Shown here: positions 1-64,000 of the stretch, one piece after another
How the letters are laid out: each line of letters opens with the position of its first letter
Numbering within the stretch: the stretch's first letter is position 1
Origin: a virus
IMG/VR virus record: IMGVR_UViG_3300032245_000902
Coordinates: 1 to 64,000 of that record
Direction: 5' to 3' (one strand)
DNA: 64,000 nucleotides
Notes under the pieces: generated by a model
What the model was told of the DNA's origin: nothing
Seen by the model: only the letters and a program-made list of their open reading frames with translations
The model's database searches: none
Translations under genes and position numbers: made by a program

Positions 1-810
1 AGCGGCGATATCTGCACAGCTAAAGTTTTCAAACACAAACCAAAAGAAAGAGCAATGGTTAAGGATTTCTTTAAGCGTTGTTCATTTCAATTTCCTCATG
101 TTGTATATGTAATGGGTAACCATGAGCATTATGACTTTGATATTGCTATCACTTATGATAGACTAAAAGCTGAATTGGCTGATTTGCCAAATATTCATTT
201 GCTTGAAAAGGAAACATGGGAACATAATGGCATCACTTTTGTTGGTGGCACATTGTGGACTGATATGAATAAAGGCGATTCATTGACCTTATGGCATTGT
301 GGACAGCGTATGAATGACTTTCGGTTAATCACAAATAGTAATCGTAAGACACATCACAAGAATGTAATCTATGTTAAGAATCCTGATGGCTCAGGTATGC
401 ATCTGAAAGATTCTGATGGTAATTTGGTTGTTGATAGAATCGACCACTATGAGAAACCATCAAGGTGGTCAGCAGAAGATTCTGTGGAAGACCATAAAAA
501 GATGTTGGACTATATCAATATTGTTACTCAGGATAAAACCAAGAGTTATGTTGTGGTGACACACCATGCACCGAGCAGTGAGAGTGTTGCTGAGTGTTAC
601 AAAGGCGATACACTAATGAATGGTGCGTTTCGTTCTGATTTGAGTGAATTCATTTTAGATAGACCACAGATTAAAATGTGGACTCATGGTCATATGCACA
701 ACATGAGTAACTATTGGATTGGTGACACCAGAGTTGTTTGTAATCCTCGTGGCTATATTAAATATGAAAGTTGTGCAAACTTCTTTCAGTTAAAATATAT
801 GGAGATTTAA
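1..810 (+). CDS. Metallophosphoesterase, 5' end outside the window
   Basis: The reading frame is open from base 1 (Ser-Gly-Asp-Ile-Cys...), so the ATG at 55 is probably internal and the true start lies upstream. Calcineurin-like phosphoesterase motifs are present in order: a GD near the edge, GNHEH (bases about 115-129), THH (about 559-567) and the closing GHMH (about 688-699). These residues would bind the two metal ions of a phosphomonoesterase or phosphodiesterase; the substrate cannot be told from sequence. Phages of this type often carry such genes among their early-region genes. It ends 1 bp before the next gene and appears to share its transcript. Confidence 0.85.
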   Translation, partial: SGDICTAKVFKHKPKERAMVKDFFKRCSFQFPHVVYVMGNHEHYDFDIAITYDRLKAELADLPNIHLLEKETWEHNGITFVGGTLWTDMNKGDSLTLWHCGQRMNDFRLITNSNRKTHHKNVIYVKNPDGSGMHLKDSDGNLVVDRIDHYEKPSRWSAEDSVEDHKKMLDYINIVTQDKTKSYVVVTHHAPSSESVAECYKGDTLMNGAFRSDLSEFILDRPQIKMWTHGHMHNMSNYWIGDTRVVCNPRGYIKYESCANFFQLKYMEI

Positions 811-811
811 A

Positions 812-1162
812 TTGGGAATGTTCGACACTATATTATATGAGGGTAAGGAGTATCAGACAAAAGATACTCCATCTCAATTCTTGGATAATTATAAAATTGA
901 ACACGACCAAGATTCTGGTCACCAATACCTATGGCGGGAAGAACATGATTCTAAATGGGTTGAAGATGAAGGTCTTTTTGGTGGTAGTATAGTGGAATTC
1001 AATCAACGCTGGGTATGTTGTCATGAGTTTGATGGTAACATCCGATTCTATCGGCCTGCATTAGAAGATAAACATGAATCATGGAAACAGGACGCATGGA
1101 TAGAATATTCTGCCTTGTTTATGGATGGTAAATTATTAAGAATCAAAGAAATTAAAAAATGA
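812..1162 (+). CDS. Conserved phage hypothetical protein with TTG start
   Basis: This 116-residue protein is of unknown function. I place the start at TTG 812 rather than ATG 818. A GGAG at 801-804 is 7 bases from the TTG, and the resulting N-terminus Met-Gly-Met-Phe-Asp is one I recall from other small phage proteins. The sequence is rich in acidic and aromatic residues (several Trp and Tyr) and has no membrane segment. It overlaps the epimerase gene by 4 bp (ATGA), so the two are probably translationally coupled. No function is proposed. Confidence 0.7.
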   Translation: MGMFDTILYEGKEYQTKDTPSQFLDNYKIEHDQDSGHQYLWREEHDSKWVEDEGLFGGSIVEFNQRWVCCHEFDGNIRFYRPALEDKHESWKQDAWIEYSALFMDGKLLRIKEIKK

Positions 1163-2007
1163 AAAAAGTATTGGTAACAGGAAGTTCTGGTTATATCGGC
1201 CAACACCTTGTAAAACTCCTTAGACGGGAAGGTTACGAGGTTTTTGGTATTGATAAATCTCGAGCATGGAATGATTACTTACACCGTGATAACTTTTTGG
1301 AATTTGATATTCGTTATGATTTACCACAATGGATGTTTACATTGAATGATTGGTCATATGAGTATGATGCTGTTGTTCATTTGGCTGCATTGGTGCGAGT
1401 GAATGAATCAATAGAGAAACCAACAGAGTATTATACAACCAATTTAAATGGCACCATCAATGTATTGGAAGATATTCCGTGTAAGAACTTCATCTTTGCT
1501 TCAACTGGTGCGGCCGCCAATCCTGTGGTGCCGTATTCATTATCTAAACGATGTGCAGAAGATGCTGTAAAAGAATGGAGAAAAGATAAAGATTATACAA
1601 TATTCCGTTTTTATAATGTGATTGGTACTGATGGTGTATCACCAACCAATCCTGATGGTTTGTTTTCTAATCTAATCAATGCAGAAAAGACAGGCACATT
1701 TAATCTGTTTGGTAACGATTACAATACACCTGATGGTACTTGTGTCAGAGATTATGTCCATGTTATGGAAATATGCCGTGCAATTCAATTGGCAATCAAA
1801 ACGCCAGCCAATAGTTTACAGAATCTAGGACACGGCATTGGTCATTCGGTATTGGAGATGGCAACCACATACCAAGAGGTGAACAATTGCAAATTTGATA
1901 TAAACTATTGCCAAAGGCGTGACGGTGATTTAGAATATAGTGTATTAGACAATGTGTCGCCTTACATGAAAGAGTTGTATAACTTTGAGGAACTAATGAA
2001 AAAATGA
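1159..2007 (+). CDS. NAD-dependent epimerase/dehydratase (extended SDR family)
   Basis: This 282-residue protein resembles UDP-glucose 4-epimerase (GalE-like) enzymes. The Rossmann glycine motif GSSGYIG is at residues 8-14. The HLAA segment typical of extended short-chain dehydrogenases is near residue 75, and the catalytic Tyr-x-x-x-Lys (YSLSK) is near residue 127. The Ser/Thr of the FASTGAA stretch precedes it. At 282 residues it is somewhat shorter than the usual 320-340, so the C-terminal substrate domain is compact. It probably interconverts a nucleotide sugar; a glycosyltransferase is encoded at 58858. Starts and stops overlap both neighbours by 4 bp. Confidence 0.85.
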   Translation: MKKVLVTGSSGYIGQHLVKLLRREGYEVFGIDKSRAWNDYLHRDNFLEFDIRYDLPQWMFTLNDWSYEYDAVVHLAALVRVNESIEKPTEYYTTNLNGTINVLEDIPCKNFIFASTGAAANPVVPYSLSKRCAEDAVKEWRKDKDYTIFRFYNVIGTDGVSPTNPDGLFSNLINAEKTGTFNLFGNDYNTPDGTCVRDYVHVMEICRAIQLAIKTPANSLQNLGHGIGHSVLEMATTYQEVNNCKFDINYCQRRDGDLEYSVLDNVSPYMKELYNFEELMKK

Positions 2008-2645
2008 AAGTATACTTATCAAACTACCGCAACCATTGGTTGTCACCTTATACTATACTCAAAACGATTTGCTTTTGGGAAAAAGATGAGGATCGAATCT
2101 ACAATTTAAATGATGATGTGAATAATCCATATGTAAAGTGGGTTAACTTTTTAAATCCTATTTGTGAAGTGTGGCAAAAGATTTTAGACTTCATTCATCC
2201 ACGGTTTAACTATGTAAAGCTTGACCGATGGGATACATGGTCAATGGATCACACCTTGGCTTACATCATTCATCCAATGTTAGTTCAATTAAATAAAACT
2301 AAACACGGTGCACCATATACGGAAGATGATGATGTACCAGAGTACCTGCGTAGCTACATGGCACAACCAAAAGAGAATGAATGGGACACCGACAGTTTAC
2401 ATTTTATGCGGTGGGATTGGATTCTCAATGAAATGATTTGGGCATTTGAACAAGAACTCAAAGATGATGATGAATCACAATTCTTTGACGATTCGGAATG
2501 TGGTGACGAAAAGTTTCCATGGAATAAAGATGGCCAGTATGTAAGTAAATTGAAATTAGATAAAGAAGGTTTAGAGGCACACCAGAAGCGAAAGGCAAAT
2601 GGTTTTAGATTATTTGGTAGATACTACCAAAACTTGTGGGATTAA
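2004..2645 (+). CDS. Conserved T4-like phage hypothetical protein
   Basis: This 213-residue protein starts with Met-Lys-Val-Tyr-Leu-Ser-Asn-Tyr-Arg. I recognise it as a family frequent in T4-like phages of aquatic bacteria, without a known function. It is very rich in Trp, Tyr and Asp and has an acidic run near residues 165-180 (DDDES...DDSE). There are no membrane segments and no metal or nucleotide motifs that I can name. It overlaps the epimerase gene by 4 bp (ATGA) and probably belongs to the same early operon. Confidence 0.75.
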   Translation: MKVYLSNYRNHWLSPYTILKTICFWEKDEDRIYNLNDDVNNPYVKWVNFLNPICEVWQKILDFIHPRFNYVKLDRWDTWSMDHTLAYIIHPMLVQLNKTKHGAPYTEDDDVPEYLRSYMAQPKENEWDTDSLHFMRWDWILNEMIWAFEQELKDDDESQFFDDSECGDEKFPWNKDGQYVSKLKLDKEGLEAHQKRKANGFRLFGRYYQNLWD

Positions 2646-2647
2646 TT

Positions 2648-2866
2648 ATGAACAATAAACCAGTAGCGTGGAGAAATCTATGCGTAGGTAACATAGGTGA
2701 AGATTCTGAATGGATTTATAACGAAATCGGTCAAGGCGAACCACTCTACACCCATCCAGCAAAGTTACTAACAGATGAGGAAATAATGGAGTTGTCCTAT
2801 ATGACCAGCGACAACGACCCTATTCCATTTGTCAGAGCAATACTAAGAAAGGCACAAGAGAAATGA
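2648..2866 (+). CDS. Small phage hypothetical protein
   Basis: I chose ATG 2648, just after the stop of the previous gene, over a GTG at 2636 that would overlap it. The 72-residue product contains Pro-Leu-Tyr-Thr-His-Pro and a Leu-Thr-Asp-Glu-Glu-Ile segment, a combination I recall from small phage proteins of unknown role. It is soluble and acidic. Its stop overlaps the next start by 4 bp. Confidence 0.6.
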   Translation: MNNKPVAWRNLCVGNIGEDSEWIYNEIGQGEPLYTHPAKLLTDEEIMELSYMTSDNDPIPFVRAILRKAQEK

Positions 2867-3099
2867 TACCGTATATTGGATACATTCAAGCCAAAAGGTC
2901 TTTGGCATTGGCAAAAGAAACCATCGCTATGATGGGCGATTCTACCAATTATATGTTAGAGGCACAGAAAGATATGCTTGAATTGGAAGTGGAACATTTC
3001 CGTGAGGCATCTGTCAAGTTTACCATAGTTCTATTGACTGTGATTGTGTTTTGTGTTACACTAGTATATCTATTCGATAAAGGAATATTCCATGTTTGA
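2863..3099 (+). CDS. Small membrane protein
   Basis: This 78-residue protein has a charged, probably helical N-terminal half and one strong membrane segment at about residues 53-70 (VKFTIVLLTVIVFCVTLVYL). A short charged tail follows. Phages often carry such one-pass proteins near lysis or host-takeover genes, but I see nothing that makes it a holin. It overlaps neighbours on both sides (4 and 8 bp). Confidence 0.6.
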   Translation: MIPYIGYIQAKRSLALAKETIAMMGDSTNYMLEAQKDMLELEVEHFREASVKFTIVLLTVIVFCVTLVYLFDKGIFHV

Positions 3100-3343
3100 T
3101 AAATTACACAATTGGGCTGTCAAGAATACAATCAATATTTTGATATTTTTAATATTGTTATCTGCTGTTATTACAGTCTATAATTTGGTTGATGTGGTTC
3201 GTAAACCCGCAACTATCAATATTATTGAAGGCAGTATTCAACACCGATTGGTTTGGTCAGCTAAAGGTGAATGTTTTTTTGTCAGGCCATTTTCAAATGA
3301 AACTGTATATTTAATCCGTGTTAATGATTGTGATAAGAAATGA
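3092..3343 (+). CDS. Small membrane protein
   Basis: This 83-residue protein has a single hydrophobic segment at about residues 14-33 and a mostly beta-type, soluble C-terminal part containing two Cys (CFF near residue 61 and Cys near 80). The topology suggests an N-terminal anchor with a domain of about 50 residues outside or inside the membrane. It overlaps the previous gene by 8 bp and the next by 4 bp, so the set of miniproteins at 2863-3501 is probably co-translated. Function unknown. Confidence 0.6.
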   Translation: MFDKLHNWAVKNTINILIFLILLSAVITVYNLVDVVRKPATINIIEGSIQHRLVWSAKGECFFVRPFSNETVYLIRVNDCDKK

Positions 3344-3501
3344 AACCAAATAAAGATTTTAAATTAAGTAAATCAGCAAAGCGACGTTTAGCTACCATGT
3401 CATCAAGTGTTCGTGGTTTATGGAAGAAACTATATATTGAAGCAGAGTTAGCTGAGAAGCAAGCAAAGTTTGCAAAAATTCGTGAACCTAAAGGAGAGTA
3501 A
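3340..3501 (+). CDS. Very small basic protein (53 residues)
   Basis: This short frame starts with ATG overlapping the previous stop (ATGA at 3340-3343) and ends with TAA at 3499-3501. It is Lys/Arg-rich (about a quarter of residues) and has an amphipathic helical second half ending in Lys-Gly-Glu. The last codons (AAAGGAGAG) double as a good ribosome binding site for the gene starting at 3504. The tight fit between neighbours supports a real gene. Function unknown. Confidence 0.6.
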   Translation: MKPNKDFKLSKSAKRRLATMSSSVRGLWKKLYIEAELAEKQAKFAKIREPKGE

Positions 3502-3503
3502 TA

Positions 3504-3773
3504 ATGAGTTTATTTGTTGAAGTGTTTTCTGTTGAAAAACAATGTATGGTGATTGTGAATTTAGATACAGTTATTGAGATTGCACCCTTATCGATTGGTG
3601 GTTGTGCTATTTTCTTTGCTGATGGTACTGGTGGTAAAATATCAATGCGTGTGAAAGAAGATTATAACCTTTTCAAACAATTTGTTTTGCAAACAGTATC
3701 AACAGAAGATATTGAAAAGAAATTTGGTAAAACAAAAGTCAAAGATTTAACAATGGATATTCCTAAGTTGTAA
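3504..3773 (+). CDS. Hypothetical protein
   Basis: This 89-residue soluble protein has a predominantly beta N-terminal part and a helical C-terminal part. It has a good Shine-Dalgarno (GGAGAG at 3493-3498). The stop shares one base with the next start. I recognise no family. Confidence 0.55.
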   Translation: MSLFVEVFSVEKQCMVIVNLDTVIEIAPLSIGGCAIFFADGTGGKISMRVKEDYNLFKQFVLQTVSTEDIEKKFGKTKVKDLTMDIPKL

Positions 3774-4057
3774 TGAACGATTTATTATATAATGTATTTG
3801 ATTGGATTCGTGATGATTGGAAGTCAGGTAGGGTTAGGTTCGTTGTTGAAATATTGGCGTGGGCAATCTCCATTGGATGTTCTATTACAATGGCTCTCAC
3901 CGTTCCTAACCCACCGTTACTCATCTTATATCCAATCTGGATTGCTGGGTGTGCTATGTACCTGTGGTGTGCTTTTACTCGCAAATCTTTTGGGATGGTT
4001 GCTAATTACTTGTTACTTACTACTATTGATACAATCGGCTTAATTAGAATGCTATGA
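3773..4057 (+). CDS. Conserved phage membrane protein
   Basis: This 94-residue protein has an amphipathic N-terminal helix with an Asp-Asp-Trp motif, then two or three membrane segments (about residues 24-44, 49-67 and 72-90). Motifs such as AWAISIGCSITMALTVPNPP are ones I recall as well conserved in T4-like aquatic phages, but no function is known to me. Small, multi-pass and conserved, it could alter the host envelope. It overlaps the next gene by 4 bp. Confidence 0.65.
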   Translation: MNDLLYNVFDWIRDDWKSGRVRFVVEILAWAISIGCSITMALTVPNPPLLILYPIWIAGCAMYLWCAFTRKSFGMVANYLLLTTIDTIGLIRML

Positions 4058-4641
4058 ATATTTTTTACCTTGATAATGATCCTGTGAAGTGTGCAGAAAT
4101 GCACGTTGATAAACATTGCATAAAGATGATACTTGAATATGCTCAATTACTTTCTACCGCACACCGTGTGCTTGACGGTGTTCTTACTGATGGTGTATCT
4201 CAGTCTGGTCGCAAACGGAAGCTATATGTTCTCTCTGATAACCGTGATTCGATATTGTATTCTGCCACCCATATTAATCATCCTTCTGCTGTATGGTGCA
4301 GACAATCTGATTCAAACTATATTTGGTTGAGTAAACTATTATTGGCCTGTTGTAAAGAATATACCTATCGTTATGGTAAAGTGCATAAATGTGAAGAAAG
4401 TGGTTTAGTCAAAGCATTGTTTCATAATACACCAAAAAATATTCCAAAAGGGGGTTTTACAGGTCCAACACCTGCCATGCCTGATGAATGTAAAGTACCA
4501 GGGGATGCCTTACAATCCTATCATAACTACTATGTGATGAAAAAACAACATTTGTGGTCATGGAAAGGAAAGATAAATAGTAGGACAGAACCTAAATGGT
4601 TTACTAAAATGGTTGAACCCTTATCTTATGGATACTCTTAA
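4054..4641 (+). CDS. Conserved phage protein with His/Cys N-terminus
   Basis: This 195-residue protein has a very conserved-looking N-terminus: MNIFYLDNDPVKCAEMHVDK, then His-Cys-Ile-Lys-Met-Ile-Leu-Glu. I recognise the family as widespread in T4-like phages but do not know its activity. The Cys/His spacing (Cys-x3-His-x3-His-Cys) and the later His-Pro-Ser-Ala-Val-Trp segment suggest a metal site or an enzyme active site. It is preceded and followed by coupled genes (4 bp and 1 bp overlaps). Confidence 0.6.
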   Translation: MNIFYLDNDPVKCAEMHVDKHCIKMILEYAQLLSTAHRVLDGVLTDGVSQSGRKRKLYVLSDNRDSILYSATHINHPSAVWCRQSDSNYIWLSKLLLACCKEYTYRYGKVHKCEESGLVKALFHNTPKNIPKGGFTGPTPAMPDECKVPGDALQSYHNYYVMKKQHLWSWKGKINSRTEPKWFTKMVEPLSYGYS

Positions 4642-4919
4642 TGCCAGCATATGAATTTTTAAATAAAGATACAAATGAGATTGAAACTCACATCATGTCT
4701 TATACTGTTTACGACCAATTCAAAGTGGATAATCCACACCTAGAACGATTTATCTCAGCAAAAAATCTTCCTGTTTTTGGTGACGGCACTCGTATGTCGG
4801 TACCAGGAATTGGACAGCCTCATGCCGCTTTTGAACATGGGGTTATTCAAAGAATGAAAGAAACCATTCCTGGTAATACTATGTCTGGTCACAAGACGAA
4901 AAAACCAAGAGAATGGTAA
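4641..4919 (+). CDS. Hypothetical protein, FmdB-like N-terminus
   Basis: This 92-residue protein begins MPAYEFLNKDTNEIETHIMS, resembling the start of phage FmdB-type small regulatory proteins. The Cys-x-x-Cys zinc ribbon of true FmdB proteins is absent; the phage branch of this family commonly keeps only the beta hairpin and the Asn-Pro-His motif seen near residue 31. The C-terminus is basic (His-Lys-Thr-Lys-Lys-Pro-Arg). The assignment is a resemblance only. Confidence 0.5.
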   Translation: MPAYEFLNKDTNEIETHIMSYTVYDQFKVDNPHLERFISAKNLPVFGDGTRMSVPGIGQPHAAFEHGVIQRMKETIPGNTMSGHKTKKPREW

Positions 4920-4944
4920 TATTTTTGTACAGGAAGTGGTAATC

Positions 4945-5331
4945 ATGGATTTTAATTTTACAACATTAAATTATGATATAGATTTTACATATTGTTTTCC
5001 ATATGGCCTACATGACATACCGCAAATTGAGGTTCTAAGTGGTGATTATCTTGGATTAAAATTCGATTTGAAATCTTCTGCTGTATCTAGTAAATATGAA
5101 AATAATCAAATTAAACATGCATTATCGTATGAATATGTTATACACAATATGTGGCTAAATGTATCAAAACAACAATTTGACGGTAAACATATCACATTAA
5201 ATGAAAAAGACCAAAATGTCATACACAATTTGGTGTACAATTACATCAAACATTTTACAGAAGAACAAACCAAAATTAGTGTATCACAAAGTTCAAATAT
5301 AGATAAAAAAATAACAAATTATATAGTATAA
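4945..5331 (+). CDS. Hypothetical protein
   Basis: This 128-residue protein is read from ATG 4945, with AGGA at 4931-4934 as ribosome binding site; a GTG at 4936 would overlap that site. It is Asn/Tyr/Ile-rich and soluble. The last codons overlap a late-promoter motif for the next gene, so it marks the end of the early-type block. No family recognised. Confidence 0.5.
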   Translation: MDFNFTTLNYDIDFTYCFPYGLHDIPQIEVLSGDYLGLKFDLKSSAVSSKYENNQIKHALSYEYVIHNMWLNVSKQQFDGKHITLNEKDQNVIHNLVYNYIKHFTEEQTKISVSQSSNIDKKITNYIV

Positions 5332-5334
5332 ATA
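5327..5334 (+). promoter_or_regulatory. Late promoter motif TATAAATA
   Basis: This is an exact match to the T4 late promoter octamer, read by sigma gp55 with gp33 and the clamp in T4. It overlaps the end of the upstream gene and lies 36 bases before the adhesin start at 5371, leaving room for a leader with GGGGCATTGG before the ATG. Confidence 0.7.
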
Positions 5335-5370
5335 TATCGTTATGTATATATTAAACTTTAGGGGCATTGG

Positions 5371-6417
5371 ATGACAACACCATCGGGTCAAATATCATTA
5401 AGTCAAGTAAATACTGAACTAGGCTTTTCTGCGGCCGCAACGATTACAATGAATGATACTGTAGTTCGAAGCCTTGCTGGTGTGCCTAGTGGTCAGATTA
5501 CTATGGCCAACTTGCAAAATAAATCTTCAGCATGGACAGGCACAATCTCTAGCAACCAGCAGCAGATGGATCTTTATTCTTTTGCAACCGGTAACGGATA
5601 TCCAGGTTCTGGTGTAGCTCAAATTACAGTAGCACCAGGTGTTTATATTTGGTCTGACAGTACCGGCGCTGCAGCCATGACAATTCCTAGTGGTTTTGGT
5701 GCTGGTAATTTAACCCTTACTAATAACGGTTACATCATGGGTAAGGGAGGCCGAGGCGGTAACGGCTCTGTTCCTGAAAACGGACTTCCTGGTGGACCAG
5801 CAATTAGTATTAGTCAACCTGTGACCATTAACAACACTAACGGCAGCGCATACATTGGTGGTGGTGGTGGTGGCGCTGGTTCTGGTAGAGCAGCAACACC
5901 AGTCTATGCGGGTGGCGGTGGTGGTGTTGGTGGTGGTGATGGTGGAAATGGTGGTGGTACTCCTGGTGCCGGCGGTACTGGTGGTTCTATTGGAAATTCT
6001 GGTACACCAAACGGAAACGGTGCTGGTGGTGGCGGTGGTGGCGGTAGAGTATTTCCAGGTTCCGCATCAGCTGGCGGATTCACCGGTGGTCAGGGTTGGC
6101 CTGGTGGTGGTAATGGTGGTAGAGTAGGTGTTGTAAATCCACGAACCGCAACAATCTCACAAGCATCTGGTGGTGGCGGTGGTGGTTGGGGTGCTGCAGG
6201 AGGCCAAGGATTATTTTTAATTTCACCAAGCGGGCCAGCAAATGCATCGGGTATTGGTGGTTCCGGCAACAACGTTGGTGGACCCGCATTTGCTGGAGTT
6301 GGTGGAACTAGCAATCCTCGTCCTGGAGGTAGTGGTGGTCCAGCTGTAAGTTTAAATGGAAATTCAGTAACATGGGTTAGTGGCGACACTGCCAGAGTAT
6401 GGGGATCAGTATCATAG
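5371..6417 (+). CDS. Glycine-rich tail adhesin-like protein
   Basis: This 348-residue virion-type protein has three parts. Residues 1-55 form a module (Ser-Gly-Gln-Ile-x-Leu-Ser-x-Val-Asn-x-Glu-Leu-Gly) also seen at the start of the Cys/Asn-rich protein at 11567. The middle of about 70 residues is beta-rich. Residues from about 120 to 330 contain many Gly runs (five or six Gly in a row, Gly-Gly-x-Gly-Gly) with interspersed Asn, Ser and Pro. This layout resembles the polyglycine type II sandwich of gp38 adhesins that cap long tail fibres of T2-like and S16-like phages. A receptor-binding role is inferred. It has its own late promoter and opens the modification island. Base use is GC-richer here because of Gly codons. 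Confidence 0.65.
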   Translation: MTTPSGQISLSQVNTELGFSAAATITMNDTVVRSLAGVPSGQITMANLQNKSSAWTGTISSNQQQMDLYSFATGNGYPGSGVAQITVAPGVYIWSDSTGAAAMTIPSGFGAGNLTLTNNGYIMGKGGRGGNGSVPENGLPGGPAISISQPVTINNTNGSAYIGGGGGGAGSGRAATPVYAGGGGGVGGGDGGNGGGTPGAGGTGGSIGNSGTPNGNGAGGGGGGGRVFPGSASAGGFTGGQGWPGGGNGGRVGVVNPRTATISQASGGGGGGWGAAGGQGLFLISPSGPANASGIGGSGNNVGGPAFAGVGGTSNPRPGGSGGPAVSLNGNSVTWVSGDTARVWGSVS

Positions 6418-6435
6418 GAAAAAATAGGAAAAAAT

Positions 6436-7347
6436 ATGAAAAAATACACATTAGAAAGCCGTGTTACGGGATTAAGAGAAGAATTTGAGTCTTTTTCAGA
6501 TGCAGAAAAAAGACAAGAAGAACTTTATAAAGAATATATTTTAGATTCTCAGTATCTATTTAATATTTGTATACAAGAGTCTAAAAACGGACAAGATTGG
6601 TCACAAACACTTTGCGACAAAAATGGCAATCCAATTCGAATCATTGACGATTGGTTTTATCTACCAATTAATACCGGTATTTGGGGTGATGCGACTGTTA
6701 TGCAGTTGGGCCCTACAGTTTCTATGGGGACACAAAAAGAAGATGATATTTGGTTGTGGATTGACAACGGTCCCAGTTATAATTCCGGTGGTCAAGGACT
6801 GTTAAGCCAATACGAAAACGCTTCTGGTAAGGTTCTTCTTGGTGGATTAGGTTTGGGTATGTTAGCACTCTTATTAGATAATAAACCAGAGGTTACAGAG
6901 GTTACCGTTGTTGAAATAAATCAAAACGTAATTGATGCATTTAATTCCAATAATTGGAAGACAAGTAAAGTTAATATTGTTTGTGCAGATATTTTAACGT
7001 TTGAAGGATCTGGTTATGATTGGGTGTTATTGGACCATTACAACCAAACACAAAGTATTGAACTATACAATACTTATTTGGAACATATGTCTATCATTAA
7101 TCAAAATATTTCATATAATAATTTAGATTTATTTGCTTGGGAAGATGCATACTATTATTGGTTGGAACAAGAAGGTAAAGAACGTGGATTAGAAAGTTAT
7201 ACCGAGTTTGCTAATACTCTAAACCTACCAATATATTCGATTGAAACTCTAAATAAATATTATAATGCTTATCTATCTAATGGATTACCTGTCAACACCA
7301 ATTTAGTAAACGCTTTAAGATCGGTGTATGAATTAAACAACGAATAA
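6436..7347 (+). CDS. SAM-dependent methyltransferase-like protein
   Basis: This 303-residue protein has a class I methyltransferase/spermidine-synthase-like core. Motif I GGLGLG is at residues 136-141, the acidic ribose-binding Glu (VTVVEIN) is at residue 160, and Cys-Ala-Asp with downstream Trp-Val-Leu-Leu-Asp resembles motifs II-IV. Residues 1-130 are a separate, Trp-containing domain I cannot name. The C-terminal 70 residues, helical with many Tyr, are also additional. A target cannot be read from sequence; the position between the adhesin-like protein and five oxygenases suggests protein or small-molecule modification. The start is supported by a purine-rich leader (AGGAAAAAA). Confidence 0.7.
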   Translation: MKKYTLESRVTGLREEFESFSDAEKRQEELYKEYILDSQYLFNICIQESKNGQDWSQTLCDKNGNPIRIIDDWFYLPINTGIWGDATVMQLGPTVSMGTQKEDDIWLWIDNGPSYNSGGQGLLSQYENASGKVLLGGLGLGMLALLLDNKPEVTEVTVVEINQNVIDAFNSNNWKTSKVNIVCADILTFEGSGYDWVLLDHYNQTQSIELYNTYLEHMSIINQNISYNNLDLFAWEDAYYYWLEQEGKERGLESYTEFANTLNLPIYSIETLNKYYNAYLSNGLPVNTNLVNALRSVYELNNE

Positions 7348-7372
7348 CATATGTGAAGAAGGTATTTTTATT

Positions 7373-8011
7373 ATGGCAACTAAAAAACAATCAACAAAAT
7401 CTCCATCAACACCTTCAGAAATTTTGAATTCTTATGGTGCTTTATTTTGTAAAGATATTGTGTCCAAAGAAATGAGTAATTTTTTAACTCATGTATTACT
7501 AAGAAAATATGGTGTTGATGGTAGAGAAGGTGATGAACAAATACCAAATGCTCTTTCTTTAATTGATCATGATTTATTTTTAGAAACGTTACAAGAACAA
7601 ATTTGGCCAAAATTGGAATATATTTTAGGTGAAGAATTACTTCCAACATATTCTTATTCAAGACTATACAGTAACGGAGATATCTTAGAAAAACACACCG
7701 ATAGGCCGGCATGTGAAATAAGTATCACGGTACAATTGGGACGGTCACATAACTATGCGTGGCCAATTTATATGGGTGATTATAGATATGATTTGGTGGA
7801 AGGTGATGGTGTAATTTATAGAGGTTGTGATGTAGCTCATTGGCGTAATCCTTGTGATGGGCCAGATAATTACTATTCCGGCCAAGTGTTTTTCCATTTT
7901 GTAAGAAAAAACGGAAAAAACGCAAAACAGTTTTGTGATCCATCCAACAGAAAAGTAAATCCAAAAACTTTTTTTGTTAAAAATAGAACTCACCTAATGA
8001 ATTTAAAATGA
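7373..8011 (+). CDS. 2OG-Fe(II) oxygenase family protein
   Basis: This 212-residue protein contains a double-stranded beta-helix dioxygenase core. His108-Thr-Asp110 supplies two iron ligands, His156 in Asp-Val-Ala-His-Trp is the third, and Arg178 is the likely 2-oxoglutarate contact. The Tyr-Arg-Gly-Cys-Asp ... His-Trp-Arg-Asn segment is typical of a phage branch of the prolyl-hydroxylase-like group. The Lys/Ser/Thr-rich first 15 residues look unstructured. The start has AGAAGG 9 bases upstream. It is the first of five oxygenase-like genes in 7.4 kb; substrate unknown. Confidence 0.75.
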   Translation: MATKKQSTKSPSTPSEILNSYGALFCKDIVSKEMSNFLTHVLLRKYGVDGREGDEQIPNALSLIDHDLFLETLQEQIWPKLEYILGEELLPTYSYSRLYSNGDILEKHTDRPACEISITVQLGRSHNYAWPIYMGDYRYDLVEGDGVIYRGCDVAHWRNPCDGPDNYYSGQVFFHFVRKNGKNAKQFCDPSNRKVNPKTFFVKNRTHLMNLK

Positions 8012-8039
8012 ATTTTATGATTGAATATATAGAAAGATA

Positions 8040-8639
8040 ATGATGATTGCACCTATTCCTCCAAGAACACATACTGTAGAAGCTCCAGTAGCATATTGGG
8101 ATAGTTTTCTAACCCAACAAGACGTTGATACCATTTTATCTTTGCCGCAATGGCATGATTGTGAACCCGGTCAAATTGGTAAAACCAACGATGGAATTAT
8201 AGATACAAACATACGAAATAGTGGCATTGTTTGGTTTACTCCTTGTGAAAAAACAAACCATATCTGGTTAAAAATTACTAATGCTATCGCAGAAGTGAAC
8301 AATCAATTTTTTCACTTTGATTTAAAAGGATGTTACGAACCAGCACAATTATCAATTTATAGAGCTAAAGATAAAGAACATTATGGTTGGCATGTGGACC
8401 ATGGTATGGATACTTTGACTCCACGAAAACTATCAATGTCACTCTTATTAAGTGATACTAATGAATTTAAAGGTGGAGAACTTGAAGTTAAGACAATTAA
8501 TGATGATCCGTTAACACTAGACCAACGGCAGGGTAGAGCCTGGTTCTTTCCTTCATACACACTACATAGAGTAACACCGGTGACAAAAGGTGTGAGGCGT
8601 TCATTGGTTCTTTGGGTTGGTGGGCCTCCTTTTAAATAA
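8040..8639 (+). CDS. 2OG-Fe(II) oxygenase, PKHD/prolyl hydroxylase type
   Basis: This 199-residue protein closely matches the PKHD-type hydroxylase pattern. His118-Val-Asp120 and His176 (Leu-His-Arg-Val-Thr-Pro-Val) are the iron triad, and Arg187 (Gly-Val-Arg-Arg-Ser-Leu) binds 2-oxoglutarate. The Phe-Lys-Gly-Gly-Glu-Leu turn before the distal strand is also characteristic. The reaction expected is hydroxylation of a peptidyl or free substrate with 2-oxoglutarate and O2. ATG codons at 8040 and 8043 are both possible starts. It is a paralogue of the enzyme at 57722. Confidence 0.85.
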   Translation: MMIAPIPPRTHTVEAPVAYWDSFLTQQDVDTILSLPQWHDCEPGQIGKTNDGIIDTNIRNSGIVWFTPCEKTNHIWLKITNAIAEVNNQFFHFDLKGCYEPAQLSIYRAKDKEHYGWHVDHGMDTLTPRKLSMSLLLSDTNEFKGGELEVKTINDDPLTLDQRQGRAWFFPSYTLHRVTPVTKGVRRSLVLWVGGPPFK

Positions 8640-8653
8640 TATGAAAGCACATA

Positions 8654-10108
8654 ATGATATTTGAAATACACGCAGAAAGAAGTGCCAACGATAAAAAGAT
8701 TTTTTATTACGATAACATGACCAACACACTAAAAGATAGTGATGGCAATGTTTTTGAATATCCAAAAGAATCCTACTCAAAACCCGAGCAAAAAGAATTC
8801 AAACCATTTGATAAAAATAATCCATTGGTTAAATCGAAGTTAATAACTCATTTAAAGATTCAAATGGGTTTAAGTTGTAATTATTCATGTGATTATTGTT
8901 CCCAAAAATTCGTAGAAAGACCAAAAGAAACATCCAAAAAAGATATTGATGCATTTTTGGAAAAACTGGAAGTATTGGAGTTTGATGAACAAAAAGGATT
9001 AAAAATTGAATTTTGGGGTGGTGAACCTTTTGTTTATTGGAAAACCATGAAACCTTTGGCCGAAGCTTTAAGAGAAAAGTTTACAACATGGGTCAGAAAA
9101 CCACAATTCTCAGTAATTACAAACGGATCAATTTTAACCGATGATATTATTGATTGGTTAATGATGATGAATTTTAGTGTATCAATATCCCATGATGGAC
9201 CAGGTCAATATGTTAGGGGTCCGGATCCTTTCGATGATCCGGAACAAAAGAATAGACTTATTGGTTTCTATCGCATGATGACCAGATTGAAAAAAAGTAT
9301 TAGTTTCAATCCAATGATGAATTCTAAAAACAAAAGTCGTAAAGAAGTTCGTGACTGGTTTGTTAATATGATAGGTGATGAAAATGTCCAATTGGGTGAA
9401 GGTGGTATTGTAGATGCTTATGATGAAGATGGCATCACAAACTCATTACAATCTTTACAAGAACATTTTGAATATCGTAGAACTTCATTCTCTGATTTCT
9501 ACACTATGGGTCAAAAACTAAACTTTGTTGGCCAATTCAGTAAGATTGATGATTTAACTCGCAGAATATTGACGCATGAAGAAGCCAAATATCTGAATCA
9601 AAAATGTGGTATGGATGATGAACACACATTGGCAATTGATCTGCGTGGTAATGTTATGACCTGTCAGAATGTGAGTGCGTTAGAAGATTCTAAGAATGGT
9701 GAATCACATTTGGGCGGCACATTAGATGATTATGAAAATGTTAAATTAAAATCTTCTACACATTGGTCGAATCGTAAAGAATGTTCTGGTTGTCCAGTTC
9801 TTCATATTTGCAAAGGTGCTTGTATGTTCCTAGACAAGAAGTTTTGGGATATCTCCTGTGCAAATGCCTACTCAGATAATGTTCCATTGTTTGCTATATC
9901 TCTAACTAATATAACCAATGGATATGTTCCAACATTAATTAAGGCTGAAGGTTTACCATTGGAACGACAAGATATTTTTGGTACTATCTTTGAACATAAA
10001 GAAGATATCAAAAAGAAAATTATTCCAATTAAAGTTGTTAGTGAAAAAATTGGTGAGATTGAAGGTGTTGAGGTTTACGGCCGTGCGAAAATTGTTGAAA
10101 CAAAATGA
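8654..10108 (+). CDS. Radical SAM protein with SPASM-type C-terminal domain
   Basis: This 484-residue protein has the radical SAM signature Cys75-x3-Cys79-x2-Cys82 and the GGEP motif at about residues 122-125. The C-terminal region from about 310 to 420 holds the Cys pattern of a SPASM auxiliary iron-sulfur domain: an isolated Cys, MTCQN, Cys-x-x-Cys-Pro, Cys-x-Gly-x-Cys and a final Cys. Known SPASM enzymes include sulfatase maturases and peptide-crosslinking RiPP enzymes acting on Cys- or Asp-containing substrates. An N-terminal extension of about 60 residues precedes the barrel. The nearest Cys-rich candidate substrate is the protein at 11567. The stop overlaps the first desaturase start (ATGA), so the two are coupled. 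Confidence 0.85.
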   Translation: MIFEIHAERSANDKKIFYYDNMTNTLKDSDGNVFEYPKESYSKPEQKEFKPFDKNNPLVKSKLITHLKIQMGLSCNYSCDYCSQKFVERPKETSKKDIDAFLEKLEVLEFDEQKGLKIEFWGGEPFVYWKTMKPLAEALREKFTTWVRKPQFSVITNGSILTDDIIDWLMMMNFSVSISHDGPGQYVRGPDPFDDPEQKNRLIGFYRMMTRLKKSISFNPMMNSKNKSRKEVRDWFVNMIGDENVQLGEGGIVDAYDEDGITNSLQSLQEHFEYRRTSFSDFYTMGQKLNFVGQFSKIDDLTRRILTHEEAKYLNQKCGMDDEHTLAIDLRGNVMTCQNVSALEDSKNGESHLGGTLDDYENVKLKSSTHWSNRKECSGCPVLHICKGACMFLDKKFWDISCANAYSDNVPLFAISLTNITNGYVPTLIKAEGLPLERQDIFGTIFEHKEDIKKKIIPIKVVSEKIGEIEGVEVYGRAKIVETK

Positions 10109-10833
10109 TTGACGTAATATTATATGTTGTATTGGTATCACATATAACAATGGCTTTTGTGTCACTCTATTTGCATAGACACCTAACACACAGACACTTT
10201 ATATTAAATAATACTTTTAGACATATCATTCGTTTTTATTTGTGGTTAACCGATGGAGTTATTGCAAAGACATGGGTTGCACAACACAGAAAACACCATA
10301 GATATACGGATGTTCAAGGTGATCCACATTCACCTTTAATTATTGGAAAATGGAAGGTAATTTATACCAGTCTAATACCAAATTATGTTAAGTTATATGG
10401 TTATTATGATACCGATTGGGCACTAGAATATTATAGTAAAGGAACTCCGGATGATTGGATAGAAAAAAATATCTATGAAAAATATCCTAGGGTTGGTTTA
10501 AATATATTTTTGTTAATTAATATTTGTTTGTTCGGATTGGTTCCTGGATTTTTGGCATGGTTAGTTCATCTATTTTGGGTACCTTTTTGCACCACAGCCT
10601 CAATTACAGGTTTTGCTCATTTGTTTGGTTACAAACATCCCGATTCATCCGATAATAGCCACAATTTATTTCCAATAGGTGTATTGTTATGTGGAGATGA
10701 ATTACATAATAATCATCATAAGCAGCCTAATAATCCAAATTTTGCACACCGTTGGTTTGAATTTGATTTAACATATTGGTATGCTAGAATTTTTGCAAAG
10801 ATGGGTCTTTTGACCTTTACAAAAAATGATTGA
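10105..10833 (+). CDS. Membrane fatty-acid desaturase, copy 1
   Basis: This 242-residue integral membrane di-iron desaturase of the acyl-CoA/acyl-lipid type has all three histidine boxes: His24-x4-His29, His61-x2-His64-His65 and His201-x2-His204-His205. Hydrophobic segments flank them (about 5-22, 40-55, 132-165). It would introduce a double bond into host lipid acyl chains at the membrane, needing host ferredoxin or similar. Lipid desaturases are known as auxiliary metabolic genes of some cyanophages. It overlaps the radical SAM gene by 4 bp and copy 2 by 8 bp. Confidence 0.9.
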   Translation: MIDVILYVVLVSHITMAFVSLYLHRHLTHRHFILNNTFRHIIRFYLWLTDGVIAKTWVAQHRKHHRYTDVQGDPHSPLIIGKWKVIYTSLIPNYVKLYGYYDTDWALEYYSKGTPDDWIEKNIYEKYPRVGLNIFLLINICLFGLVPGFLAWLVHLFWVPFCTTASITGFAHLFGYKHPDSSDNSHNLFPIGVLLCGDELHNNHHKQPNNPNFAHRWFEFDLTYWYARIFAKMGLLTFTKND

Positions 10834-11545
10834 ATATTTCATTTTGTATGTATTGATTACAACACATATCACAACAGTATTTTTTAGTTTGTATGTACAT
10901 AGGAGTTTAGCACACAAGCAATTTGAATTTCATCCTAAAATGGTTTCATTTATAAAATTTTGGTTGTGGTTGACCGATGGTTCCGGTGTGAGAGAATGGG
11001 TTGCAATACACCACGACCATCATAAGTATTCGGATAAAAAAGGTGACCCACATTTCTCATTTGTATCTGGATCAATATGGAACAGATTAAAGTCTATATT
11101 TGTTGTGTCGTTAAAATCCATATTTTTAGGTTATAGAAACTTTGCTACCGACCAACAAATTCAGTCATATGCAAATCACGTGTCTGGTGATTGGACTGAA
11201 AAATATCAAAGAATTGGTATTTTTATTTTACTAATTTTGAATATTATTCTGTTTGGTTATTGGGGCATATTGTCGTGGTTAATACAGATATCTTGGGCAA
11301 CCATTTGGTTAACAGTAATTGTGGCTATTGGAGCTCACCATTTTGGTTATCGTGAAAACGATTCTGATGATAACAGTAGAAATTTATGGCCTTTGGCAAT
11401 ACTGGTTGCAGGTGAAGAATTACACCACAATCACCACAAAAATACGAAAAATCCAAACTATAGAAATAAATGGTTTGAATTAGACTTAGGATGGCAATAC
11501 ATAAAAGTTCTAAGATTATTAGGATTAATTAAGATAAATACTTGA
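10826..11545 (+). CDS. Membrane fatty-acid desaturase, copy 2
   Basis: This 239-residue paralogue of the upstream desaturase has the boxes His25-x4-His30, His62-x2-His65-His66 and His200-x2-His203-His204, all intact. The two copies share layout and motifs (Trp-Leu-Thr-Asp-Gly, Gly-Asp-Pro-His, Asn-Leu-x-Pro) but have diverged widely in the loop between boxes 2 and 3, which suggests different regiospecificity or substrates rather than a recent duplication. The gene starts inside the end of copy 1. Confidence 0.9.
   Translation: MIEYFILYVLITTHITTVFFSLYVHRSLAHKQFEFHPKMVSFIKFWLWLTDGSGVREWVAIHHDHHKYSDKKGDPHFSFVSGSIWNRLKSIFVVSLKSIFLGYRNFATDQQIQSYANHVSGDWTEKYQRIGIFILLILNIILFGYWGILSWLIQISWATIWLTVIVAIGAHHFGYRENDSDDNSRNLWPLAILVAGEELHHNHHKNTKNPNYRNKWFELDLGWQYIKVLRLLGLIKINT
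11533..11540 (+). promoter_or_regulatory. Late promoter motif GATAAATA
   Basis: This is a seven-of-eight match to TATAAATA at the end of desaturase copy 2, 26 bases before the ATG of the Cys/Asn-rich gene and followed by AAAAAGGTG as ribosome binding site. It suggests that the Cys/Asn-rich protein is made late, like virion proteins. Confidence 0.55.
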
Positions 11546-11566
11546 AAATAGTAAAAAGGTGAAAAA

Positions 11567-12469
11567 ATGACATTACCAGCTTCAGGACAAATAGGAATAT
11601 CAGATATTAATGTGGAAATAGGTCAAGCACCAACCTATTCCTCAAGCCTGAATTTTTTAAATAATCTGATTAAACCGGCCCAAAGACCAGCAGTTCCGGC
11701 CATTTCAGGTTTTTATTCTAAATCCTACTACCAAAGCACCACCGAAGGAAATTGTAATGCTGGAAATTGCAATTGTTCTGCTAATTGTGGTAATGTCAAC
11801 TGCAATCAATGTGCTTATGTCAGCACAATTAATTGTTCAAATTGTGATACACAATCTTGGTTACAAAGTGGAACAAACTGTGCATGTACCTACAATTGCA
11901 CATATGCTGAAACAAGTTATGCGTGTAATTGTACCTGTGCTTGTAGTAAAATTATTTGTACCAAATTATTCCAAATGGGTATGATGCCTTACGGTATATT
12001 TGTTGCAGACCAAGAATATGGTGAATGGCTTAAGAAGAATGACCGTGTTGTTTACAGAGGATATATTCGTTGGGCTAAAACTGTTACTGCATGGATGGAC
12101 GAAAAGGGTCCAGATTTCATGTTATGGGTATCTAAAGAAAACCGTAAACAAAAACAAAAAGAAGCAACCACAAAGTGGGCTCATTTAATTGTAACCCCTT
12201 GGTCTCACCACATGGCATATCTAATGGGTGCAGTTAAAACTGATGATGAAGTTGGTCGTTTATTAATGAAGATTGGTCGACCAATTTGCCGAGCTGTATT
12301 CTTACTACCAAAAGACTATGAATTGGGTTTATTGGGTTCATACATGATGTGGACACTATGTTTAGGTAGTTATGGCCTATCTAGTGCATATGTAAAAACC
12401 AAGACAAAATTAAAATCATTAAAAAATAATTTTATCAATAAAATTAAATTACTTTATCAAGGTCAATAA
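11567..12469 (+). CDS. Cys/Asn-rich protein with adhesin-like N-terminus
   Basis: This 300-residue protein has three parts. Residues 1-55 resemble the N-terminal module of the adhesin-like protein at 5371 (Pro-x-Ser-Gly-Gln-Ile-x-x-Ser-x-x-Asn-x-Glu-x-Gly). Residues 63-131 hold 16 Cys, ten of them directly preceded by Asn (Asn-Cys-Asn-x-Gly-Asn-Cys-Asn-Cys type), which resembles no metal-binding or EGF family I know. Residues 132-300 form a helical, Trp- and Met-rich domain ending in a Lys-rich tail; I recall a similar C-terminal domain in other aquatic phage proteins but not its role. It has its own late promoter and lies between a radical SAM enzyme and three oxygenase-like genes. It may be a modified virion surface protein; this is inference. 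Confidence 0.6.
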   Translation: MTLPASGQIGISDINVEIGQAPTYSSSLNFLNNLIKPAQRPAVPAISGFYSKSYYQSTTEGNCNAGNCNCSANCGNVNCNQCAYVSTINCSNCDTQSWLQSGTNCACTYNCTYAETSYACNCTCACSKIICTKLFQMGMMPYGIFVADQEYGEWLKKNDRVVYRGYIRWAKTVTAWMDEKGPDFMLWVSKENRKQKQKEATTKWAHLIVTPWSHHMAYLMGAVKTDDEVGRLLMKIGRPICRAVFLLPKDYELGLLGSYMMWTLCLGSYGLSSAYVKTKTKLKSLKNNFINKIKLLYQGQ

Positions 12470-12470
12470 T

Positions 12471-12827
12471 ATGACAAACTTTACTGCCGCTAATACAGAA
12501 ATTTTATCACCTAAAGATTTTGTCATACAAGATGTTGATGTTTATACTGAACACATGGATTATTATTTTGATGTTCAAATAAATGAAACAGCAAAACAAT
12601 TTTCTCCAGAAGAAAAAGATGAAATGTTTCACATGTTTCATGAACATTCTGATATCATTAAAAAATTAATTCACGCAAAAATTCCTTTGGTTGAATATGT
12701 GTTAGGAAATCCTTGGCCTCCAAAAGAAATTTTTGAAGATCCAAAATATGCACACATTAAAGTAAGAGAGTATGACTGTTGGTTAATTGCTGCATATGAA
12801 GAATGGAAAAAGTCTAAAGGGCTATAA
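12471..12827 (+). CDS. Hypothetical protein of the modification island
   Basis: This 118-residue acidic, helical protein has His/Met-rich segments near residues 45-55 (Met-Phe-His-Met-Phe-His-Glu-His) and several Trp and Tyr. It starts 2 bases after the Cys/Asn-rich gene, so the two are surely co-transcribed. The His cluster could bind a metal. No family recognised; a partner or chaperone of the upstream protein is possible. Confidence 0.5.
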   Translation: MTNFTAANTEILSPKDFVIQDVDVYTEHMDYYFDVQINETAKQFSPEEKDEMFHMFHEHSDIIKKLIHAKIPLVEYVLGNPWPPKEIFEDPKYAHIKVREYDCWLIAAYEEWKKSKGL

Positions 12828-12841
12828 TTAAAAATAATATT

Positions 12842-13432
12842 ATGAACATAGTGAGAAATGATTGGTGGACTACACCAGTCTGGGAAATACAAACAGACTT
12901 TGACGAAAAATTTAATAATAATTTACTCAGAGAAGCAAATTCAAGTAACCACATTAATGTATGGAATAATGATACACCATGTATCAATGAACTGAAACAA
13001 TATACTATAGATATTGTAACACAACTGGCATCTCCTTACATCTCTCAAAACTTCCGAGATTTTACATTTTGGCACACTAATGGGTGGATAAATTATCTAC
13101 ACCCAGGTAAACATATGCCTATACATGGCCATGGTGGACCTAAGATTGCTTTGACATATTACATTAAAGCTCAAGAAAATTCTGGTGATTTACTTCTGAT
13201 TGATCCTAGAGGTGGTTGTGATTGGGACAATGGTACTGATGGAGTAAACGGTACAAAGTTCAAAAGAATTAAACCAGCAGAAAGTAAATTGGTATTTTTT
13301 CCTGGTTTTGTTTTACACACAATAGAATCCAATCAATCAAGTGAAACACGAGTATCTTTGTCCAGCAATTTAGGAACATTTGATAGTGATAATGTAACAA
13401 AGAAATTATACGATTCACTTAAAAATGAATAA
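12842..13432 (+). CDS. 2OG-Fe(II) oxygenase family protein (HxH type)
   Basis: This 196-residue protein fits the putative 2OG-Fe(II) oxygenase group with a His-x-His first motif: Tyr-Leu-His-Pro-Gly-Lys-His-Met-Pro-Ile-His95-Gly-His97, then an Asp-Pro-Arg-Gly stretch, Phe-Phe-Pro-Gly-Phe-Val-Leu-His159 and Arg170-Val-Ser-Leu-Ser. The Tyr-Tyr-Ile strand and Trp-x-Asn-Tyr start are as in the family. Substrates of this group are mostly unknown. It overlaps the next gene by 8 bp. Confidence 0.75.
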   Translation: MNIVRNDWWTTPVWEIQTDFDEKFNNNLLREANSSNHINVWNNDTPCINELKQYTIDIVTQLASPYISQNFRDFTFWHTNGWINYLHPGKHMPIHGHGGPKIALTYYIKAQENSGDLLLIDPRGGCDWDNGTDGVNGTKFKRIKPAESKLVFFPGFVLHTIESNQSSETRVSLSSNLGTFDSDNVTKKLYDSLKNE

Positions 13433-13973
13433 TCTATTTTGTAAACTAAACAAAAATTTTCTGATTAATGATTATGTTGTCTATGATATGCAACAACAAT
13501 TTGGTCAAGAAGATAATGGTGAATTCATTGGTATTCGGTATAGTAATGTTGATTTTAAAAATAAAAATGATATTATGAATATAATACCTAGAGCTTATCA
13601 CTCTTGTTTTTTTATGACAATCATGCGGATTAATACAACAATACCACCTCACACCGATAGTGGTATCAAATCAACAATTAATTTTTATATTAAAACAGAT
13701 GATTGTATCACACAATTTTATAAGTATAAAACAAACACACCAAAAAAACGGCAAATTGAAAATCAAACAAACGGTTACATATTTGATATAAATGATTTGG
13801 AAGAAATGGATTCTTTTCTTGCCAAACCTACCGAAGCATGGGTATTAAATGTATCAGAACCACATTCAGTTATACCAAAATATGAATTTAAAGATAGATT
13901 AGCTATTGCCTTATCTTCAGAATTAGATTATAATACGGTGTGTGATATATTAAAAGAAGAAGGACACCTGTAA
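13425..13973 (+). CDS. 2OG-Fe(II) oxygenase-like protein
   Basis: This 182-residue protein is more divergent but has a recognisable cupin/dioxygenase pattern: Pro-Pro-His76-Thr-Asp78-Ser-Gly, a central beta region, Trp-Val-Leu-Asn-Val-Ser-Glu-Pro-His147-Ser-Val and Arg158-Leu-Ala-Ile-Ala-Leu. The positions match a His-x-Asp...His...Arg site of the aspartyl/asparaginyl hydroxylase-like branch. It lies between two clearer oxygenase genes, overlapping them by 8 and 1 bp, which supports the assignment. Confidence 0.6.
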   Translation: MNNLFCKLNKNFLINDYVVYDMQQQFGQEDNGEFIGIRYSNVDFKNKNDIMNIIPRAYHSCFFMTIMRINTTIPPHTDSGIKSTINFYIKTDDCITQFYKYKTNTPKKRQIENQTNGYIFDINDLEEMDSFLAKPTEAWVLNVSEPHSVIPKYEFKDRLAIALSSELDYNTVCDILKEEGHL

Positions 13974-14755
13974 TGTTTTATGAAAAATTAGATTTTATTG
14001 AGTTTGATTTGGAAAAATTAAGAGATGATGTGAGAAACCATGTCTTTACTTTAGGCAACCAAGTATTACAAGGTGAAGAATTTGAAACTCCACAATATCA
14101 TGGATTTGGTGGTTGGAGTTTGTTAAGTAGAACTGGTGAATGGCAAGATGGTTTTGAATTCTTCCAAACTGGTGAGAATGAGGAATTTCAAGATGATTTT
14201 TTCCCTAAAGGTCAAAATAATTTTAAAGTATTAAAATATTTAAATGTTGCACATTCAATGGAGTATAAAAATCCTACACAGGCTTGTGTTGGTGAAATAA
14301 AAAATGTGATAGACCAAATTGAATCTTATGGTTTTTATCCTAGAAGAGCAAGAGTAACTTGCTTGCAAGCTGGTTGTAAATCATTGGTGCATAGTGATGG
14401 ACCACAATCAGAATATATTGCTCGTATTCACATACCTTTGTTTACAAATAAAAAGTGTGTTTTCATATGTGATGGTGTGGATTTACACATGGAAGCCGGA
14501 TCAGTTTACATGGTGTGGGTAAACACATGGCACCAAATAAGAAATGATTCAGATGAAGATAGATATCACATTATCATTGATGCTTATGATACAAAACATA
14601 TAACAAAGAATTTTAAATATGAAGGTGATATTAAACAGTTGGAACAATATGCAGAAGAATATAGAAAAAATTTAAATGAAACAATTGTTACTGAAGAAGA
14701 TATTATAAAATTTGAAAAGATAAAAGAAAAGTATATAACAAAAAATGACATTTAA
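13973..14755 (+). CDS. Aspartyl/asparaginyl beta-hydroxylase-like oxygenase
   Basis: This 260-residue protein has the Asp/Asn hydroxylase core at about residues 125-205: His140-Ser-Asp142, then Arg-Ile-His-Ile-Pro-Leu, a Gly turn, Trp-Val-Asn-Thr-Trp-His187-Gln-Ile-Arg-Asn and Arg197. A Lys/Glu-rich helical tail of about 50 residues follows. In animals this family hydroxylates Asp and Asn of Cys-rich EGF-like repeats, which is suggestive because a Cys/Asn-rich protein is encoded 1.5 kb upstream. Whether this phage enzyme does so is inference. The stop overlaps the exonuclease start by 11 bp. Confidence 0.75.
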   Translation: MFYEKLDFIEFDLEKLRDDVRNHVFTLGNQVLQGEEFETPQYHGFGGWSLLSRTGEWQDGFEFFQTGENEEFQDDFFPKGQNNFKVLKYLNVAHSMEYKNPTQACVGEIKNVIDQIESYGFYPRRARVTCLQAGCKSLVHSDGPQSEYIARIHIPLFTNKKCVFICDGVDLHMEAGSVYMVWVNTWHQIRNDSDEDRYHIIIDAYDTKHITKNFKYEGDIKQLEQYAEEYRKNLNETIVTEEDIIKFEKIKEKYITKNDI

Positions 14756-15413
14756 TTACTGCCCACCTAAATCATTACCAGACTTAAAGTCCGAAACCTT
14801 TCCTGACGGCAAGAGATACTATACATTAGAAGATGGTACAAAACTTCCATCGGTTACTACTGTGCTTGGCGCCCAAAAGAAGGCAGGTATTATGGCATGG
14901 CGTAAGAAGGTGGGTGAAGAAGAAGCTAACCGAGTATCGAGAATTGCAACAGGTCGTGGTACCGCAGTCCATACATTATGTGAGAATTATTTAAACAATA
15001 ATGATTTAGGTTCTGCAATGCCAGATGCACTTGAAATGTTCCTATCTCTCAAGCCATTACTTAATCGTATCAACAACATACATTACCAAGAGTGTGCATT
15101 GTGGTCCAAACAATTGGAGATGGCGGGTAGGGTTGATTGTATTGCTGAGTTCGATGGCAAGTTATCTGTGATTGACTTTAAGACCTCCAAGCGTGCCAAG
15201 ACAGAGGCACACATTGAGGATTACTTCTGGCAAACAACCGCATATGCCTTGATGTATGAGGAGATGATTGGTACACCTATTGATGATATCATTATTATTA
15301 TGGCTGTGGAGAATGACCTGCCATTAATATTTAAACAGAAAACCGCTGACCACATACCTGGATTGGTGAAAGCAATAAATTATTACAAAGAGAGTTCTAC
15401 AAAGCATAAATAA
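14745..15413 (+). CDS. PD-(D/E)XK exonuclease, Cas4/RecB type
   Basis: This 222-residue protein carries the nuclease core: Arg-Gly-Thr-Ala-Val-His near residue 72, Ala-Gly-Arg-Val-Asp near residue 128, Ile-Asp-Phe-Lys-Thr-Ser (the D-x-K pair) near residue 141, and the Gln-Thr-Thr-Ala-Tyr helix near residue 160. This set is typical of RecB-like single-strand exonucleases including phage and mitochondrial MGME1-like types. It probably works in recombination or DNA processing together with gp32 and gp59 downstream. The GC content and codon use look closer to the core genes than to the island it follows. Confidence 0.85.
   Translation: MTFNYCPPKSLPDLKSETFPDGKRYYTLEDGTKLPSVTTVLGAQKKAGIMAWRKKVGEEEANRVSRIATGRGTAVHTLCENYLNNNDLGSAMPDALEMFLSLKPLLNRINNIHYQECALWSKQLEMAGRVDCIAEFDGKLSVIDFKTSKRAKTEAHIEDYFWQTTAYALMYEEMIGTPIDDIIIIMAVENDLPLIFKQKTADHIPGLVKAINYYKESSTKHK
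15405..15412 (+). promoter_or_regulatory. Late promoter-like motif CATAAATA
   Basis: This seven-of-eight match to the T4 late octamer sits at the end of the exonuclease gene, 57 bases before the ATG at 15470. The hairpin at 15417-15440 lies just downstream and would be in the leader. Confidence 0.4.
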
Positions 15414-15416
15414 AAC

Positions 15417-15440
15417 ACCAGCAACACACAAACCGCTGGT
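15417..15440 (+). other. Hairpin in the leader of the gene at 15470
   Basis: ACCAGC and GCTGGT form a perfect 6 bp stem around a 12-base A/C-rich loop. No T-run follows, so it is not a classic terminator. It could protect the 5' end of the transcript or bind a protein. Confidence 0.3.
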
Positions 15441-15469
15441 ATACACACAACACACAGAAGGAGAAGTAA

Positions 15470-15748
15470 ATGAGTATGACACCCTACGAGATACGGCTAG
15501 AACTCTTAAAAATGGCCAAAGATATGCTCTCTGATGAGTATTACGGCAAAAGAGAAATTATATCAAACCAGTGGTCAACCAAGGTAGAAGAATCCAAAAT
15601 TAATGGAACAACTTCACCAGAACATCCAGGTTACCCATCATTCCCCACCGAAGAAGAAATTGTAAAGAAAGCGGAAGCTCTTAATCAATTTGTTTCTCAA
15701 ACCCCTCCACAACCTGAAGTTAAAATAAAATCGAAAACGAATTCGTAA
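15470..15748 (+). CDS. Conserved T4-like phage hypothetical protein
   Basis: This 92-residue protein starts Met-Ser-Met-Thr-Pro-Tyr-Glu-Ile-Arg-Leu-Glu-Leu-Leu, which I recall from many T4-like aquatic phages, always without function. It has a helical N-terminal half and a Pro/Lys-rich, probably disordered C-terminus. The ribosome binding site GAAGGAGAAG is strong, suggesting high expression. Confidence 0.65.
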   Translation: MSMTPYEIRLELLKMAKDMLSDEYYGKREIISNQWSTKVEESKINGTTSPEHPGYPSFPTEEEIVKKAEALNQFVSQTPPQPEVKIKSKTNS

Positions 15749-15759
15749 TTGGAGACCAA

Positions 15760-15781
15760 GGCGGTCAGATGTTTGGCCGCC
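15760..15781 (+). other. Short GC hairpin before the wall hydrolase
   Basis: GGCGG (15760-15764) pairs with CCGCC (15777-15781) around a 12-base loop in an otherwise AT-rich region. It ends 10 bases before the ribosome binding site AAGGA of the next gene. No T-run follows. A role in translational control or mRNA stability is possible. Confidence 0.3.
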
Positions 15782-15801
15782 GTAATCAAAAAGGAAGAAA
15801 G

Positions 15802-16353
15802 ATGTCTTTCAACAAAAAAGTAACAAACAAGTTTTTAATTGGCACATCAATATTTTTAATTATAATTAATTTATTGGTACCTGCTGCCCAAGCGTATGCA
15901 CAAAATAACGAAAACTCAGTTGAGGTCGTTAGTGCCCATTTCAATTCAGAACTACAATGTCTTGCTGAAAATGTTTACTATGAATCATCCAAAGAATCAT
16001 TCGAAGGTAAACTAGCAGTAGCACAGGTCACAATGAACCGTGTAAATTCTGGTAAATTTCCATCCACAATTTGTGGTGTGGTAAAACAAAAGAGTGTCAT
16101 CAATGGTGTAATGGTATGCCAGTTCTCCTGGTTTTGTAATCAAGCATATATCAAACTGGTTCGTAACCCATACCAATGGGAAGAATCTTTGGTGGTTGCG
16201 AGAAAAGCCTTGACATCCGCCATTGCCCATGATACACTATATCATTCGAAAGCAATGTATTTCCATGCCAATTATGTTAATCCTAATTGGAACTTGACAA
16301 AGGTTACACAGATTGGTAACCATATATTTTATAAAGAGAAGAATAGAATTTAA
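15802..16353 (+). CDS. Cell-wall hydrolase, SleB family, with signal peptide
   Basis: The start at ATG 15802 is chosen for its AGGA at 15792-15795; an earlier ATG at 15769 falls inside a hairpin. The 183-residue product has a Lys-containing N-terminus, a hydrophobic core (about residues 11-26) and an Ala-x-Ala-type cleavage site near residue 31. The SleB-like domain follows: Leu-Ala-Glu-Asn-Val-Tyr-Tyr-Glu (catalytic Glu region), Ala-Gln-Val-Thr-Met-Asn-Arg-Val, Gln-Phe-Ser-Trp and Gly-Asn-His-x-Phe-Tyr. It probably hydrolyses peptidoglycan, as a secreted or signal-anchored endolysin. A holin is not identified with confidence. Confidence 0.85.
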   Translation: MSFNKKVTNKFLIGTSIFLIIINLLVPAAQAYAQNNENSVEVVSAHFNSELQCLAENVYYESSKESFEGKLAVAQVTMNRVNSGKFPSTICGVVKQKSVINGVMVCQFSWFCNQAYIKLVRNPYQWEESLVVARKALTSAIAHDTLYHSKAMYFHANYVNPNWNLTKVTQIGNHIFYKEKNRI

Positions 16354-16354
16354 T

Positions 16355-16576
16355 ATGCCAACTAAAGATGAGATCCGTGATTTTAGTATATTAGTAGAAG
16401 AACTTTCAACCAGATATCGTTGCAATAGAATGGATGCAATACTACAACATTGTAAAGATACTGGTTTGGAAGTTGAAGTGGCATCCACATTAATTTCTTC
16501 TGCATTGAAAGCAAAGATTAAAGAAGAAGCACAAGAATTAAATTTGATTAAGAAAAGTTCAAAGCTACCTATATGA
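16355..16576 (+). CDS. 33: Late transcription coactivator gp33 homologue
   Basis: The 73-residue product starting at ATG 16355 is helical, with an Arg-Met-Asp-Ala-Ile-Leu-Gln-His-Cys stretch, Glu-Val-Glu-Val-Ala-Ser-Thr-Leu-Ile, and a C-terminus ending in Ser-Ser-Lys-Leu-Pro-Ile. This matches what I recall of gp33 in T4-like phages of aquatic bacteria. In T4, gp33 binds RNA polymerase and the sliding clamp through its C-terminus and is needed for activated late transcription. TATAAATA-type promoters in the window are consistent with this. The assignment rests on size, position near gp59/gp32 and the C-terminal motif. Confidence 0.6.
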   Translation: MPTKDEIRDFSILVEELSTRYRCNRMDAILQHCKDTGLEVEVASTLISSALKAKIKEEAQELNLIKKSSKLPI

Positions 16577-17148
16577 TTGAATTGGTACAAGTTACCACAC
16601 AAGAACAAAAGAATATTGTCAAAGAAATAATTGAAACTCATCACTCTTATGTGGCATCCAATTCATCGGTTGGTCGCAGAATAGATTGGCTGATTTATAT
16701 TGATGATGATATGTTGGGTGAGTGTATTGGTATGATTGGTGTTGGTTCATCTGTCTACCCACCACCCAAAGATATACTGAATTATCTTGGTGTATCAAAA
16801 TTTGAATACAAAGACCAGTTTAATAACATCGCCAACAACTGGAGGTTCTGTTTCTCTAAGTCGATTAAGAACGCAGGCACACAAGTATTAAAACAATTAC
16901 GGCAGAAGGCACCAATCGCATGGAAACAAAAATATGGTGATGATTTAAAACACATCATTACATTTGTTGGTGCAGGTAAGAATGGTGCAGTATACTTGGC
17001 AGATAATTGGAAGAAGATTGGTGAAACGGCAGGATTACCGGCACACAAAAGCAGTTCTATGAAATGGCATGATAATGCCGAATTGAAAAAGTTATTTGTT
17101 AAACCAACAGGCGAAAACAAAAAGATTATATTGATTAAATCGTTATGA
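16573..17148 (+). CDS. Putative GNAT-fold protein (Mom/DruA-like)
   Basis: This 191-residue protein contains Val-Gly-Arg-Arg-Ile-Asp-Trp-Leu-Ile-Tyr, a beta pair Leu-Gly-Glu-Cys-Ile-Gly-Met-Ile-Gly, Asn-Asn-Trp-Arg-Phe-Cys, and a later Ile-Thr-Phe-Val-Gly-Ala-Gly-Lys segment. The order resembles acyltransferase-fold proteins such as phage Mu Mom and DruA-type proteins, which often have a short helper motif around Asn-x-Arg-Phe. A role in DNA modification is possible but weakly supported. It overlaps gp33 and gp59 by 4 bp on each side. Confidence 0.4.
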   Translation: MIELVQVTTQEQKNIVKEIIETHHSYVASNSSVGRRIDWLIYIDDDMLGECIGMIGVGSSVYPPPKDILNYLGVSKFEYKDQFNNIANNWRFCFSKSIKNAGTQVLKQLRQKAPIAWKQKYGDDLKHIITFVGAGKNGAVYLADNWKKIGETAGLPAHKSSSMKWHDNAELKKLFVKPTGENKKIILIKSL

Positions 17149-17765
17149 CAGAAAATACAGGTTTTGCGGCATACTCATTGTGGAATGCTTTAAAGTTACA
17201 TTTTACTTCCGATTCTTATGATTACTTTAAGTATAACGGAAAAACAAATGTATCTAAGCAGACATTTACCACTAACAAATCAAAATACCAATTCTATAAA
17301 CTATCTCGTAAATATGATTTGGAAGAATTAAAGAATTTCTATATTGCCAACTTTATAAAAGGCAATGGTGATTGGGTAGGTGACCTATTACAAGATGGTG
17401 ATGAGAACTATGCCAAGTGGCAAAAAATCCAACAGAGCTTGACATATACCTTTGAAAATGATATAATCTATATGTTTGATAGTGTTGATGGTGCTGAGTT
17501 CTGGCACATTGATGATTACTTCAAACCCATCGATGGTGGTTGGCCAATGTTAATTACCAAGATGATGCACGAAAAGATTTCATTAGAAACAGTTTGTATG
17601 TTAGTTGATATACTTGGTTGTATGCCAAAATGGGAAAAACAAATTACTGAAGATATTATTTGGCCGACACACCGAAGAATTATAAAGAAATATACACCGT
17701 TTATACAATACGATAAAGAAAAGTGTAAACAAATGTTAAAAGAGAAGATTAAACAATATGCCTGA
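17145..17765 (+). CDS. 59: Helicase loader gp59 homologue
   Basis: This 206-residue protein matches T4 gp59 in length (217) and in its central pattern: Lys-Tyr-x-Phe-x-Lys-Leu-Ser-x-Lys-Tyr-x-Leu-x-Glu-Leu, then Asn-x-x-x-x-x-x-x-Trp-x-Gly-Asp. In T4, gp59 loads the gp41 helicase on forked DNA covered by gp32, whose gene is two genes downstream. The C-terminal helical half is Lys/Ile-rich, as in T4. It overlaps the next gene by 8 bp. Confidence 0.8.
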   Translation: MTENTGFAAYSLWNALKLHFTSDSYDYFKYNGKTNVSKQTFTTNKSKYQFYKLSRKYDLEELKNFYIANFIKGNGDWVGDLLQDGDENYAKWQKIQQSLTYTFENDIIYMFDSVDGAEFWHIDDYFKPIDGGWPMLITKMMHEKISLETVCMLVDILGCMPKWEKQITEDIIWPTHRRIIKKYTPFIQYDKEKCKQMLKEKIKQYA

Positions 17766-18249
17766 AACAAAAATTACTAAGATTTACCTAGACATGGACG
17801 GTGTGATTGCCGACTTTGACAAAAGGTACAAAGCTCGGTATAAGATGGAACCAAAAGAGGCAGAACAACACAAAGAGTTTGATAAGTTCTTTACGCAGTT
17901 TATTAATGATGAAGAATTTGCAACATTGGATTTAATGCCTGATGCCATGGAACTAATCAATTATTTGAGAAGTCTAAAAGTACCAACCGAGATACTATCA
18001 TCTAGTGCCTCAGAGAAAAGAGATCCACAGATTCGACCACAAAAGATGGAATGGTTGAAGAAGAACAACATTGAGTTTCCTGCCATTATTGTACCAGGTA
18101 AAAGGCACAAGAAGGATTACTCAAACAAGAATACACTATTGATTGATGATACTCCGGTAAATATCGACCAATGGCGTAGAGAAGGTGGTGTTGGTATACT
18201 TCATACCGATGCACAAACAACCATTAATATTTTGAAGATGTATGTTTGA
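17758..18249 (+). CDS. HAD-type 5'(3')-deoxyribonucleotidase-like protein
   Basis: This 163-residue protein has HAD motif I Asp12-Met-Asp14-Gly-Val near the start, Ser-Ser-Ser-Ala as motif II near residue 82, a Lys region (about 112-120), and Leu-Leu-Ile-Asp-Asp-Thr as motif IV near residue 130. The small cap and overall length fit phage and bacterial 5'(3')-deoxyribonucleotidases, which remove phosphate from nucleotides. It is probably part of nucleotide metabolism during replication. Confidence 0.75.
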   Translation: MPETKITKIYLDMDGVIADFDKRYKARYKMEPKEAEQHKEFDKFFTQFINDEEFATLDLMPDAMELINYLRSLKVPTEILSSSASEKRDPQIRPQKMEWLKKNNIEFPAIIVPGKRHKKDYSNKNTLLIDDTPVNIDQWRREGGVGILHTDAQTTINILKMYV

Positions 18250-18274
18250 CAATGGATAAATATTGTGATATAGT
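18246..18274 (+). promoter_or_regulatory. Sigma-70-type promoter for gene 32, with embedded late motif
   Basis: TTGACA (18246-18251) and TATAGT (18269-18274) are separated by exactly 17 bases, close to the bacterial vegetative consensus. The -35 overlaps the upstream stop codon. Inside the spacer lies GATAAATA (18255-18262), a match to the late octamer. The leader to gp32 is about 65 bases and ends with GAAAGGCAACATC before ATG 18348. Early plus late transcription of gene 32 would fit its need throughout infection. Confidence 0.7.
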
Positions 18275-18347
18275 AGTTGATTATGAGCAGTAATTTGAAA
18301 GTAGTTTATATTCCGTTAATACTCCGTTTAATACGAAAGGCAACATC

Positions 18348-19241
18348 ATGAGTTTTGCAAATCTAAAACGCCAATCTGGCAATCTCGATAAATTATCTAA
18401 AGCAATCGAGGCACTCTCCCAAACATCCGAAGGTAGTTCAGAGAAATCTGATAACTTTTGGCGTCCAGAAGTAGACAAAGCAGGTAATGGCATGGCCACT
18501 ATCCGTTTTCTCCCAGCATCCGAAAAAGATGGTGAAGATGGTCTACCTTGGGTAAAAATCTTCTCACATGGTTTTCAAGGACCTGGTGGTTGGTTAATTG
18601 ATAATTGTTTGACAACAAAGAATCAACAATGTCCTGTGTGTGAACACAACTCTACATTATGGAATTCAGGCATCGAAGCGAACAAAGACGTAGTTCGTAA
18701 ACAAAAGCGTAAATTGAATTACATCGCCAATGTGTATATTGTTTCTGACCCTAAGCATCCAGAAAACGAAGGCAAAATCAAACTGTTTAAGTTTGGTAAG
18801 AAAATCTTTGACAAGGTTACTGAAGCCATGAATCCACAGTTTGAAGATGAAACACCAATCAATCCATTTGATTTGTGGAAAGGTGCTAACTTCAAGTTAA
18901 AGATTCGTAAGGTAGAAGGTTATCAGAACTACGATAAGTCTGAGTTTGATTCACCATCCGCATTATCTGATGATGATGGTAAGTTGGAACAAATCTGGAA
19001 AGATTCTTTTTCACTTAAAGAATTGACTGATGACAAAGAGTTCAAGTCTTATGATACTCTTAAAGGTCGCCTTGACAAGGTACTCGGTTTGAATGGTGAA
19101 GCACCACGCACAACCGTAGAACAAGTTAAAGCAAAGACCTTTGATGCACCTAAAGCTAAGGCAGAAGATTCACCATTTAAAGATGATACATCTGAAGATG
19201 ATGATATGGCTTACTTTGCGAAGTTGGCTGAAGAAGATTAA
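18348..19241 (+). CDS. 32: Single-stranded DNA-binding protein gp32
   Basis: This 297-residue protein matches T4 gp32 (301 residues). The N-terminus holds the cooperativity basic patch (Phe-Ala-Asn-Leu-Lys-Arg-Gln). Zinc ligands are His74, Cys87, Cys95 and Cys98. The OB-type core is rich in aromatic and Lys residues (Tyr-Ile-Ala-Asn-Val-Tyr-Ile-Val). The C-terminus is acidic (Asp-Asp-Thr-Ser-Glu-Asp-Asp-Asp) and in T4 contacts gp59, the polymerase and other partners. It binds single-stranded DNA at replication and recombination forks. It has its own promoter and a strong terminator. Confidence 0.95.
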   Translation: MSFANLKRQSGNLDKLSKAIEALSQTSEGSSEKSDNFWRPEVDKAGNGMATIRFLPASEKDGEDGLPWVKIFSHGFQGPGGWLIDNCLTTKNQQCPVCEHNSTLWNSGIEANKDVVRKQKRKLNYIANVYIVSDPKHPENEGKIKLFKFGKKIFDKVTEAMNPQFEDETPINPFDLWKGANFKLKIRKVEGYQNYDKSEFDSPSALSDDDGKLEQIWKDSFSLKELTDDKEFKSYDTLKGRLDKVLGLNGEAPRTTVEQVKAKTFDAPKAKAEDSPFKDDTSEDDDMAYFAKLAEED

Positions 19242-19260
19242 ACCTACTAATCTTGGTTTG

Positions 19261-19285
19261 AACCCACCGAAAGGTGGGTTTTTTA
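19261..19285 (+). terminator. Rho-independent terminator after gene 32
   Basis: AACCCACC and GGTGGGTT form an 8 bp perfect stem with a GAAA tetraloop, followed by TTTTA. It lies between convergent genes (gp32 on plus, the 19290 gene on minus). It has a T-run only for the plus strand, but the hairpin may also slow minus-strand transcripts. Confidence 0.9.
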
Positions 19286-19289
19286 TTGG

Positions 19290-20558
19290 TTAAACTACTC
19301 TAGTGCTGGATAATATCATGCTCTGGAATGTTGGCTCTTGATTTCTAACAGATGGCATTGGAATTTTTCCTTTGCCCTCTGCATAACTTTTAACTGAATT
19401 GTTATTGATAATGGAAGTAGGATCCTCTTTACTTTCAGGAATATTTGCATCCAAATTTTCTTTTTGAACTGTATTAAACACCTGATTAACTTTAGGAATA
19501 GATTCTACTGCTGATGCTGATGGTGATGATACAACCGATTCACCAGGAGATAATGATGCGGCTGGTGACGATGAAGATGATGAACCGCTTGGTGAAGTTG
19601 GTGATGGTTTGGCCGGTTCTGCTGTAGGTGATTCAGCAACAGCAGGTGATTCGGCCTTAGCCATTTGTTTTGCTCTTGTTTCTGAGCGATATGGAATACC
19701 ATCTTCATCAACAGCATTAAATCCATTATCCCTATCTTTTTGTGTCAATCCTGTTTTATCATCAAAACCAATAGAAGCCAAATACGCTTTTTCTTCTACG
19801 CCTTGTTTTTTAAAGTCAAACATTCCTGCTTTAATCGTTTTATTTTTATAAGCTTCACGAAGCAATACGGCTTTTCTACTGGCAACTTCATCGGATCTAA
19901 CTTCTTGTATAGCAGCACCTATTCCACCATCTGTTTGACCTGCATTTAAAATACCTTTATTGGTTCCTTCTGCATCTTTATCATTAAACAACATATACAT
20001 TGTTGCAAGGCCTAATAGTAAACCTAAACCAAGTGGTGTGGCCATAAAAAATTTACCAATACTGATTAACATTTTAGCAACACCAAGCAAATCACCCAAC
20101 AAACCATCATCACCACTATCATCATTTATTTTGGTTGCTGTGGTATTATTAACTACAGTTGTTGCGCCACCTCCTGCATTACCAAGTGCTTTAAGAAATT
20201 CATCATTTTGTTTTTTTCTTTCAATACTTTGTTCTTCTCTGAATTGATTTTTCTTTTCATCAGACTTTAATTTATCTTCATAATTTTTTTTAAGTAAATT
20301 ATGGATGCTCATTAAAGATTCCATTACTTTACTGTCAGATTCTAAATTAGGAATTTTGGTGGCTTTTGTTGTATCTTTCTTTGCAGTAGCAGCTGGACCA
20401 CTTTGTTTAAATGTATTTTTAATTACATCTTCTGTGAACCACCTGTCATTACCCAAAGATGAAGTTAGTAGTCGTGCAAAGGCAACAACATCCATTCTTG
20501 TTGCAATTTGTTTTGTATATGCGGATGCTTTTGGTTTAGTAGTTTTTTTAGTTGCCAT
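19290..20558 (-). CDS. Probable virion-associated protein with membrane-like segment
   Basis: This 422-residue protein has a Lys/Ala-rich N-terminus, a coiled Lys/Glu/Gln stretch (about residues 85-125), a strongly hydrophobic segment (about 165-190, with Thr-Pro-Leu-Gly-Leu-Gly-Leu-Leu-Leu-Gly), and a Ser/Pro/Ala-rich low-complexity tract (about 300-350). It is transcribed away from the baseplate block, after the GH19 lysozyme gene. The layout resembles phage proteins injected with or tethered to the tail, but I recognise no family. It is convergent with gp32. Confidence 0.5.
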   Translation of the reverse strand: MATKKTTKPKASAYTKQIATRMDVVAFARLLTSSLGNDRWFTEDVIKNTFKQSGPAATAKKDTTKATKIPNLESDSKVMESLMSIHNLLKKNYEDKLKSDEKKNQFREEQSIERKKQNDEFLKALGNAGGGATTVVNNTTATKINDDSGDDGLLGDLLGVAKMLISIGKFFMATPLGLGLLLGLATMYMLFNDKDAEGTNKGILNAGQTDGGIGAAIQEVRSDEVASRKAVLLREAYKNKTIKAGMFDFKKQGVEEKAYLASIGFDDKTGLTQKDRDNGFNAVDEDGIPYRSETRAKQMAKAESPAVAESPTAEPAKPSPTSPSGSSSSSSPAASLSPGESVVSSPSASAVESIPKVNQVFNTVQKENLDANIPESKEDPTSIINNNSVKSYAEGKGKIPMPSVRNQEPTFQSMILSSTRVV

Positions 20559-22004
20559 TTAACCTTTTAACTTTCTTTGATAAGCATTAGTATCATCTGA
20601 CTCATTTGAAGAACCTGATGGTGAGCTTCCTGTAGTAGTTGTTTTATTATTATTTACTGTAATTGATGGTTTATCTTGGTTTGCAGCAGCGTCAGCTTTT
20701 AAATTTTTGTTTTCTGTTGAGGCTGAATTTATTTTGTCACCAGATAATGCACTAGAATATGCATCAACTTTTGATAAAAGTTCTGCACCAATACCCACAT
20801 CCAAATTTAATCTTTTGCCACCTACAGCTTGTGTTATTACTCTATTTGCTGTTTGTTGATCCGTAAACTCATTTAATTTTTTTAGACCAACATTTTTTAT
20901 CATGTAGTTGGCTACAATTTTTCTATTTACTTCAGGATCGTTGGCTAAATCCGGGTTTGTAGCTAATTCAGGTACTCCAATTTCTTTTGCCGTAGATTCG
21001 TATTGTCCTCTGAATGTCAATCCAATAGAACCTCGTCCACGATATTTGAAACCATCTTCTGGTTCTTTATTACCGTATTGGCCGCCATATATAAAATTTC
21101 CTAATTTTTCTGGATTTTTAATATATTGACTTGCTTCTTCATCACTCATTTTACCAAATTTACTAGGAAATACTTTTTTTAATCTGTCAACAGTAGTATA
21201 GTTCATGTTCTCAGATTCTAATTTGAAACCACTCTCTTTACCTACGTTAGCCATGATTGCCGTTTGGGCATATGAATTTGTAATACCAGCTGCAACAAGG
21301 CCTGAAGTCAGTCCTGCGATAACTCCGGCATTGGCTGCAACTTGACCAGTAATACCTTTACTTGCAGTAACCGGAGCTCTTGGTGCTGATGGTGCTGCCG
21401 TTGTAGGTTTGGGTGCTGGCACAGGTTCTGCTTTTGGAGTAGGTTTAGGTACTTCTTTGGGAGCTTTTGTTGCTGAAGGTTTAGGTGCTTCAGTAATTTT
21501 TTCAGGCGGTGCCTTAGTTTCAGGTTTTGCTTTTTCTTTTTCTATAACTTTTTCTGATTCTTTTTCTTTTTTTTCTTCTTTAACTTTTTTCTTTTTTGGT
21601 TTTCTTCCACCTAAAGCTTCAATAATTTTTTTATTTCTATCTTGTTCTTCAATGTAGGCCAATTGATAATCAACCAAATCAAGTTCAGATTGTAATTTTT
21701 CGTATGATTGTATTTTGGCTAATAGGTCGTAGATTGAACCTAATGCTTGTACCGTAGTTTGTGGTGTTGCATCAGAAATTGAAGATTTACCAATACGAGA
21801 AGATCCTAAAACGGTTGAAGATGTTAAAGGTGATACTTTTTTGTCTTGTTTTGATTTTTCAAAAGCAATAGTTTCTGAAGGCCTATTATCTTCAGCTTCT
21901 TTTATACCACCAGTTTTGCCATTTGCTCCCATATTATATTGATAATCGGAAGATGAACCACCTGGTGGATTCAACCATTTGTTTTGTTTAAAATAGGACT
22001 TCAT
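20559..22004 (-). CDS. Virion-associated lysozyme/chitinase-like protein (GH19)
   Basis: This 481-residue protein consists of a disordered N-terminal part, a helical segment (about 85-125), a long Lys/Glu then Pro/Ala/Lys linker (about 135-215), and a glycoside hydrolase family 19 domain (about 220-400). The GH19 domain shows the catalytic Glu257 (Asn-Val-Gly-Lys-Glu-Ser-Gly-Phe), an Asn-Tyr-x-Thr-x-x-Arg-Leu-x-x-x-Phe-Pro segment and Tyr-Arg-Gly-Arg-Gly-Ser-Ile-Gly-Leu-Thr. In phages, GH19 domains cut peptidoglycan. The hub protein gp5 in this genome lacks the T4 lysozyme domain, so this protein may replace it. It directly follows the gp26/gp51-like region. Confidence 0.8.
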   Translation of the reverse strand: MKSYFKQNKWLNPPGGSSSDYQYNMGANGKTGGIKEAEDNRPSETIAFEKSKQDKKVSPLTSSTVLGSSRIGKSSISDATPQTTVQALGSIYDLLAKIQSYEKLQSELDLVDYQLAYIEEQDRNKKIIEALGGRKPKKKKVKEEKKEKESEKVIEKEKAKPETKAPPEKITEAPKPSATKAPKEVPKPTPKAEPVPAPKPTTAAPSAPRAPVTASKGITGQVAANAGVIAGLTSGLVAAGITNSYAQTAIMANVGKESGFKLESENMNYTTVDRLKKVFPSKFGKMSDEEASQYIKNPEKLGNFIYGGQYGNKEPEDGFKYRGRGSIGLTFRGQYESTAKEIGVPELATNPDLANDPEVNRKIVANYMIKNVGLKKLNEFTDQQTANRVITQAVGGKRLNLDVGIGAELLSKVDAYSSALSGDKINSASTENKNLKADAAANQDKPSITVNNNKTTTTGSSPSGSSNESDDTNAYQRKLKG

Positions 22005-22007
22005 TTA

Positions 22008-22199
22008 CTATCTTCTTTGTCTTTCTTTAATCTTCTGATTTTCTTCTTCAATATATTGAATCAACAAAGATATGTAAATATCCCTTTCCCAAGGCATCAT
22101 ATTTTCAAGTTCGGTCAAGCTATACTTATGGTGTTGCATTAACGAAAAATTCGTTTTGTAATAATTACTCAGATTGTCATGACGAAATGTTAACCGAAA
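22008..22199 (-). CDS. gp51-like extension in the -1 frame of gp26
   Basis: This 63-residue stretch reads Phe-Arg-Leu-Thr-Phe-Arg-His-Asp, then a helical part with Met-Gln-His-His-Lys-Tyr-Ser-Leu-Thr-Glu-Leu-Glu and Pro-Trp-Glu-Arg-Asp-Ile-Tyr, ending Arg-Gln-Arg-Arg at TAG. It has no good start of its own: the GTG at 22244 lies inside the zinc-binding part of gp26, and ATG 22139 has no ribosome binding site. It joins smoothly to gp26 by a -1 slip (see the slip site). By position after gene 26 it may match gp51, the hub assembly factor; that name is tentative. Confidence 0.6.
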   Translation of the reverse strand, partial: FRLTFRHDNLSNYYKTNFSLMQHHKYSLTELENMMPWERDIYISLLIQYIEEENQKIKERQRR

Positions 22200-22915
22200 A
22201 AATTTTCTAACCCTTCCACCTCTATCGTGTGGTGAAAGCCACACTTACTACAAGTCATTTCAAGTTTATCTCTTAACTTTGGTAGATTTTGGAAGAAATG
22301 TTCTACTTTATTAAATTGTTCTTGGTTCATTGTTTCAACAAACTCAAGCATTTCGCCTGGTTGTGCCTCATGGCCATAATGAAACTGTTCACCATCATAG
22401 ATATACTCAATCGATTGAGCAACCATATTAAAAGTTAGGTCATTAACATCTTTAATATTTAAAGAATCTTTAACAACACCAAACTCTGGATATTTAAGTT
22501 TGATTACAATTCTATCTGTTAGTTTAATTTCTGGACTAATATCTTCTGGAAGATTAACTGTAATCTTGGTTAAATCTATATTGCTTTCCATGGTGTTACC
22601 ACATTCTACACCATCAACCTCATTATTACAACGATATCGAGATTCAACAATCTCACCAACCGATTTGGCTCTTAATTGTAGAAAGTAATATTCAATATCC
22701 GTGACTGGTAATTTATATACATCAATGTCTTGTGTGATTGTGCAGTTACTTAAAATATCAAAGATGCATTGATGAACAGTTTTGGAATCATTAGATTCGA
22801 TTGCCATCAATAAGTTTCTTTGTTCTTTAACTAAGAAAGGCCGAAACTTAATTTTCTTTTTTGAAACCGGCAATTCAATCTCGTAAGACGGCACGTCAAG
22901 TTTTGGTAAAGCCAT
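22190..22915 (-). CDS. 26: Baseplate hub protein gp26 homologue
   Basis: This 241-residue protein belongs to the T4 base-plate hub gp26 family. It has a beta N-terminus (Pro-Ser-Tyr-Glu-Ile-Glu-Leu-Pro), then Lys-Phe-Arg-Pro-Phe-Leu-Val-Lys-Glu-Gln-Arg-Asn-Leu-Leu, a Cys pair (Arg-Cys-Asn-Asn...Cys-Gly) in the middle and a Cys-x-x-Cys-Gly ... His-His at the end, suggesting zinc binding. In T4 it acts in assembly of the baseplate hub. The final codons carry a slippery sequence into the gp51-like frame, as in tail assembly chaperones of other phages. Confidence 0.8.
   Translation of the reverse strand: MALPKLDVPSYEIELPVSKKKIKFRPFLVKEQRNLLMAIESNDSKTVHQCIFDILSNCTITQDIDVYKLPVTDIEYYFLQLRAKSVGEIVESRYRCNNEVDGVECGNTMESNIDLTKITVNLPEDISPEIKLTDRIVIKLKYPEFGVVKDSLNIKDVNDLTFNMVAQSIEYIYDGEQFHYGHEAQPGEMLEFVETMNQEQFNKVEHFFQNLPKLRDKLEMTCSKCGFHHTIEVEGLENFFG
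22196..22205 (-). other. Candidate -1 ribosomal frameshift site
   Basis: On the minus strand the gp26 codons read GAA AAT TTT TTC GGT TAA. This places two overlapping slippery heptamers in the correct phase (A-AAT-TTT and T-TTT-TTC), two codons before the gp26 stop. A -1 slip continues into the downstream frame for 63 residues to give a product of about 302 residues. A small hairpin (ACGAA/TTCGT) lies about 40 bases downstream; no strong pseudoknot is obvious. Confidence 0.6.
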
Positions 22916-22938
22916 TTTATTTTCACTCCATTTTAAAA

Positions 22939-23604
22939 TTATCTACGGAAAGTAGATGATATATCATTTATAAGATTATTAACACCTGAACCAGCAGCAC
23001 CAACAGCATTACCACCAAGGCCACCAATAATATTGTTGACTGCGTTGATACCAGCATCAACCAACTCCATACCAAGTGCTTGTAGAGAATTGTTCTGCCA
23101 ATAGGTATATGCAAAAGTTACATTGAGTTTATGGTAACCATCAGACGACCAATCTAAATCCATTTGATTTATTGAAATAGGATAAGCATCATAAAGATTA
23201 ACAGAATAGGATATCTGATTGGTGACATCATATTGGTTGACTGTGATAACTGTTGAATAATCACCTTTGTATCGCATATTGTTGTTATATAAAGGATTGA
23301 TATAGTTTAACCATGCATCAAAAAAAATCTTCTGTGTCATGTCATCATCAATAATAAATGTCATATCAATATCGGTATAGGTGTTTAGATATGGATACTT
23401 TTCAATTGGTCCGTATGTTTTTTGTTCAGCCGTAGCAAATGTTCTACCGGGTAGATTAGCATTTTCACAACGATATGTGAGAGATTTTGCTGATTTGATG
23501 TATGGTATCAATGTCAAAGGAATAGGAATATTCACATCAAACTTGTGTGGACGAGATAAATCTTTCTGAAAACTCGATTTAAAGTCGTTAATATTGCCAG
23601 CCAT
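22939..23604 (-). CDS. Tail-tube-like protein (gp19/gp54 fold)
   Basis: This 221-residue protein starts with Arg-Pro-His-Lys-Phe-Asp-Val and has the tube-domain run Tyr-Arg-Cys-Glu-Asn-Ala-Asn-Leu-Pro-Gly-Arg, Gly-Pro-Ile-Glu-Lys-Tyr-Pro and Met-Thr-Phe-Ile-Ile-Asp-Asp-Asp. These match the gp19 tail-tube family. The last 50 residues are Gly/Asn-rich. Because it sits with baseplate assembly genes, it is more likely a tube initiator or baseplate-proximal ring (T4 gp54 role) than the main tube, which could lie outside the window. Confidence 0.65.
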   Translation of the reverse strand: MAGNINDFKSSFQKDLSRPHKFDVNIPIPLTLIPYIKSAKSLTYRCENANLPGRTFATAEQKTYGPIEKYPYLNTYTDIDMTFIIDDDMTQKIFFDAWLNYINPLYNNNMRYKGDYSTVITVNQYDVTNQISYSVNLYDAYPISINQMDLDWSSDGYHKLNVTFAYTYWQNNSLQALGMELVDAGINAVNNIIGGLGGNAVGAAGSGVNNLINDISSTFRR

Positions 23605-23613
23605 TTTAATTCC

Positions 23614-24198
23614 TTATCGTATCTGTTCTAATGATTCTTGCCACACTTTAGCAGTGGAAGCTTTTCTAAACTGTTGTATTGGCAAGAATGCCGCAATATC
23701 CCACTCATTTGGCTGCACGGCAAGTATTTTTGACTGAACATGGTTCGTCAAATACTTTTTAAAACATGGTTTAAACTCTTTAAACCGTCTGGAGGCGTTT
23801 AGTATGTCATAGGTGACATTCATACGCTGTATATCTTTATTGCCGTCAACCACCGCAAAATCCATCAATTTATCCAAAAAGGCAACTCGATACTGGATTG
23901 GTAAATAATGTAGGTTTAATCCGGTAAAGTGGTCTTTTTGAATGTCTAATACCAATACCAAAGGGAATCGGTCATAATATGGTAAGTCTGCCTTTGTTTT
24001 CGGATCATAATAGAAGAAATATAAACCGCCATTATAGAAATGGTTACCTCTATTCTCCCGTGCAATCGTAGAAGCGATGCCTGTGGTATTACCAAGGTCG
24101 CCAATCTTTTTGGTCATCCAACGATAAGAGTCACGGCTCATCGTTTGAAGTTCCGAAGCAGTTTTTTGTTTTGCGAGTTGTGTTAGTTTAGATGCCAT
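23614..24198 (-). CDS. Conserved phage protein near head-completion gene
   Basis: This 194-residue protein has Phe-Phe-Tyr-Tyr-Asp-Pro-Lys-Thr-Lys near residue 60, then Tyr-Tyr-Asp-Arg-Phe-Pro-Leu-Val-Leu and Gly-Leu-Asn-Leu-His-Tyr-Leu-Pro. I recall this pattern from structural or assembly genes of T4-like aquatic phages, without a defined function. It sits between the tube-like gene and gp4 on the minus strand. A virion or assembly role is inferred from position only. Confidence 0.5.
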   Translation of the reverse strand: MASKLTQLAKQKTASELQTMSRDSYRWMTKKIGDLGNTTGIASTIARENRGNHFYNGGLYFFYYDPKTKADLPYYDRFPLVLVLDIQKDHFTGLNLHYLPIQYRVAFLDKLMDFAVVDGNKDIQRMNVTYDILNASRRFKEFKPCFKKYLTNHVQSKILAVQPNEWDIAAFLPIQQFRKASTAKVWQESLEQIR

Positions 24199-24209
24199 TG
24201 ATTATTTAG

Positions 24210-24644
24210 TTACAGTCCTAGATGGTCTTCCGTGATTACTTGAAACTCCCAACCACGGTCTAGACAATATTCCTGAGCAGCCCTCCATTTGGCGGAGTTA
24301 ACTCCATAGGTGGTCACTTCCGTAATATATCTCTTAGTGATTCTTTTCTGTGGTTCTGGTGGTTGAGATTGTTTCTTTGGTTTAACCTCAAGTAATAAGG
24401 TTTTTAATTTACCATCTTTAGTTCTCATTTTCACAAGAAAGTCTGGAAAATATCGATGCCAACGACCATCCACAGGAGATTTATAGGGAATGATAAGTTC
24501 TTCCGAAGCCCAAGAAATAATATTGGGATTTTTATCGAGCCAATCCATCACCAGGCACTCCCACGAAGAGCGGTAGATGATATTGTTATAGTCCCCAGCA
24601 TATTTTTGGGGGTTAGAGGGTGTAAATCGTCCGGAATACGCCAT
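24210..24644 (-). CDS. 4: Head completion protein gp4 homologue (nuclease fold)
   Basis: This 144-residue protein has Ile-Ile-Tyr-Arg-Ser-Ser-Trp-Glu near residue 22, Ile-Pro-Tyr-Lys-Ser-Pro-Val-Asp-Gly, His-Arg-Tyr-Phe-Pro-Asp-Phe and Leu-Leu-Glu-Val-Lys-Pro. These are the D...E-x-K residues of the restriction-endonuclease-like fold seen in gp4 (head completion protein). In T4 it is needed before tails join DNA-filled heads. It is the first gene of the minus-strand block. Confidence 0.8.
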   Translation of the reverse strand: MAYSGRFTPSNPQKYAGDYNNIIYRSSWECLVMDWLDKNPNIISWASEELIIPYKSPVDGRWHRYFPDFLVKMRTKDGKLKTLLLEVKPKKQSQPPEPQKRITKRYITEVTTYGVNSAKWRAAQEYCLDRGWEFQVITEDHLGL

Positions 24645-24649
24645 AAATA
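24642..24649 (+). promoter_or_regulatory. Late promoter motif CATAAATA for the baseplate operon
   Basis: This seven-of-eight match to the late octamer on the plus strand overlaps the start codon of gp4 on the other strand. It is 34 bases before the gp48 start at 24684, with AGGAC as ribosome binding site. The divergent arrangement makes it the likely driver of the large baseplate operon. I see no matching minus-strand motif. Confidence 0.6.
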
Positions 24650-24683
24650 TACTATTATGTATCTTTCTTTTTAGGACAACCTA

Positions 24684-25625
24684 ATGGCTATCATTTCTAT
24701 ACCAACATCCATCGGTGGTGTATCAATACCAGGTAATATCATTAATGGTCCCCTCGGAGCATTGTTTGGTAATAAATTTGGTTTAAACAGTTATCAATAT
24801 CCTAGGGATTTAGGTTCAGCCACAAAAGGTCATATTGTTCAATTTTCAGTTAATGAAATTGACCCTATTACTTATGAAGAGGCCAAGGCGTTTATTGCTA
24901 AAGGTACATCGATTGAAGGTTTAAAAGAACAATTCAATTCTGTTAAAAACTTTTTTTCTGGTGATGCACAAAAAACTTTAAATTTCAAACCGAAAAAGAA
25001 ACGAAAAGTTGCAACCATCTCTTTATATATTCCTGATACCTTAAATTTTGATTATAAAGCTGGTTATAGTAATTTATCTTTGTTGAAAGTGGCTGAAGAA
25101 GTTTCGTCAGCTATAACACCCGGTAAAAAAGGAAATCCTATCTTAAATACTTTAGGTAAGATGGGTAGTGCTGGTCTAACAGCTGCACAATCTAATGCGG
25201 GAAAACTTGCACTCTCTACACAAGGCCTTGCAATTAATCCGCAACAACAATTATTATTTGATGGTATTGATTTTAGAACTTATCAAATGGCATTTACTTT
25301 CACACCATATTCTCGCCAAGAAGCTGAAACTGTGAAAGAAATTATTAAACTGTTTCGTTATCATGCTGCACCACAAATTACAACAGCAGCTGCTGGTATG
25401 TTTTTTGTACCTCCATCGACATTTGATTTAGACTTCTTATTTAATGGTCAGAGAAATGGAAATGTAACCCGTGTGGCAGAAAGCGTCATTGAAAGTATTG
25501 ATGTCAACTATGCACCGAATGGTTGGGCTGCACACGATGATGGTGCACCGGTACAAACAACATTGACAATGAATTTTAAAGAAATCGAACTCATCGACAA
25601 AGATAAAATTAAGGCAGGATATTAA
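24684..25625 (+). CDS. 48: Baseplate tail tube cap gp48 homologue
   Basis: This 313-residue protein resembles T4 gp48 (364 residues) at its C-terminal half: a Gln-Gln-Leu-Leu-Phe-Asp-Gly stretch, Tyr-Gln-Met-Ala-Phe-Thr-Phe-Thr-Pro-Tyr-Ser, then Asp-Val-Asn-Tyr-Ala-Pro-Asn-Gly-Trp and Pro-Val-Gln-Thr-Thr-Leu-Thr-Met-Asn-Phe. The middle contains a Lys-rich segment and a Gly/Ala-rich insertion. In T4 it caps the baseplate hub and initiates tube polymerisation. Its stop shares one base with the gp53 start. Confidence 0.8.
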   Translation: MAIISIPTSIGGVSIPGNIINGPLGALFGNKFGLNSYQYPRDLGSATKGHIVQFSVNEIDPITYEEAKAFIAKGTSIEGLKEQFNSVKNFFSGDAQKTLNFKPKKKRKVATISLYIPDTLNFDYKAGYSNLSLLKVAEEVSSAITPGKKGNPILNTLGKMGSAGLTAAQSNAGKLALSTQGLAINPQQQLLFDGIDFRTYQMAFTFTPYSRQEAETVKEIIKLFRYHAAPQITTAAAGMFFVPPSTFDLDFLFNGQRNGNVTRVAESVIESIDVNYAPNGWAAHDDGAPVQTTLTMNFKEIELIDKDKIKAGY

Positions 25626-26224
25626 TGCAATACTTTGACACACTACCAAAAATAATTCAAACCGATAATGTTGGTGTTTCACGAGTATTCACCAATATTA
25701 TGGCACGAGCCAGTATTATACCTGATGTATTAAAGAATCCTCTTGTTTACTACTCATATGATATACAAGAAGGTGATACACCAGAAATTATTGCATACAA
25801 ATACTATGGCGATTCTTATCGGTATTGGATTGTTCTATTTGCAAATGAACTATTAGACCCACAATGGTCATGGCCAATGGATTCTACTGTATTTGATAAT
25901 TATATGGCAGAAAAATATCCGTCTGGTAATACAACAACTACAGTTTACAGTTATGAAAAGAAATTAACTCAAACAGATAATTCTACTAATACAGTAACAA
26001 TCAACACGATTGATGTAAATCAAACAGAATACAACACCATTGTTGAAAATACACAAACATATTTTATTGGTAATTCTACTGTGACTGTTGCAACCACAAA
26101 AAGAATTATTACTATCTATGATTATGAATATGAGTTAAATGAATCAAAAAGAAAGATAAACATATTGAACTCGGTCTATGTTGACCAAATGGAATCACAA
26201 TTTAAATCATTGATGTCACAATAA
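25625..26224 (+). CDS. 53: Baseplate wedge protein gp53 homologue
   Basis: This 199-residue protein has the gp53 signature near residues 38-85: Pro-Leu-Val-Tyr-Tyr-Ser-Tyr-Asp-Ile-Gln-Glu-Gly-Asp-Thr-Pro-Glu, then Ile-Ala-Tyr-Lys-Tyr-Tyr-Gly-Asp and Trp-Ile-Val-Leu-Phe-Ala-Asn. This is a LysM-like fold. The second half is Thr/Asn-rich beta followed by a helical end. In T4 it joins wedges around the hub. Confidence 0.85.
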   Translation: MQYFDTLPKIIQTDNVGVSRVFTNIMARASIIPDVLKNPLVYYSYDIQEGDTPEIIAYKYYGDSYRYWIVLFANELLDPQWSWPMDSTVFDNYMAEKYPSGNTTTTVYSYEKKLTQTDNSTNTVTINTIDVNQTEYNTIVENTQTYFIGNSTVTVATTKRIITIYDYEYELNESKRKINILNSVYVDQMESQFKSLMSQ

Positions 26225-26225
26225 T

Positions 26226-27614
26226 ATGGAAAATAATCAACAAGTTCCAGTAGTTGAATCTCCTGGTGCTTATTACCCTCAAGATTTTTCGATACAGACA
26301 CTCAATCTGTTGACCGCAAGTGGCCAACGATTTGAGTTAAAGAAACTATTGGTTGAACTGTCGTATTTTGAGGACATCTACAGCTTTGTTACTTCTGGTT
26401 ATATTACATTGGTTGATGCACAAGGATTCTTAGAACTCTTTCAGTTGACCGGTAATGAATATATTGAAATCAACTTTGGTAAAATACGAACAGGTGACAA
26501 CTCAACCGACCAACTGTTTAGAATTTATAAAACCAGTGATAGAAAACCTAGTGGTAACATGAATAGTGAGGTATACACTCTTTACTTCTGTTCTGAAGAA
26601 TTGTTACTATCCGAACAAGTTAAAATCAGTAAATCATATACTGGCACAGAAATATCCAAAATTATTGAAAATATTTTGGTTGAAAAATTAAAAGTAAAGA
26701 AGAAAAATATACAAGTAATAGAACAGACAATTGGTATGTATGACTTTGTTCTACCTCGTTTAAAACCATTTGAAGCTATTAGTTGGTTGTCCACTTATGC
26801 AAGGCCAAAGGTAACAGGCACAGTAGGTGCTGATATGTTATTTTTTGAAACCAAGAATGGTTTTAATTACAGGTCATTACAATCCATGTTCAAAGAACCG
26901 ATTTATAGTACCTATCGATATCAGGCTAAGAACATTGAAGATTCAATACAGGACTTTCAAGAAAAGACTGTCACCGTATTGGATTATGAGTTTGTCAAAA
27001 CCTACGATACACTAGAAGATATTAATTCTGGTACATTTGCCAATAAGTTAATTTCAATTGATCCATTGGCAAGAACATATAAAACTACCGAATTTAATTA
27101 TAGTGATTACTTTGAAAAGAAAAAAACATCCTCTCTCAATAAAAATGATGTATTGGTGCCATTAAAAAATAGATTAGGTAAAACACAAAACGAATCTTAT
27201 GATTCTCGTATTAAAGTATTAACTTCTAATGCTTCACAGAATGAATTACAATATGTTAAAAATATCCCTGGTTCTGTTGCAAAAAATATTGCCATTGAGA
27301 ATTATATACCTTTAAGAACAGCGCAACTTGGTCTGGCGAATTATACCGTAGTTAAAATTACCATACCAGGTGATCCTGGTATTACTGCTGGTCGAACCAT
27401 TGACTTTAATCTATTGACATTGAAACCTTCAAGCAACAAAAAAGAGTTGGATAGATATTATTCAGGAACATATTTGGTGAGTGCAGTAAGACATATTATT
27501 AGTTCTGGTGGTGCTTATCAAACAGTTTTAGAAATTACCAAAGACAGTTCACCAACAGCATACTCACAGATTGATAATAATAGTCCTGAATTTAGGAAAG
27601 CGGTAGATGAATAA
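26226..27614 (+). CDS. Baseplate hub protein, gp27-like
   Basis: This 462-residue protein fits by position and pattern the T4-like hub (gp27 role): tube-like beta domains near the N-terminus (Leu-Asn-Leu-Leu-Thr-Ala-Ser-Gly), a Tyr-Thr-Leu-Tyr-Phe-Cys-Ser-Glu-Glu strand, a Phe-Glu-Ala-Ile-Ser-Trp-Leu segment, and a C-terminal Tyr-Leu-Val-Ser-Ala-Val-Arg-His strand typical of hub proteins. It directly precedes the gp5 OB-fold gene with an 8 bp overlap, as expected for partners in the gp27-gp5 complex. Confidence 0.7.
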   Translation: MENNQQVPVVESPGAYYPQDFSIQTLNLLTASGQRFELKKLLVELSYFEDIYSFVTSGYITLVDAQGFLELFQLTGNEYIEINFGKIRTGDNSTDQLFRIYKTSDRKPSGNMNSEVYTLYFCSEELLLSEQVKISKSYTGTEISKIIENILVEKLKVKKKNIQVIEQTIGMYDFVLPRLKPFEAISWLSTYARPKVTGTVGADMLFFETKNGFNYRSLQSMFKEPIYSTYRYQAKNIEDSIQDFQEKTVTVLDYEFVKTYDTLEDINSGTFANKLISIDPLARTYKTTEFNYSDYFEKKKTSSLNKNDVLVPLKNRLGKTQNESYDSRIKVLTSNASQNELQYVKNIPGSVAKNIAIENYIPLRTAQLGLANYTVVKITIPGDPGITAGRTIDFNLLTLKPSSNKKELDRYYSGTYLVSAVRHIISSGGAYQTVLEITKDSSPTAYSQIDNNSPEFRKAVDE

Positions 27615-28536
27615 CTTTTTAGGCAAAGACGGATTTAATTGGTGGTACGGTGTCGTTGAGGACAATGCTGATCCTCTAAAGACTGGCCGTGTGCGTGTTC
27701 GTATATTTGGTTATCATACTGACAACTTACAAGAGTTACCCACTAAAGATTTACCATGGGCTCAACCATCGTTATCACCTAGTAATTCAAAGACATTTAG
27801 TCCACCACGATTAGGTGATTATGTGATGGGATTCTTTTCTGATGGTGAATCCGCACAGGCACCAGTTATCATGGGTGTATTTCCTGGTTTTGAAACATCT
27901 TATGATAAATCAAAAGGGTTTTCACCACAAAGTAATTTAAAACCTGCAACACCACCAACAGGTCAAATACAATATCAAGTGGGTCAACCAACATTGGCAC
28001 CATTGGCACGAGGTGTTGTGGCTAATACCGCCATCTCACAGGCGAATTCTAATTTGGCTCATGTGTGTGATATACCGGCAGGTATCAAGTTTGAAATTGC
28101 AAAATTAACAATATCAGTAAGTGGTTTGATTAATACATTACGAACAACAATTGAAGGTTTATGGGCATCATCTACTGCTTCACCATTTGTAGATGAGATT
28201 CGTAATGCCATCAAAACAATTAAAGCAAAAGTAAAACAAATACAAAAGTTTATTCGTGACCAATTAGAACCATTAAAAGATATACAGGCATTTATACAAT
28301 CATTAAGAGATTTGATTCAATATATTGCCACACTACCAACACGAATTGCTGCTTTTCTAAAACAATGTTTGAGTGAAGCAACGAAAGGTATTTCTGATGC
28401 AATTAATGTTGGTAAAGATATTGCTAAAGAAATAGAAGGCATTCGTCAAGACCAATTAGCGGTTGTTCTGGATAAACAATTATCTATTGAAAATGAAAAA
28501 GCATCATCACCAGTGAAAAATTTTGAGAAACCATAA
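27607..28536 (+). CDS. gp5 N-terminal OB-fold part, without lysozyme domain
   Basis: This 309-residue protein begins with the gp5 OB domain (Trp-Trp-Tyr-Gly-Val-Val-Glu-Asp, Gly-Arg-Val-Arg-Val-Arg-Ile-Phe-Gly, Leu-Pro-Trp-Ala-Gln-Pro), residues about 8-105. No lysozyme catalytic motif follows. Instead there is a Pro/Gly linker and a long amphipathic helical part (about 165-295). The needle domain is encoded by the next gene, so gp5 is split at the protein level. It shares one base with the next start. Confidence 0.8.
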   Translation: MNNFLGKDGFNWWYGVVEDNADPLKTGRVRVRIFGYHTDNLQELPTKDLPWAQPSLSPSNSKTFSPPRLGDYVMGFFSDGESAQAPVIMGVFPGFETSYDKSKGFSPQSNLKPATPPTGQIQYQVGQPTLAPLARGVVANTAISQANSNLAHVCDIPAGIKFEIAKLTISVSGLINTLRTTIEGLWASSTASPFVDEIRNAIKTIKAKVKQIQKFIRDQLEPLKDIQAFIQSLRDLIQYIATLPTRIAAFLKQCLSEATKGISDAINVGKDIAKEIEGIRQDQLAVVLDKQLSIENEKASSPVKNFEKP

Positions 28537-29276
28537 TGACAATATACGCATGGACTGAACCTGAATCAGCAGCTAACACCGATTATCAACCGATATATCC
28601 GTATAATACAATTCAGCAAACTGAAGGGGGCCACTCATTTGAAATGGATGATACGCCAACTCGTGAGCGTGTTCGTATACAACACCGTTCTGGATCATTT
28701 ATTGAAATGCATCCCAATGGTGATGAGGTACACAAGATTATTGGTAAAGGTTATGAAATTATTGCCTCTGATAAAGATGTATTGATTAAAGGCATTTGTA
28801 ATATCACTATACAAGGCGATTCTGTTCTTAATGTTCAAGGTGATGCATACACACAGATTGATGGCAATGCTTACGAGAATATTAAAGGTAGTGTAAAACA
28901 GATTGTGCAAGGTGATTCACGACAGATTGTCAACGGTGATATTGATATTGATGCATCTGGTGACATTAATCTTGGTGCTTCAACAGTTAATATCAATGCA
29001 GACTTGATGGTTCGTGGTGACATTGGTTGTTCACAGTCAATACAGGCTGATGGTAACATTACCGCTAAGATTTCATTGTCGGCCACTAAGTCTGTTGAAA
29101 CGATTGGTTATATGATTGCTGGCACCACGATTGATGCTGGTGTTTCAATGTTTGCACCAATGGTATCTGATTTGTTTGGTTCGGTGCAAATGTTCCGTAT
29201 GAAGGTCAATCAACACGTTCATATTGGCAACAAAGGATTTCCAACTTCACCACCAACTAGACCAATGGAGACATAA
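28536..29276 (+). CDS. gp5 C-terminal spike (beta-helix needle)
   Basis: This 246-residue protein starts with a short Glu-rich segment and has Arg-Ile-Gln-His-Arg-Ser-Gly-Ser-Phe and Gly-Asp-Glu-Val-His-Lys-Ile, features of gp5/VgrG needles. A repeat of about eight residues follows (Val-x-Gly-Asp, Ile-x-Gly-Asn type) across residues about 75-150, typical of a triple-stranded beta-helix. The C-terminus, His-Val-His ... Thr-Ser-Pro-Pro-Thr-Arg-Pro, resembles spike tips. The protein would puncture the outer membrane as a trimer. Confidence 0.85.
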   Translation: MTIYAWTEPESAANTDYQPIYPYNTIQQTEGGHSFEMDDTPTRERVRIQHRSGSFIEMHPNGDEVHKIIGKGYEIIASDKDVLIKGICNITIQGDSVLNVQGDAYTQIDGNAYENIKGSVKQIVQGDSRQIVNGDIDIDASGDINLGASTVNINADLMVRGDIGCSQSIQADGNITAKISLSATKSVETIGYMIAGTTIDAGVSMFAPMVSDLFGSVQMFRMKVNQHVHIGNKGFPTSPPTRPMET

Positions 29277-30076
29277 TGGGAAGCATATATGGTCGTTTAG
29301 GATTTAATTTTGACACCGCCAACTTTAATGGTGATGATACCCTTACACCTGGTGTTCTGAATTTTCTCAGTAATTCTTCAATTGACTTATCAACATGGCA
29401 AATTGATGATATTGCAAATACTGCTGTAGGTGGTTATTATGAAAATCCGTATAATGATAATATCGGTGAATTAGCTGTTTTTATAACCGGTATTGGTGCA
29501 TATGCTAACACAGAAACTTATGGTTATGATAATCCAGATTTAGCAAACACTATGTCAGCAGTTGTAAACACCGCACAAACAGCACTTACAAATTTTACTA
29601 ATCATACAAACAATCTATCTGGTGTAACACAATCATCCAACACGGCTGCTTATCCTGATTTAAATTCTGGCCTTGGTGTTGGCCGGCAGATATTACAGAT
29701 TGTGAATAAATCAGATGGTGTGCAAAATAATGTGCCAATTCTTGGTAACTTCACGAGCCTGTATGTTGCCAATACAATTGCGGCCTACGCTAATACAATT
29801 CGCAACGATTACATTACATTAGTGGATTCATTCTTTGGTGCAAACAGTAACATATCAAACTCAGCAATGAACACAATTATTTCAGATGTTCAAACATTTA
29901 CCAATGAAATTAATGCACGAACTAGTGGTGACATTACATTTTATACTAATTCATATGAAATATTGAACGAATACTTGTATGTGTTACAATTCTCCAATAC
30001 TGGTGCAACACAAAACAGTTTAATTGAAATTGTTGGCACAGATAAATTAAAAGATGATTTAGGATTGACGACATGA
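29276..30076 (+). CDS. Virion structural protein of unknown family
   Basis: This 266-residue protein is rich in Asn, Thr and Ser. It has Gly-Arg-Leu-Gly-Phe-Asn-Phe near the start and helical segments toward the C-terminus. It lies between the spike gene and a fibre gene, with 1 bp and 4 bp overlaps. I recall similar proteins in T4-like aquatic phages at this site, without known role. Baseplate association is inferred from position. Confidence 0.5.
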   Translation: MGSIYGRLGFNFDTANFNGDDTLTPGVLNFLSNSSIDLSTWQIDDIANTAVGGYYENPYNDNIGELAVFITGIGAYANTETYGYDNPDLANTMSAVVNTAQTALTNFTNHTNNLSGVTQSSNTAAYPDLNSGLGVGRQILQIVNKSDGVQNNVPILGNFTSLYVANTIAAYANTIRNDYITLVDSFFGANSNISNSAMNTIISDVQTFTNEINARTSGDITFYTNSYEILNEYLYVLQFSNTGATQNSLIEIVGTDKLKDDLGLTT

Positions 30077-30924
30077 GTTATACAATAGCCGTACCTGCAT
30101 CTTCCATTCAAAAGACTTTGGATTACGGAATTCCATCAATCACTTCGGTTTCTGGTGGTGTTGCGGTAGCCAATGATACCGTTACAATCACATCGTCTTA
30201 TCCAAATTTACCAATAGTTGCGGATCCAGCATATGCACAGGCCAATGTGGCCACAGGTATTGCAACATCTAGTTATAGTCAGGCTAATACTGCCACAGGA
30301 ATTGCTGAAGCAGCTTATGCATTTGCAAATACTATTTCCGGTGGAGCTGCTGTAGATAATGTAGCTAGAGTTTTGGCGCAATCAGCTTATAATGCAGCCA
30401 ATTCAGCAAATAGTTATGCAAATACAATAAACTCCACATTAAGCTCTACTGTTATTTTTGTAAATGAATTTGCTCAATCCGCTTATAGTCAAGCCAATAG
30501 TTCATTAACTGCCACAGGAAACACATCAACATCTGTTCAATTTGGTTCTTTTGGTGTTGGAACAACAGCATCAGGTACCACAGGAGAAATTCGAGCTACA
30601 GATAACATTACGGCTTACTATTCTGATGATAGATTGAAAAAAAGATTAGGTATTATAGACAATGCTTTACAAAAAGTCAATACTCTAACTGGATTTTACT
30701 ACGAGGCAAATGAAACTGCACAATCTTTAGGTTATAAACCAAAAAGAGAGGTGGGTTTATCTGCTCAAGAAGTTCAAAAGATCCTTCCAGAAATTGTGGT
30801 TCCCGCACCAATTGATGAACAATATTTAACAATATACTACGAAAAAATTATACCTTTATTGGTCGAGGCAATTAAAGAATTAACTGAAAAAGTAGATAAT
30901 TTAGAAAAAAACATAAAAAGGTAA
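30073..30924 (+). CDS. Short tail fibre with S74 chaperone-type C-terminus
   Basis: This 283-residue protein has three parts: a beta N-terminus, an Ala/Asn/Tyr-rich repeat segment (Ala-Tyr-Ala-Gln-Ala-Asn and variants, about residues 52-140), and a C-terminal intramolecular chaperone-like domain of the peptidase S74 type from about residue 170. Tyr-Tyr-Ser-Asp-Asp-Arg-Leu-Lys contains the nucleophile Ser, followed by Gly-Leu-Ser-Ala-Gln-Glu-Val-Gln and a coiled tail. In known fibres this domain helps trimerise and is then cut off. It shares DNA-level similarity with the fibre at 46443. Confidence 0.8.
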   Translation: MSYTIAVPASSIQKTLDYGIPSITSVSGGVAVANDTVTITSSYPNLPIVADPAYAQANVATGIATSSYSQANTATGIAEAAYAFANTISGGAAVDNVARVLAQSAYNAANSANSYANTINSTLSSTVIFVNEFAQSAYSQANSSLTATGNTSTSVQFGSFGVGTTASGTTGEIRATDNITAYYSDDRLKKRLGIIDNALQKVNTLTGFYYEANETAQSLGYKPKREVGLSAQEVQKILPEIVVPAPIDEQYLTIYYEKIIPLLVEAIKELTEKVDNLEKNIKR

Positions 30925-30995
30925 AAATTCGAAATTTTGTGTTCCGGCCCAAAAATTTTTTGGCACGATTTCAAATACTAAAAAAGCGTTTTTAC
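30923..30995 (+). other. Intergenic region with three A/T inverted repeats
   Basis: Three inverted repeats follow each other: AAAATT/AATTTT around CGA (30924-30938), CCAAAAA/TTTTTGG (30949-30963) and AAAAA/TTTTT around GCG (30981-30993). They fill most of the gap between the S74 fibre and gp25. The last one ends in T5, so a weak terminator is possible. No strong GC stem is present. Confidence 0.35.
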
Positions 30996-31006
30996 TCCTA
31001 GAGCAG

Positions 31007-31014
31007 AATAAATA
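31007..31014 (+). promoter_or_regulatory. Late promoter-like motif AATAAATA before gp25
   Basis: This seven-of-eight match to the late octamer lies only 5 bases before the gp25 ATG, so a transcript from here would begin at or inside the start codon. It may instead serve gp6 or be a chance AT match. Confidence 0.3.
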
Positions 31015-31019
31015 AACAA

Positions 31020-31415
31020 ATGGCACTAACAATAACAAAAATATACTCCGATATCGATTTCACTTTTACCAAGAAACCGGTAACGGCCGATGTTGCCCTT
31101 AGTTACGATGACCAAGCGGTCATTCGTTCCATTCGTAACCTATTGTTGACGAATCACTTTGAAAGACCTTTTAATCCAGATTTAGGTTCAAATCTTAATG
31201 CCTTACTGTTTGAAATGGTATCACCTCTAACGGCTGCATCGTTGGAAAGAGAAATCAATACGATGATTGACAATTATGAACCAAGAGCCAGAGTAAATCA
31301 AGTGATTGTGACTCCTCTTCCAGACAATAATGCTTATAATGTATATCTCAGTTTCTATATTGAGAATGCCACATTACCGACAACAGTAACCCTACTTTTA
31401 GAGAGAAATAGATAA
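31020..31415 (+). CDS. 25: Baseplate wedge protein gp25 homologue
   Basis: This 131-residue protein has the gp25 pattern: Tyr-Ser-Asp-Ile-Asp, Asp-Val-Ala-Leu-Ser-Tyr-Asp-Asp-Gln-Ala-Val, Glu-Arg-Pro-Phe-Asn-Pro-Asp-Leu-Gly-Ser and a beta C-terminus. T4 gp25 (132 residues) forms the core of each wedge with gp6 and gp7 and is conserved in contractile systems. There is only 1 base before gp6. Confidence 0.95.
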   Translation: MALTITKIYSDIDFTFTKKPVTADVALSYDDQAVIRSIRNLLLTNHFERPFNPDLGSNLNALLFEMVSPLTAASLEREINTMIDNYEPRARVNQVIVTPLPDNNAYNVYLSFYIENATLPTTVTLLLERNR

Positions 31416-31416
31416 A

Positions 31417-33492
31417 ATGGCAGGTGCTAATTCTAATATCCAAATGACCGATTTGGATTTCAATACAATTAAGAATAATCTAAAGACATACTTACAATCG
31501 CAAGATGTATTAAAAGATTATAACTATGAAGGTTCTGCACTTTCTACTTTATTAGATATTCTTGCTTATAATACACAGTATAGTGCATATTATTTGAATC
31601 AAGTGGGTAATGAGATGTTTTTGGACACAGCCATCCAAAGAGGATCAGTCATTTCTCATGCCAAACTATTAAACTATACACCACGGTCAGCCATTGCACC
31701 TACAGCCATAATTGATTTACAAGTAAACCAGGTAACTGGATCTTCGTTGACATTACCAAAGTTTACTCAGTTTATGTCAGAAGCTATTGAAGGTGTAAAC
31801 TATAACTTTGTTACTGCCGATTCATACACAGAAAACACTTCTGGTGGTGTGGTCAACTTTAATAATATCACTTTAAAACAAGGTTTGGCAACAACATTAA
31901 ACTTTACTGTTGATTCTATCAATAACCCATCATATACATTTGAAATACCTGATGAGAATGTAGACACATCAACAATTACTGTTACAGTTCAACAATCATC
32001 TTCAAATGCGGCCTCTGAAGTATATACTTTGGCCACTAATTTCTTGGCACTCACAGGTGATTCTAAAGTATACTTTTTACAAGAGAGTTTAACAAACACC
32101 TATCAAATCTATTTTGGTGATGGTGTTATTGGTAATAAATTAGTTGATGGTAATATTGTAACCGTATCGTATGTGGTAACATCAGGCACTTCTGCGGCTG
32201 ATGCCAATAATTTTGTATTGATGGATTCAATTTCAGGTTATTCAAATACATCTGTTTTCCCTGTAACAGCAGCAACAGCAGGTAACGATAGAGAAACAAT
32301 TGAATCTATTAAATTTCAGGCACCTAAATCTTATGCAGCACAAAATCGTGCCGTTACTAAAAACGATTACATTACCGCCATTCAACAAAATAGTTTAGGT
32401 ATTTCATTTGATGCAGTAAGTGTATGGGGTGGTGAAGAAAATTCTCCTCCTGTATATGGTCAAGTGTTTATTTCTTTAAAGCCAACAGGTGCTTTTAGTT
32501 TAACTCAATCACAGAAACAACAAATTACATCACAAGTTTTAAGTCCTATTTCTGTGGTAACAGTTACACCTACAATTGTTGATCCTGATTATACATACAT
32601 TCTTTTAACAGTTAATGTAGTATATGATCCAAATAAAACAAATCAAACATCAGCACAATTACAATCAGGTATCAAGTCAGCAATACAAGCATTTACAAAT
32701 AATACATTAAATACTTTTAATTCTACATTCAATACTTACGATTTACTGAATACAATCCAAACATACAGTACCTCTGTAATTACTAGTGAATACTCCATGA
32801 AACTGGAGAAAAAGTTTTTACCTAATTTAACCACACCAACAACATATAATCTCTATTATAATACACCACTTCAAGCAGGTCGTTTTTTAAGTGGTGTGGG
32901 TAGTTCACCTGGAATGAGTTTTAGAGATCCAGCTAATTTGGCCAACACGATTGACGGTGTTTATATTGAAGAAGTACCAACATCAACTAATGGAGTTGAA
33001 TCAATTTCGATTTTAAATCCTGGTTTTTCTTATCAAAGCACACCAACAGTTACTATCATGGGTGATGGCACAGGTGCAACTGCAACAGCCAAAATATCTG
33101 GTGGTTCTATACAAAGTGTTACAGTTACCAATTCAGGTAATGGATACACCAGTGCAATTGCAATGGTGACACCGGCTGCCGGTGATACAACAGGTCAATT
33201 AGCATCTCTTGTTGTTAATTTAGAAGGTCGTTACGGCACACTCAGAACATATTATTTTGATGATTCTGGTGTTAAAACTATTTTCAATTCAAATATTGGT
33301 ACAATTGATTATCAAGAGGGTGTCATTACATTGAACTCATTTAATCCACTTACAATCGATAATGATTTTGGTCAACTGTCTATAATGGCCACACCAACTA
33401 CAACAATTGTTTCTTCTTCATACAATCGAATTATTACTGTTGATCCTTTTGATCCAACAGCAATAACCGTTAACGTCACTGCCAAATCATGA
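31417..33492 (+). CDS. 6: Baseplate wedge protein gp6 homologue
   Basis: This 691-residue protein matches gp6/J-type wedge proteins. The N-terminus has Tyr-Asn-Tyr-Glu-Gly-Ser-Ala-Leu-Ser-Thr-Leu-Leu-Asp-Ile-Leu-Ala-Tyr-Asn-Thr and Asp-Thr-Ala-Ile-Gln-Arg-Gly-Ser-Val. The middle carries a Tyr-Phe-Gly-Asp-Gly-Val-Ile-Gly strand and Asn-Arg-Ala-Val-Thr-Lys-Asn-Asp-Tyr. Near residues 527-590 there is a Gly-rich beta module (Pro-Gly-Phe-Ser-Tyr, Gly-Asp-Gly-Thr-Gly-Ala-Thr-Ala, Ser-Gly-Asn-Gly-Tyr) also found in other baseplate proteins here. It forms the inner baseplate ring. Confidence 0.9.
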   Translation: MAGANSNIQMTDLDFNTIKNNLKTYLQSQDVLKDYNYEGSALSTLLDILAYNTQYSAYYLNQVGNEMFLDTAIQRGSVISHAKLLNYTPRSAIAPTAIIDLQVNQVTGSSLTLPKFTQFMSEAIEGVNYNFVTADSYTENTSGGVVNFNNITLKQGLATTLNFTVDSINNPSYTFEIPDENVDTSTITVTVQQSSSNAASEVYTLATNFLALTGDSKVYFLQESLTNTYQIYFGDGVIGNKLVDGNIVTVSYVVTSGTSAADANNFVLMDSISGYSNTSVFPVTAATAGNDRETIESIKFQAPKSYAAQNRAVTKNDYITAIQQNSLGISFDAVSVWGGEENSPPVYGQVFISLKPTGAFSLTQSQKQQITSQVLSPISVVTVTPTIVDPDYTYILLTVNVVYDPNKTNQTSAQLQSGIKSAIQAFTNNTLNTFNSTFNTYDLLNTIQTYSTSVITSEYSMKLEKKFLPNLTTPTTYNLYYNTPLQAGRFLSGVGSSPGMSFRDPANLANTIDGVYIEEVPTSTNGVESISILNPGFSYQSTPTVTIMGDGTGATATAKISGGSIQSVTVTNSGNGYTSAIAMVTPAAGDTTGQLASLVVNLEGRYGTLRTYYFDDSGVKTIFNSNIGTIDYQEGVITLNSFNPLTIDNDFGQLSIMATPTTTIVSSSYNRIITVDPFDPTAITVNVTAKS

Positions 33493-36299
33493 CCATTGCT
33501 AACGGCCAAAAAACATCACTACTAATACCATCACAACTTCCCGAATTTGTTCGGGATGAACCTGCGTATGCCAATTTTGTATTATTTCTACAGGCATACT
33601 ATGAATGGTTGGAACAAAATAATAATGTAGAAGATAGAACAAAAAATATTTTAAATTATATCGATATTGACAAAACATCGGCTGAATTTTTAGATTATTT
33701 CTATGAAGATTTTTTATCTTATTTTCCTGATGAAATTCTAGCAGACAAACAAAAGGTTGCTAAAATTGCAAGAGACCTTTATCAATCAAAAGGTACACAG
33801 GCGGCCTATCGTTTTCTTTTCAGAACATTATACAATACTGATGTGGAGTTCTTTTATACCAAAGACGCTGTTCTTCGTGCATCATCAGGTAAATGGTACA
33901 TTGCAAAAAGTTTAAAATTAGATTCAGATAATGTAAGCTTCTTAGATTGTGTCAATTATCGAATCTTTGGTGAAACATCCAAATCTATTGCAACAATTGA
34001 AAATGCAATTATTTCTGGTAACAAAATAGAAGTATTCATTTCTGATATTCAACGACTGTTTCAGTCTGGTGAGTTTGTTCGTGTAGTTGATGTTAATAAT
34101 CAAGATATATTATTTGATGGTCAACCACTCATTGCAAAAATTGTAGGTCAGATTAGTCAAATTCGTATCAACCCAAATTATCGTGGTCTATTATATCAAC
34201 CAGGCGATCCAGTTATTGTGTATGGAGGATTAAATTCGGCTAATGGTGAAGGTGCTACGGCTACTGTAAATGAGACCACTTCTGGATCACTTCAACGTAT
34301 TAAATTGGAATTTGGAGGTTATGGTTATCGTAATAATCCAAACACTATCATTACATTAACAAATGCACCAGGTGCGATTGTTACTGTTAATGGTTTAAAT
34401 CCTGCGGCTAATGGTGTTGCCAATGTTACTTTTGTACCAACAGATGTTATTTCTTTAAAACGATTAACACAGATAGGTGCTGCAGATTATGTTTTCTCTA
34501 ATGTGGCTTTAGCTAATGCAAACACCACTTTGGCCAATGCATTTACATATACTGGATTTTCTGCATTTCCTATTTCTTCTGTTTTAGTAGAAAATTCCGG
34601 CGGAGGAATTTCTTCTATACCATCAGTTGAGGCCACATCACAATATACAACTGATGTGTCAGGTAGTTTAGCTAACCTGAAAAATTTAGGTATTTTGGCA
34701 CCAATACAGATTATTTCTGCAGGCCAAGGTTATCAAAACAATGATATTATTTTATTTGCTGGTGGTTCTGGACTAGGAGCCAATGCCAAAGTAAGTTCTG
34801 TAGGAAGTAATGGACAAATATTATCTGTTGAATATACATACCCATCACAGAGATTGACCTATCCATTAGGTGGACTAGGTTATCGTGCTGGCGCTTTGCC
34901 GGTTGTAACAGTATCATCTGCAAATGTGGCGGCCGCTAATGCTGTATTGGTAGTTCCTGGAATATTAGGTGATGGAGCAACTTTCTCATCAATTGTGGAT
35001 CGTGTTGGTTCAATTACATCAATTAATATTTTAAATGCTGGTGAAGATTATGTAGCTACACCAAATGTTTCACTTAAAATTCAAGACATTGTTGTAGCCA
35101 ATTTAACAATTAATACTGTGCCTGTTGCCGGTGATATTGTATATCAAGGTGTAACATTAGCCAACTCAACTTATCAAGCTACAGTAGATTCAACTTCATT
35201 ACTAGCGCCTTTTGGTGATCCATTACAATCACTATACCGTTTAAGAGTATATGGTTATACATCATCTCCTAATCCAAGTCAAGTTATCCGTATTGCGAAT
35301 AGTTCAACTATAATGTCTATGACTGGTACCTATTCAGCCATCAATACTGCAACACGATTTGATTCTACAGGTTTAATTACATATGGTGATGGTACTGCTC
35401 GTGCAGATGCCTCATTCTTAAATGGTCTGGTAATTAGTCAAGGACAATACCTCGATACAACTGGTCAACCAAGTTCATTTGATGTTCTACAAAGTGAAAT
35501 CTATAACAATTTTACATATCAAATTACATTAGAAAAAGAAATTGCAAAGTATAGAGATACATTGCTGAATTTACTACATCCAACCGGTATGAAGGTCATT
35601 GGTCGGTATGCAATGAAATCTAATGATGCAATTGATTTGACCACCGTTTCAGCATTAGACACAGGTTTCCCATTAGGTTATTATACTGGAGATCCTGGTT
35701 CTTATGTAACCATGTCATCTACATGGAACAATTATAGTAATAACATTGTTAACTTTAAATCACTTGTTGGTGCCAACTTAGAAAACATTGTATTACCAAA
35801 TAGTAGTCTGTCTATTACATTGACCAACGGATTCCAAATATTCTCTGAAGTGTCTGAGATTTATGGTAACGGAGCCAACAATGTTGTTCTCAGAGATAAT
35901 GTTTGGTTAACCTATGCAAATGTTGCTTATGTGACAGCAAATGCTGGCAGTAACGTCATAAATATAACATCATTGACAGGTTCTTATAACATTGTTAACG
36001 GTGGCGCTTACAGTAATACACAGTATCCACTCAAAGATATCGTGTTTGCTGGTGATAAAGTGTTGGTAGCTAACAATACTGAAAAAACGGTACAAAGTGT
36101 TAACTGGACTGGTGGTACAGTTACTTTGACCAGTAATTTGGCCAACACAGTTAATTCATTAATGTCGGTACAGAGAACAGTTAATACAACAGATGTCATT
36201 ATATACGGACCTGTTGGCCAACAATATTCACCTGAGTTAATCACACAGGATGGAGATACAATTGCAACACAAGATAACAACGTCATTATACTAGGGTAA
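33489..36299 (+). CDS. Large baseplate-region structural protein (gp7 position)
   Basis: This 936-residue protein has a conserved N-terminus (Leu-Pro-Glu-Phe-Val-Arg-Asp-Glu-Pro, Phe-Leu-Gln-Ala-Tyr-Tyr-Glu-Trp-Leu-Glu-Gln; residues about 17-45) and an Ala-Ala-Tyr-Arg-Phe-Leu-Phe-Arg helix. I recall this start from large wedge proteins of T4-like aquatic phages. The rest is beta-rich, with Gly-Tyr-Gly-Tyr type motifs. Position between gp6 and gp8 suggests the gp7 role, but I see no convincing T4 gp7 similarity. Confidence 0.55.
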   Translation: MTIANGQKTSLLIPSQLPEFVRDEPAYANFVLFLQAYYEWLEQNNNVEDRTKNILNYIDIDKTSAEFLDYFYEDFLSYFPDEILADKQKVAKIARDLYQSKGTQAAYRFLFRTLYNTDVEFFYTKDAVLRASSGKWYIAKSLKLDSDNVSFLDCVNYRIFGETSKSIATIENAIISGNKIEVFISDIQRLFQSGEFVRVVDVNNQDILFDGQPLIAKIVGQISQIRINPNYRGLLYQPGDPVIVYGGLNSANGEGATATVNETTSGSLQRIKLEFGGYGYRNNPNTIITLTNAPGAIVTVNGLNPAANGVANVTFVPTDVISLKRLTQIGAADYVFSNVALANANTTLANAFTYTGFSAFPISSVLVENSGGGISSIPSVEATSQYTTDVSGSLANLKNLGILAPIQIISAGQGYQNNDIILFAGGSGLGANAKVSSVGSNGQILSVEYTYPSQRLTYPLGGLGYRAGALPVVTVSSANVAAANAVLVVPGILGDGATFSSIVDRVGSITSINILNAGEDYVATPNVSLKIQDIVVANLTINTVPVAGDIVYQGVTLANSTYQATVDSTSLLAPFGDPLQSLYRLRVYGYTSSPNPSQVIRIANSSTIMSMTGTYSAINTATRFDSTGLITYGDGTARADASFLNGLVISQGQYLDTTGQPSSFDVLQSEIYNNFTYQITLEKEIAKYRDTLLNLLHPTGMKVIGRYAMKSNDAIDLTTVSALDTGFPLGYYTGDPGSYVTMSSTWNNYSNNIVNFKSLVGANLENIVLPNSSLSITLTNGFQIFSEVSEIYGNGANNVVLRDNVWLTYANVAYVTANAGSNVINITSLTGSYNIVNGGAYSNTQYPLKDIVFAGDKVLVANNTEKTVQSVNWTGGTVTLTSNLANTVNSLMSVQRTVNTTDVIIYGPVGQQYSPELITQDGDTIATQDNNVIILG

Positions 36300-36302
36300 T
36301 AA

Positions 36303-38576
36303 ATGTCTACAGTAAAAATAACAGACCTGCCAGTCATATCACATTTAAATGCCGATACGGCTAACACCATATTTGTTGGTGTGGATTTGCCTACGGATGT
36401 AACAGGAAGAATTTCTGCATCTGTCCTTGCAGACGGCCTGTATGAAAACAAAGCTCTTAAAGTTGGTTTACCTGATATTATATTTCCAAATGTAATTGCA
36501 CAATTTGCTGGTTCAGGTAATCCATATCTACAAGTTAATGCACAGAATACTGATAAAAACAGTTCAATGGATTATGTGGCAACGGCAGACATTGGTACAA
36601 CTGCCAATAACTTTATTGATATGGGTATTAATAATTCATTGTATAATGATTCAAATTTTTCTGCACAAAAAGCCTTAGATGGTTATTTGTATGTTCACGG
36701 TTCAGTCGATTCATCTTCCGATGGTAATTTAATTATTGGTACCATATCATCTGGTGCCAATGTGGTCTTTGCTGTAGGCGGTCAAAAGTCTGCCAATGTT
36801 GTGGCTACTATTTCTCGTTATGGTCTTTCAATGAATGGTGCAAGTTACATTAAATTTGCTGATGGTTCTATTCAGTCTGTGGCGGCTGCACCATCAAATT
36901 ATGCACAATCCGCATTTGATAAAGCTAATACCGCATCAGCCAATACAATTATTACACAAGGTGTTGATGCGACTCAGAATACAAACATTACTGCCGTAAA
37001 TAACTATGCGGCTAACGCTTACACCAAAGCCAATACTAATGCCATTGATATTACAGTAATTCAAGGTGTTGACCTTGCTCAAAATACTAAAATTGGTGCT
37101 GTGGAAACATATGCTAGTTCTGCTTACGCTAAAGCAAATACTAATGCTGATGCCATAACTGTAATTCAAGGTGTTGATAATACCCAAAATACCAATATTA
37201 CTAATGTTAATACATTTGCTCAGTCTGGATACAACCAAGCCAATGCTGCAACAGCTTCTGCTCAATCTGCATACAACACTGCCAATAACGCTTCTTCTAA
37301 TACCATCTACACCCAAGGTGTTGATGCAACACAGAACACCAACATTACTGCGGTTAACAACTATGCAGCCTCTGGTTATGCTAAGGCAAATACAGCAGTT
37401 CAAAACACCGCAATTGTTCAATTACAATCATTGACCCTTACAGGTAATTTGATTGCCAATTCTGTTGGACAAAGTATTTCTGTTGATAATTTTACTTCTA
37501 ATACTGCAATATTTAATAGAAATTTAATTGTTCAAGGTACAATTACTGCCAATACTTTGTTAGGTAATGTATTTTTCTCAAACGTAACCACAGTAACAAC
37601 CCAAGCAAATAGTATTCAATGGTTTGCACAAACACAATCGCCATCACAAACTGATGGTCAAGTATGGTATTCTGCGAATACTATTTCTTTGATACAAGAT
37701 ACTGATGTTGCTGGAGATAGACCTGCAATTTCTAAAGTGTTGTTTGAGAGAGTTTATAATAATACAGGTTCAGCAATTCCAAATAGTTCTTGGGTTCGAT
37801 TGGCTGGTGGTGTAACTTCAAATTCTGTTCCATTCATTCAATTAGCTGATGCAACTTCAGCTGCCAATTCACAAGTTGAAGGATTTATTAAAGTAGGAAT
37901 TGCAGCCGGTGCGTATGGTTTTGTATACACCAGAGGTATTGTTGAGGGTATGGATGCATCTGCTTTTGGAACCAATGGTCAATTATTATTCCTATCAACC
38001 ACTCCTGGCCAAGCAAGCAACATTGCACCAACTGAAGCCAACTCTGTTGTTTCTGTTGCTAAAATTCTTTCAAACGGTTCTGCCAACGGCAAACTACAAA
38101 TTGCAGTTCAATCATTACAAGCTTATGGTAAACCCAACGGCGCCATTTTATTTTCTAACAATAACTTAATTCAAGCAAGTAATACATTATTCATTAATGA
38201 ATCTCTTGGTCAATTAAATGTTTCAAGTATGGTATATGCAGCTAACGGAATTATTAATAGGTCAAATACATACACCGGTACACAAACTGCAATTACAGTT
38301 AATATGACCACAGAAACATGGGTGAGAGCTACTGTTGGTGCATCATTAACTATTACACCAACAGGATTTGGTCCAGGTTATGAAACAGAAGTGGTGATTA
38401 TTAATCCTAATACTGGTGGTGGCGCAGCAAGAACAATTACTCATGGATGTTCTGCAACCAATTCATCGGTTGGTGCAACGACATTCTCTTTGGGTGGCAC
38501 AACAACTGCTTTTGTTAAATACTATTCTTTCGATGGTGATTTAGCAAACACCTATGCTAAGATATCCTACAGCTAA
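36303..38576 (+). CDS. Tail fibre-like protein with QGVD-QNT repeats
   Basis: This 757-residue protein starts with an Ile-Thr-Asp-Leu-Pro module as in many phage fibres. It then has a roughly 90-residue domain (about 64-155: Asp-Tyr-Val-Ala-Thr-Ala-Asp, Asp-Gly-Tyr-Leu-Tyr-Val, Gly-Asn-Leu-Ile-Ile-Gly-Thr) that recurs twice in the fibre at 52314. The middle has four or more repeats of Gln-Gly-Val-Asp-x-x-Gln-Asn-Thr with Ala-Tyr-x-x-Ala-Asn (about 200-375). The C-terminus is beta with Tyr-Glu-Thr-Glu-Val-Val-Ile-Ile-Asn-Pro. It sits between wedge genes, so it may attach at the baseplate rim. Confidence 0.7.
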   Translation: MSTVKITDLPVISHLNADTANTIFVGVDLPTDVTGRISASVLADGLYENKALKVGLPDIIFPNVIAQFAGSGNPYLQVNAQNTDKNSSMDYVATADIGTTANNFIDMGINNSLYNDSNFSAQKALDGYLYVHGSVDSSSDGNLIIGTISSGANVVFAVGGQKSANVVATISRYGLSMNGASYIKFADGSIQSVAAAPSNYAQSAFDKANTASANTIITQGVDATQNTNITAVNNYAANAYTKANTNAIDITVIQGVDLAQNTKIGAVETYASSAYAKANTNADAITVIQGVDNTQNTNITNVNTFAQSGYNQANAATASAQSAYNTANNASSNTIYTQGVDATQNTNITAVNNYAASGYAKANTAVQNTAIVQLQSLTLTGNLIANSVGQSISVDNFTSNTAIFNRNLIVQGTITANTLLGNVFFSNVTTVTTQANSIQWFAQTQSPSQTDGQVWYSANTISLIQDTDVAGDRPAISKVLFERVYNNTGSAIPNSSWVRLAGGVTSNSVPFIQLADATSAANSQVEGFIKVGIAAGAYGFVYTRGIVEGMDASAFGTNGQLLFLSTTPGQASNIAPTEANSVVSVAKILSNGSANGKLQIAVQSLQAYGKPNGAILFSNNNLIQASNTLFINESLGQLNVSSMVYAANGIINRSNTYTGTQTAITVNMTTETWVRATVGASLTITPTGFGPGYETEVVIINPNTGGGAARTITHGCSATNSSVGATTFSLGGTTTAFVKYYSFDGDLANTYAKISYS

Positions 38577-38582
38577 TAAATA
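38575..38582 (+). promoter_or_regulatory. Late promoter-like motif AATAAATA before gp8
   Basis: The TAA stop of the upstream fibre runs directly into this octamer match, but it is only 6 bases before the gp8 ATG at 38589. If used, the transcript would be nearly leaderless for gp8. Confidence 0.3.
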
Positions 38583-38588
38583 CATACT

Positions 38589-39953
38589 ATGGCAAATAAA
38601 GACCTTCTAACATATAATGCAAAAGTAACTCAAGTTGAGCAAGACTATTTTGCTCCTGTGGCCTCGGTTACTGGTACTACCACACCAGTTAGCACACTCT
38701 ATTGTTTTATGTCCCGTGTTTTACCATGGACAAATGATATTGATCCACCACAACCAACTCAAGACCAAAAATCATTAAAGCAAATTTACAAAAATATATT
38801 TGCCGTTAAAAAAATCAATTCATCAGGTATTAGTCCTGTTATCCAAAGGATTGATTGGGATTCTGGTGAAAAATATGATTATTATCAAGATGATGTTGAT
38901 ATGTTTGCACTCAATCCATCAGGCACATTGGTAAAACGATTCTACATTCGTAATCGATATGACCAAGTGTTTAAGTGTTTGTGGAATAACAATGATGCTG
39001 ACTCAACCGATGAACCATTTTTCCAACCAGGTACTTACGGCACCAATAACATTTATAAAGGTGCTGATGGTTATAAGTGGAAGTATATGTATACCATTGA
39101 TGTGGGTCGTAAAACAACATTTATGGATGCAACTTGGATGCCAGTTCCTGTGGTCAAAACAGCACCATCACCAAACGATACATCATCGGGATATGGTGAC
39201 ATTGAAGTAATCAATGTGGTGACTGGTGGTTCTGGATATGATCCAGCAAACTCTGTTGTTAATCTTATTATTACTGGTGATGGAACCGGCACCACAGGTA
39301 CTATCTCAACTTCTAATGGTATCATTACTGATATTGTTGTAACCAATCCAGGATCCGATTACACTTTTGCAAATGTGTCTGTGACTTCAGCAGCAGGTTC
39401 AAACGCAACCTTCATCGCTCCTGTCAGTCCTATTGGCGGTCATGGTTACGATTCTGTATCTGAATTGGGTTGTTCTCATGTAATGGTGACTGCTGAATTT
39501 AATGGCAGTGAAGATGGATTAATACCAACAAATATCGATTTCAGGCAAGTTGGTTTGTTGGTCAATCCTACTGCACTTAGTACCTACCCCAATCCAGCCA
39601 ACGGCAGCATTTACAAAACTTCAACTGACTTTGTAGTGGCACCTGGATTTGGTAGTTATACTTCTGATGAAGTTGTTTATCAAGGTTCTTCTGCAAATAC
39701 CGCAACATTTACTGGTACTGTATTAAGCTTTGATGCAGGATCCAATGTATTACGCTTGATAAATACATCAGGTACACAAACACTCAATGCACCAATTTTT
39801 GGTGCTTCGTCATCAACAGCAAGAACAGTATTAAGTGTTAGCACCCCAGATTTTATTACTTTCTCCGGATTCATGACATATATTGAAAACAGAGAAAGTA
39901 TTCAGAGAAGTGCAGACGGAATAGAACAATTTAAATTTGTATTAGGATACTAA
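38589..39953 (+). CDS. 8: Baseplate wedge protein gp8 homologue
   Basis: This 454-residue protein has the gp8 pattern in the first 230 residues: Tyr-Cys-Phe-Met-Ser-Arg-Val-Leu-Pro-Trp, Gln-Arg-Ile-Asp-Trp-Asp-Ser-Gly, Tyr-Ile-Arg-Asn-Arg-Tyr-Asp-Gln-Val-Phe-Lys-Cys, and Gly-Tyr-Lys-Trp-Lys-Tyr-Met-Tyr. T4 gp8 is 334 residues; the extra here includes a Gly-rich module (about 206-275) and a Gly/Thr beta segment near 345-420. As a dimer it links wedge and fibre parts of the baseplate. Confidence 0.85.
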   Translation: MANKDLLTYNAKVTQVEQDYFAPVASVTGTTTPVSTLYCFMSRVLPWTNDIDPPQPTQDQKSLKQIYKNIFAVKKINSSGISPVIQRIDWDSGEKYDYYQDDVDMFALNPSGTLVKRFYIRNRYDQVFKCLWNNNDADSTDEPFFQPGTYGTNNIYKGADGYKWKYMYTIDVGRKTTFMDATWMPVPVVKTAPSPNDTSSGYGDIEVINVVTGGSGYDPANSVVNLIITGDGTGTTGTISTSNGIITDIVVTNPGSDYTFANVSVTSAAGSNATFIAPVSPIGGHGYDSVSELGCSHVMVTAEFNGSEDGLIPTNIDFRQVGLLVNPTALSTYPNPANGSIYKTSTDFVVAPGFGSYTSDEVVYQGSSANTATFTGTVLSFDAGSNVLRLINTSGTQTLNAPIFGASSSTARTVLSVSTPDFITFSGFMTYIENRESIQRSADGIEQFKFVLGY

Positions 39954-39956
39954 AAA

Positions 39957-42900
39957 ATGCCGCTTAATTTTAATGTTGAACCATATTATGATGACTTTGA
40001 TCCTGCCAAAAATTATCACAGGATTCTATTCAAACCTGGTTTTGCCGTTCAAGCTCGTGAACTAACACAATCACAAACTATTCTACAAGACCAAGTTACT
40101 AAATTTGCTGACAACATTTTTAAACAGAATACACCTGTAACTGGCGGACAATTAACAACCAATTTTCAATGTAGTTATATTAAACTACAAGAAACTTATA
40201 ATAATGCAGCCATTAATGTTGATGAATTTAACAATAAAGTTATTCAAAATGCTTCTGGTTCAGTATTAGCCAAAGTTATTGCAGTTGTTGAAGCCACCGG
40301 TACAGGCGGTGCTGGTGATCCACCTACATTAATTGTTTCGTATAAATCAGGTGAACAGTTTCAAAGCAATGATGTTATCTATGACAATGGATCCAATCTG
40401 GCTGCACAAGCCATCAGCGCTAATGCTACAGGTTTAAGTTCAGCAGTTTCAATTTCACAAGGCGTGTTCTATGTTTCAGACAACTACACAAGGTCTGATG
40501 GCATTACAATTTCTACTGGTGCATTTGTTCAAGTTAATCCTCAAACAATTGTTGTTGACAAATATGACAACACACCATCAAATCGTGTTGGTTTAAATAT
40601 TACTGAAACAATTGTTGATTATGTTAATGACCCTTCTTTATTAGATCCTGCTATTGGTGCTTCTAACTATCAGGCGCCCGGTGCTGACCGATATAAAATT
40701 ACTTTAACATTAGAAAGTCGTTCACTATCATTTGGTGACGATGATAGCTTTATTGAATTACTTCGTGTTGAAAATGGACAGACTGTCAAGTTGGTTAATG
40801 AAACAGTTTACAATGTAATTGATGATTACTTTGCCAAACGTACCAATGACACTAATGGTGACTTCATTGTTAATGATTATAATTTGACACCAAAAGCCAA
40901 TACAGTTAATTCTGCAAAATATGATTTAGGTATTTCAAAAGGTATTTCTTATGTTCGTGGTTATCGTTTAGAAAATCAATCTGATGTAACTCTAACAAAC
41001 GACCGAGCAAGATTACAATCTGATGTAACCAACAATCCGACTTTTGTTGATTATGGTAATTATTTCTATGTCAATTCAGCCAATGGTGTATTTGATGTTA
41101 CAACTTCACCACAAGTTGATTTTCACACAGTTGATAAAACAGCTATTGTAACAACAAATCAATCATCATATAATTCTACTCGTGCTGCTACGGCTTATAT
41201 TCGTAATATGATATATGATAGCACATCAAATACTGCCAATGGTTCTGCATACATTTATAAGGCTTATGTTTACAATATTCAAAATCAAACATTATCAGCC
41301 AATGTTTCACAAATTGCACCAGTCAATGCAAACAATAGTTACATAAGATTGCCTAATACCAATCAATTTTCAAATGTGGCCAATGCCTATACTGGAGTAA
41401 CAGTCAGTATCGATGCAGGTACTTCTGCTGGTGATTTTAGAACAATTACAACCTACGATGCAGCTGCTAAGATTGCATATGTTGACCAACCATTTACTGT
41501 AACATTGGCCAACAACTCGGTGTTTACTCTCCGTTTTGATACAACTGATTTTGAAACAATGATTAAGAGTACCTCTGGTACACCTTATTCTATCACAGCT
41601 AACGCTGCAATCAACAATCTAAACAAAGTAAACAATGTTGCAGAAGGTGATGTTGTTTTACAAAACCCAAATGCCCCAGAATTATTGTTTACAATTGGTA
41701 ATCCTTTTGTATCCTATGCAAATAGTTCTTCATATACTACAACACAGGTGTTCCGTAATGTTTCGTTCACAACATCAGGCGGAAACATTGTTGCACAGTT
41801 AACATTTGGTTCTGCACCCACATCAACACTTCGTTTCTTAGGTAACGGCACATTATCATCTGATGCTGTGTCACAAAACTTCCAAATTATTGTTACCAAT
41901 CCTTTGTCGAGTGGTCTAAGAGTTGGTCAATTGTTACCATGGAATCAAGGTAGTAGAACTTGTGCAATCACAGGTTCAGGTGGTACAGCCACATTCACAA
42001 CACCAACATCCGATTTAGGTCCATTCACCGCAACAATCATTGCTAAAGCTTTTGTAAGTAATGGTAATGACACCAACTTTGTATTGAAAGCCAAAAATTT
42101 GGTTGAAGGTAATACAACAGGCGTAAACATTACAGGTACAACTGTTGACACATACACCAAAGTTGATTTAACAAATGGTCAAGTATATGTTGCAAATACT
42201 GGAATTGTTGCTCCTGGTCAACCACAAAAACTATACATTACAGATGCAAAACGTATAGTTAAAATCATTGATACAAAATCTCCTGGCACAGCTGCAACAA
42301 ATGCTATGTTGACCAATCCAATCTATGATGTTACATCTAGATTTACATTTGATAATGGTCAACGAGATTCATACTATGACTTTGCTAGTATCACATTAGG
42401 CGTGGGTCAACCACAAATTGATGGTAATTTATTGGTTATATTAGATTACTATTCAACCACTGGTGGTGACGGATACTATTCTGTCATGTCATATTTGTCA
42501 CCAGTATCATCTGCACCAGAGAGTTATGCTGAGATTCCATCTTACATGGCTTCTAGTGGCAATTACTACCAGTTAAGAGATTCTTTGGACTTTAGACCAT
42601 CATTAATTAATGCTCAGAGTTCATTTATAATCCGCACTTCAAGTTCTGGTTCAGGTGCAGCAGGTGCATATATTCCTGTAGACTTAACTGAATTTGAATC
42701 CAATTATGGATTCTATCTTGGTCGTTTTGACAAATTGGTATTGAGTAAAGACCGTGCTTTTGAAATTGTTCAAGGCACACCATCAACCAATCCAATTCTA
42801 CCAATTGAACCAGATGGTTCGTTGGTGATTGCAAACCTTTATCACGACCCATACACCGCATATATTCCAGGTGAAGCCACAGGTGTATTGCCAAGTTTAT

Positions 42901-45900
42901 CTATTGAGCGTGTCAAACACAAACGTTGGTTGATGCGTGATATTTCTGATTTGGAAACTCGTGTTAACAATATTGAATACTATACAGCACTCAATATGTT
43001 AGAAAAAGGTGCATCTTCTTTACAGATTCCTGATGGCAACGGATTAAATCGTTTTAAAAATGGTATTTTAGTTGATGATTTCTCTAGTTATGCTGCAGCT
43101 GATACTGCTAGTTCCGATTATTTGGCAACAATCAATCGTAGAACAAAACAGATGACTGCATCACAAGCTGTTCAGAACTTCCCATTGCAATCATTGTCAC
43201 TAGTATATAATATGGGCCAGTTGGATGCTACAAGTGCAAACAATCTTGGTTATAATATTTCTCAGAGCTCTACATCAAACTTCTTTACATTACCATACTC
43301 CACATCTAATGTGGTAACACAAAGAATTGCTTCACGCACAGTTAATTTAAACCCATTCTCTGTATCATTGAATTCTGGTGTATTAACACTCAGTCCTCCA
43401 ATGGACAATTGGGTTGATACACAAAAATCACCTGACCTGTTGATTGTAGATCCAAATTTACAAGTATATCGTGCAAGTGACCAAGTTAATGTGTTACAAG
43501 TAGGTGATTGGAAAACAACTGTTGCAACATCAACCGATAATGTGGTTGCGGCTGGTCGTAACTGGCGTGTCAATCAAGTTACCACATATACAACAGAACA
43601 ACAAAAGGTTGTGTTAGGTAACTACGACAAACTTAATTCGAGTTATGTTGAAACTGCTGGTTTCATTACTGATGTCAGTATTTTGCCATATATCCGTTCA
43701 CAATTCTTATTCTTTAACACTTATGGTCTAACAGTTAATACCAATGTTAATGCGTATTTTGACGGTGTAAGTGTTAATAAGTATGTTCGCAAACCAAATA
43801 TCATTGAATTGACCGGTGTAACTGGTTCATTTAAAGATGGTGATATTATTGGTTATTATTCTGCTGGTAATTTTAGACCTGCTGCCAAAGTTGTTTCTTA
43901 CTATGTTAATCCAGCTGCCAATACAACTGCTCGCCTCTATGTTGTTGGTGATATTGTTGGTCAAACATTTACTGCGGGTGGCGTATTACAAAATGCTCAA
44001 TTTAATGCTGCTGGTCAATATCAGTCAACTACAGCACAAGGAACCATTGCATCGTTTAGACATAACTCTGGTCAAGTCGTTAATGCCAATACATCAACAT
44101 CTATTACATTAGGTGCCACAGCATCTACAACTGATATCTATACAGGTAACACAATTTATATTATTAATGGCACGGGTGTTGGCCAATCTGCAACTATTAC
44201 TGCATACAATGGTGCAACTAAGTTGGCAAACCTAAGTTCTTCTATTACAACTGCCAATGGCGACATCTATTCAATTGGTACAATGAAAACCAATGAAGCG
44301 GGTATGATTTCAGGTATCTTTGCATTACCAGGCGGAGTATTCCATACAGGTCAAAGAACATTTAGAGTTGATAACTCAATTGGTGGTAATATTAGTTCTG
44401 CACAGACTTTTGCAGAGGCCACATTCTATGCTTCTGGTTTACAACAGACTAAACAAGGTGTAAACTATGCATCTTCAATTGACTCTGCCAAAAATACTTT
44501 CACACAAAGTAATGAAAGAACCAACATCACTTCTTATACTTACACAACAGTATGGGATCCAGTCGCACAAACATTTATTATTGATAAAGAAAACTATCCA
44601 AATGGTGTCTTTGTTGATTCAATTAAATTATTCTTTGCAACAAAAGCTGATGAGTTCTCACCAGTAACATTGTCTATTGTTGGTACACTCAACGGATATC
44701 CAAATGGTGAAACATTGGATAATTCTCAAGTTACATTGACATCAGAGAATATTAATGTATCAAGCAATCCACATTATTTGGATCCTACCACATATACTGT
44801 GTTTAAGTTCCCAGCACCAGTATATTTGGAATCTAACAAATTATATGCTGTCATTGTAAAATGTCCAACATCTAATGATTACACAATTTATACTGCACAA
44901 AATGGTGACACAGCAATTTCATCTTCTGTTAAGAATTTGCCAAGTGACCCAACACCAACAACAATAACAAAGATTAACTCTGCACCATATGTTGGTTCAT
45001 TATTCTTATCACAGAATTCACAAACATGGACTGCGGATCAAAACGAATCAATGATGTTTACAATGGATCGTTGTGTGTTCTCTGTTGGTACTCAACCTAC
45101 ATTACAGTTTGTAGTGCCAAATCGTTTACCATATCGTAAATTAACAGAACAAGATATTTCATACTATCTAAGTCCAAACACGATTAATACATCCATCTCC
45201 TCGGCAGCCAATACTAATGTGGTCGTTGATGCATTTAATATTTCAACATCTGACTTTGTGCCGGGTAGCACATCACTCAGTTACACATATGGTGCCACAT
45301 TAAATTCAACTAAGACAGCTGCACCAACACAGTCAGTTACTCCTGGTAAATATGGTACACCAATGTATGATGACATCTATCTAAATGATGGATTAGGTGA
45401 GCGTGTATTGGCAGCTAACTCCAATACATCATTCTCATTGTATGCTAACATGACCACAGTAGATGATGCTGTGTCACCAATGATTTCAGATGATGGATTA
45501 GGTGTATATACTATCACATGGAACATTAATAACTTAGAGTTATCTAATAGTATGATTACTGTGGCCAATGGTGGTTCTGGTTACAATGTTAATACAACTT
45601 CTGTAACCATCACATCCAATACAGGTACTGGTGCAACTGCAACTGCCAATGTGGTTGGTGGAGTAATTAAAAACATTTATATTACAAATGGTGGTTCTGG
45701 TTATGCAACAACACCAATAATTAGAGTTGCAGATGCCAACTCCTCACCAGGAATTGGTGCAACAGTTACAGTAGCAGGCGAAACATCACCAGCTGGTGGT
45801 AACGGCCAAACACGATACATTACTAAGAAAGTTATTTTGGATCAAGGATTTGATTCAGGTGATTTACGAGTATACTTTACTGCTTATCGTCCAGTCAATA

Positions 45901-46220
45901 CAAACATCTATGTTTACTATAAGATTCTTTCTAGAAGTGATACACAGACATTTGATTCTGGTAGCTGGCAGTTAATGTCGTTAATTAATAACACCAGTTC
46001 ATTGTATTCACCAACACGAGATAGCACTTATGAATTTGTAGCTGCACCTGGTGCTGATGGTGTTGCACAGAACTATGTTGAATATACTAGTGGTGTAACA
46101 GGTCAAACATACAACAATTTTAGTCAGTTTGCAATCAAGATTGTATTGGCAACATCTGATAAAACAGCAGTACCATTCTTATCAGATATTCGTGCAATCG
46201 CTTTACCATCGGCGGTGTAA
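39957..46220 (+). CDS. Giant baseplate structural protein (DUF4815 type)
   Basis: This 2087-residue protein begins with Tyr-Tyr-Asp-Asp-Phe-Asp-Pro-Ala-Lys-Asn-Tyr-His-Arg-Ile-Leu-Phe-Lys-Pro-Gly and Ala-Arg-Glu-Leu-Thr-Gln, typical of DUF4815 virion proteins in phages of this type, which take the place of T4 gp10-like components. It is beta-rich throughout and very Asn/Thr/Ser-rich. Near residues 1867-1940 it carries two Gly-Gly-Ser-Gly-Tyr modules. Probably a wedge or fibre-attachment protein. It is the longest protein in the window. Confidence 0.7.
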   Translation: MPLNFNVEPYYDDFDPAKNYHRILFKPGFAVQARELTQSQTILQDQVTKFADNIFKQNTPVTGGQLTTNFQCSYIKLQETYNNAAINVDEFNNKVIQNASGSVLAKVIAVVEATGTGGAGDPPTLIVSYKSGEQFQSNDVIYDNGSNLAAQAISANATGLSSAVSISQGVFYVSDNYTRSDGITISTGAFVQVNPQTIVVDKYDNTPSNRVGLNITETIVDYVNDPSLLDPAIGASNYQAPGADRYKITLTLESRSLSFGDDDSFIELLRVENGQTVKLVNETVYNVIDDYFAKRTNDTNGDFIVNDYNLTPKANTVNSAKYDLGISKGISYVRGYRLENQSDVTLTNDRARLQSDVTNNPTFVDYGNYFYVNSANGVFDVTTSPQVDFHTVDKTAIVTTNQSSYNSTRAATAYIRNMIYDSTSNTANGSAYIYKAYVYNIQNQTLSANVSQIAPVNANNSYIRLPNTNQFSNVANAYTGVTVSIDAGTSAGDFRTITTYDAAAKIAYVDQPFTVTLANNSVFTLRFDTTDFETMIKSTSGTPYSITANAAINNLNKVNNVAEGDVVLQNPNAPELLFTIGNPFVSYANSSSYTTTQVFRNVSFTTSGGNIVAQLTFGSAPTSTLRFLGNGTLSSDAVSQNFQIIVTNPLSSGLRVGQLLPWNQGSRTCAITGSGGTATFTTPTSDLGPFTATIIAKAFVSNGNDTNFVLKAKNLVEGNTTGVNITGTTVDTYTKVDLTNGQVYVANTGIVAPGQPQKLYITDAKRIVKIIDTKSPGTAATNAMLTNPIYDVTSRFTFDNGQRDSYYDFASITLGVGQPQIDGNLLVILDYYSTTGGDGYYSVMSYLSPVSSAPESYAEIPSYMASSGNYYQLRDSLDFRPSLINAQSSFIIRTSSSGSGAAGAYIPVDLTEFESNYGFYLGRFDKLVLSKDRAFEIVQGTPSTNPILPIEPDGSLVIANLYHDPYTAYIPGEATGVLPSLSIERVKHKRWLMRDISDLETRVNNIEYYTALNMLEKGASSLQIPDGNGLNRFKNGILVDDFSSYAAADTASSDYLATINRRTKQMTASQAVQNFPLQSLSLVYNMGQLDATSANNLGYNISQSSTSNFFTLPYSTSNVVTQRIASRTVNLNPFSVSLNSGVLTLSPPMDNWVDTQKSPDLLIVDPNLQVYRASDQVNVLQVGDWKTTVATSTDNVVAAGRNWRVNQVTTYTTEQQKVVLGNYDKLNSSYVETAGFITDVSILPYIRSQFLFFNTYGLTVNTNVNAYFDGVSVNKYVRKPNIIELTGVTGSFKDGDIIGYYSAGNFRPAAKVVSYYVNPAANTTARLYVVGDIVGQTFTAGGVLQNAQFNAAGQYQSTTAQGTIASFRHNSGQVVNANTSTSITLGATASTTDIYTGNTIYIINGTGVGQSATITAYNGATKLANLSSSITTANGDIYSIGTMKTNEAGMISGIFALPGGVFHTGQRTFRVDNSIGGNISSAQTFAEATFYASGLQQTKQGVNYASSIDSAKNTFTQSNERTNITSYTYTTVWDPVAQTFIIDKENYPNGVFVDSIKLFFATKADEFSPVTLSIVGTLNGYPNGETLDNSQVTLTSENINVSSNPHYLDPTTYTVFKFPAPVYLESNKLYAVIVKCPTSNDYTIYTAQNGDTAISSSVKNLPSDPTPTTITKINSAPYVGSLFLSQNSQTWTADQNESMMFTMDRCVFSVGTQPTLQFVVPNRLPYRKLTEQDISYYLSPNTINTSISSAANTNVVVDAFNISTSDFVPGSTSLSYTYGATLNSTKTAAPTQSVTPGKYGTPMYDDIYLNDGLGERVLAANSNTSFSLYANMTTVDDAVSPMISDDGLGVYTITWNINNLELSNSMITVANGGSGYNVNTTSVTITSNTGTGATATANVVGGVIKNIYITNGGSGYATTPIIRVADANSSPGIGATVTVAGETSPAGGNGQTRYITKKVILDQGFDSGDLRVYFTAYRPVNTNIYVYYKILSRSDTQTFDSGSWQLMSLINNTSSLYSPTRDSTYEFVAAPGADGVAQNYVEYTSGVTGQTYNNFSQFAIKIVLATSDKTAVPFLSDIRAIALPSAV

Positions 46221-46221
46221 T

Positions 46222-46443
46222 ATGGCAATTGTAAAAATACCTGGCACAACTTATATAAGGGATACAAATACTATGGCTCTTATTAACACCGATGTTGCTG
46301 GATTAGAAGATTATAGAATGAAATCGACTCTGATTAATAACCAAAAATCAGAAATAAATAAAGTAAAAAATGAAATCAATGAAATACGAGGTGATGTAAA
46401 AGTCATCAAAGAATTATTGATGCAATTATCTGGAAAACAATAA
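46222..46443 (+). CDS. Small coiled-coil structural protein
   Basis: The 73-residue product is read from ATG 46222, 1 base after the giant protein; a longer reading from 46129 would overlap it. The first 30 residues are beta-like (Thr-Tyr-Ile-Arg-Asp-Thr-Asn), and the rest is a charged amphipathic helix (about 35-68) likely to form a coiled coil. It may be a trimerising adaptor for the fibre gene that follows with a 1 bp overlap. Confidence 0.6.
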   Translation: MAIVKIPGTTYIRDTNTMALINTDVAGLEDYRMKSTLINNQKSEINKVKNEINEIRGDVKVIKELLMQLSGKQ

Positions 46444-47909
46444 TGGCTAATACAGTTTCTTATTTAAGTTTTGCCAATACATTTGGTGATTGGGTCGTTG
46501 TAACGAATTCTCTGGCACGAGAGAGTAACGACTTTGCGGCTAATAATTATATTAAGCCAACAGGTACACTCTTTTTAAATTCACCTTCATTAGGCTTACA
46601 AGTAGCAAATAATGCCATTGTTGCTGGTCAATTACAGGTACAAGGTACTGGTTCTGGTGCTTATGTCCAAAACAACTTGCGAGTTGATGGCCAAGTTACT
46701 TTTCAAAATACTACATTAGGATTAACCAATACTGGTGATATGGTAGTAGGTGGCAGTCTATCTGTTGGTGGAAACTTTATTATTACAGGTAGCACCATCA
46801 ATAGTTCTAATAGTTTTACATTAAATGCAAATAATATTGTTGGTAGTAATACAACATTCAATGTGTATCGTGGTTCATCTGGTGCCAATGCTTCTATTTT
46901 ATGGAATGAAAATGTTGACCAATGGCAGATATTGAATAATAATGATTCAATATACTATAAGATTTTAACGACCAATGATGTGACATCTTCATTGTTATCT
47001 ACAAGTTCCAATACAGCGGCCTCAGCAGCAGCGGCCAATACATTGAATAGTTCGATTACAGCACAAAATATTGCATTGCAAAACACCATTATTACTGCAA
47101 ATACTTCTATGAAGTCGTATGTAGATAATGCTAATACATCTATGAAATCCTATGTGGATTCCAATTTTGGTTTAATTGCTGGTATTAATGTAACACAAAA
47201 CGCATCAATCATTATTGCACAAGGTGTAGATAATACTCAAAATACACAGATTTCTGGTATTCAAGGTGTGGATTTGGCACAGAATTCAGCCATTAGTATT
47301 ATTCAGGGAGTTGATCTTACACAAAACACCAACATTACTTCTGTTAATAACTTTGCTGGTAGTGCTTATACGACTGCCAATGGTGCAAATGGTCTGGCTG
47401 CTGGTGCTTTTGCAGCTGCCAACACTAAAGTCGCTTCGATTACTGGTACATCCAATCAGGTTACTGTAACTGGCACCACCACACCAACACTATCATTACC
47501 ACAAAATATTAATACTGGTGCTTCAGTTCAATTTGGTTCTTTTGGTGTAGGAACAGCAGCTTCAGGTACCACAGGAGAAATTCGTGCTACAGGAGATATA
47601 TTTGGTTATTATTCAGACGATAGATTAAAAACAAAACTAGGCAATATTGAAAATGCTTTAGATAAGTTAATGACTCTAAATGGTTTCTACTACCAACCAA
47701 ATGAAACTGCACAAGCTTTAGGTTATAAAGTAAGAGATGAGGTTGGTTTATCAGCTCAAGAAGTGCAAAAAGTTTTACCTGAAGTAGTGGCGCCAGCTCC
47801 AATTGATGAACAGTATTTAACGATTAAATATGAAAAAGTTATTCCTCTTTTGGTTGAAGCCATCAAAGAACTTAAATTAGAGATTAATGAACTAAAAAAA
47901 TCTAAGTAA
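46443..47909 (+). CDS. Tail fibre with S74 chaperone-type C-terminus
   Basis: This 488-residue protein has an N-terminal attachment region (Val-Ser-Tyr-Leu-Ser-Phe-Ala-Asn), a beta region with an Asn/Ser/Thr-rich core, Gln-Gly-Val-Asp repeats (about 250-310), a Gly-Ala-Asn-Gly-Leu-Ala-Ala-Gly segment, and a C-terminal S74-like domain from about residue 380 with Tyr-Tyr-Ser-Asp-Asp-Arg-Leu-Lys. The S74 part and its boundary are close to those of the fibre at 30073 at DNA level. Probable receptor-binding or side fibre. Confidence 0.85.
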   Translation: MANTVSYLSFANTFGDWVVVTNSLARESNDFAANNYIKPTGTLFLNSPSLGLQVANNAIVAGQLQVQGTGSGAYVQNNLRVDGQVTFQNTTLGLTNTGDMVVGGSLSVGGNFIITGSTINSSNSFTLNANNIVGSNTTFNVYRGSSGANASILWNENVDQWQILNNNDSIYYKILTTNDVTSSLLSTSSNTAASAAAANTLNSSITAQNIALQNTIITANTSMKSYVDNANTSMKSYVDSNFGLIAGINVTQNASIIIAQGVDNTQNTQISGIQGVDLAQNSAISIIQGVDLTQNTNITSVNNFAGSAYTTANGANGLAAGAFAAANTKVASITGTSNQVTVTGTTTPTLSLPQNINTGASVQFGSFGVGTAASGTTGEIRATGDIFGYYSDDRLKTKLGNIENALDKLMTLNGFYYQPNETAQALGYKVRDEVGLSAQEVQKVLPEVVAPAPIDEQYLTIKYEKVIPLLVEAIKELKLEINELKKSK

Positions 47910-47956
47910 ACTTTTGGCAACTAAATACCTAAGAAACATTATATACAGGATATAAG

Positions 47957-48298
47957 ATGGCAGCAGCATATCAGGAACTATTTCTAGAACAAGGTACAAC
48001 ATTTACGACCAATATTACATTAGATGATATTGATGGAATCCCTTTTGATTTGACTGGTGTTATCGCCAAAAGTCAAATCCGTAAGTCATATTATTCAGCC
48101 AATACAACTGCTCAATTTACTACCACCATTAACTCTCCTAATACAGGAGTTATTCTATTGTCTTTATCAGCACCAGTCACAGCCAATATTGCGGCTGGCC
48201 GATATGTATATGATGTGGCAATTAAAGACACCGCTAATACCGTAACTAGGGTATTAGAAGGAGTCGTGAATGTTATTCCTCAAGTCACTAAGTTTTAA
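47957..48298 (+). CDS. Small beta-rich structural protein
   Basis: This 113-residue protein starts Ala-Ala-Tyr-Gln-Glu-Leu-Phe-Leu-Glu-Gln-Gly-Thr-Thr-Phe and has a beta-sandwich-like alternation, as in BppU-type N-terminal domains of phage receptor-binding complexes. It probably attaches fibres to the baseplate. It is followed by three more small or fibre-related genes. The family assignment is a resemblance. Confidence 0.55.
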   Translation: MAAAYQELFLEQGTTFTTNITLDDIDGIPFDLTGVIAKSQIRKSYYSANTTAQFTTTINSPNTGVILLSLSAPVTANIAAGRYVYDVAIKDTANTVTRVLEGVVNVIPQVTKF

Positions 48299-48307
48299 GG
48301 AACTTTC

Positions 48308-48532
48308 ATGCCAGGACAAGTAATCGGAACAGTTAATGTTCAAGTAAACAAACAACAAAACCAAACTGTTCGTCAGTTAAACTATGGTATACGGTCACTC
48401 AAAGGATCTACCGACCTGTCTTTAACTGATGTGCAAGATGGTGATGTTATAACTTATCAAGCTAATACTAATAGTTTTAAGACTCAATCGATTGGAGAAT
48501 TGAATCCAGATTTAGATGCGGGATTCTTTTAA
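48308..48532 (+). CDS. Small structural protein with C-terminal DAGFF
   Basis: This 74-residue protein has a Lys/Gln/Asn-rich first half and a beta strand near Asp-Gly-Asp-Val-Ile-Thr-Tyr-Gln-Ala-Asn. It ends in Leu-Asp-Ala-Gly-Phe-Phe, related to the Asp-Gly-Gly-x-Phe ends of the next three proteins. AAGGAACTTTC serves as ribosome binding site. I recall similar small proteins beside fibre genes in T4-like aquatic phages; role unknown. Confidence 0.55.
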   Translation: MPGQVIGTVNVQVNKQQNQTVRQLNYGIRSLKGSTDLSLTDVQDGDVITYQANTNSFKTQSIGELNPDLDAGFF

Positions 48533-48729
48533 TGGCCAATACAGTCATTCAAATCCTTCGTTCTTATGCAAATACAAGACCAACATCTTTAGATGACGGT
48601 GAATTAGCATATTCGTTTGCTTCCAATACACTTTTTATTGGTACATCGAATAACCAGATTGTACAAATAGGTGGACCAAATTTTATCGCCAATGTTAGTC
48701 CTAATCTGATTGACGGCGGTGGATTTTAA
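48532..48729 (+). CDS. Stand-alone fibre N-terminal module
   Basis: This 65-residue protein is nearly only the N-terminal module found at the start of the fibres at 48781 and 51207: Met-Ala-Asn-Thr-x-Ile-x-Ile-x-Arg-Ser, then Gly-Glu-Leu-Ala-Tyr-Ser-x-Ala-Ser-Asn-Thr-x-Phe-Ile-Gly. It resembles the Mtd-type N-terminal attachment domain. It ends in Ile-Asp-Gly-Gly-Gly-Phe. It may be a complete small virion protein or a fibre remnant that lost its distal part. Confidence 0.6.
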   Translation: MANTVIQILRSYANTRPTSLDDGELAYSFASNTLFIGTSNNQIVQIGGPNFIANVSPNLIDGGGF

Positions 48730-48735
48730 TAAATA
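48728..48735 (+). promoter_or_regulatory. Late promoter motif AATAAATA
   Basis: The TAA stop of the small upstream gene overlaps this late octamer match, 45 bases before the fibre start at 48781. AGAGAG just upstream of the ATG can act as ribosome binding site. Confidence 0.5.
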
Positions 48736-48780
48736 GATCAAAGTGGTAAAACATTAAACATAATAAAAGAGAGAAAATAA

Positions 48781-50586
48781 ATGGCAAATACCAACATTTT
48801 AATCAAACGTTCCAATTCAGTTGGAAGACCAGGATCATTACTTGCTGGCGAATTAGCCTACTCGTATGCATCCAATACCATCTTTATTGGATCACCTACC
48901 GGCAACGGTGTTGTCAATGTTGGTGGTCAATACTACACTTCCCAGGTCGATAATGCGACCGCTGCAGCCACAGGATTAACTCTAGTTCGGCGTGATGCGA
49001 CAGGTAATGCAGCATTTAATTTCATTACTGCAAACATCATTGGTACTATTCAAGGTACCGCAAATGCTGCTGTTCAATTAGAGAATTCTAGAAACTTCTC
49101 AATTAGCGGTGGTGATATCACCGCTTCAGCCGTTGGTTTTAATGGTACCGCTGATGTAACTCTCAATACTTCTCTTAATGCGGTTCCTGGCCTTGGTGCT
49201 GGTACATACGGTTCTACAACAGCGATTCCAGTTATTCAAGTGGCCGCTAACGGTCGTGTAATGAATGTTACAACCGCAGCAATTACAACATCATTTACTG
49301 TTGCCGGCGATAGTGGTACTCCACAGACTGTTTCTGGTGGTGACACATTAACACTTGTTGGTGGTGCTGGTATTACTTCTGTTGCAAGTGCAACCGATAC
49401 AGTAACTTTTGATGTTGATAATACTGTTGTTCGTGCCAATGCATTTACTGGTGGCACACAGACAATCAACACCAATTTAACGATTGGTTCAGGAAAAGAT
49501 TTAACTGTTACGGGTAACTTAATCATTACAGGTAACGTAGTATCAGAAAACGTTACGCAATTTGCTATTCAAGATCCATTACTTGTTCTTGGTATTGGTA
49601 ACTATTACACCGATACAAAAGATATTGGTTTCGCAGCACACTATAATGATGGTTCAAATGCTCACACCGGTTTGATTCGTGATTCTAATGCTAGTAAAGA
49701 ATATTATTTCTTTGAAGGTTATATACCCGACGTTGATGCAAACAACAACGTAAATATTACCGACCCATCATTTAGAAAATCAAATGTTCATGTTAACTAC
49801 CTTAAAGGTAATGTAGTTGCAAACACAATATCAACCGATACAATTACTACGACAGGTAATGTAACAATTGGTGGCAATTTAATAGTTGCTCAAGACATTG
49901 TAATTGATGACCTACAAGTTGATGTAATTACTGCAAATACATTAACACTCACCAATGCTCTTACAGTACCAAATGGTGGTACAGGTAAAACATCATTTAC
50001 TTCTGGTCAAATTGTTATTGGTTCTGGTGTAAATGGTCTTACACAAATTGCTAACTCAACTGTTGCTGTTGGTCAAACTTTTGGATCAGCCTCTTCTGTT
50101 GCTGCCTTTGAAACTGATGTATATGGCCGTGTTGTTGCTGTATCAAATACATCTATTGCAATTGATGCTTCTGCAATTACTTCAGGTACATTACCAATTG
50201 CTCGTGGCGGCACAAACGGCACATCATTTACTGATAACCAAATTACGTATTTTGATGGCACAAAGATTGCTTCTTTAGCAAACACCACATATACACAGAC
50301 AGGCACTTTAGCTTCGAATAACACAATTACATCGATTACTGTTGATGGATTTGGAAGATTTACTGCTGCTACTGTGGGTGCAATTTCTGGTTTGACAGTT
50401 GCACAAGGCGGTACAGGATTATCTACAATTACACAAAACGGTATTACATACGGAAATGGAACAGGTAATTTAGGAGTAACAGCTGCGGCCGGTACTGCTG
50501 ATCAAACTTGGTCTAATCAGATATTAACAGTTACTAATGCTGGTGTTCCTGTGTGGACAACATCATTAGATGGAGGTCAGTTTTAA
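48781..50586 (+). CDS. Tail fibre protein with Mtd-like N-terminal module
   Basis: This 601-residue protein starts with the module shared with 48532 (Gly-Glu-Leu-Ala-Tyr-Ser-Tyr-Ala-Ser-Asn-Thr-Ile). It continues with a long beta-rich, Thr/Gly/Asn-rich shaft including strands such as Asn-Gly-Gly-Thr-Gly-Lys-Thr-Ser-Phe, and ends in Leu-Asp-Gly-Gly-Gln-Phe. There is no S74 domain. Probably a baseplate-linked or side fibre. Confidence 0.75.
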   Translation: MANTNILIKRSNSVGRPGSLLAGELAYSYASNTIFIGSPTGNGVVNVGGQYYTSQVDNATAAATGLTLVRRDATGNAAFNFITANIIGTIQGTANAAVQLENSRNFSISGGDITASAVGFNGTADVTLNTSLNAVPGLGAGTYGSTTAIPVIQVAANGRVMNVTTAAITTSFTVAGDSGTPQTVSGGDTLTLVGGAGITSVASATDTVTFDVDNTVVRANAFTGGTQTINTNLTIGSGKDLTVTGNLIITGNVVSENVTQFAIQDPLLVLGIGNYYTDTKDIGFAAHYNDGSNAHTGLIRDSNASKEYYFFEGYIPDVDANNNVNITDPSFRKSNVHVNYLKGNVVANTISTDTITTTGNVTIGGNLIVAQDIVIDDLQVDVITANTLTLTNALTVPNGGTGKTSFTSGQIVIGSGVNGLTQIANSTVAVGQTFGSASSVAAFETDVYGRVVAVSNTSIAIDASAITSGTLPIARGGTNGTSFTDNQITYFDGTKIASLANTTYTQTGTLASNNTITSITVDGFGRFTAATVGAISGLTVAQGGTGLSTITQNGITYGNGTGNLGVTAAAGTADQTWSNQILTVTNAGVPVWTTSLDGGQF

Positions 50587-50624
50587 TTGATGACTATATA
50601 ATTTTTTTATAATAGGAGTTTGAA

Positions 50625-51200
50625 ATGGGCAATGAAAAATATTTGAATTATTATGTAGAGATATTAACCAGTACAATGACCGATGCGGTTATTAGGAATA
50701 TATCTCTACAATCCAATGCACGAGTTACTGAAGATGTTATTAACGAACAAGTTAAAAAAAATAATGAATATGAAAATGTTATTGAAGGTTTAAAAAATGA
50801 ATTAGAATTAATTAAAATTGATAAAAATCAAGAGTCTGATTCTAAAATTTTAAATCTAGAAAATATTATTAAAGGCCATATAGAAAGAATTGGTGACTTA
50901 GAAAAACAACTAAATGATTTAAATAATTTAAAAAATGAATATGAAAATGTTAAACATCAAGTAGGTCACCTTGACACTTTTAGAAATGAGTTAAATAAAG
51001 AACGTGAGAATCATAAACAAACTCATAATGACTATGAATTAAAAATTGAAGAATTAAATAATCAAATTGAGTATTTGCAATTAACTCCTGCCAAACGTAA
51101 AAAAATAGACGAAGAAAAAGATAAAGGTTTAGAAATAACAAATCAGTCGTCAGTTTTACCTTTAATAGACGATACAACGAAAGATGGCGGAAGTTTTTAA
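50625..51200 (+). CDS. Coiled-coil virion-region protein with DGGSF end
   Basis: This 191-residue protein has a conserved start (Asn-Glu-Lys-Tyr-Leu-Asn-Tyr-Tyr-Val-Glu) that I recall from T4-like aquatic phages, and a long coiled coil (about residues 40-150) rich in Glu, Lys, Asn and Leu. A short acidic tail ends in Lys-Asp-Gly-Gly-Ser-Phe. The strong ribosome binding site is AGGAG. The Asp-Gly-Gly-x-Phe end is shared with its upstream neighbours. A fibre scaffold or connector is possible. Confidence 0.6.
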   Translation: MGNEKYLNYYVEILTSTMTDAVIRNISLQSNARVTEDVINEQVKKNNEYENVIEGLKNELELIKIDKNQESDSKILNLENIIKGHIERIGDLEKQLNDLNNLKNEYENVKHQVGHLDTFRNELNKERENHKQTHNDYELKIEELNNQIEYLQLTPAKRKKIDEEKDKGLEITNQSSVLPLIDDTTKDGGSF

Positions 51201-51206
51201 AAATAG

Positions 51207-52277
51207 ATGGCAAATACAATATTACAGGTAAAAAAATCAGGCGTAACAGGTAACGTACCTTCTTCACTAGCATATGGTGAGTTGGCGTTAAACTACGCTG
51301 ACGGAAAACTGTATTATCGTGATTCTAACAATGCAATCACTTTTATTCAGAGTGGTTCAACAACTGATTCATTTGCAACCATCAACGCAAATAGTTCGTT
51401 AATTCTTGCTACATCTCCAACCGATACTTTATCTATTGCTGCTGGTAATAATATTACCATTTCGGCTTGCACCGTATCAAAAACAATTACAATTAATGCA
51501 ACTGCATCTAGTACAACAGGTGCCACAGGACCAACTGGACCAACCGGACCAACTGGACCAACCGGACCAACTGGACCTAGTGGATCTCAAGGTGCCACAG
51601 GACCAACTGGACCTAGTGGATCTGAAGGTGCCACAGGACCAACTGGACCAACTGGACCTAGTGGATCTGGTGGATCTTTAGAGATTGTAAATGATAATAG
51701 TTCAAATAATGTTTACTATATTAACTTTGCCAATAATACTTCTGGTAACACAAATACTTTATTCACCTCAAATAATAATTTAACATTCAATCCGAGTACA
51801 GGTGTATTAAATGTTAAATCTTTAGATGTAACGGCAAATTCAAATATATCATCAAAAAGTTATAGTGCTACAGGAACAGGTCAAGTTGTAATTGATTTTT
51901 TTCCTAAAACAGTTTACAGAAGTGCTTTTTATCAAATACAAATTGAATCAAGTTTAAATTATCATATATTAAATTTAAATATATTACAAAATGGAAGTAA
52001 TACATTTAGTTCAGTTTTTGGAGAAGTATATTCAACAAGTTCTTTAGGAAGTTTTTCGTCAGATATTGTTGGAAATAATGTAAGATTACTTTTTACACCT
52101 TCACTGGATGGAACAATAGTAACATTCATTAGAAATGCAATTGCTCAGTCATCAGCTATTCCTAATGTTCCATCAGCTGATTTAGGTTACATTGGTCAAC
52201 CAGTTACAATTACATTTGATGCTGGATTAGATGATGAAGAAGTTACAGATTCCTTTGATTATGGATCCGTACCGTAA
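51207..52277 (+). CDS. Collagen-like tail fibre, short version
   Basis: This 356-residue protein has an Mtd-like N-terminal module (about 1-50, Gly-Glu-Leu-Ala-Leu-Asn-Tyr), a beta region, a collagen-like tract of about 18 Gly-x-y triplets (about 105-158, Gly-Pro-Thr, Gly-Ala-Thr, Gly-Pro-Ser, Gly-Ser-Gln) and a C-terminal domain. Residues about 220-315 match the C-terminal domain of the giant fibre at 52314 (Tyr-Arg-Ser-Ala-x-Tyr-Gln, Gly-Asn-Val-Arg-Leu-Leu-Phe type). It would form a trimer with a collagen triple helix. Confidence 0.8.
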
Positions 52278-52283
52278 TAAATA
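52276..52283 (+). promoter_or_regulatory. Late promoter motif AATAAATA
   Basis: The TAA stop of the short collagen-like fibre overlaps this octamer match, 30 bases before the giant fibre start at 52314. AGGATAAAG precedes that ATG. Confidence 0.5.
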
Positions 52284-52313
52284 CTACATAAAATAAGATT
52301 TTTAGGATAAAGA

Positions 52314-55300
52314 ATGAGCACACAACTACAACTTAGAAGAGGCAATACGGCACAAACCGCTGTATTTACCGGAGCAATTGGAGAGGTTACTGTTGACACA
52401 GACCAAAAAACTCTTACTGTTCATGATGGCGTTACTCTTGGTGGTAACTATATTGTCAATAAATCTCAGGTTGATGCTAACTTATCAATTATTCAAGGTA
52501 TAAACAACAGCCAAAATACCACGATTACAGCAGTTAACAATTTTGCTGCTAGTGCTTATAATACCGCTAATGGTGCCAATGGTCTGGCTGCTGGTGCATA
52601 TAACCAAGCAAATACAAATGCTGGTGCGATTACTTTGGTTCAAGGTACTGACGCTACACAGAATACTCGTTTGAATAGTATTGAAACCATCAATACAAAT
52701 CAAAACACTCGGATGTCTATCATCGAGAGTGTTGATAATACACAAAATACTCGATTAAATTCTATTGAGACCGTTAATGTAGACCAAAATACGGCAATCA
52801 GTATCATACAAGGTGTGAATTTAGGTCAAAATACCACAATTACAGCCGTTAATAACTTTGCTCAAGCAGCTTATAATACTGCAAATAATAAATTTAATTC
52901 CAGTGGTGGTACAATCTCTGGTGATGTTGCTGTCACAGGTAATTTAACTGTAACTGGCCAAACATTCTATGCAAATGTAACCAATATTAATGTTGATGAT
53001 AGTTTTATAACATTAAATGCAAACACGGTAGGAAGTCCTGTTTTTGATGCTGGTATTGAAATTGATCGTGGTACAGCAAATAATGTTTTACTTTATTGGA
53101 ATGAATTTAGTAAAACTTGGGATTATACAGATGACTTACAAAATGATGAAACTATAGCTTCACAGACTTATGTTGGTTCAAGTATATCTTCAAGTATAAC
53201 TCCAGTCAATCAATATGCTCAGTCAGCATACAATCAAGCTAATTCTGCCAATAGTCTTGCAGGCACAGCTTATACAACCGCTTTAGGTGCCAATGGTTTG
53301 GCTGCTGGTGCTTTTAATAAAGCAAATACTTCGTTACAAAATTCTGGTACACAAACACTTAACGGCAATTTAATCATTAATGGTTCAACCAACACAACAG
53401 AATGGGCCAATACATCCAATGCGTATGTAAGTAATAAATTATACGCTGGTATTGCGCCACAACTCTCTACACCTTTACCAGATTTAATTGCACAATTTAC
53501 AGGCAATGTTGCATCGTATGTTCAAATTAACGCTGAGAATATTGATCCAGTAGGCACCGCTGATTATGTGGCCACTGCTGATGTAGGCACAGATACATCA
53601 TTCTATATAAACTTAGGTATTGAAAACTCACAAGCTGGTGAAGGTGCTTTTTATCCACTAGATGGATATCTAATAGTTCAAGGTAACACCGGCCAAGTTG
53701 GTGGTAATCTTATTATAGGAACAACTTCACAAACGCCAGGACAACACACTAAGATTGTTGCTGGTGGTGAAGAAGAATCCAATGTTGTTATACAATTTAA
53801 TGACGATTTATCAACTATATTTTATGGTAATGCAATACCTTCAGTAACTAACTCACAATACTTAGGAAGTTCAACTAAACGTTGGCATAGTTTATATGTT
53901 GGTCCTGGTTCTGTTGATATTGATAATATTGTATTAAGTAATAATAATGGAAAACTTGTAATATCTGGTGCTTCAGACATTGTTATTTCTGGTTCAAGTG
54001 TACCTTCAACAGGTGATATTTCAAATAAAGCAAATAATGCCTATGATAGAGCTAATGCCGCTTTTGCTTCATCTAATGCAGTAAATGGTTATGCACAATC
54101 AGCTTATGCAACAGCTAATGGTGCCAATGGACTGGCTGCTGGTGCTTTTAATACTGCCAATGGTGCTAATGGACTGGCTGCTGGTGCTTTTAATACTGCC
54201 AATGGTGCTAATGGACTGGCTGCTGGTGCATATGCACAAGCAAATACAGGAACAAGTATAGCAGAAGCAGCTTTTGCTTTTGCTAACACTTTATCCGGAG
54301 GCTCTGCAACCGATAATGTAGCAAGAACTTTGGCACAATCTGCCTATAATTCTAGTAACCTAGTAAATCAATTTGCTGCTGGTGCTTTCAATACCGCCAA
54401 CGGTGCCAATGGTTTAGCTGCTGGTGCTTTCAACCAAGCAAACACCAATGCTGGTGCAATCAGCATTATTCAAGGTGTCAATTTAGGTCAAAATACCACC
54501 ATCACTGCTGTTAACAACTATGCTGCGAGTGCTTATGCTACCGCTAATAGCAAATTTAATTCATCTGGTGGAACAATCTCAGGTGATGTAAATGTTACTG
54601 GTAATTTAAGTGTTACTGGAACAACATTCTACGCAAACACAGAACAACTACATGTTAAAGATAACATCATTACATTGAATTCAAATGTAACTGGTGTTCC
54701 AACACTTGATGCTGGTATTGAAGTTAATCGTGGAAGTGAAACGAACACAGTATTGAAATGGAGTGAAACAGATCATGCGTGGGAATTCACTAACGATGGT
54801 ACAAATTTCTTTAGAATTGCTGATACAGGTAGGGTAAATTCTGCGTTTGCTTTAGCAAATACCAATGCTGGTGCCATAGCTATTATTCAAGGTGTCAATT
54901 TAGGTCAGAATACCACAATTACAGCAGTTAACGACTTTGCTGCTGGTGCTTTCAATACCGCCAACGGTGCTAATGGTTTAGCTGCTGGTGCTTTCAACCA
55001 AGCAAACACCAATGCTGGTGCCATAGCTATTATTCAAGGTGTTGATTTGGCACAGAATACCGCAATCACAGCAGTCAACAACTTTGCCGTTAGTGCTTAT
55101 AACCAAGCAAACACCAATGCTGGTGCCATAGCTATTATTCAAGGTGTTGATTTGGCACAAAATTCAGCCATCAGCATTATTCAAGGTGTAGACCTTACAC
55201 AGAATACCAATATTACTGCTGTTAATAACTATGCCGTTAGTGCTTTCAATACCGCCAACGGTGCCAATGGTTTAGCTGCTGGTGCTTATGCACAAGCAAA

Positions 55301-57692
55301 CACAGCATACTCATATGCAACTGGAGTAGAAGTAATTGCTCAAAATGCTTATAATAGAGCTAATGCTGCTTTTGCTTCTTCTAATGCGGTAAATCAATTT
55401 GCTCAATCGGCTTTCAATACTGCCAATGGTGCTAATGGACTGGCTGCTGGTGCTTATGCACAAGCAAATACAAATGCTGGTGCAATTTCTATTATTGAAG
55501 GTGTAAATTCAACACAGAATACTAGAATCAATAGTATTGAAACAATCAACATCAACCAAAATACTAGCATTAGCATTATTCAAGGTGTTGATCTTACTCA
55601 AAATACACAAATTGCTGGTATTCAAGGTGTTGATTTGGCACAAAATTCAGCCATTAGTATTATTCAAGGTGTTGATTTAGCACAGAATACAAATATTACC
55701 GCTGTTAATAACTATGCTGCTAGTGCTTTCAATACCGCCAACGGTGCCAATGGTCTGGCTGCTGGTGCTTTTAACACAGCTAATGGTGCTAATGGTTTAG
55801 CTGCTGGTGCTTATGCACAAGCGAATACCAATGCAGGTGCAATCAGCATTATTCAAGGTGTGAATTTAGCACAGAATAACAATATTACTGCTGTTAATAA
55901 TTTTGCTCAGTCAGCATACGATACCGCTAATGGTGCAAATGGTTTAGCTGCTGGTGCTTATGCGGCCGCCAACAGTAAGTTTAGTTCTTCTGGTGGCACA
56001 ATTACTGGTTCTGTTACTGTTACAAACGATTTAACTGTTAATGGTAATGTTTCTTTCGTAGGTAATGTTACTTCTGTTACTGTTACAGGTAATACTGGTC
56101 AATTCTTTGGTTATGCAGCTAACGGTTTTAACGCTTTGTATGCTGGTATTCCAGTAGGTTACTTAATTGAACCACAAATGGTTACACAGTTGAGTAGTGA
56201 CTATGATGGATACGCCGGATTTAATATGCAAAATATTAATACTGGCGCCAACTCATCATCAGACTATTTTATTACGGCCGATAATGGATCTCCATTAGAT
56301 GGATTTTTGGATTTAGGTCTTGCAGGTAGTAACTATAGTTATGAAGGTTATACTTTATTAGGTCCAAACGATGGTTATTTGATTGTGTCTGGTAATACTG
56401 CCACAGGTGGTGGTGATCTAGTGTTTGGAACACAACTTCAAAATGATATCATATTTACAGTAAACGGAATCAATACTGAAAATGAAGTTGCTAGATTTAC
56501 TTCTGCTAACAATTTAGTAATCAAGTCAAATAATCCAAGTTCATCAAACTCAACAGGATCATTACAAGTTATTGGTGGCGTTGGTGTTGCTGGTAACGTT
56601 TATGCAGATGCATTATATTCTGGACAAACAAATATATTAACATATGCACAAGGTGTTAATACCAGTCAAAATACTAGAATGTCTATTATTGAAGGTGTTG
56701 ATTTAGCACAAAATTCAGCCATCAGCATTATTCAAAGTGTTGATCTTACTCAAAATACCAATATTACCGCTGTTAATAATTATGCTGTTTCCGCTTATGC
56801 ACAAGCAAATACTAATGCTGGTGCGATAGTTATTATTCAAGGTGTAAATTCAACACAGAATACTCAAATTGCTGGTATTCAAGGTGTGGATTTGGCACAG
56901 AATTCAGCTATTAGTATCATTCAGGGAGTTGATCTTACACAAAACACCAACATTACTTCTGTAAACCAATATGCGGCTTCTGCATATGCACAGGCAAACA
57001 ATTCTTTAAACTTGTCAACAGGTGGTGTTGTTGCTGGTAATGTAACTGTAAATTCAGTTATCGCTAACAACTCAATTTACTCACCAGTAATACATTCACC
57101 TGCTGCAGCATCCAAATTAGAATTGACCGATATTGGCCTTGTTGGTATTACTGTTGCTAGCCAAACATATTACTTTGGTGCTTCTGGTATAGAATCGAGT
57201 CAAGGTCTTTTTGGTGGTTCATTTGGTCGAAATAGATTATCACTAAACAACGAAACGAATTTGTCATCTACCAATTATGATACTGTAAAGATTCAAACAG
57301 GTACAGATGGCAATATACAAAATGAATTTACATTCGCCAACAATACAGTTACATTACCTGGCGCAATCATTCAGACCAATGCGGCCAGAACAAGTAATAC
57401 ATTTACTACAGGTTCTACTTCACAAGTTACTGTTGATTCATTCTCAGCTTCCACATATCGTTCTGCCAAGTATCAAGTTCAAATTACATCCGGTGTAGGA
57501 TACCATGTAATCGAATTAAGAGTTGTTCATAATGGTACAACAACATATCTTGCACAATATGGTGAAATTATAACCGATGTATCATTAGGAACTTTTGATG
57601 CTGATATTTCTGGTGGTAATGTAAGATTGTTATTTACTGGTGCAAATGCAGTTTCAGTAGTTAAGTTAGTCCGTGACGCCATAAATATTTAA
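52314..57692 (+). CDS. Giant tail fibre with Ala-Asn repeats
   Basis: This 1792-residue fibre has an N-terminal Mtd-like module (Leu-Gln-Leu-Arg-Arg-Gly-Asn-Thr, Val-His-Asp-Gly), then long tracts of two alternating repeat types. One is Ala-Asn-Gly-Ala-Asn-Gly-Leu-Ala-Ala-Gly-Ala (about twelve copies). The other is Ile-Ile-Gln-Gly-Val-Asp-Leu-x-Gln-Asn-Thr followed by Ile-Thr-Ala-Val-Asn-Asn-Tyr/Phe-Ala. Two copies of a globular module shared with the fibre at 36303 interrupt the shaft (near residues 385-470 and 1280-1370). The last 100 residues form a beta domain shared with 51207. It is a long fibre shaft with a distal tip, made late. Confidence 0.8.
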   Translation: MSTQLQLRRGNTAQTAVFTGAIGEVTVDTDQKTLTVHDGVTLGGNYIVNKSQVDANLSIIQGINNSQNTTITAVNNFAASAYNTANGANGLAAGAYNQANTNAGAITLVQGTDATQNTRLNSIETINTNQNTRMSIIESVDNTQNTRLNSIETVNVDQNTAISIIQGVNLGQNTTITAVNNFAQAAYNTANNKFNSSGGTISGDVAVTGNLTVTGQTFYANVTNINVDDSFITLNANTVGSPVFDAGIEIDRGTANNVLLYWNEFSKTWDYTDDLQNDETIASQTYVGSSISSSITPVNQYAQSAYNQANSANSLAGTAYTTALGANGLAAGAFNKANTSLQNSGTQTLNGNLIINGSTNTTEWANTSNAYVSNKLYAGIAPQLSTPLPDLIAQFTGNVASYVQINAENIDPVGTADYVATADVGTDTSFYINLGIENSQAGEGAFYPLDGYLIVQGNTGQVGGNLIIGTTSQTPGQHTKIVAGGEEESNVVIQFNDDLSTIFYGNAIPSVTNSQYLGSSTKRWHSLYVGPGSVDIDNIVLSNNNGKLVISGASDIVISGSSVPSTGDISNKANNAYDRANAAFASSNAVNGYAQSAYATANGANGLAAGAFNTANGANGLAAGAFNTANGANGLAAGAYAQANTGTSIAEAAFAFANTLSGGSATDNVARTLAQSAYNSSNLVNQFAAGAFNTANGANGLAAGAFNQANTNAGAISIIQGVNLGQNTTITAVNNYAASAYATANSKFNSSGGTISGDVNVTGNLSVTGTTFYANTEQLHVKDNIITLNSNVTGVPTLDAGIEVNRGSETNTVLKWSETDHAWEFTNDGTNFFRIADTGRVNSAFALANTNAGAIAIIQGVNLGQNTTITAVNDFAAGAFNTANGANGLAAGAFNQANTNAGAIAIIQGVDLAQNTAITAVNNFAVSAYNQANTNAGAIAIIQGVDLAQNSAISIIQGVDLTQNTNITAVNNYAVSAFNTANGANGLAAGAYAQANTAYSYATGVEVIAQNAYNRANAAFASSNAVNQFAQSAFNTANGANGLAAGAYAQANTNAGAISIIEGVNSTQNTRINSIETININQNTSISIIQGVDLTQNTQIAGIQGVDLAQNSAISIIQGVDLAQNTNITAVNNYAASAFNTANGANGLAAGAFNTANGANGLAAGAYAQANTNAGAISIIQGVNLAQNNNITAVNNFAQSAYDTANGANGLAAGAYAAANSKFSSSGGTITGSVTVTNDLTVNGNVSFVGNVTSVTVTGNTGQFFGYAANGFNALYAGIPVGYLIEPQMVTQLSSDYDGYAGFNMQNINTGANSSSDYFITADNGSPLDGFLDLGLAGSNYSYEGYTLLGPNDGYLIVSGNTATGGGDLVFGTQLQNDIIFTVNGINTENEVARFTSANNLVIKSNNPSSSNSTGSLQVIGGVGVAGNVYADALYSGQTNILTYAQGVNTSQNTRMSIIEGVDLAQNSAISIIQSVDLTQNTNITAVNNYAVSAYAQANTNAGAIVIIQGVNSTQNTQIAGIQGVDLAQNSAISIIQGVDLTQNTNITSVNQYAASAYAQANNSLNLSTGGVVAGNVTVNSVIANNSIYSPVIHSPAAASKLELTDIGLVGITVASQTYYFGASGIESSQGLFGGSFGRNRLSLNNETNLSSTNYDTVKIQTGTDGNIQNEFTFANNTVTLPGAIIQTNAARTSNTFTTGSTSQVTVDSFSASTYRSAKYQVQITSGVGYHVIELRVVHNGTTTYLAQYGEIITDVSLGTFDADISGGNVRLLFTGANAVSVVKLVRDAINI
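54117..54236 (+). repeat. 42 bp tandem repeats in the giant fibre
   Basis: A 42-base unit beginning AATGGTGC is repeated nearly perfectly at 54117-54158 and 54159-54200, with a partial third copy from 54201. It encodes Asn-Gly-Ala-Asn-Gly-Leu-Ala-Ala-Gly-Ala-Phe-Asn-Thr-Ala. The same unit recurs in single copies elsewhere in the gene, for example near 52567, 54400, 54962, 55256, 55426 and 55738. Such units can change copy number by slippage or recombination. Confidence 0.85.
57680..57687 (+). promoter_or_regulatory. Late promoter motif CATAAATA
   Basis: This seven-of-eight match to the late octamer lies inside the last codons of the giant fibre and 34 bases before the oxygenase start at 57722, followed by AGAAGGTGG as ribosome binding site. 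It would make the second modification set late-expressed. Confidence 0.5.
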
Positions 57693-57721
57693 TATTAATA
57701 CAATGTAGAAGGTGGTTTATT

Positions 57722-58297
57722 ATGAGAGGTGATTGGTGCTATTTTGGCAGGCATTTTTCGAAAGAAACCTGCCAAAAAATACTTGATTTAGGATTAAAAA
57801 AATCTTCTAAAGATGCTGTCTTGGGTGTTGATGGTAATACCCAAGACAATGATTGGCGAAGAAGTAAAGTTCGTTTTATTCAAGCAAATGATCCTGAATT
57901 TCAATTTCTTTTTGATGAAATTTGGAAAATGGGTATGCAAGCCAACCGTGATTGGTTCAATTTTCATGTCACCAATTTGTCATTTATTCAACTAGCCGAA
58001 TATGATTCTTCATATCAAGGCGAATACAAAAAACACCACGATGTATTCTGGATTAACAACGATAAATACCATCGTAAGTTAACTTGTGTTATTCAATTGT
58101 CTGACCCCAATGATTATGAAGGTGGTGATTTTGAGTTGTTTGATTTGACAGGTGGTCAATATCCAAATAAAGAAGATTTGCGCCAACAAGGTACAGCAAT
58201 ATTCATTCCTTCTTTCACTCCACATCAAGCACATCCAGTAACAAAAGGTACGAGATATTCTATTGCAGTTTGGTTTGAAGGTCCTAAATGGGTATAA
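57722..58297 (+). CDS. 2OG-Fe(II) oxygenase, prolyl hydroxylase-like
   Basis: This 191-residue protein is a PKHD-type oxygenase. His105-x-Asp107 (Lys-Lys-His-His-Asp) and His168 (Pro-Ser-Phe-Thr-Pro-His) are the iron ligands. Arg178 (Lys-Gly-Thr-Arg-Tyr-Ser) binds 2-oxoglutarate, and Tyr-Glu-Gly-Gly-Asp-Phe-Glu-Leu is the typical turn. It aligns well with the enzyme at 8040. It lies 1.7 kb before two collagen-like fibres, so prolyl or similar hydroxylation of those is an obvious hypothesis, though their Pro sits in the X position of Gly-Pro-Thr. Confidence 0.85.
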   Translation: MRGDWCYFGRHFSKETCQKILDLGLKKSSKDAVLGVDGNTQDNDWRRSKVRFIQANDPEFQFLFDEIWKMGMQANRDWFNFHVTNLSFIQLAEYDSSYQGEYKKHHDVFWINNDKYHRKLTCVIQLSDPNDYEGGDFELFDLTGGQYPNKEDLRQQGTAIFIPSFTPHQAHPVTKGTRYSIAVWFEGPKWV

Positions 58298-58300
58298 AAT

Positions 58301-58857
58301 ATGAATGATTATGAGTTTGAAAAAGATTATTGGGGTGATTGTTGTAATACATTTGATGAGGACCAAAAGCATTATGTTTATGGCCGTTTGATGGGATTAC
58401 ATCGAGAACATTATTCATTTGATGTTTTTGGTAAATCAATTCTTGATATTGGTGGTGGTCCAACCTCTATGTTATTAAAAACTAAAAACCTTATAAAAGG
58501 TAAAGTGGTTGATCCAATTAAATATCCAAATTGGACAATGCTGCGTTATTTGGAAAAAAATATAGAAGTGAAAGTTGAACCGGGTGAAAATTTAAATGAG
58601 ATTGATAATAGTTGGGATGAAGTTTGGATCTACAACTGTTTACAACATGCTGAAGATCCAGAAAAAATTATACATAAGGCTTTAAAATCTGGCAAAGTAT
58701 TAAGATTTTTTGAATGGATTGATGTGCCTGCACACGAAGGACATCCGCATGAACTTACAGAAGAAAATTTAAATAAATGGATTGGTGCAAGAGGTATGAC
58801 TACAAGATTATCCGAATCTGGATGTTATGGCAGAGCATATTATGGAGTATTCACACG

Positions 58858-58861
<4 letters not shown>
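58301..58861 (+). CDS. Class I SAM methyltransferase
   Basis: This 186-residue protein has motif I Ile-Leu-Asp-Ile-Gly-Gly-Gly-Pro-Thr-Ser near residue 48, a Val-Val-Asp-Pro acidic loop near 71, and Trp-Asp-Glu-Val-Trp-Ile-Tyr-Asn-Cys-Leu-Gln-His as motif IV, followed by the His-Ala x Asp-Pro-Glu segment. The N-terminal Asp-Tyr-Trp-Gly-Asp-Cys-Cys-Asn-Thr-Phe stretch is a recurring feature of sugar-cluster and small-molecule methyltransferases. It overlaps the glycosyltransferase gene by 4 bp (ATGA), suggesting that they act on the same glycan or target. Confidence 0.8.
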
Positions 58862-61414
<2,553 letters not shown>

Positions 61415-61417
61415 CAA

Positions 61418-62788
61418 ATGTCCAATTCTAATTTTGTAGTTAAAAACGGTTTAAGTGTCAATACTGCAAGCATCATTGATTCTTCTGGTAATTGGACAGG
61501 TGCACCTTCAAACAACCCAGGTTCAACAGGACCAAACGGAACAACAGGCAGCCAAGGAACTAACGGACCAAACGGACTGCAAGGTAGTCTTGGACCATCG
61601 GGCAACCAAGGCAATACTGGACCAACAGGACCTACAGGTGAAAGCCCAACAGGATCAAATGGTCCAACAGGACTTTCAGGATCACAAGGCACAAATGGAC
61701 CAACCGGCGATATTGGAAGTTCTGGTACTAATGGACCAACAGGAACAACCGGCAGTCAAGGTTCTCTCGGACCTACTGGTCTAAGTCCTACTGGTGTTAC
61801 TGGTCCAACAGGAAATGCTGGAACATCAGGCACTTTAGGTGTGACTGGTCCAAACGGACCTCAAGGCAATTTAGGTCCAGCAGGAACAACCGGCGTAAAC
61901 GGCATCACTGGAGCATCAGGCCCAAGTCCTATTGGCCCAACAGGTAATACTGGTCCTACAGGTAGCAATGGTCCTACCGGTCCTACTGGTCCAAGTCCTA
62001 CTGGTGTAACAGGTCCTACAGGTCCTACTGGACCTACAGGTGCAGATGGTTTATCTGGTGTTGGTGCAACCGGTTCAATAGGTCCTACCGGTACAACAGG
62101 AACTACAGGTAGCAATGGTCCTACCGGTCCTACTGGTCCAAGTCCTACTGGTGTAACAGGTCCTACCGGTCCTCAAGGTTCTCTCGGTCCTACTGGTCCA
62201 AGTCCTACTGGTGTAACAGGTCCTACAGGTCCTACTGGACCTACAGGTGCAGATGGTTTATCTGGTGTTGGTGCAACAGGCAGTGCAGGTCCTACAGGAC
62301 CCACAGGACCTAATGGGCCAACTGGAGGAACAACAACAGCAGACGATTCAAACATCAATTCGTTGGGTGTTGGTGCAGCTGCAACAGGTACTGCGGGTGA
62401 AATTGTTGCAACAAACAATATTACCGCATACTACTCCGATAAAAGATTAAAAGACAATATTCAACAAATTGAAAATGCTTTACAATTAGTAAATCAAATT
62501 TCAGGCGTTTTCTATACACAAAGTAAATTTGCAGAACAGTTTGGTTATACGGATTATCGTAAACAAGTTGGTGTTATTGCACAAGAAATACAAGCAATTA
62601 TGCCTGAAGCGGTTGCTATCGCTCCGTTTGATATGAACAAAGAAGGTAACAGTAAGTCTGGTGAAAATTACTTAACTGTTCGTTACGAAAGATTGGTACC
62701 ATTATTAATTGAGGCCATTAAAGAACGCCAGGTGCAAATAAATACTATTAAACAAAAACTGAAAGAAAAACATGGCAACCGTTACTAA
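61418..62788 (+). CDS. Collagen-like tail fibre 2 with S74-type C-terminus
   Basis: This 456-residue fibre has the same N-terminal module as the previous one ([13 protein letters not shown]). The collagen-like tract (about residues 34-306) is more varied: Gly-Pro-Thr, Gly-Pro-Asn, Gly-Ser-Gln, Gly-Leu-Ser, Gly-Pro-Ser-Pro-Thr-Gly interruptions, and a repeated Gly-Ala-Asp-Gly-Leu-Ser-Gly-Val block. The S74-like domain follows (Tyr-Tyr-Ser-Asp-Lys-Arg-Leu-Lys) with about 75 percent identity by eye to the first fibre's. The two genes may form a heteromeric fibre or be alternatives. It overlaps gp13 by 17 bp. Confidence 0.85.
61517..62335 (+). repeat. Second collagen-like repeat array
   Basis: This array of Gly-x-y codons includes two larger near-identical blocks (about 61978-62065 and 62116-62270) encoding [11 protein letters not shown] and Gly-Ala-Asp-Gly-Leu-Ser-Gly-Val. 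Interruptions of the strict triplet by Ser-Pro-Thr-Gly give flexible kinks in a collagen helix. Confidence 0.75.
62737..62744 (+). promoter_or_regulatory. Late promoter-like motif AATAAATA before gp13
   Basis: This seven-of-eight match to the late octamer lies inside the end of the second collagen-like fibre, 27 bases before the gp13 start at 62772. Confidence 0.4.
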
Positions 62789-63545
62789 TCGAGAACAATT
62801 TACCGACTACTGCCTGAGAAAACTTGGTTTTCCTGTTATTGAAGTTAACGTAGATCCAGACCAAGTTCAGGATCGTGTTGACGATGCGTTACAATATTTT
62901 CAAGACTACCATTTTGATGGCCTGCAGAAAACATATTACATCCATAAAATCACACAAGAAGATGTCAATAATAGATATCTTGATTTGAGTGATGTAAGAG
63001 ATAACGCCAATGTTGCAACACAAGTTGTAGGTGTTACTCGTATATTTCCACTTCAAGATTCCCAATCAAGCATTAATATGTTTGACTTGCGATATCAATT
63101 AAGACTGAATGAGTTGTATGACTTTACTTCAGCCTCATACATCAACTATACCATGACAATGCAACATCTTCGTATGCTTGAACAATTGTTTACTGGTGAA
63201 GTTCCAATTCGTTATCAACGACATACAGAAAAACTGTTTGCTGATTGGGCATGGGGTGACCAAGAAGCTCCAGTTGGCCAACCAGTTATTGTTGATTGTT
63301 ACACCACTATTAATCCTAATGCATACAGTCGAGTGTGGGACGACCGTTGGTTGAAGCGTTATGCAACTGCTCTAATTAAACGACAATGGGGTGAGAATCT
63401 TAAAAAGTTTGGTAATATCCAATTACCAGGTGGTGTCGTATTAAATGGCGACAAAATCTTTGAAGAAGCTATGAATGAAATTGATGACCTCGAAAAAGAT
63501 ATGGAAAATAATTATGGTGGTGTTCTTGAATTCTTTATGAACTAA
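62772..63545 (+). CDS. 13: Neck protein gp13 homologue
   Basis: This 257-residue protein fits gp13 (309 in T4) with [17 protein letters not shown] near residue 35, Gln-Arg-His-Thr-Glu-Lys-Leu-Phe near 153, and [15 protein letters not shown] near 190. In T4 it forms the neck ring with gp14 below the portal. The gene order 13-14 is conserved. Confidence 0.85.
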
Positions 63546-63557
63546 TCAAACGGCACA

Positions 63558-64000
63558 ATGGCTACTTCACAATACTTTAATAATTACAATTCTCGCTTTC
63601 AAGAACAAAGGCTCGTGGAAGACCTCATCGTTGAATCCATAAAGATTATGGGATTCGATGGAATGTATCTGCCTAATGACAACGATGTGGCTCGTGATTT
63701 GTTGTTTGGTGAAGATCCAGTTAAGAAGTTTCAATCGGCATTTCCTGTTGAGATGTATCTTTCAGAAGCACTCAACTATAACGGTGAAAAAGAATTCTTT
63801 TCTAAATTTGGTCTTGAGATTAAGAACCACACTAAGGTACTTTTAACCAAGAGAACCTTTTCTCAAAGAGTACCACAAAATATTTTTCAAAGGCCAAGAG
63901 AAGGTGATTTAATTTGGATTCCATTTTTAAATGGCACAGGTGAATTGTATGAGATTACATTTACCGACCAAGACAAAGACTTCTATATGCTTGGCCGACC
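63558..64000 (+). CDS. 14: Neck protein gp14 homologue, 3' end outside the window
   Basis: The frame from ATG 63558 is open to the right edge (147 complete codons). It starts Ala-Thr-Ser-Gln-Tyr-Phe-Asn-Asn-Tyr and has Gln-Glu-Gln-Arg-Leu-Val-Glu-Asp-Leu-Ile-Val-Glu-Ser-Ile-Lys-Ile-Met-Gly and Asp-Asp/Asn-rich Leu-Phe-Gly-Glu-Asp-Pro near residues 50-58, typical of gp14. A later Gly-Asp-Leu-Ile-Trp-Ile-Pro strand is also expected. It lies 12 bases after gp13. The protein connects head and tail. Confidence 0.85.
   Translation, partial: MATSQYFNNYNSRFQEQRLVEDLIVESIKIMGFDGMYLPNDNDVARDLLFGEDPVKKFQSAFPVEMYLSEALNYNGEKEFFSKFGLEIKNHTKVLLTKRTFSQRVPQNIFQRPREGDLIWIPFLNGTGELYEITFTDQDKDFYMLGR

What the first reader, a model, noticed from the sequence alone, without database searches (positions are those of the whole stretch)
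5371..14755. Dense accessory island of putative modification enzymes around two unusual surface-type proteins
The sequence shows, in one direction and mostly overlapping: Gly-rich adhesin-like protein, SAM methyltransferase, two 2OG oxygenases, radical SAM/SPASM enzyme, two desaturases, Cys/Asn-rich protein, unknown protein, and three more 2OG oxygenase-like genes, the last one of the Asp/Asn beta-hydroxylase type. From family knowledge, SPASM enzymes often modify Cys-containing peptides, and Asp/Asn beta-hydroxylases act on Cys-rich repeats. The inference is a dedicated system that chemically matures the Cys/Asn-rich protein (and perhaps the Gly-rich adhesin), with late promoters placing both targets in virion assembly. 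I know of no described phage system with this set.
Basis: partly seen in the sequence, partly recalled or inferred. Interest (0 to 1): 0.85.

Follow-up and report, generated by a model that had tools for sequence, protein, structure and literature searches.

The report
Phage tail-fibre tips with radical-SAM maturase
Many environmental bacterial viruses carry a tail-fibre protein with an odd run of alternating asparagine-cysteine residues, and wherever the genome could be checked they also carry one particular radical-chemistry enzyme related to peptide-antibiotic makers, so these viruses probably build chemically cross-linked tips for gripping their hosts.

Summary
The Cys/Asn-rich protein (11567-12469) and the SPASM radical-SAM enzyme (8654-10108) are an obligate pair. 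DNA encoding the module's most conserved decapeptide gave 74 readable loci, and 68 carry the enzyme; the other six contigs carry it too when searched whole. A looser search (CNCNCNC) showed that the module is one form of a general feature: phage tail-fibre proteins with a (X-Cys)n tail, usually Asn-Cys. These end there or continue into a Hint domain or, as here, a helical C-terminal domain. In-frame C-terminal tails with room downstream have the enzyme in 33 of 38 cases, against 0 of 49 for out-of-frame copies of the same DNA. The pair survives gene-order changes and extends to prophage-like loci of Burkholderiales and Rhodospirillales. Relatives of the enzyme without such tails lie next to YcaO or peptidase-ABC-transporter genes, as RiPP maturases do. 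Best reading: a RiPP-type maturase cross-links fibre tips, probably by thioethers. Three of the island's oxygenases track the helical-domain clade (41-46 of 47 loci). The desaturases, methyltransferase and Gly-rich protein do not. The chemistry is inferred, not shown.

The parts
8654..10108 (+). SPASM radical-SAM enzyme, the proposed maturase of the Cys/Asn module; common to all forms of the system
   Evidence: PF04055 and TIGR04085; CX3CX2C and seven SPASM cysteines invariant in 24- and 36-sequence alignments; AF2 pLDDT 87.6 with anSME and CteB as top PDB folds
11567..12469 (+). Cys/Asn-rich protein, the proposed substrate: N-terminal fibre-type module (about aa 1-25), Cys/Asn module (about aa 60-131), all-helical C-terminal domain (aa 129-298)
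   Evidence: alignment A2 of 35 relatives; co-occurrence with the rSAM; AF2 with module disordered and C-terminal domain helical
11744..11962 (+). Cys/Asn module itself (GNCNAGNCNC...NCACTYNC...ACNCTCACSKIIC), the proposed modification site
   Evidence: conserved positions C63, N110, C111, C124, C126, C131 in A2; Asn before 66% of Cys in 144 relatives against 10% background
12471..12827 (+). 118-aa protein of unknown function, often between substrate and oxygenases in this clade
   Evidence: 28/47 loci
12842..13432 (+). 2OG-Fe(II) oxygenase ox3 (PF13759), clade-specific accessory
   Evidence: 41/47
13425..13973 (+). oxygenase-like protein ox4, clade-specific accessory
   Evidence: no family hit; HxD...H pattern by eye; 45/47 loci
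13973..14755 (+). Asp/Asn beta-hydroxylase-type oxygenase ox5, clade-specific accessory
   Evidence: PF05118 2.8e-10; 46/47 loci; its own search returned loci that also hold rSAM and substrate wherever the contig reaches them
5371..6417 (+). Gly-rich adhesin-like protein sharing the N-terminal module; not shown to be a substrate
   Evidence: hhalign 94% over aa 1-24; tblastn of aa 1-71 to a phage long-tail-fibre distal subunit; in L049/L052 Gly-rich stretch and Cys module lie in one protein
10105..11545 (+). two DesA-type desaturase genes (10105-10833, 10826-11545) inserted between enzyme and substrate; probably not part of the core
   Evidence: PF00487 / DesA; in only 9/47 loci
6436..8639 (+). 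methyltransferase-like (6436-7347) and two oxygenase-like genes ox1 (7373-8011) and ox2 (8040-8639); local, not conserved with the pair

Best explanation
The island is a fibre-tip maturation cassette of a T4-like phage. (1) The Cys/Asn-rich protein is a tail-fibre-tip protein whose Cys module is disordered as translated. (2) The SPASM radical-SAM enzyme, a RiPP-type maturase, binds it in the host cytoplasm and acts on the Asn-Cys / X-Cys dipeptides, most likely joining Cys sulfurs to carbons of neighbouring residues as thioether bridges; disulfides would not form there. (3) This turns a floppy Cys-rich stretch into a rigid, reduction-proof knob at the fibre tip that meets the host surface. (4) In other phages the tail is the natural C-terminus, or is exposed when a following Hint domain cleaves itself off; in this clade a helical domain follows instead and the oxygenases ox3-ox5 add hydroxyls. 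Shown by computation: pairing, fibre context of relatives, intact enzyme. Inferred: the reaction, its bond type and its role in adsorption. My step probabilities: enzyme modifies module 0.85; thioether chemistry 0.5; tip or adsorption role 0.6.
For: Two-way co-occurrence: 68 of 74 readable NCNCACTYNC loci carry the rSAM and the remaining six records carry it when searched whole. In-frame C-terminal CNCNCNC with >=3.5 kb downstream 33/38, all same strand and downstream, against 0/49 out-of-frame matches (Fisher 5e-19, not corrected for relatedness); 14/20 apparent exceptions carry it elsewhere in the record against 0/28 control records. Of 123 dereplicated rSAMs 106 have such a protein nearby, and the pair persists although the order flips (tail gene upstream in most, downstream in this clade). 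NC-tailed proteins are tail fibres by PHROG (5e-89, 3e-50) and some have collagen repeats. Closest models and folds are peptide-modifying SPASM enzymes: PapB ranthipeptide maturase, QhpD type; CteB, anSME, ChlB, TigE, SkfB. Branches of the family without NC tails lie beside YcaO (1e-41) or C39-peptidase ABC transporter and HlyD genes. Precedent: NxxcB makes a Cys-Asn beta-thioether and freyrasin has six Cys-Asp ones (PMC8326336).
Against: No mass or structure data exist for any member. The residue before Cys is sometimes Ala, Asp or Gln, so Asn cannot be the only acceptor. The enzyme meets no curated equivalog cut-off among those listed (PapB 84.6 of 340 bits). The window's own protein has no tail-fibre family hit. 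Tip position is inferred from relatives. All co-occurrence could reflect co-inheritance, though order changes and unrelated fibre bodies argue against that.
Confidence: 0.6

Rival explanations
1. The enzyme epimerises or otherwise modifies the alpha-carbon of alternate residues, giving a D/L-alternating helix as in polytheonamides, whose core also has Asn at every second residue.
For: Strict X-Cys alternation with runs of 3-10 repeats, Asn in 66% of X positions; tolerance of Ala/Asp/Gln fits alpha-carbon chemistry better than Asn side-chain chemistry.
Against: The alternation is broken in this window's module; nearest solved and curated relatives are cross-linkers or anSME, while the epimerase YydG matches only over the radical-SAM core. 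Cys, not Asn, is the conserved residue.
Confidence: 0.12
2. The enzyme oxidises Cys to formylglycine or a related aldehyde, giving fibres that react covalently with host surface amines.
For: anSME is the top structural match, and phage JWF's enzyme is annotated as a sulfatase-maturating enzyme in one record.
Against: The family has seven SPASM Cys and lacks the eighth (Cys261), which is seen in anSME but not in AlbA, QhpD, ThnB or MftC (PMC5491770). At the position of anSME Asp277, the catalytic base from my own knowledge, it has a nearly invariant Gln.
Confidence: 0.08
3. The (X-Cys)n tails bind metal or an Fe-S cluster, or form interchain disulfide knots in trimeric fibres, and the radical-SAM enzyme acts on something else.
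For: CXC runs resemble metallothioneins; collagen-like fibres can use C-terminal Cys knots; some spike tips bind iron (own knowledge).
Against: Does not explain why the same SPASM enzyme accompanies every testable tail across unrelated fibre bodies.
Confidence: 0.12
4. Mere genomic hitch-hiking: a host-recognition island of unrelated accessory genes.
For: Pelagimyophage host-recognition clusters are variable and include radical-SAM cassettes (PMC7029224); desaturases, methyltransferase and other neighbours here are indeed variable.
Against: Obligate two-way pairing across T4-like phages, JWF-like phages and prophage-like loci, with inverted gene order.
Confidence: 0.04

Closest known systems
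Ranthipeptides / SCIFF and NxxcA (PapB, CteB, NxxcB)
   Same: SPASM radical-SAM maturase next to a Cys-rich substrate; Cys-Asn and Cys-Asp thioethers are precedented; CteB is a top fold match
   Different: Substrate is a phage fibre protein, not a small peptide; tandem X-Cys repeats; score far below the PapB cut-off
Proteusins (polytheonamide, PoyD)
   Same: Asn at every second residue; radical-SAM enzyme plus further tailoring enzymes (own knowledge)
   Different: Cys alternates with Asn; the closest relatives of the enzyme are cross-linkers; no proteusin leader seen
Anaerobic sulfatase-maturating enzyme (anSME)
   Same: Top PDB fold match; acts on Cys of a larger protein
   Different: Cys261 and Asp277 equivalents absent; no sulfatase or C-x-P/A-x-R site seen
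Hint-bearing phage tail proteins (Achromobacter phage JWF gp028)
   Same: Same (NC)n run, here directly before the Hint Cys, two genes upstream of the rSAM
   Different: The window protein has a helical domain instead of Hint
T-even-type tip adhesins (gp38, Gly-rich)
   Same: Fibre-type N-terminal module; Gly-rich relative in the same genome
   Different: Cys module and maturase; only sub-threshold Pfam GP38 similarity for the Gly-rich protein
Pelagimyophage host-recognition cluster radical-SAM cassettes (PMC7029224)
   Same: Radical-SAM genes noted in the host-recognition island of T4-like aquatic phages
   Different: The passages read give no substrate or function; identity with this family was not tested

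Membership tests
SPASM radical-SAM peptide maturases | CX3CX2C cluster motif | tested here: met
   C75, C79, C82 invariant in A1 and A3
SPASM radical-SAM peptide maturases | seven-Cys SPASM domain | tested here: met
   C318, C337, C377, C380, C386, C390, C402 invariant; TIGR04085 35.1 bits against 27
SPASM radical-SAM peptide maturases | dedicated substrate encoded nearby | tested here: met
Ranthipeptide maturase PapB (NF047865) | curated score cut-off | tested here: not met
   84.6 bits against 340
Ranthipeptide / sactipeptide | Cys-to-carbon thioether in the product | not testable with these tools
   needs mass spectrometry
RiPP natural product | short precursor peptide with removable leader, exported | tested here: not met
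   substrates are fibre proteins of about 70-1080 aa; no transporter among conserved neighbours of the tailed phages
RiPP natural product | enzyme family occurs in RiPP-type gene clusters | tested here: met
   relatives beside YcaO-nitroreductase and C39-ABC/HlyD genes; no precursor identified
anSME | eighth SPASM Cys (Cys261) and Asp277 | tested here: not met
   PMC5491770
Phage tail fibre | tail-fibre family match | tested here: met
   for relatives with (NC)n tails; not for the window protein itself
Phage tail fibre | present in virions | not testable with these tools
   needs virion proteomics
Hint self-cleaving domain | Hint domain after the Cys run | tested here: met
   met in relatives: JWF gp028 PF05203 3e-12, sub-threshold in L223 and L341; absent in the window protein
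Asp/Asn beta-hydroxylase (ox5) | family match and co-occurrence with a Cys-rich substrate | tested here: met
   PF05118 40.7 bits against 22.6; 46/47; activity not tested

The most novel reading that the evidence does not exclude
One radical-SAM enzyme family turns the (Asn-Cys)n ends of many unrelated phage fibres into a regular covalent ladder or helix not yet known in biology. Lineage-specific tailoring (hydroxylation here; halogenase-, PP-loop-ATPase- or second-radical-SAM genes elsewhere) then diversifies it, so that ribosomal natural-product chemistry serves as a virus receptor-binding device and a host-range determinant.
Probability: 0.3. Interest if true: 0.95.

Novelty: new variant of a known kind. 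Interest (0 to 1): 0.85.

Why it matters
Tail-fibre tips decide which bacteria a phage infects and are normally thought of as plain polypeptide, sometimes glycosylated or cleaved. A widespread, enzyme-dependent covalent modification of the tip would change how receptor binding is predicted from sequence, could explain fibres that misfold when expressed alone, and provides a large new set of radical-SAM enzymes acting on repetitive tails. It offers an explanation for orphan 'radical SAM' and '2OG oxygenase' genes in phage host-recognition islands, and is testable now in cultured Achromobacter phages.

Tried and rejected
Late promoters before both candidate genes: not there. Desaturases, methyltransferase, ox1 and ox2 as core parts: nearly absent elsewhere. 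Campylobacter phage radical-SAM proteins as members: one region read (phage F379) lies beside replication and hypothetical genes, and the match covers only the radical-SAM core. Fold of the helical C-terminal domain: no PDB match at E <= 0.001, only uncultured-phage or unnamed viral models. The same domain follows poly-Pro/poly-Arg in Synechococcus phage SynMITS9220M01, whose record gave no rSAM hit, so the domain is not what ties protein to enzyme. Plasmid carriage: no match. Literature: ten searches of open-access full text, nothing on this pairing; most subscription papers are not held.
Full report
What is in the sequence. The window is bases 1-64000 of a 90,915-base viral record. Its baseplate gene places it with T4-like phages near pelagiphage HTVC008M and cyanophages. 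Exceptions are the weak methyltransferase, the two oxygenases ox1 and ox4 recognised only by pattern, and the promoter claim.

The pair. Searching IMG/VR with the radical-SAM protein returned 80 loci. In nearly all close relatives a homologue of the Cys/Asn-rich protein sits next to the enzyme. The reverse test is more telling. DNA for the conserved decapeptide NCNCACTYNC gave 77 stretches, of which the 74 newly numbered ones were tallied in my script: 68 carry the enzyme in the fetched stretch, six do not; the other three (L010, L020, L049) were already known to carry it. A profile search of the six whole records found the enzyme in each.

A general feature. Where the motif is in frame within 60 aa of the end of an ORF and at least 3.5 kb follow, 33 of 38 have the enzyme downstream on the same strand; the five others are ORFs of 32-108 aa that look spurious. 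Where the motif is out of frame, 0 of 49 do (Fisher 5e-19, not corrected for relatedness). Of 14 tails from this scan that seemed to lack the enzyme, eight have it elsewhere in the record and six lie in records of 5-19 kb, in most of which the held sequence ends shortly after the tail gene; 0 of 28 control records have it. In bacterial genomes, 58 of 79 loci found only by the enzyme carry an X-Cys-tailed protein on the same strand. Two further loci drawn from a sample of 401 related genomes (7 with the enzyme) also do (three others re-find earlier loci).

What the tails are attached to. The bodies differ: collagen-like fibres, proteins matching PHROG tail-fibre families at up to 5e-89, or short proteins with the N-terminal module shared with the Gly-rich protein of this window. 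That module also occurs in a phage long-tail-fibre distal subunit. In L049 and L052, Gly-rich stretch and Cys module are one protein. The tail is usually the C-terminus. In Achromobacter phage JWF and in several prophage-like loci it runs directly into a Hint domain. In the clade of this window it runs into a helical domain of unknown fold. On the enzyme tree the free-ended tail upstream of the enzyme is the widespread state, the helical-domain form with reversed gene order is essentially one clade (two members labelled 'none' by my pattern do carry the protein), and Hint forms are scattered. Asn precedes 66% of the cysteines (background 10%), Ala 12%, Asp 6%. The predicted structure of the Cys module has pLDDT below 50, as expected of a stretch that needs covalent modification to fold, though low confidence alone proves nothing.

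The enzyme. All radical-SAM and seven SPASM cysteines are invariant over 36 diverse members. It models well (pLDDT 87.6) and matches anSME, CteB, ChlB, TigE and SkfB; curated models closest to it are PapB and QhpD-type maturases. It lacks the eighth Cys seen in anSME but absent from AlbA, QhpD, ThnB and MftC (PMC5491770), and has Gln where anSME has Asp277 (the role of Asp277 is from my own knowledge). Two branches of the family without X-Cys tails lie next to a YcaO-nitroreductase protein or C39-peptidase ABC/HlyD exporters, typical RiPP company. Hence the reading that a RiPP maturase was recruited to build phage fibre tips. Thioether formation is the most likely chemistry because cross-linking SPASM enzymes are among the closest, Cys is the constant residue, and a Cys-Asn beta-thioether by a SPASM enzyme is known (NxxcA; PMC8326336).

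The other enzymes. In 47 distinct loci of the local type with enough sequence downstream, ox5 is present in 46 (the exception, L265, has a Hint-like sequence instead of the helical domain), ox4 in 45, ox3 in 41, desaturases in 9. So three oxygenase genes track the helical-domain form. Other branches have other neighbours: 2OG oxygenases, a halogenase-like protein (Pfam 6.5e-29), a PP-loop ATPase, a second radical-SAM protein.

Limits. Nothing here shows a covalent modification, virion location or role in adsorption. Counts include related phages; dereplicated sets (123 enzymes, 106 with a tail protein nearby) partly correct for this. Some bacterial records are MAG contigs whose host labels may be wrong. 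The literature check covers open-access text only.

Noticed in passing
L339:5394-7691, L337:5402-7720, L329:3401-7705, L333:5588-7747: Relatives of the enzyme in Variovorax, Ramlibacter, Sulfuritalea and Sulfuricella lie beside YcaO-nitroreductase fusions or C39-ABC/HlyD exporters, suggesting undescribed RiPP clusters; no Cys-rich precursor found.
   Followed up: partly
L066:10409-11617 and 8 other loci: Tryptophan-halogenase-like gene near the enzyme in free-ended-tail phages.
   Followed up: no
L350:3232-4341 and 14 other loci: PP-loop / asparagine-synthase-like ATPase gene recurring near the enzyme.
   Followed up: no
L096:3206-4042 and 51 other loci: Unannotated protein family of about 280 aa between fibre and enzyme; possible chaperone or recognition factor.
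   Followed up: no
L078:9350-9880; L079:9678-10619: Heme-oxygenase-family and TRAP-type DctP solute-binding genes just downstream of the enzyme in phage contigs.
   Followed up: no
L108, L195 (records of 160,850 and 81,132 bases), L099, L177: Short ORFs (67-79 aa) with CNCNCNC near their ends in records with up to three radical-SAM matches of a more distant type.
   Followed up: no
L085:6669-8519: Cyanophage SynMITS9220M01 fibre-like protein with long poly-Pro and poly-Arg runs followed by the same helical C-terminal domain.
   Followed up: partly
window 57722-58861: By eye, another 2OG-oxygenase-like gene and a methyltransferase-like gene directly after a 1792-aa fibre-like protein.
   Followed up: no
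window, whole: TATAAATA occurs once against 8.7 expected, so the motif seems depleted.
   Followed up: no
L281, L286, L296, L304, L287: MAG contigs labelled Bacteroidetes, Akkermansia or Verrucomicrobia whose enzymes group with those of Burkholderiales and phages; possibly misbinned phage contigs.
   Followed up: no
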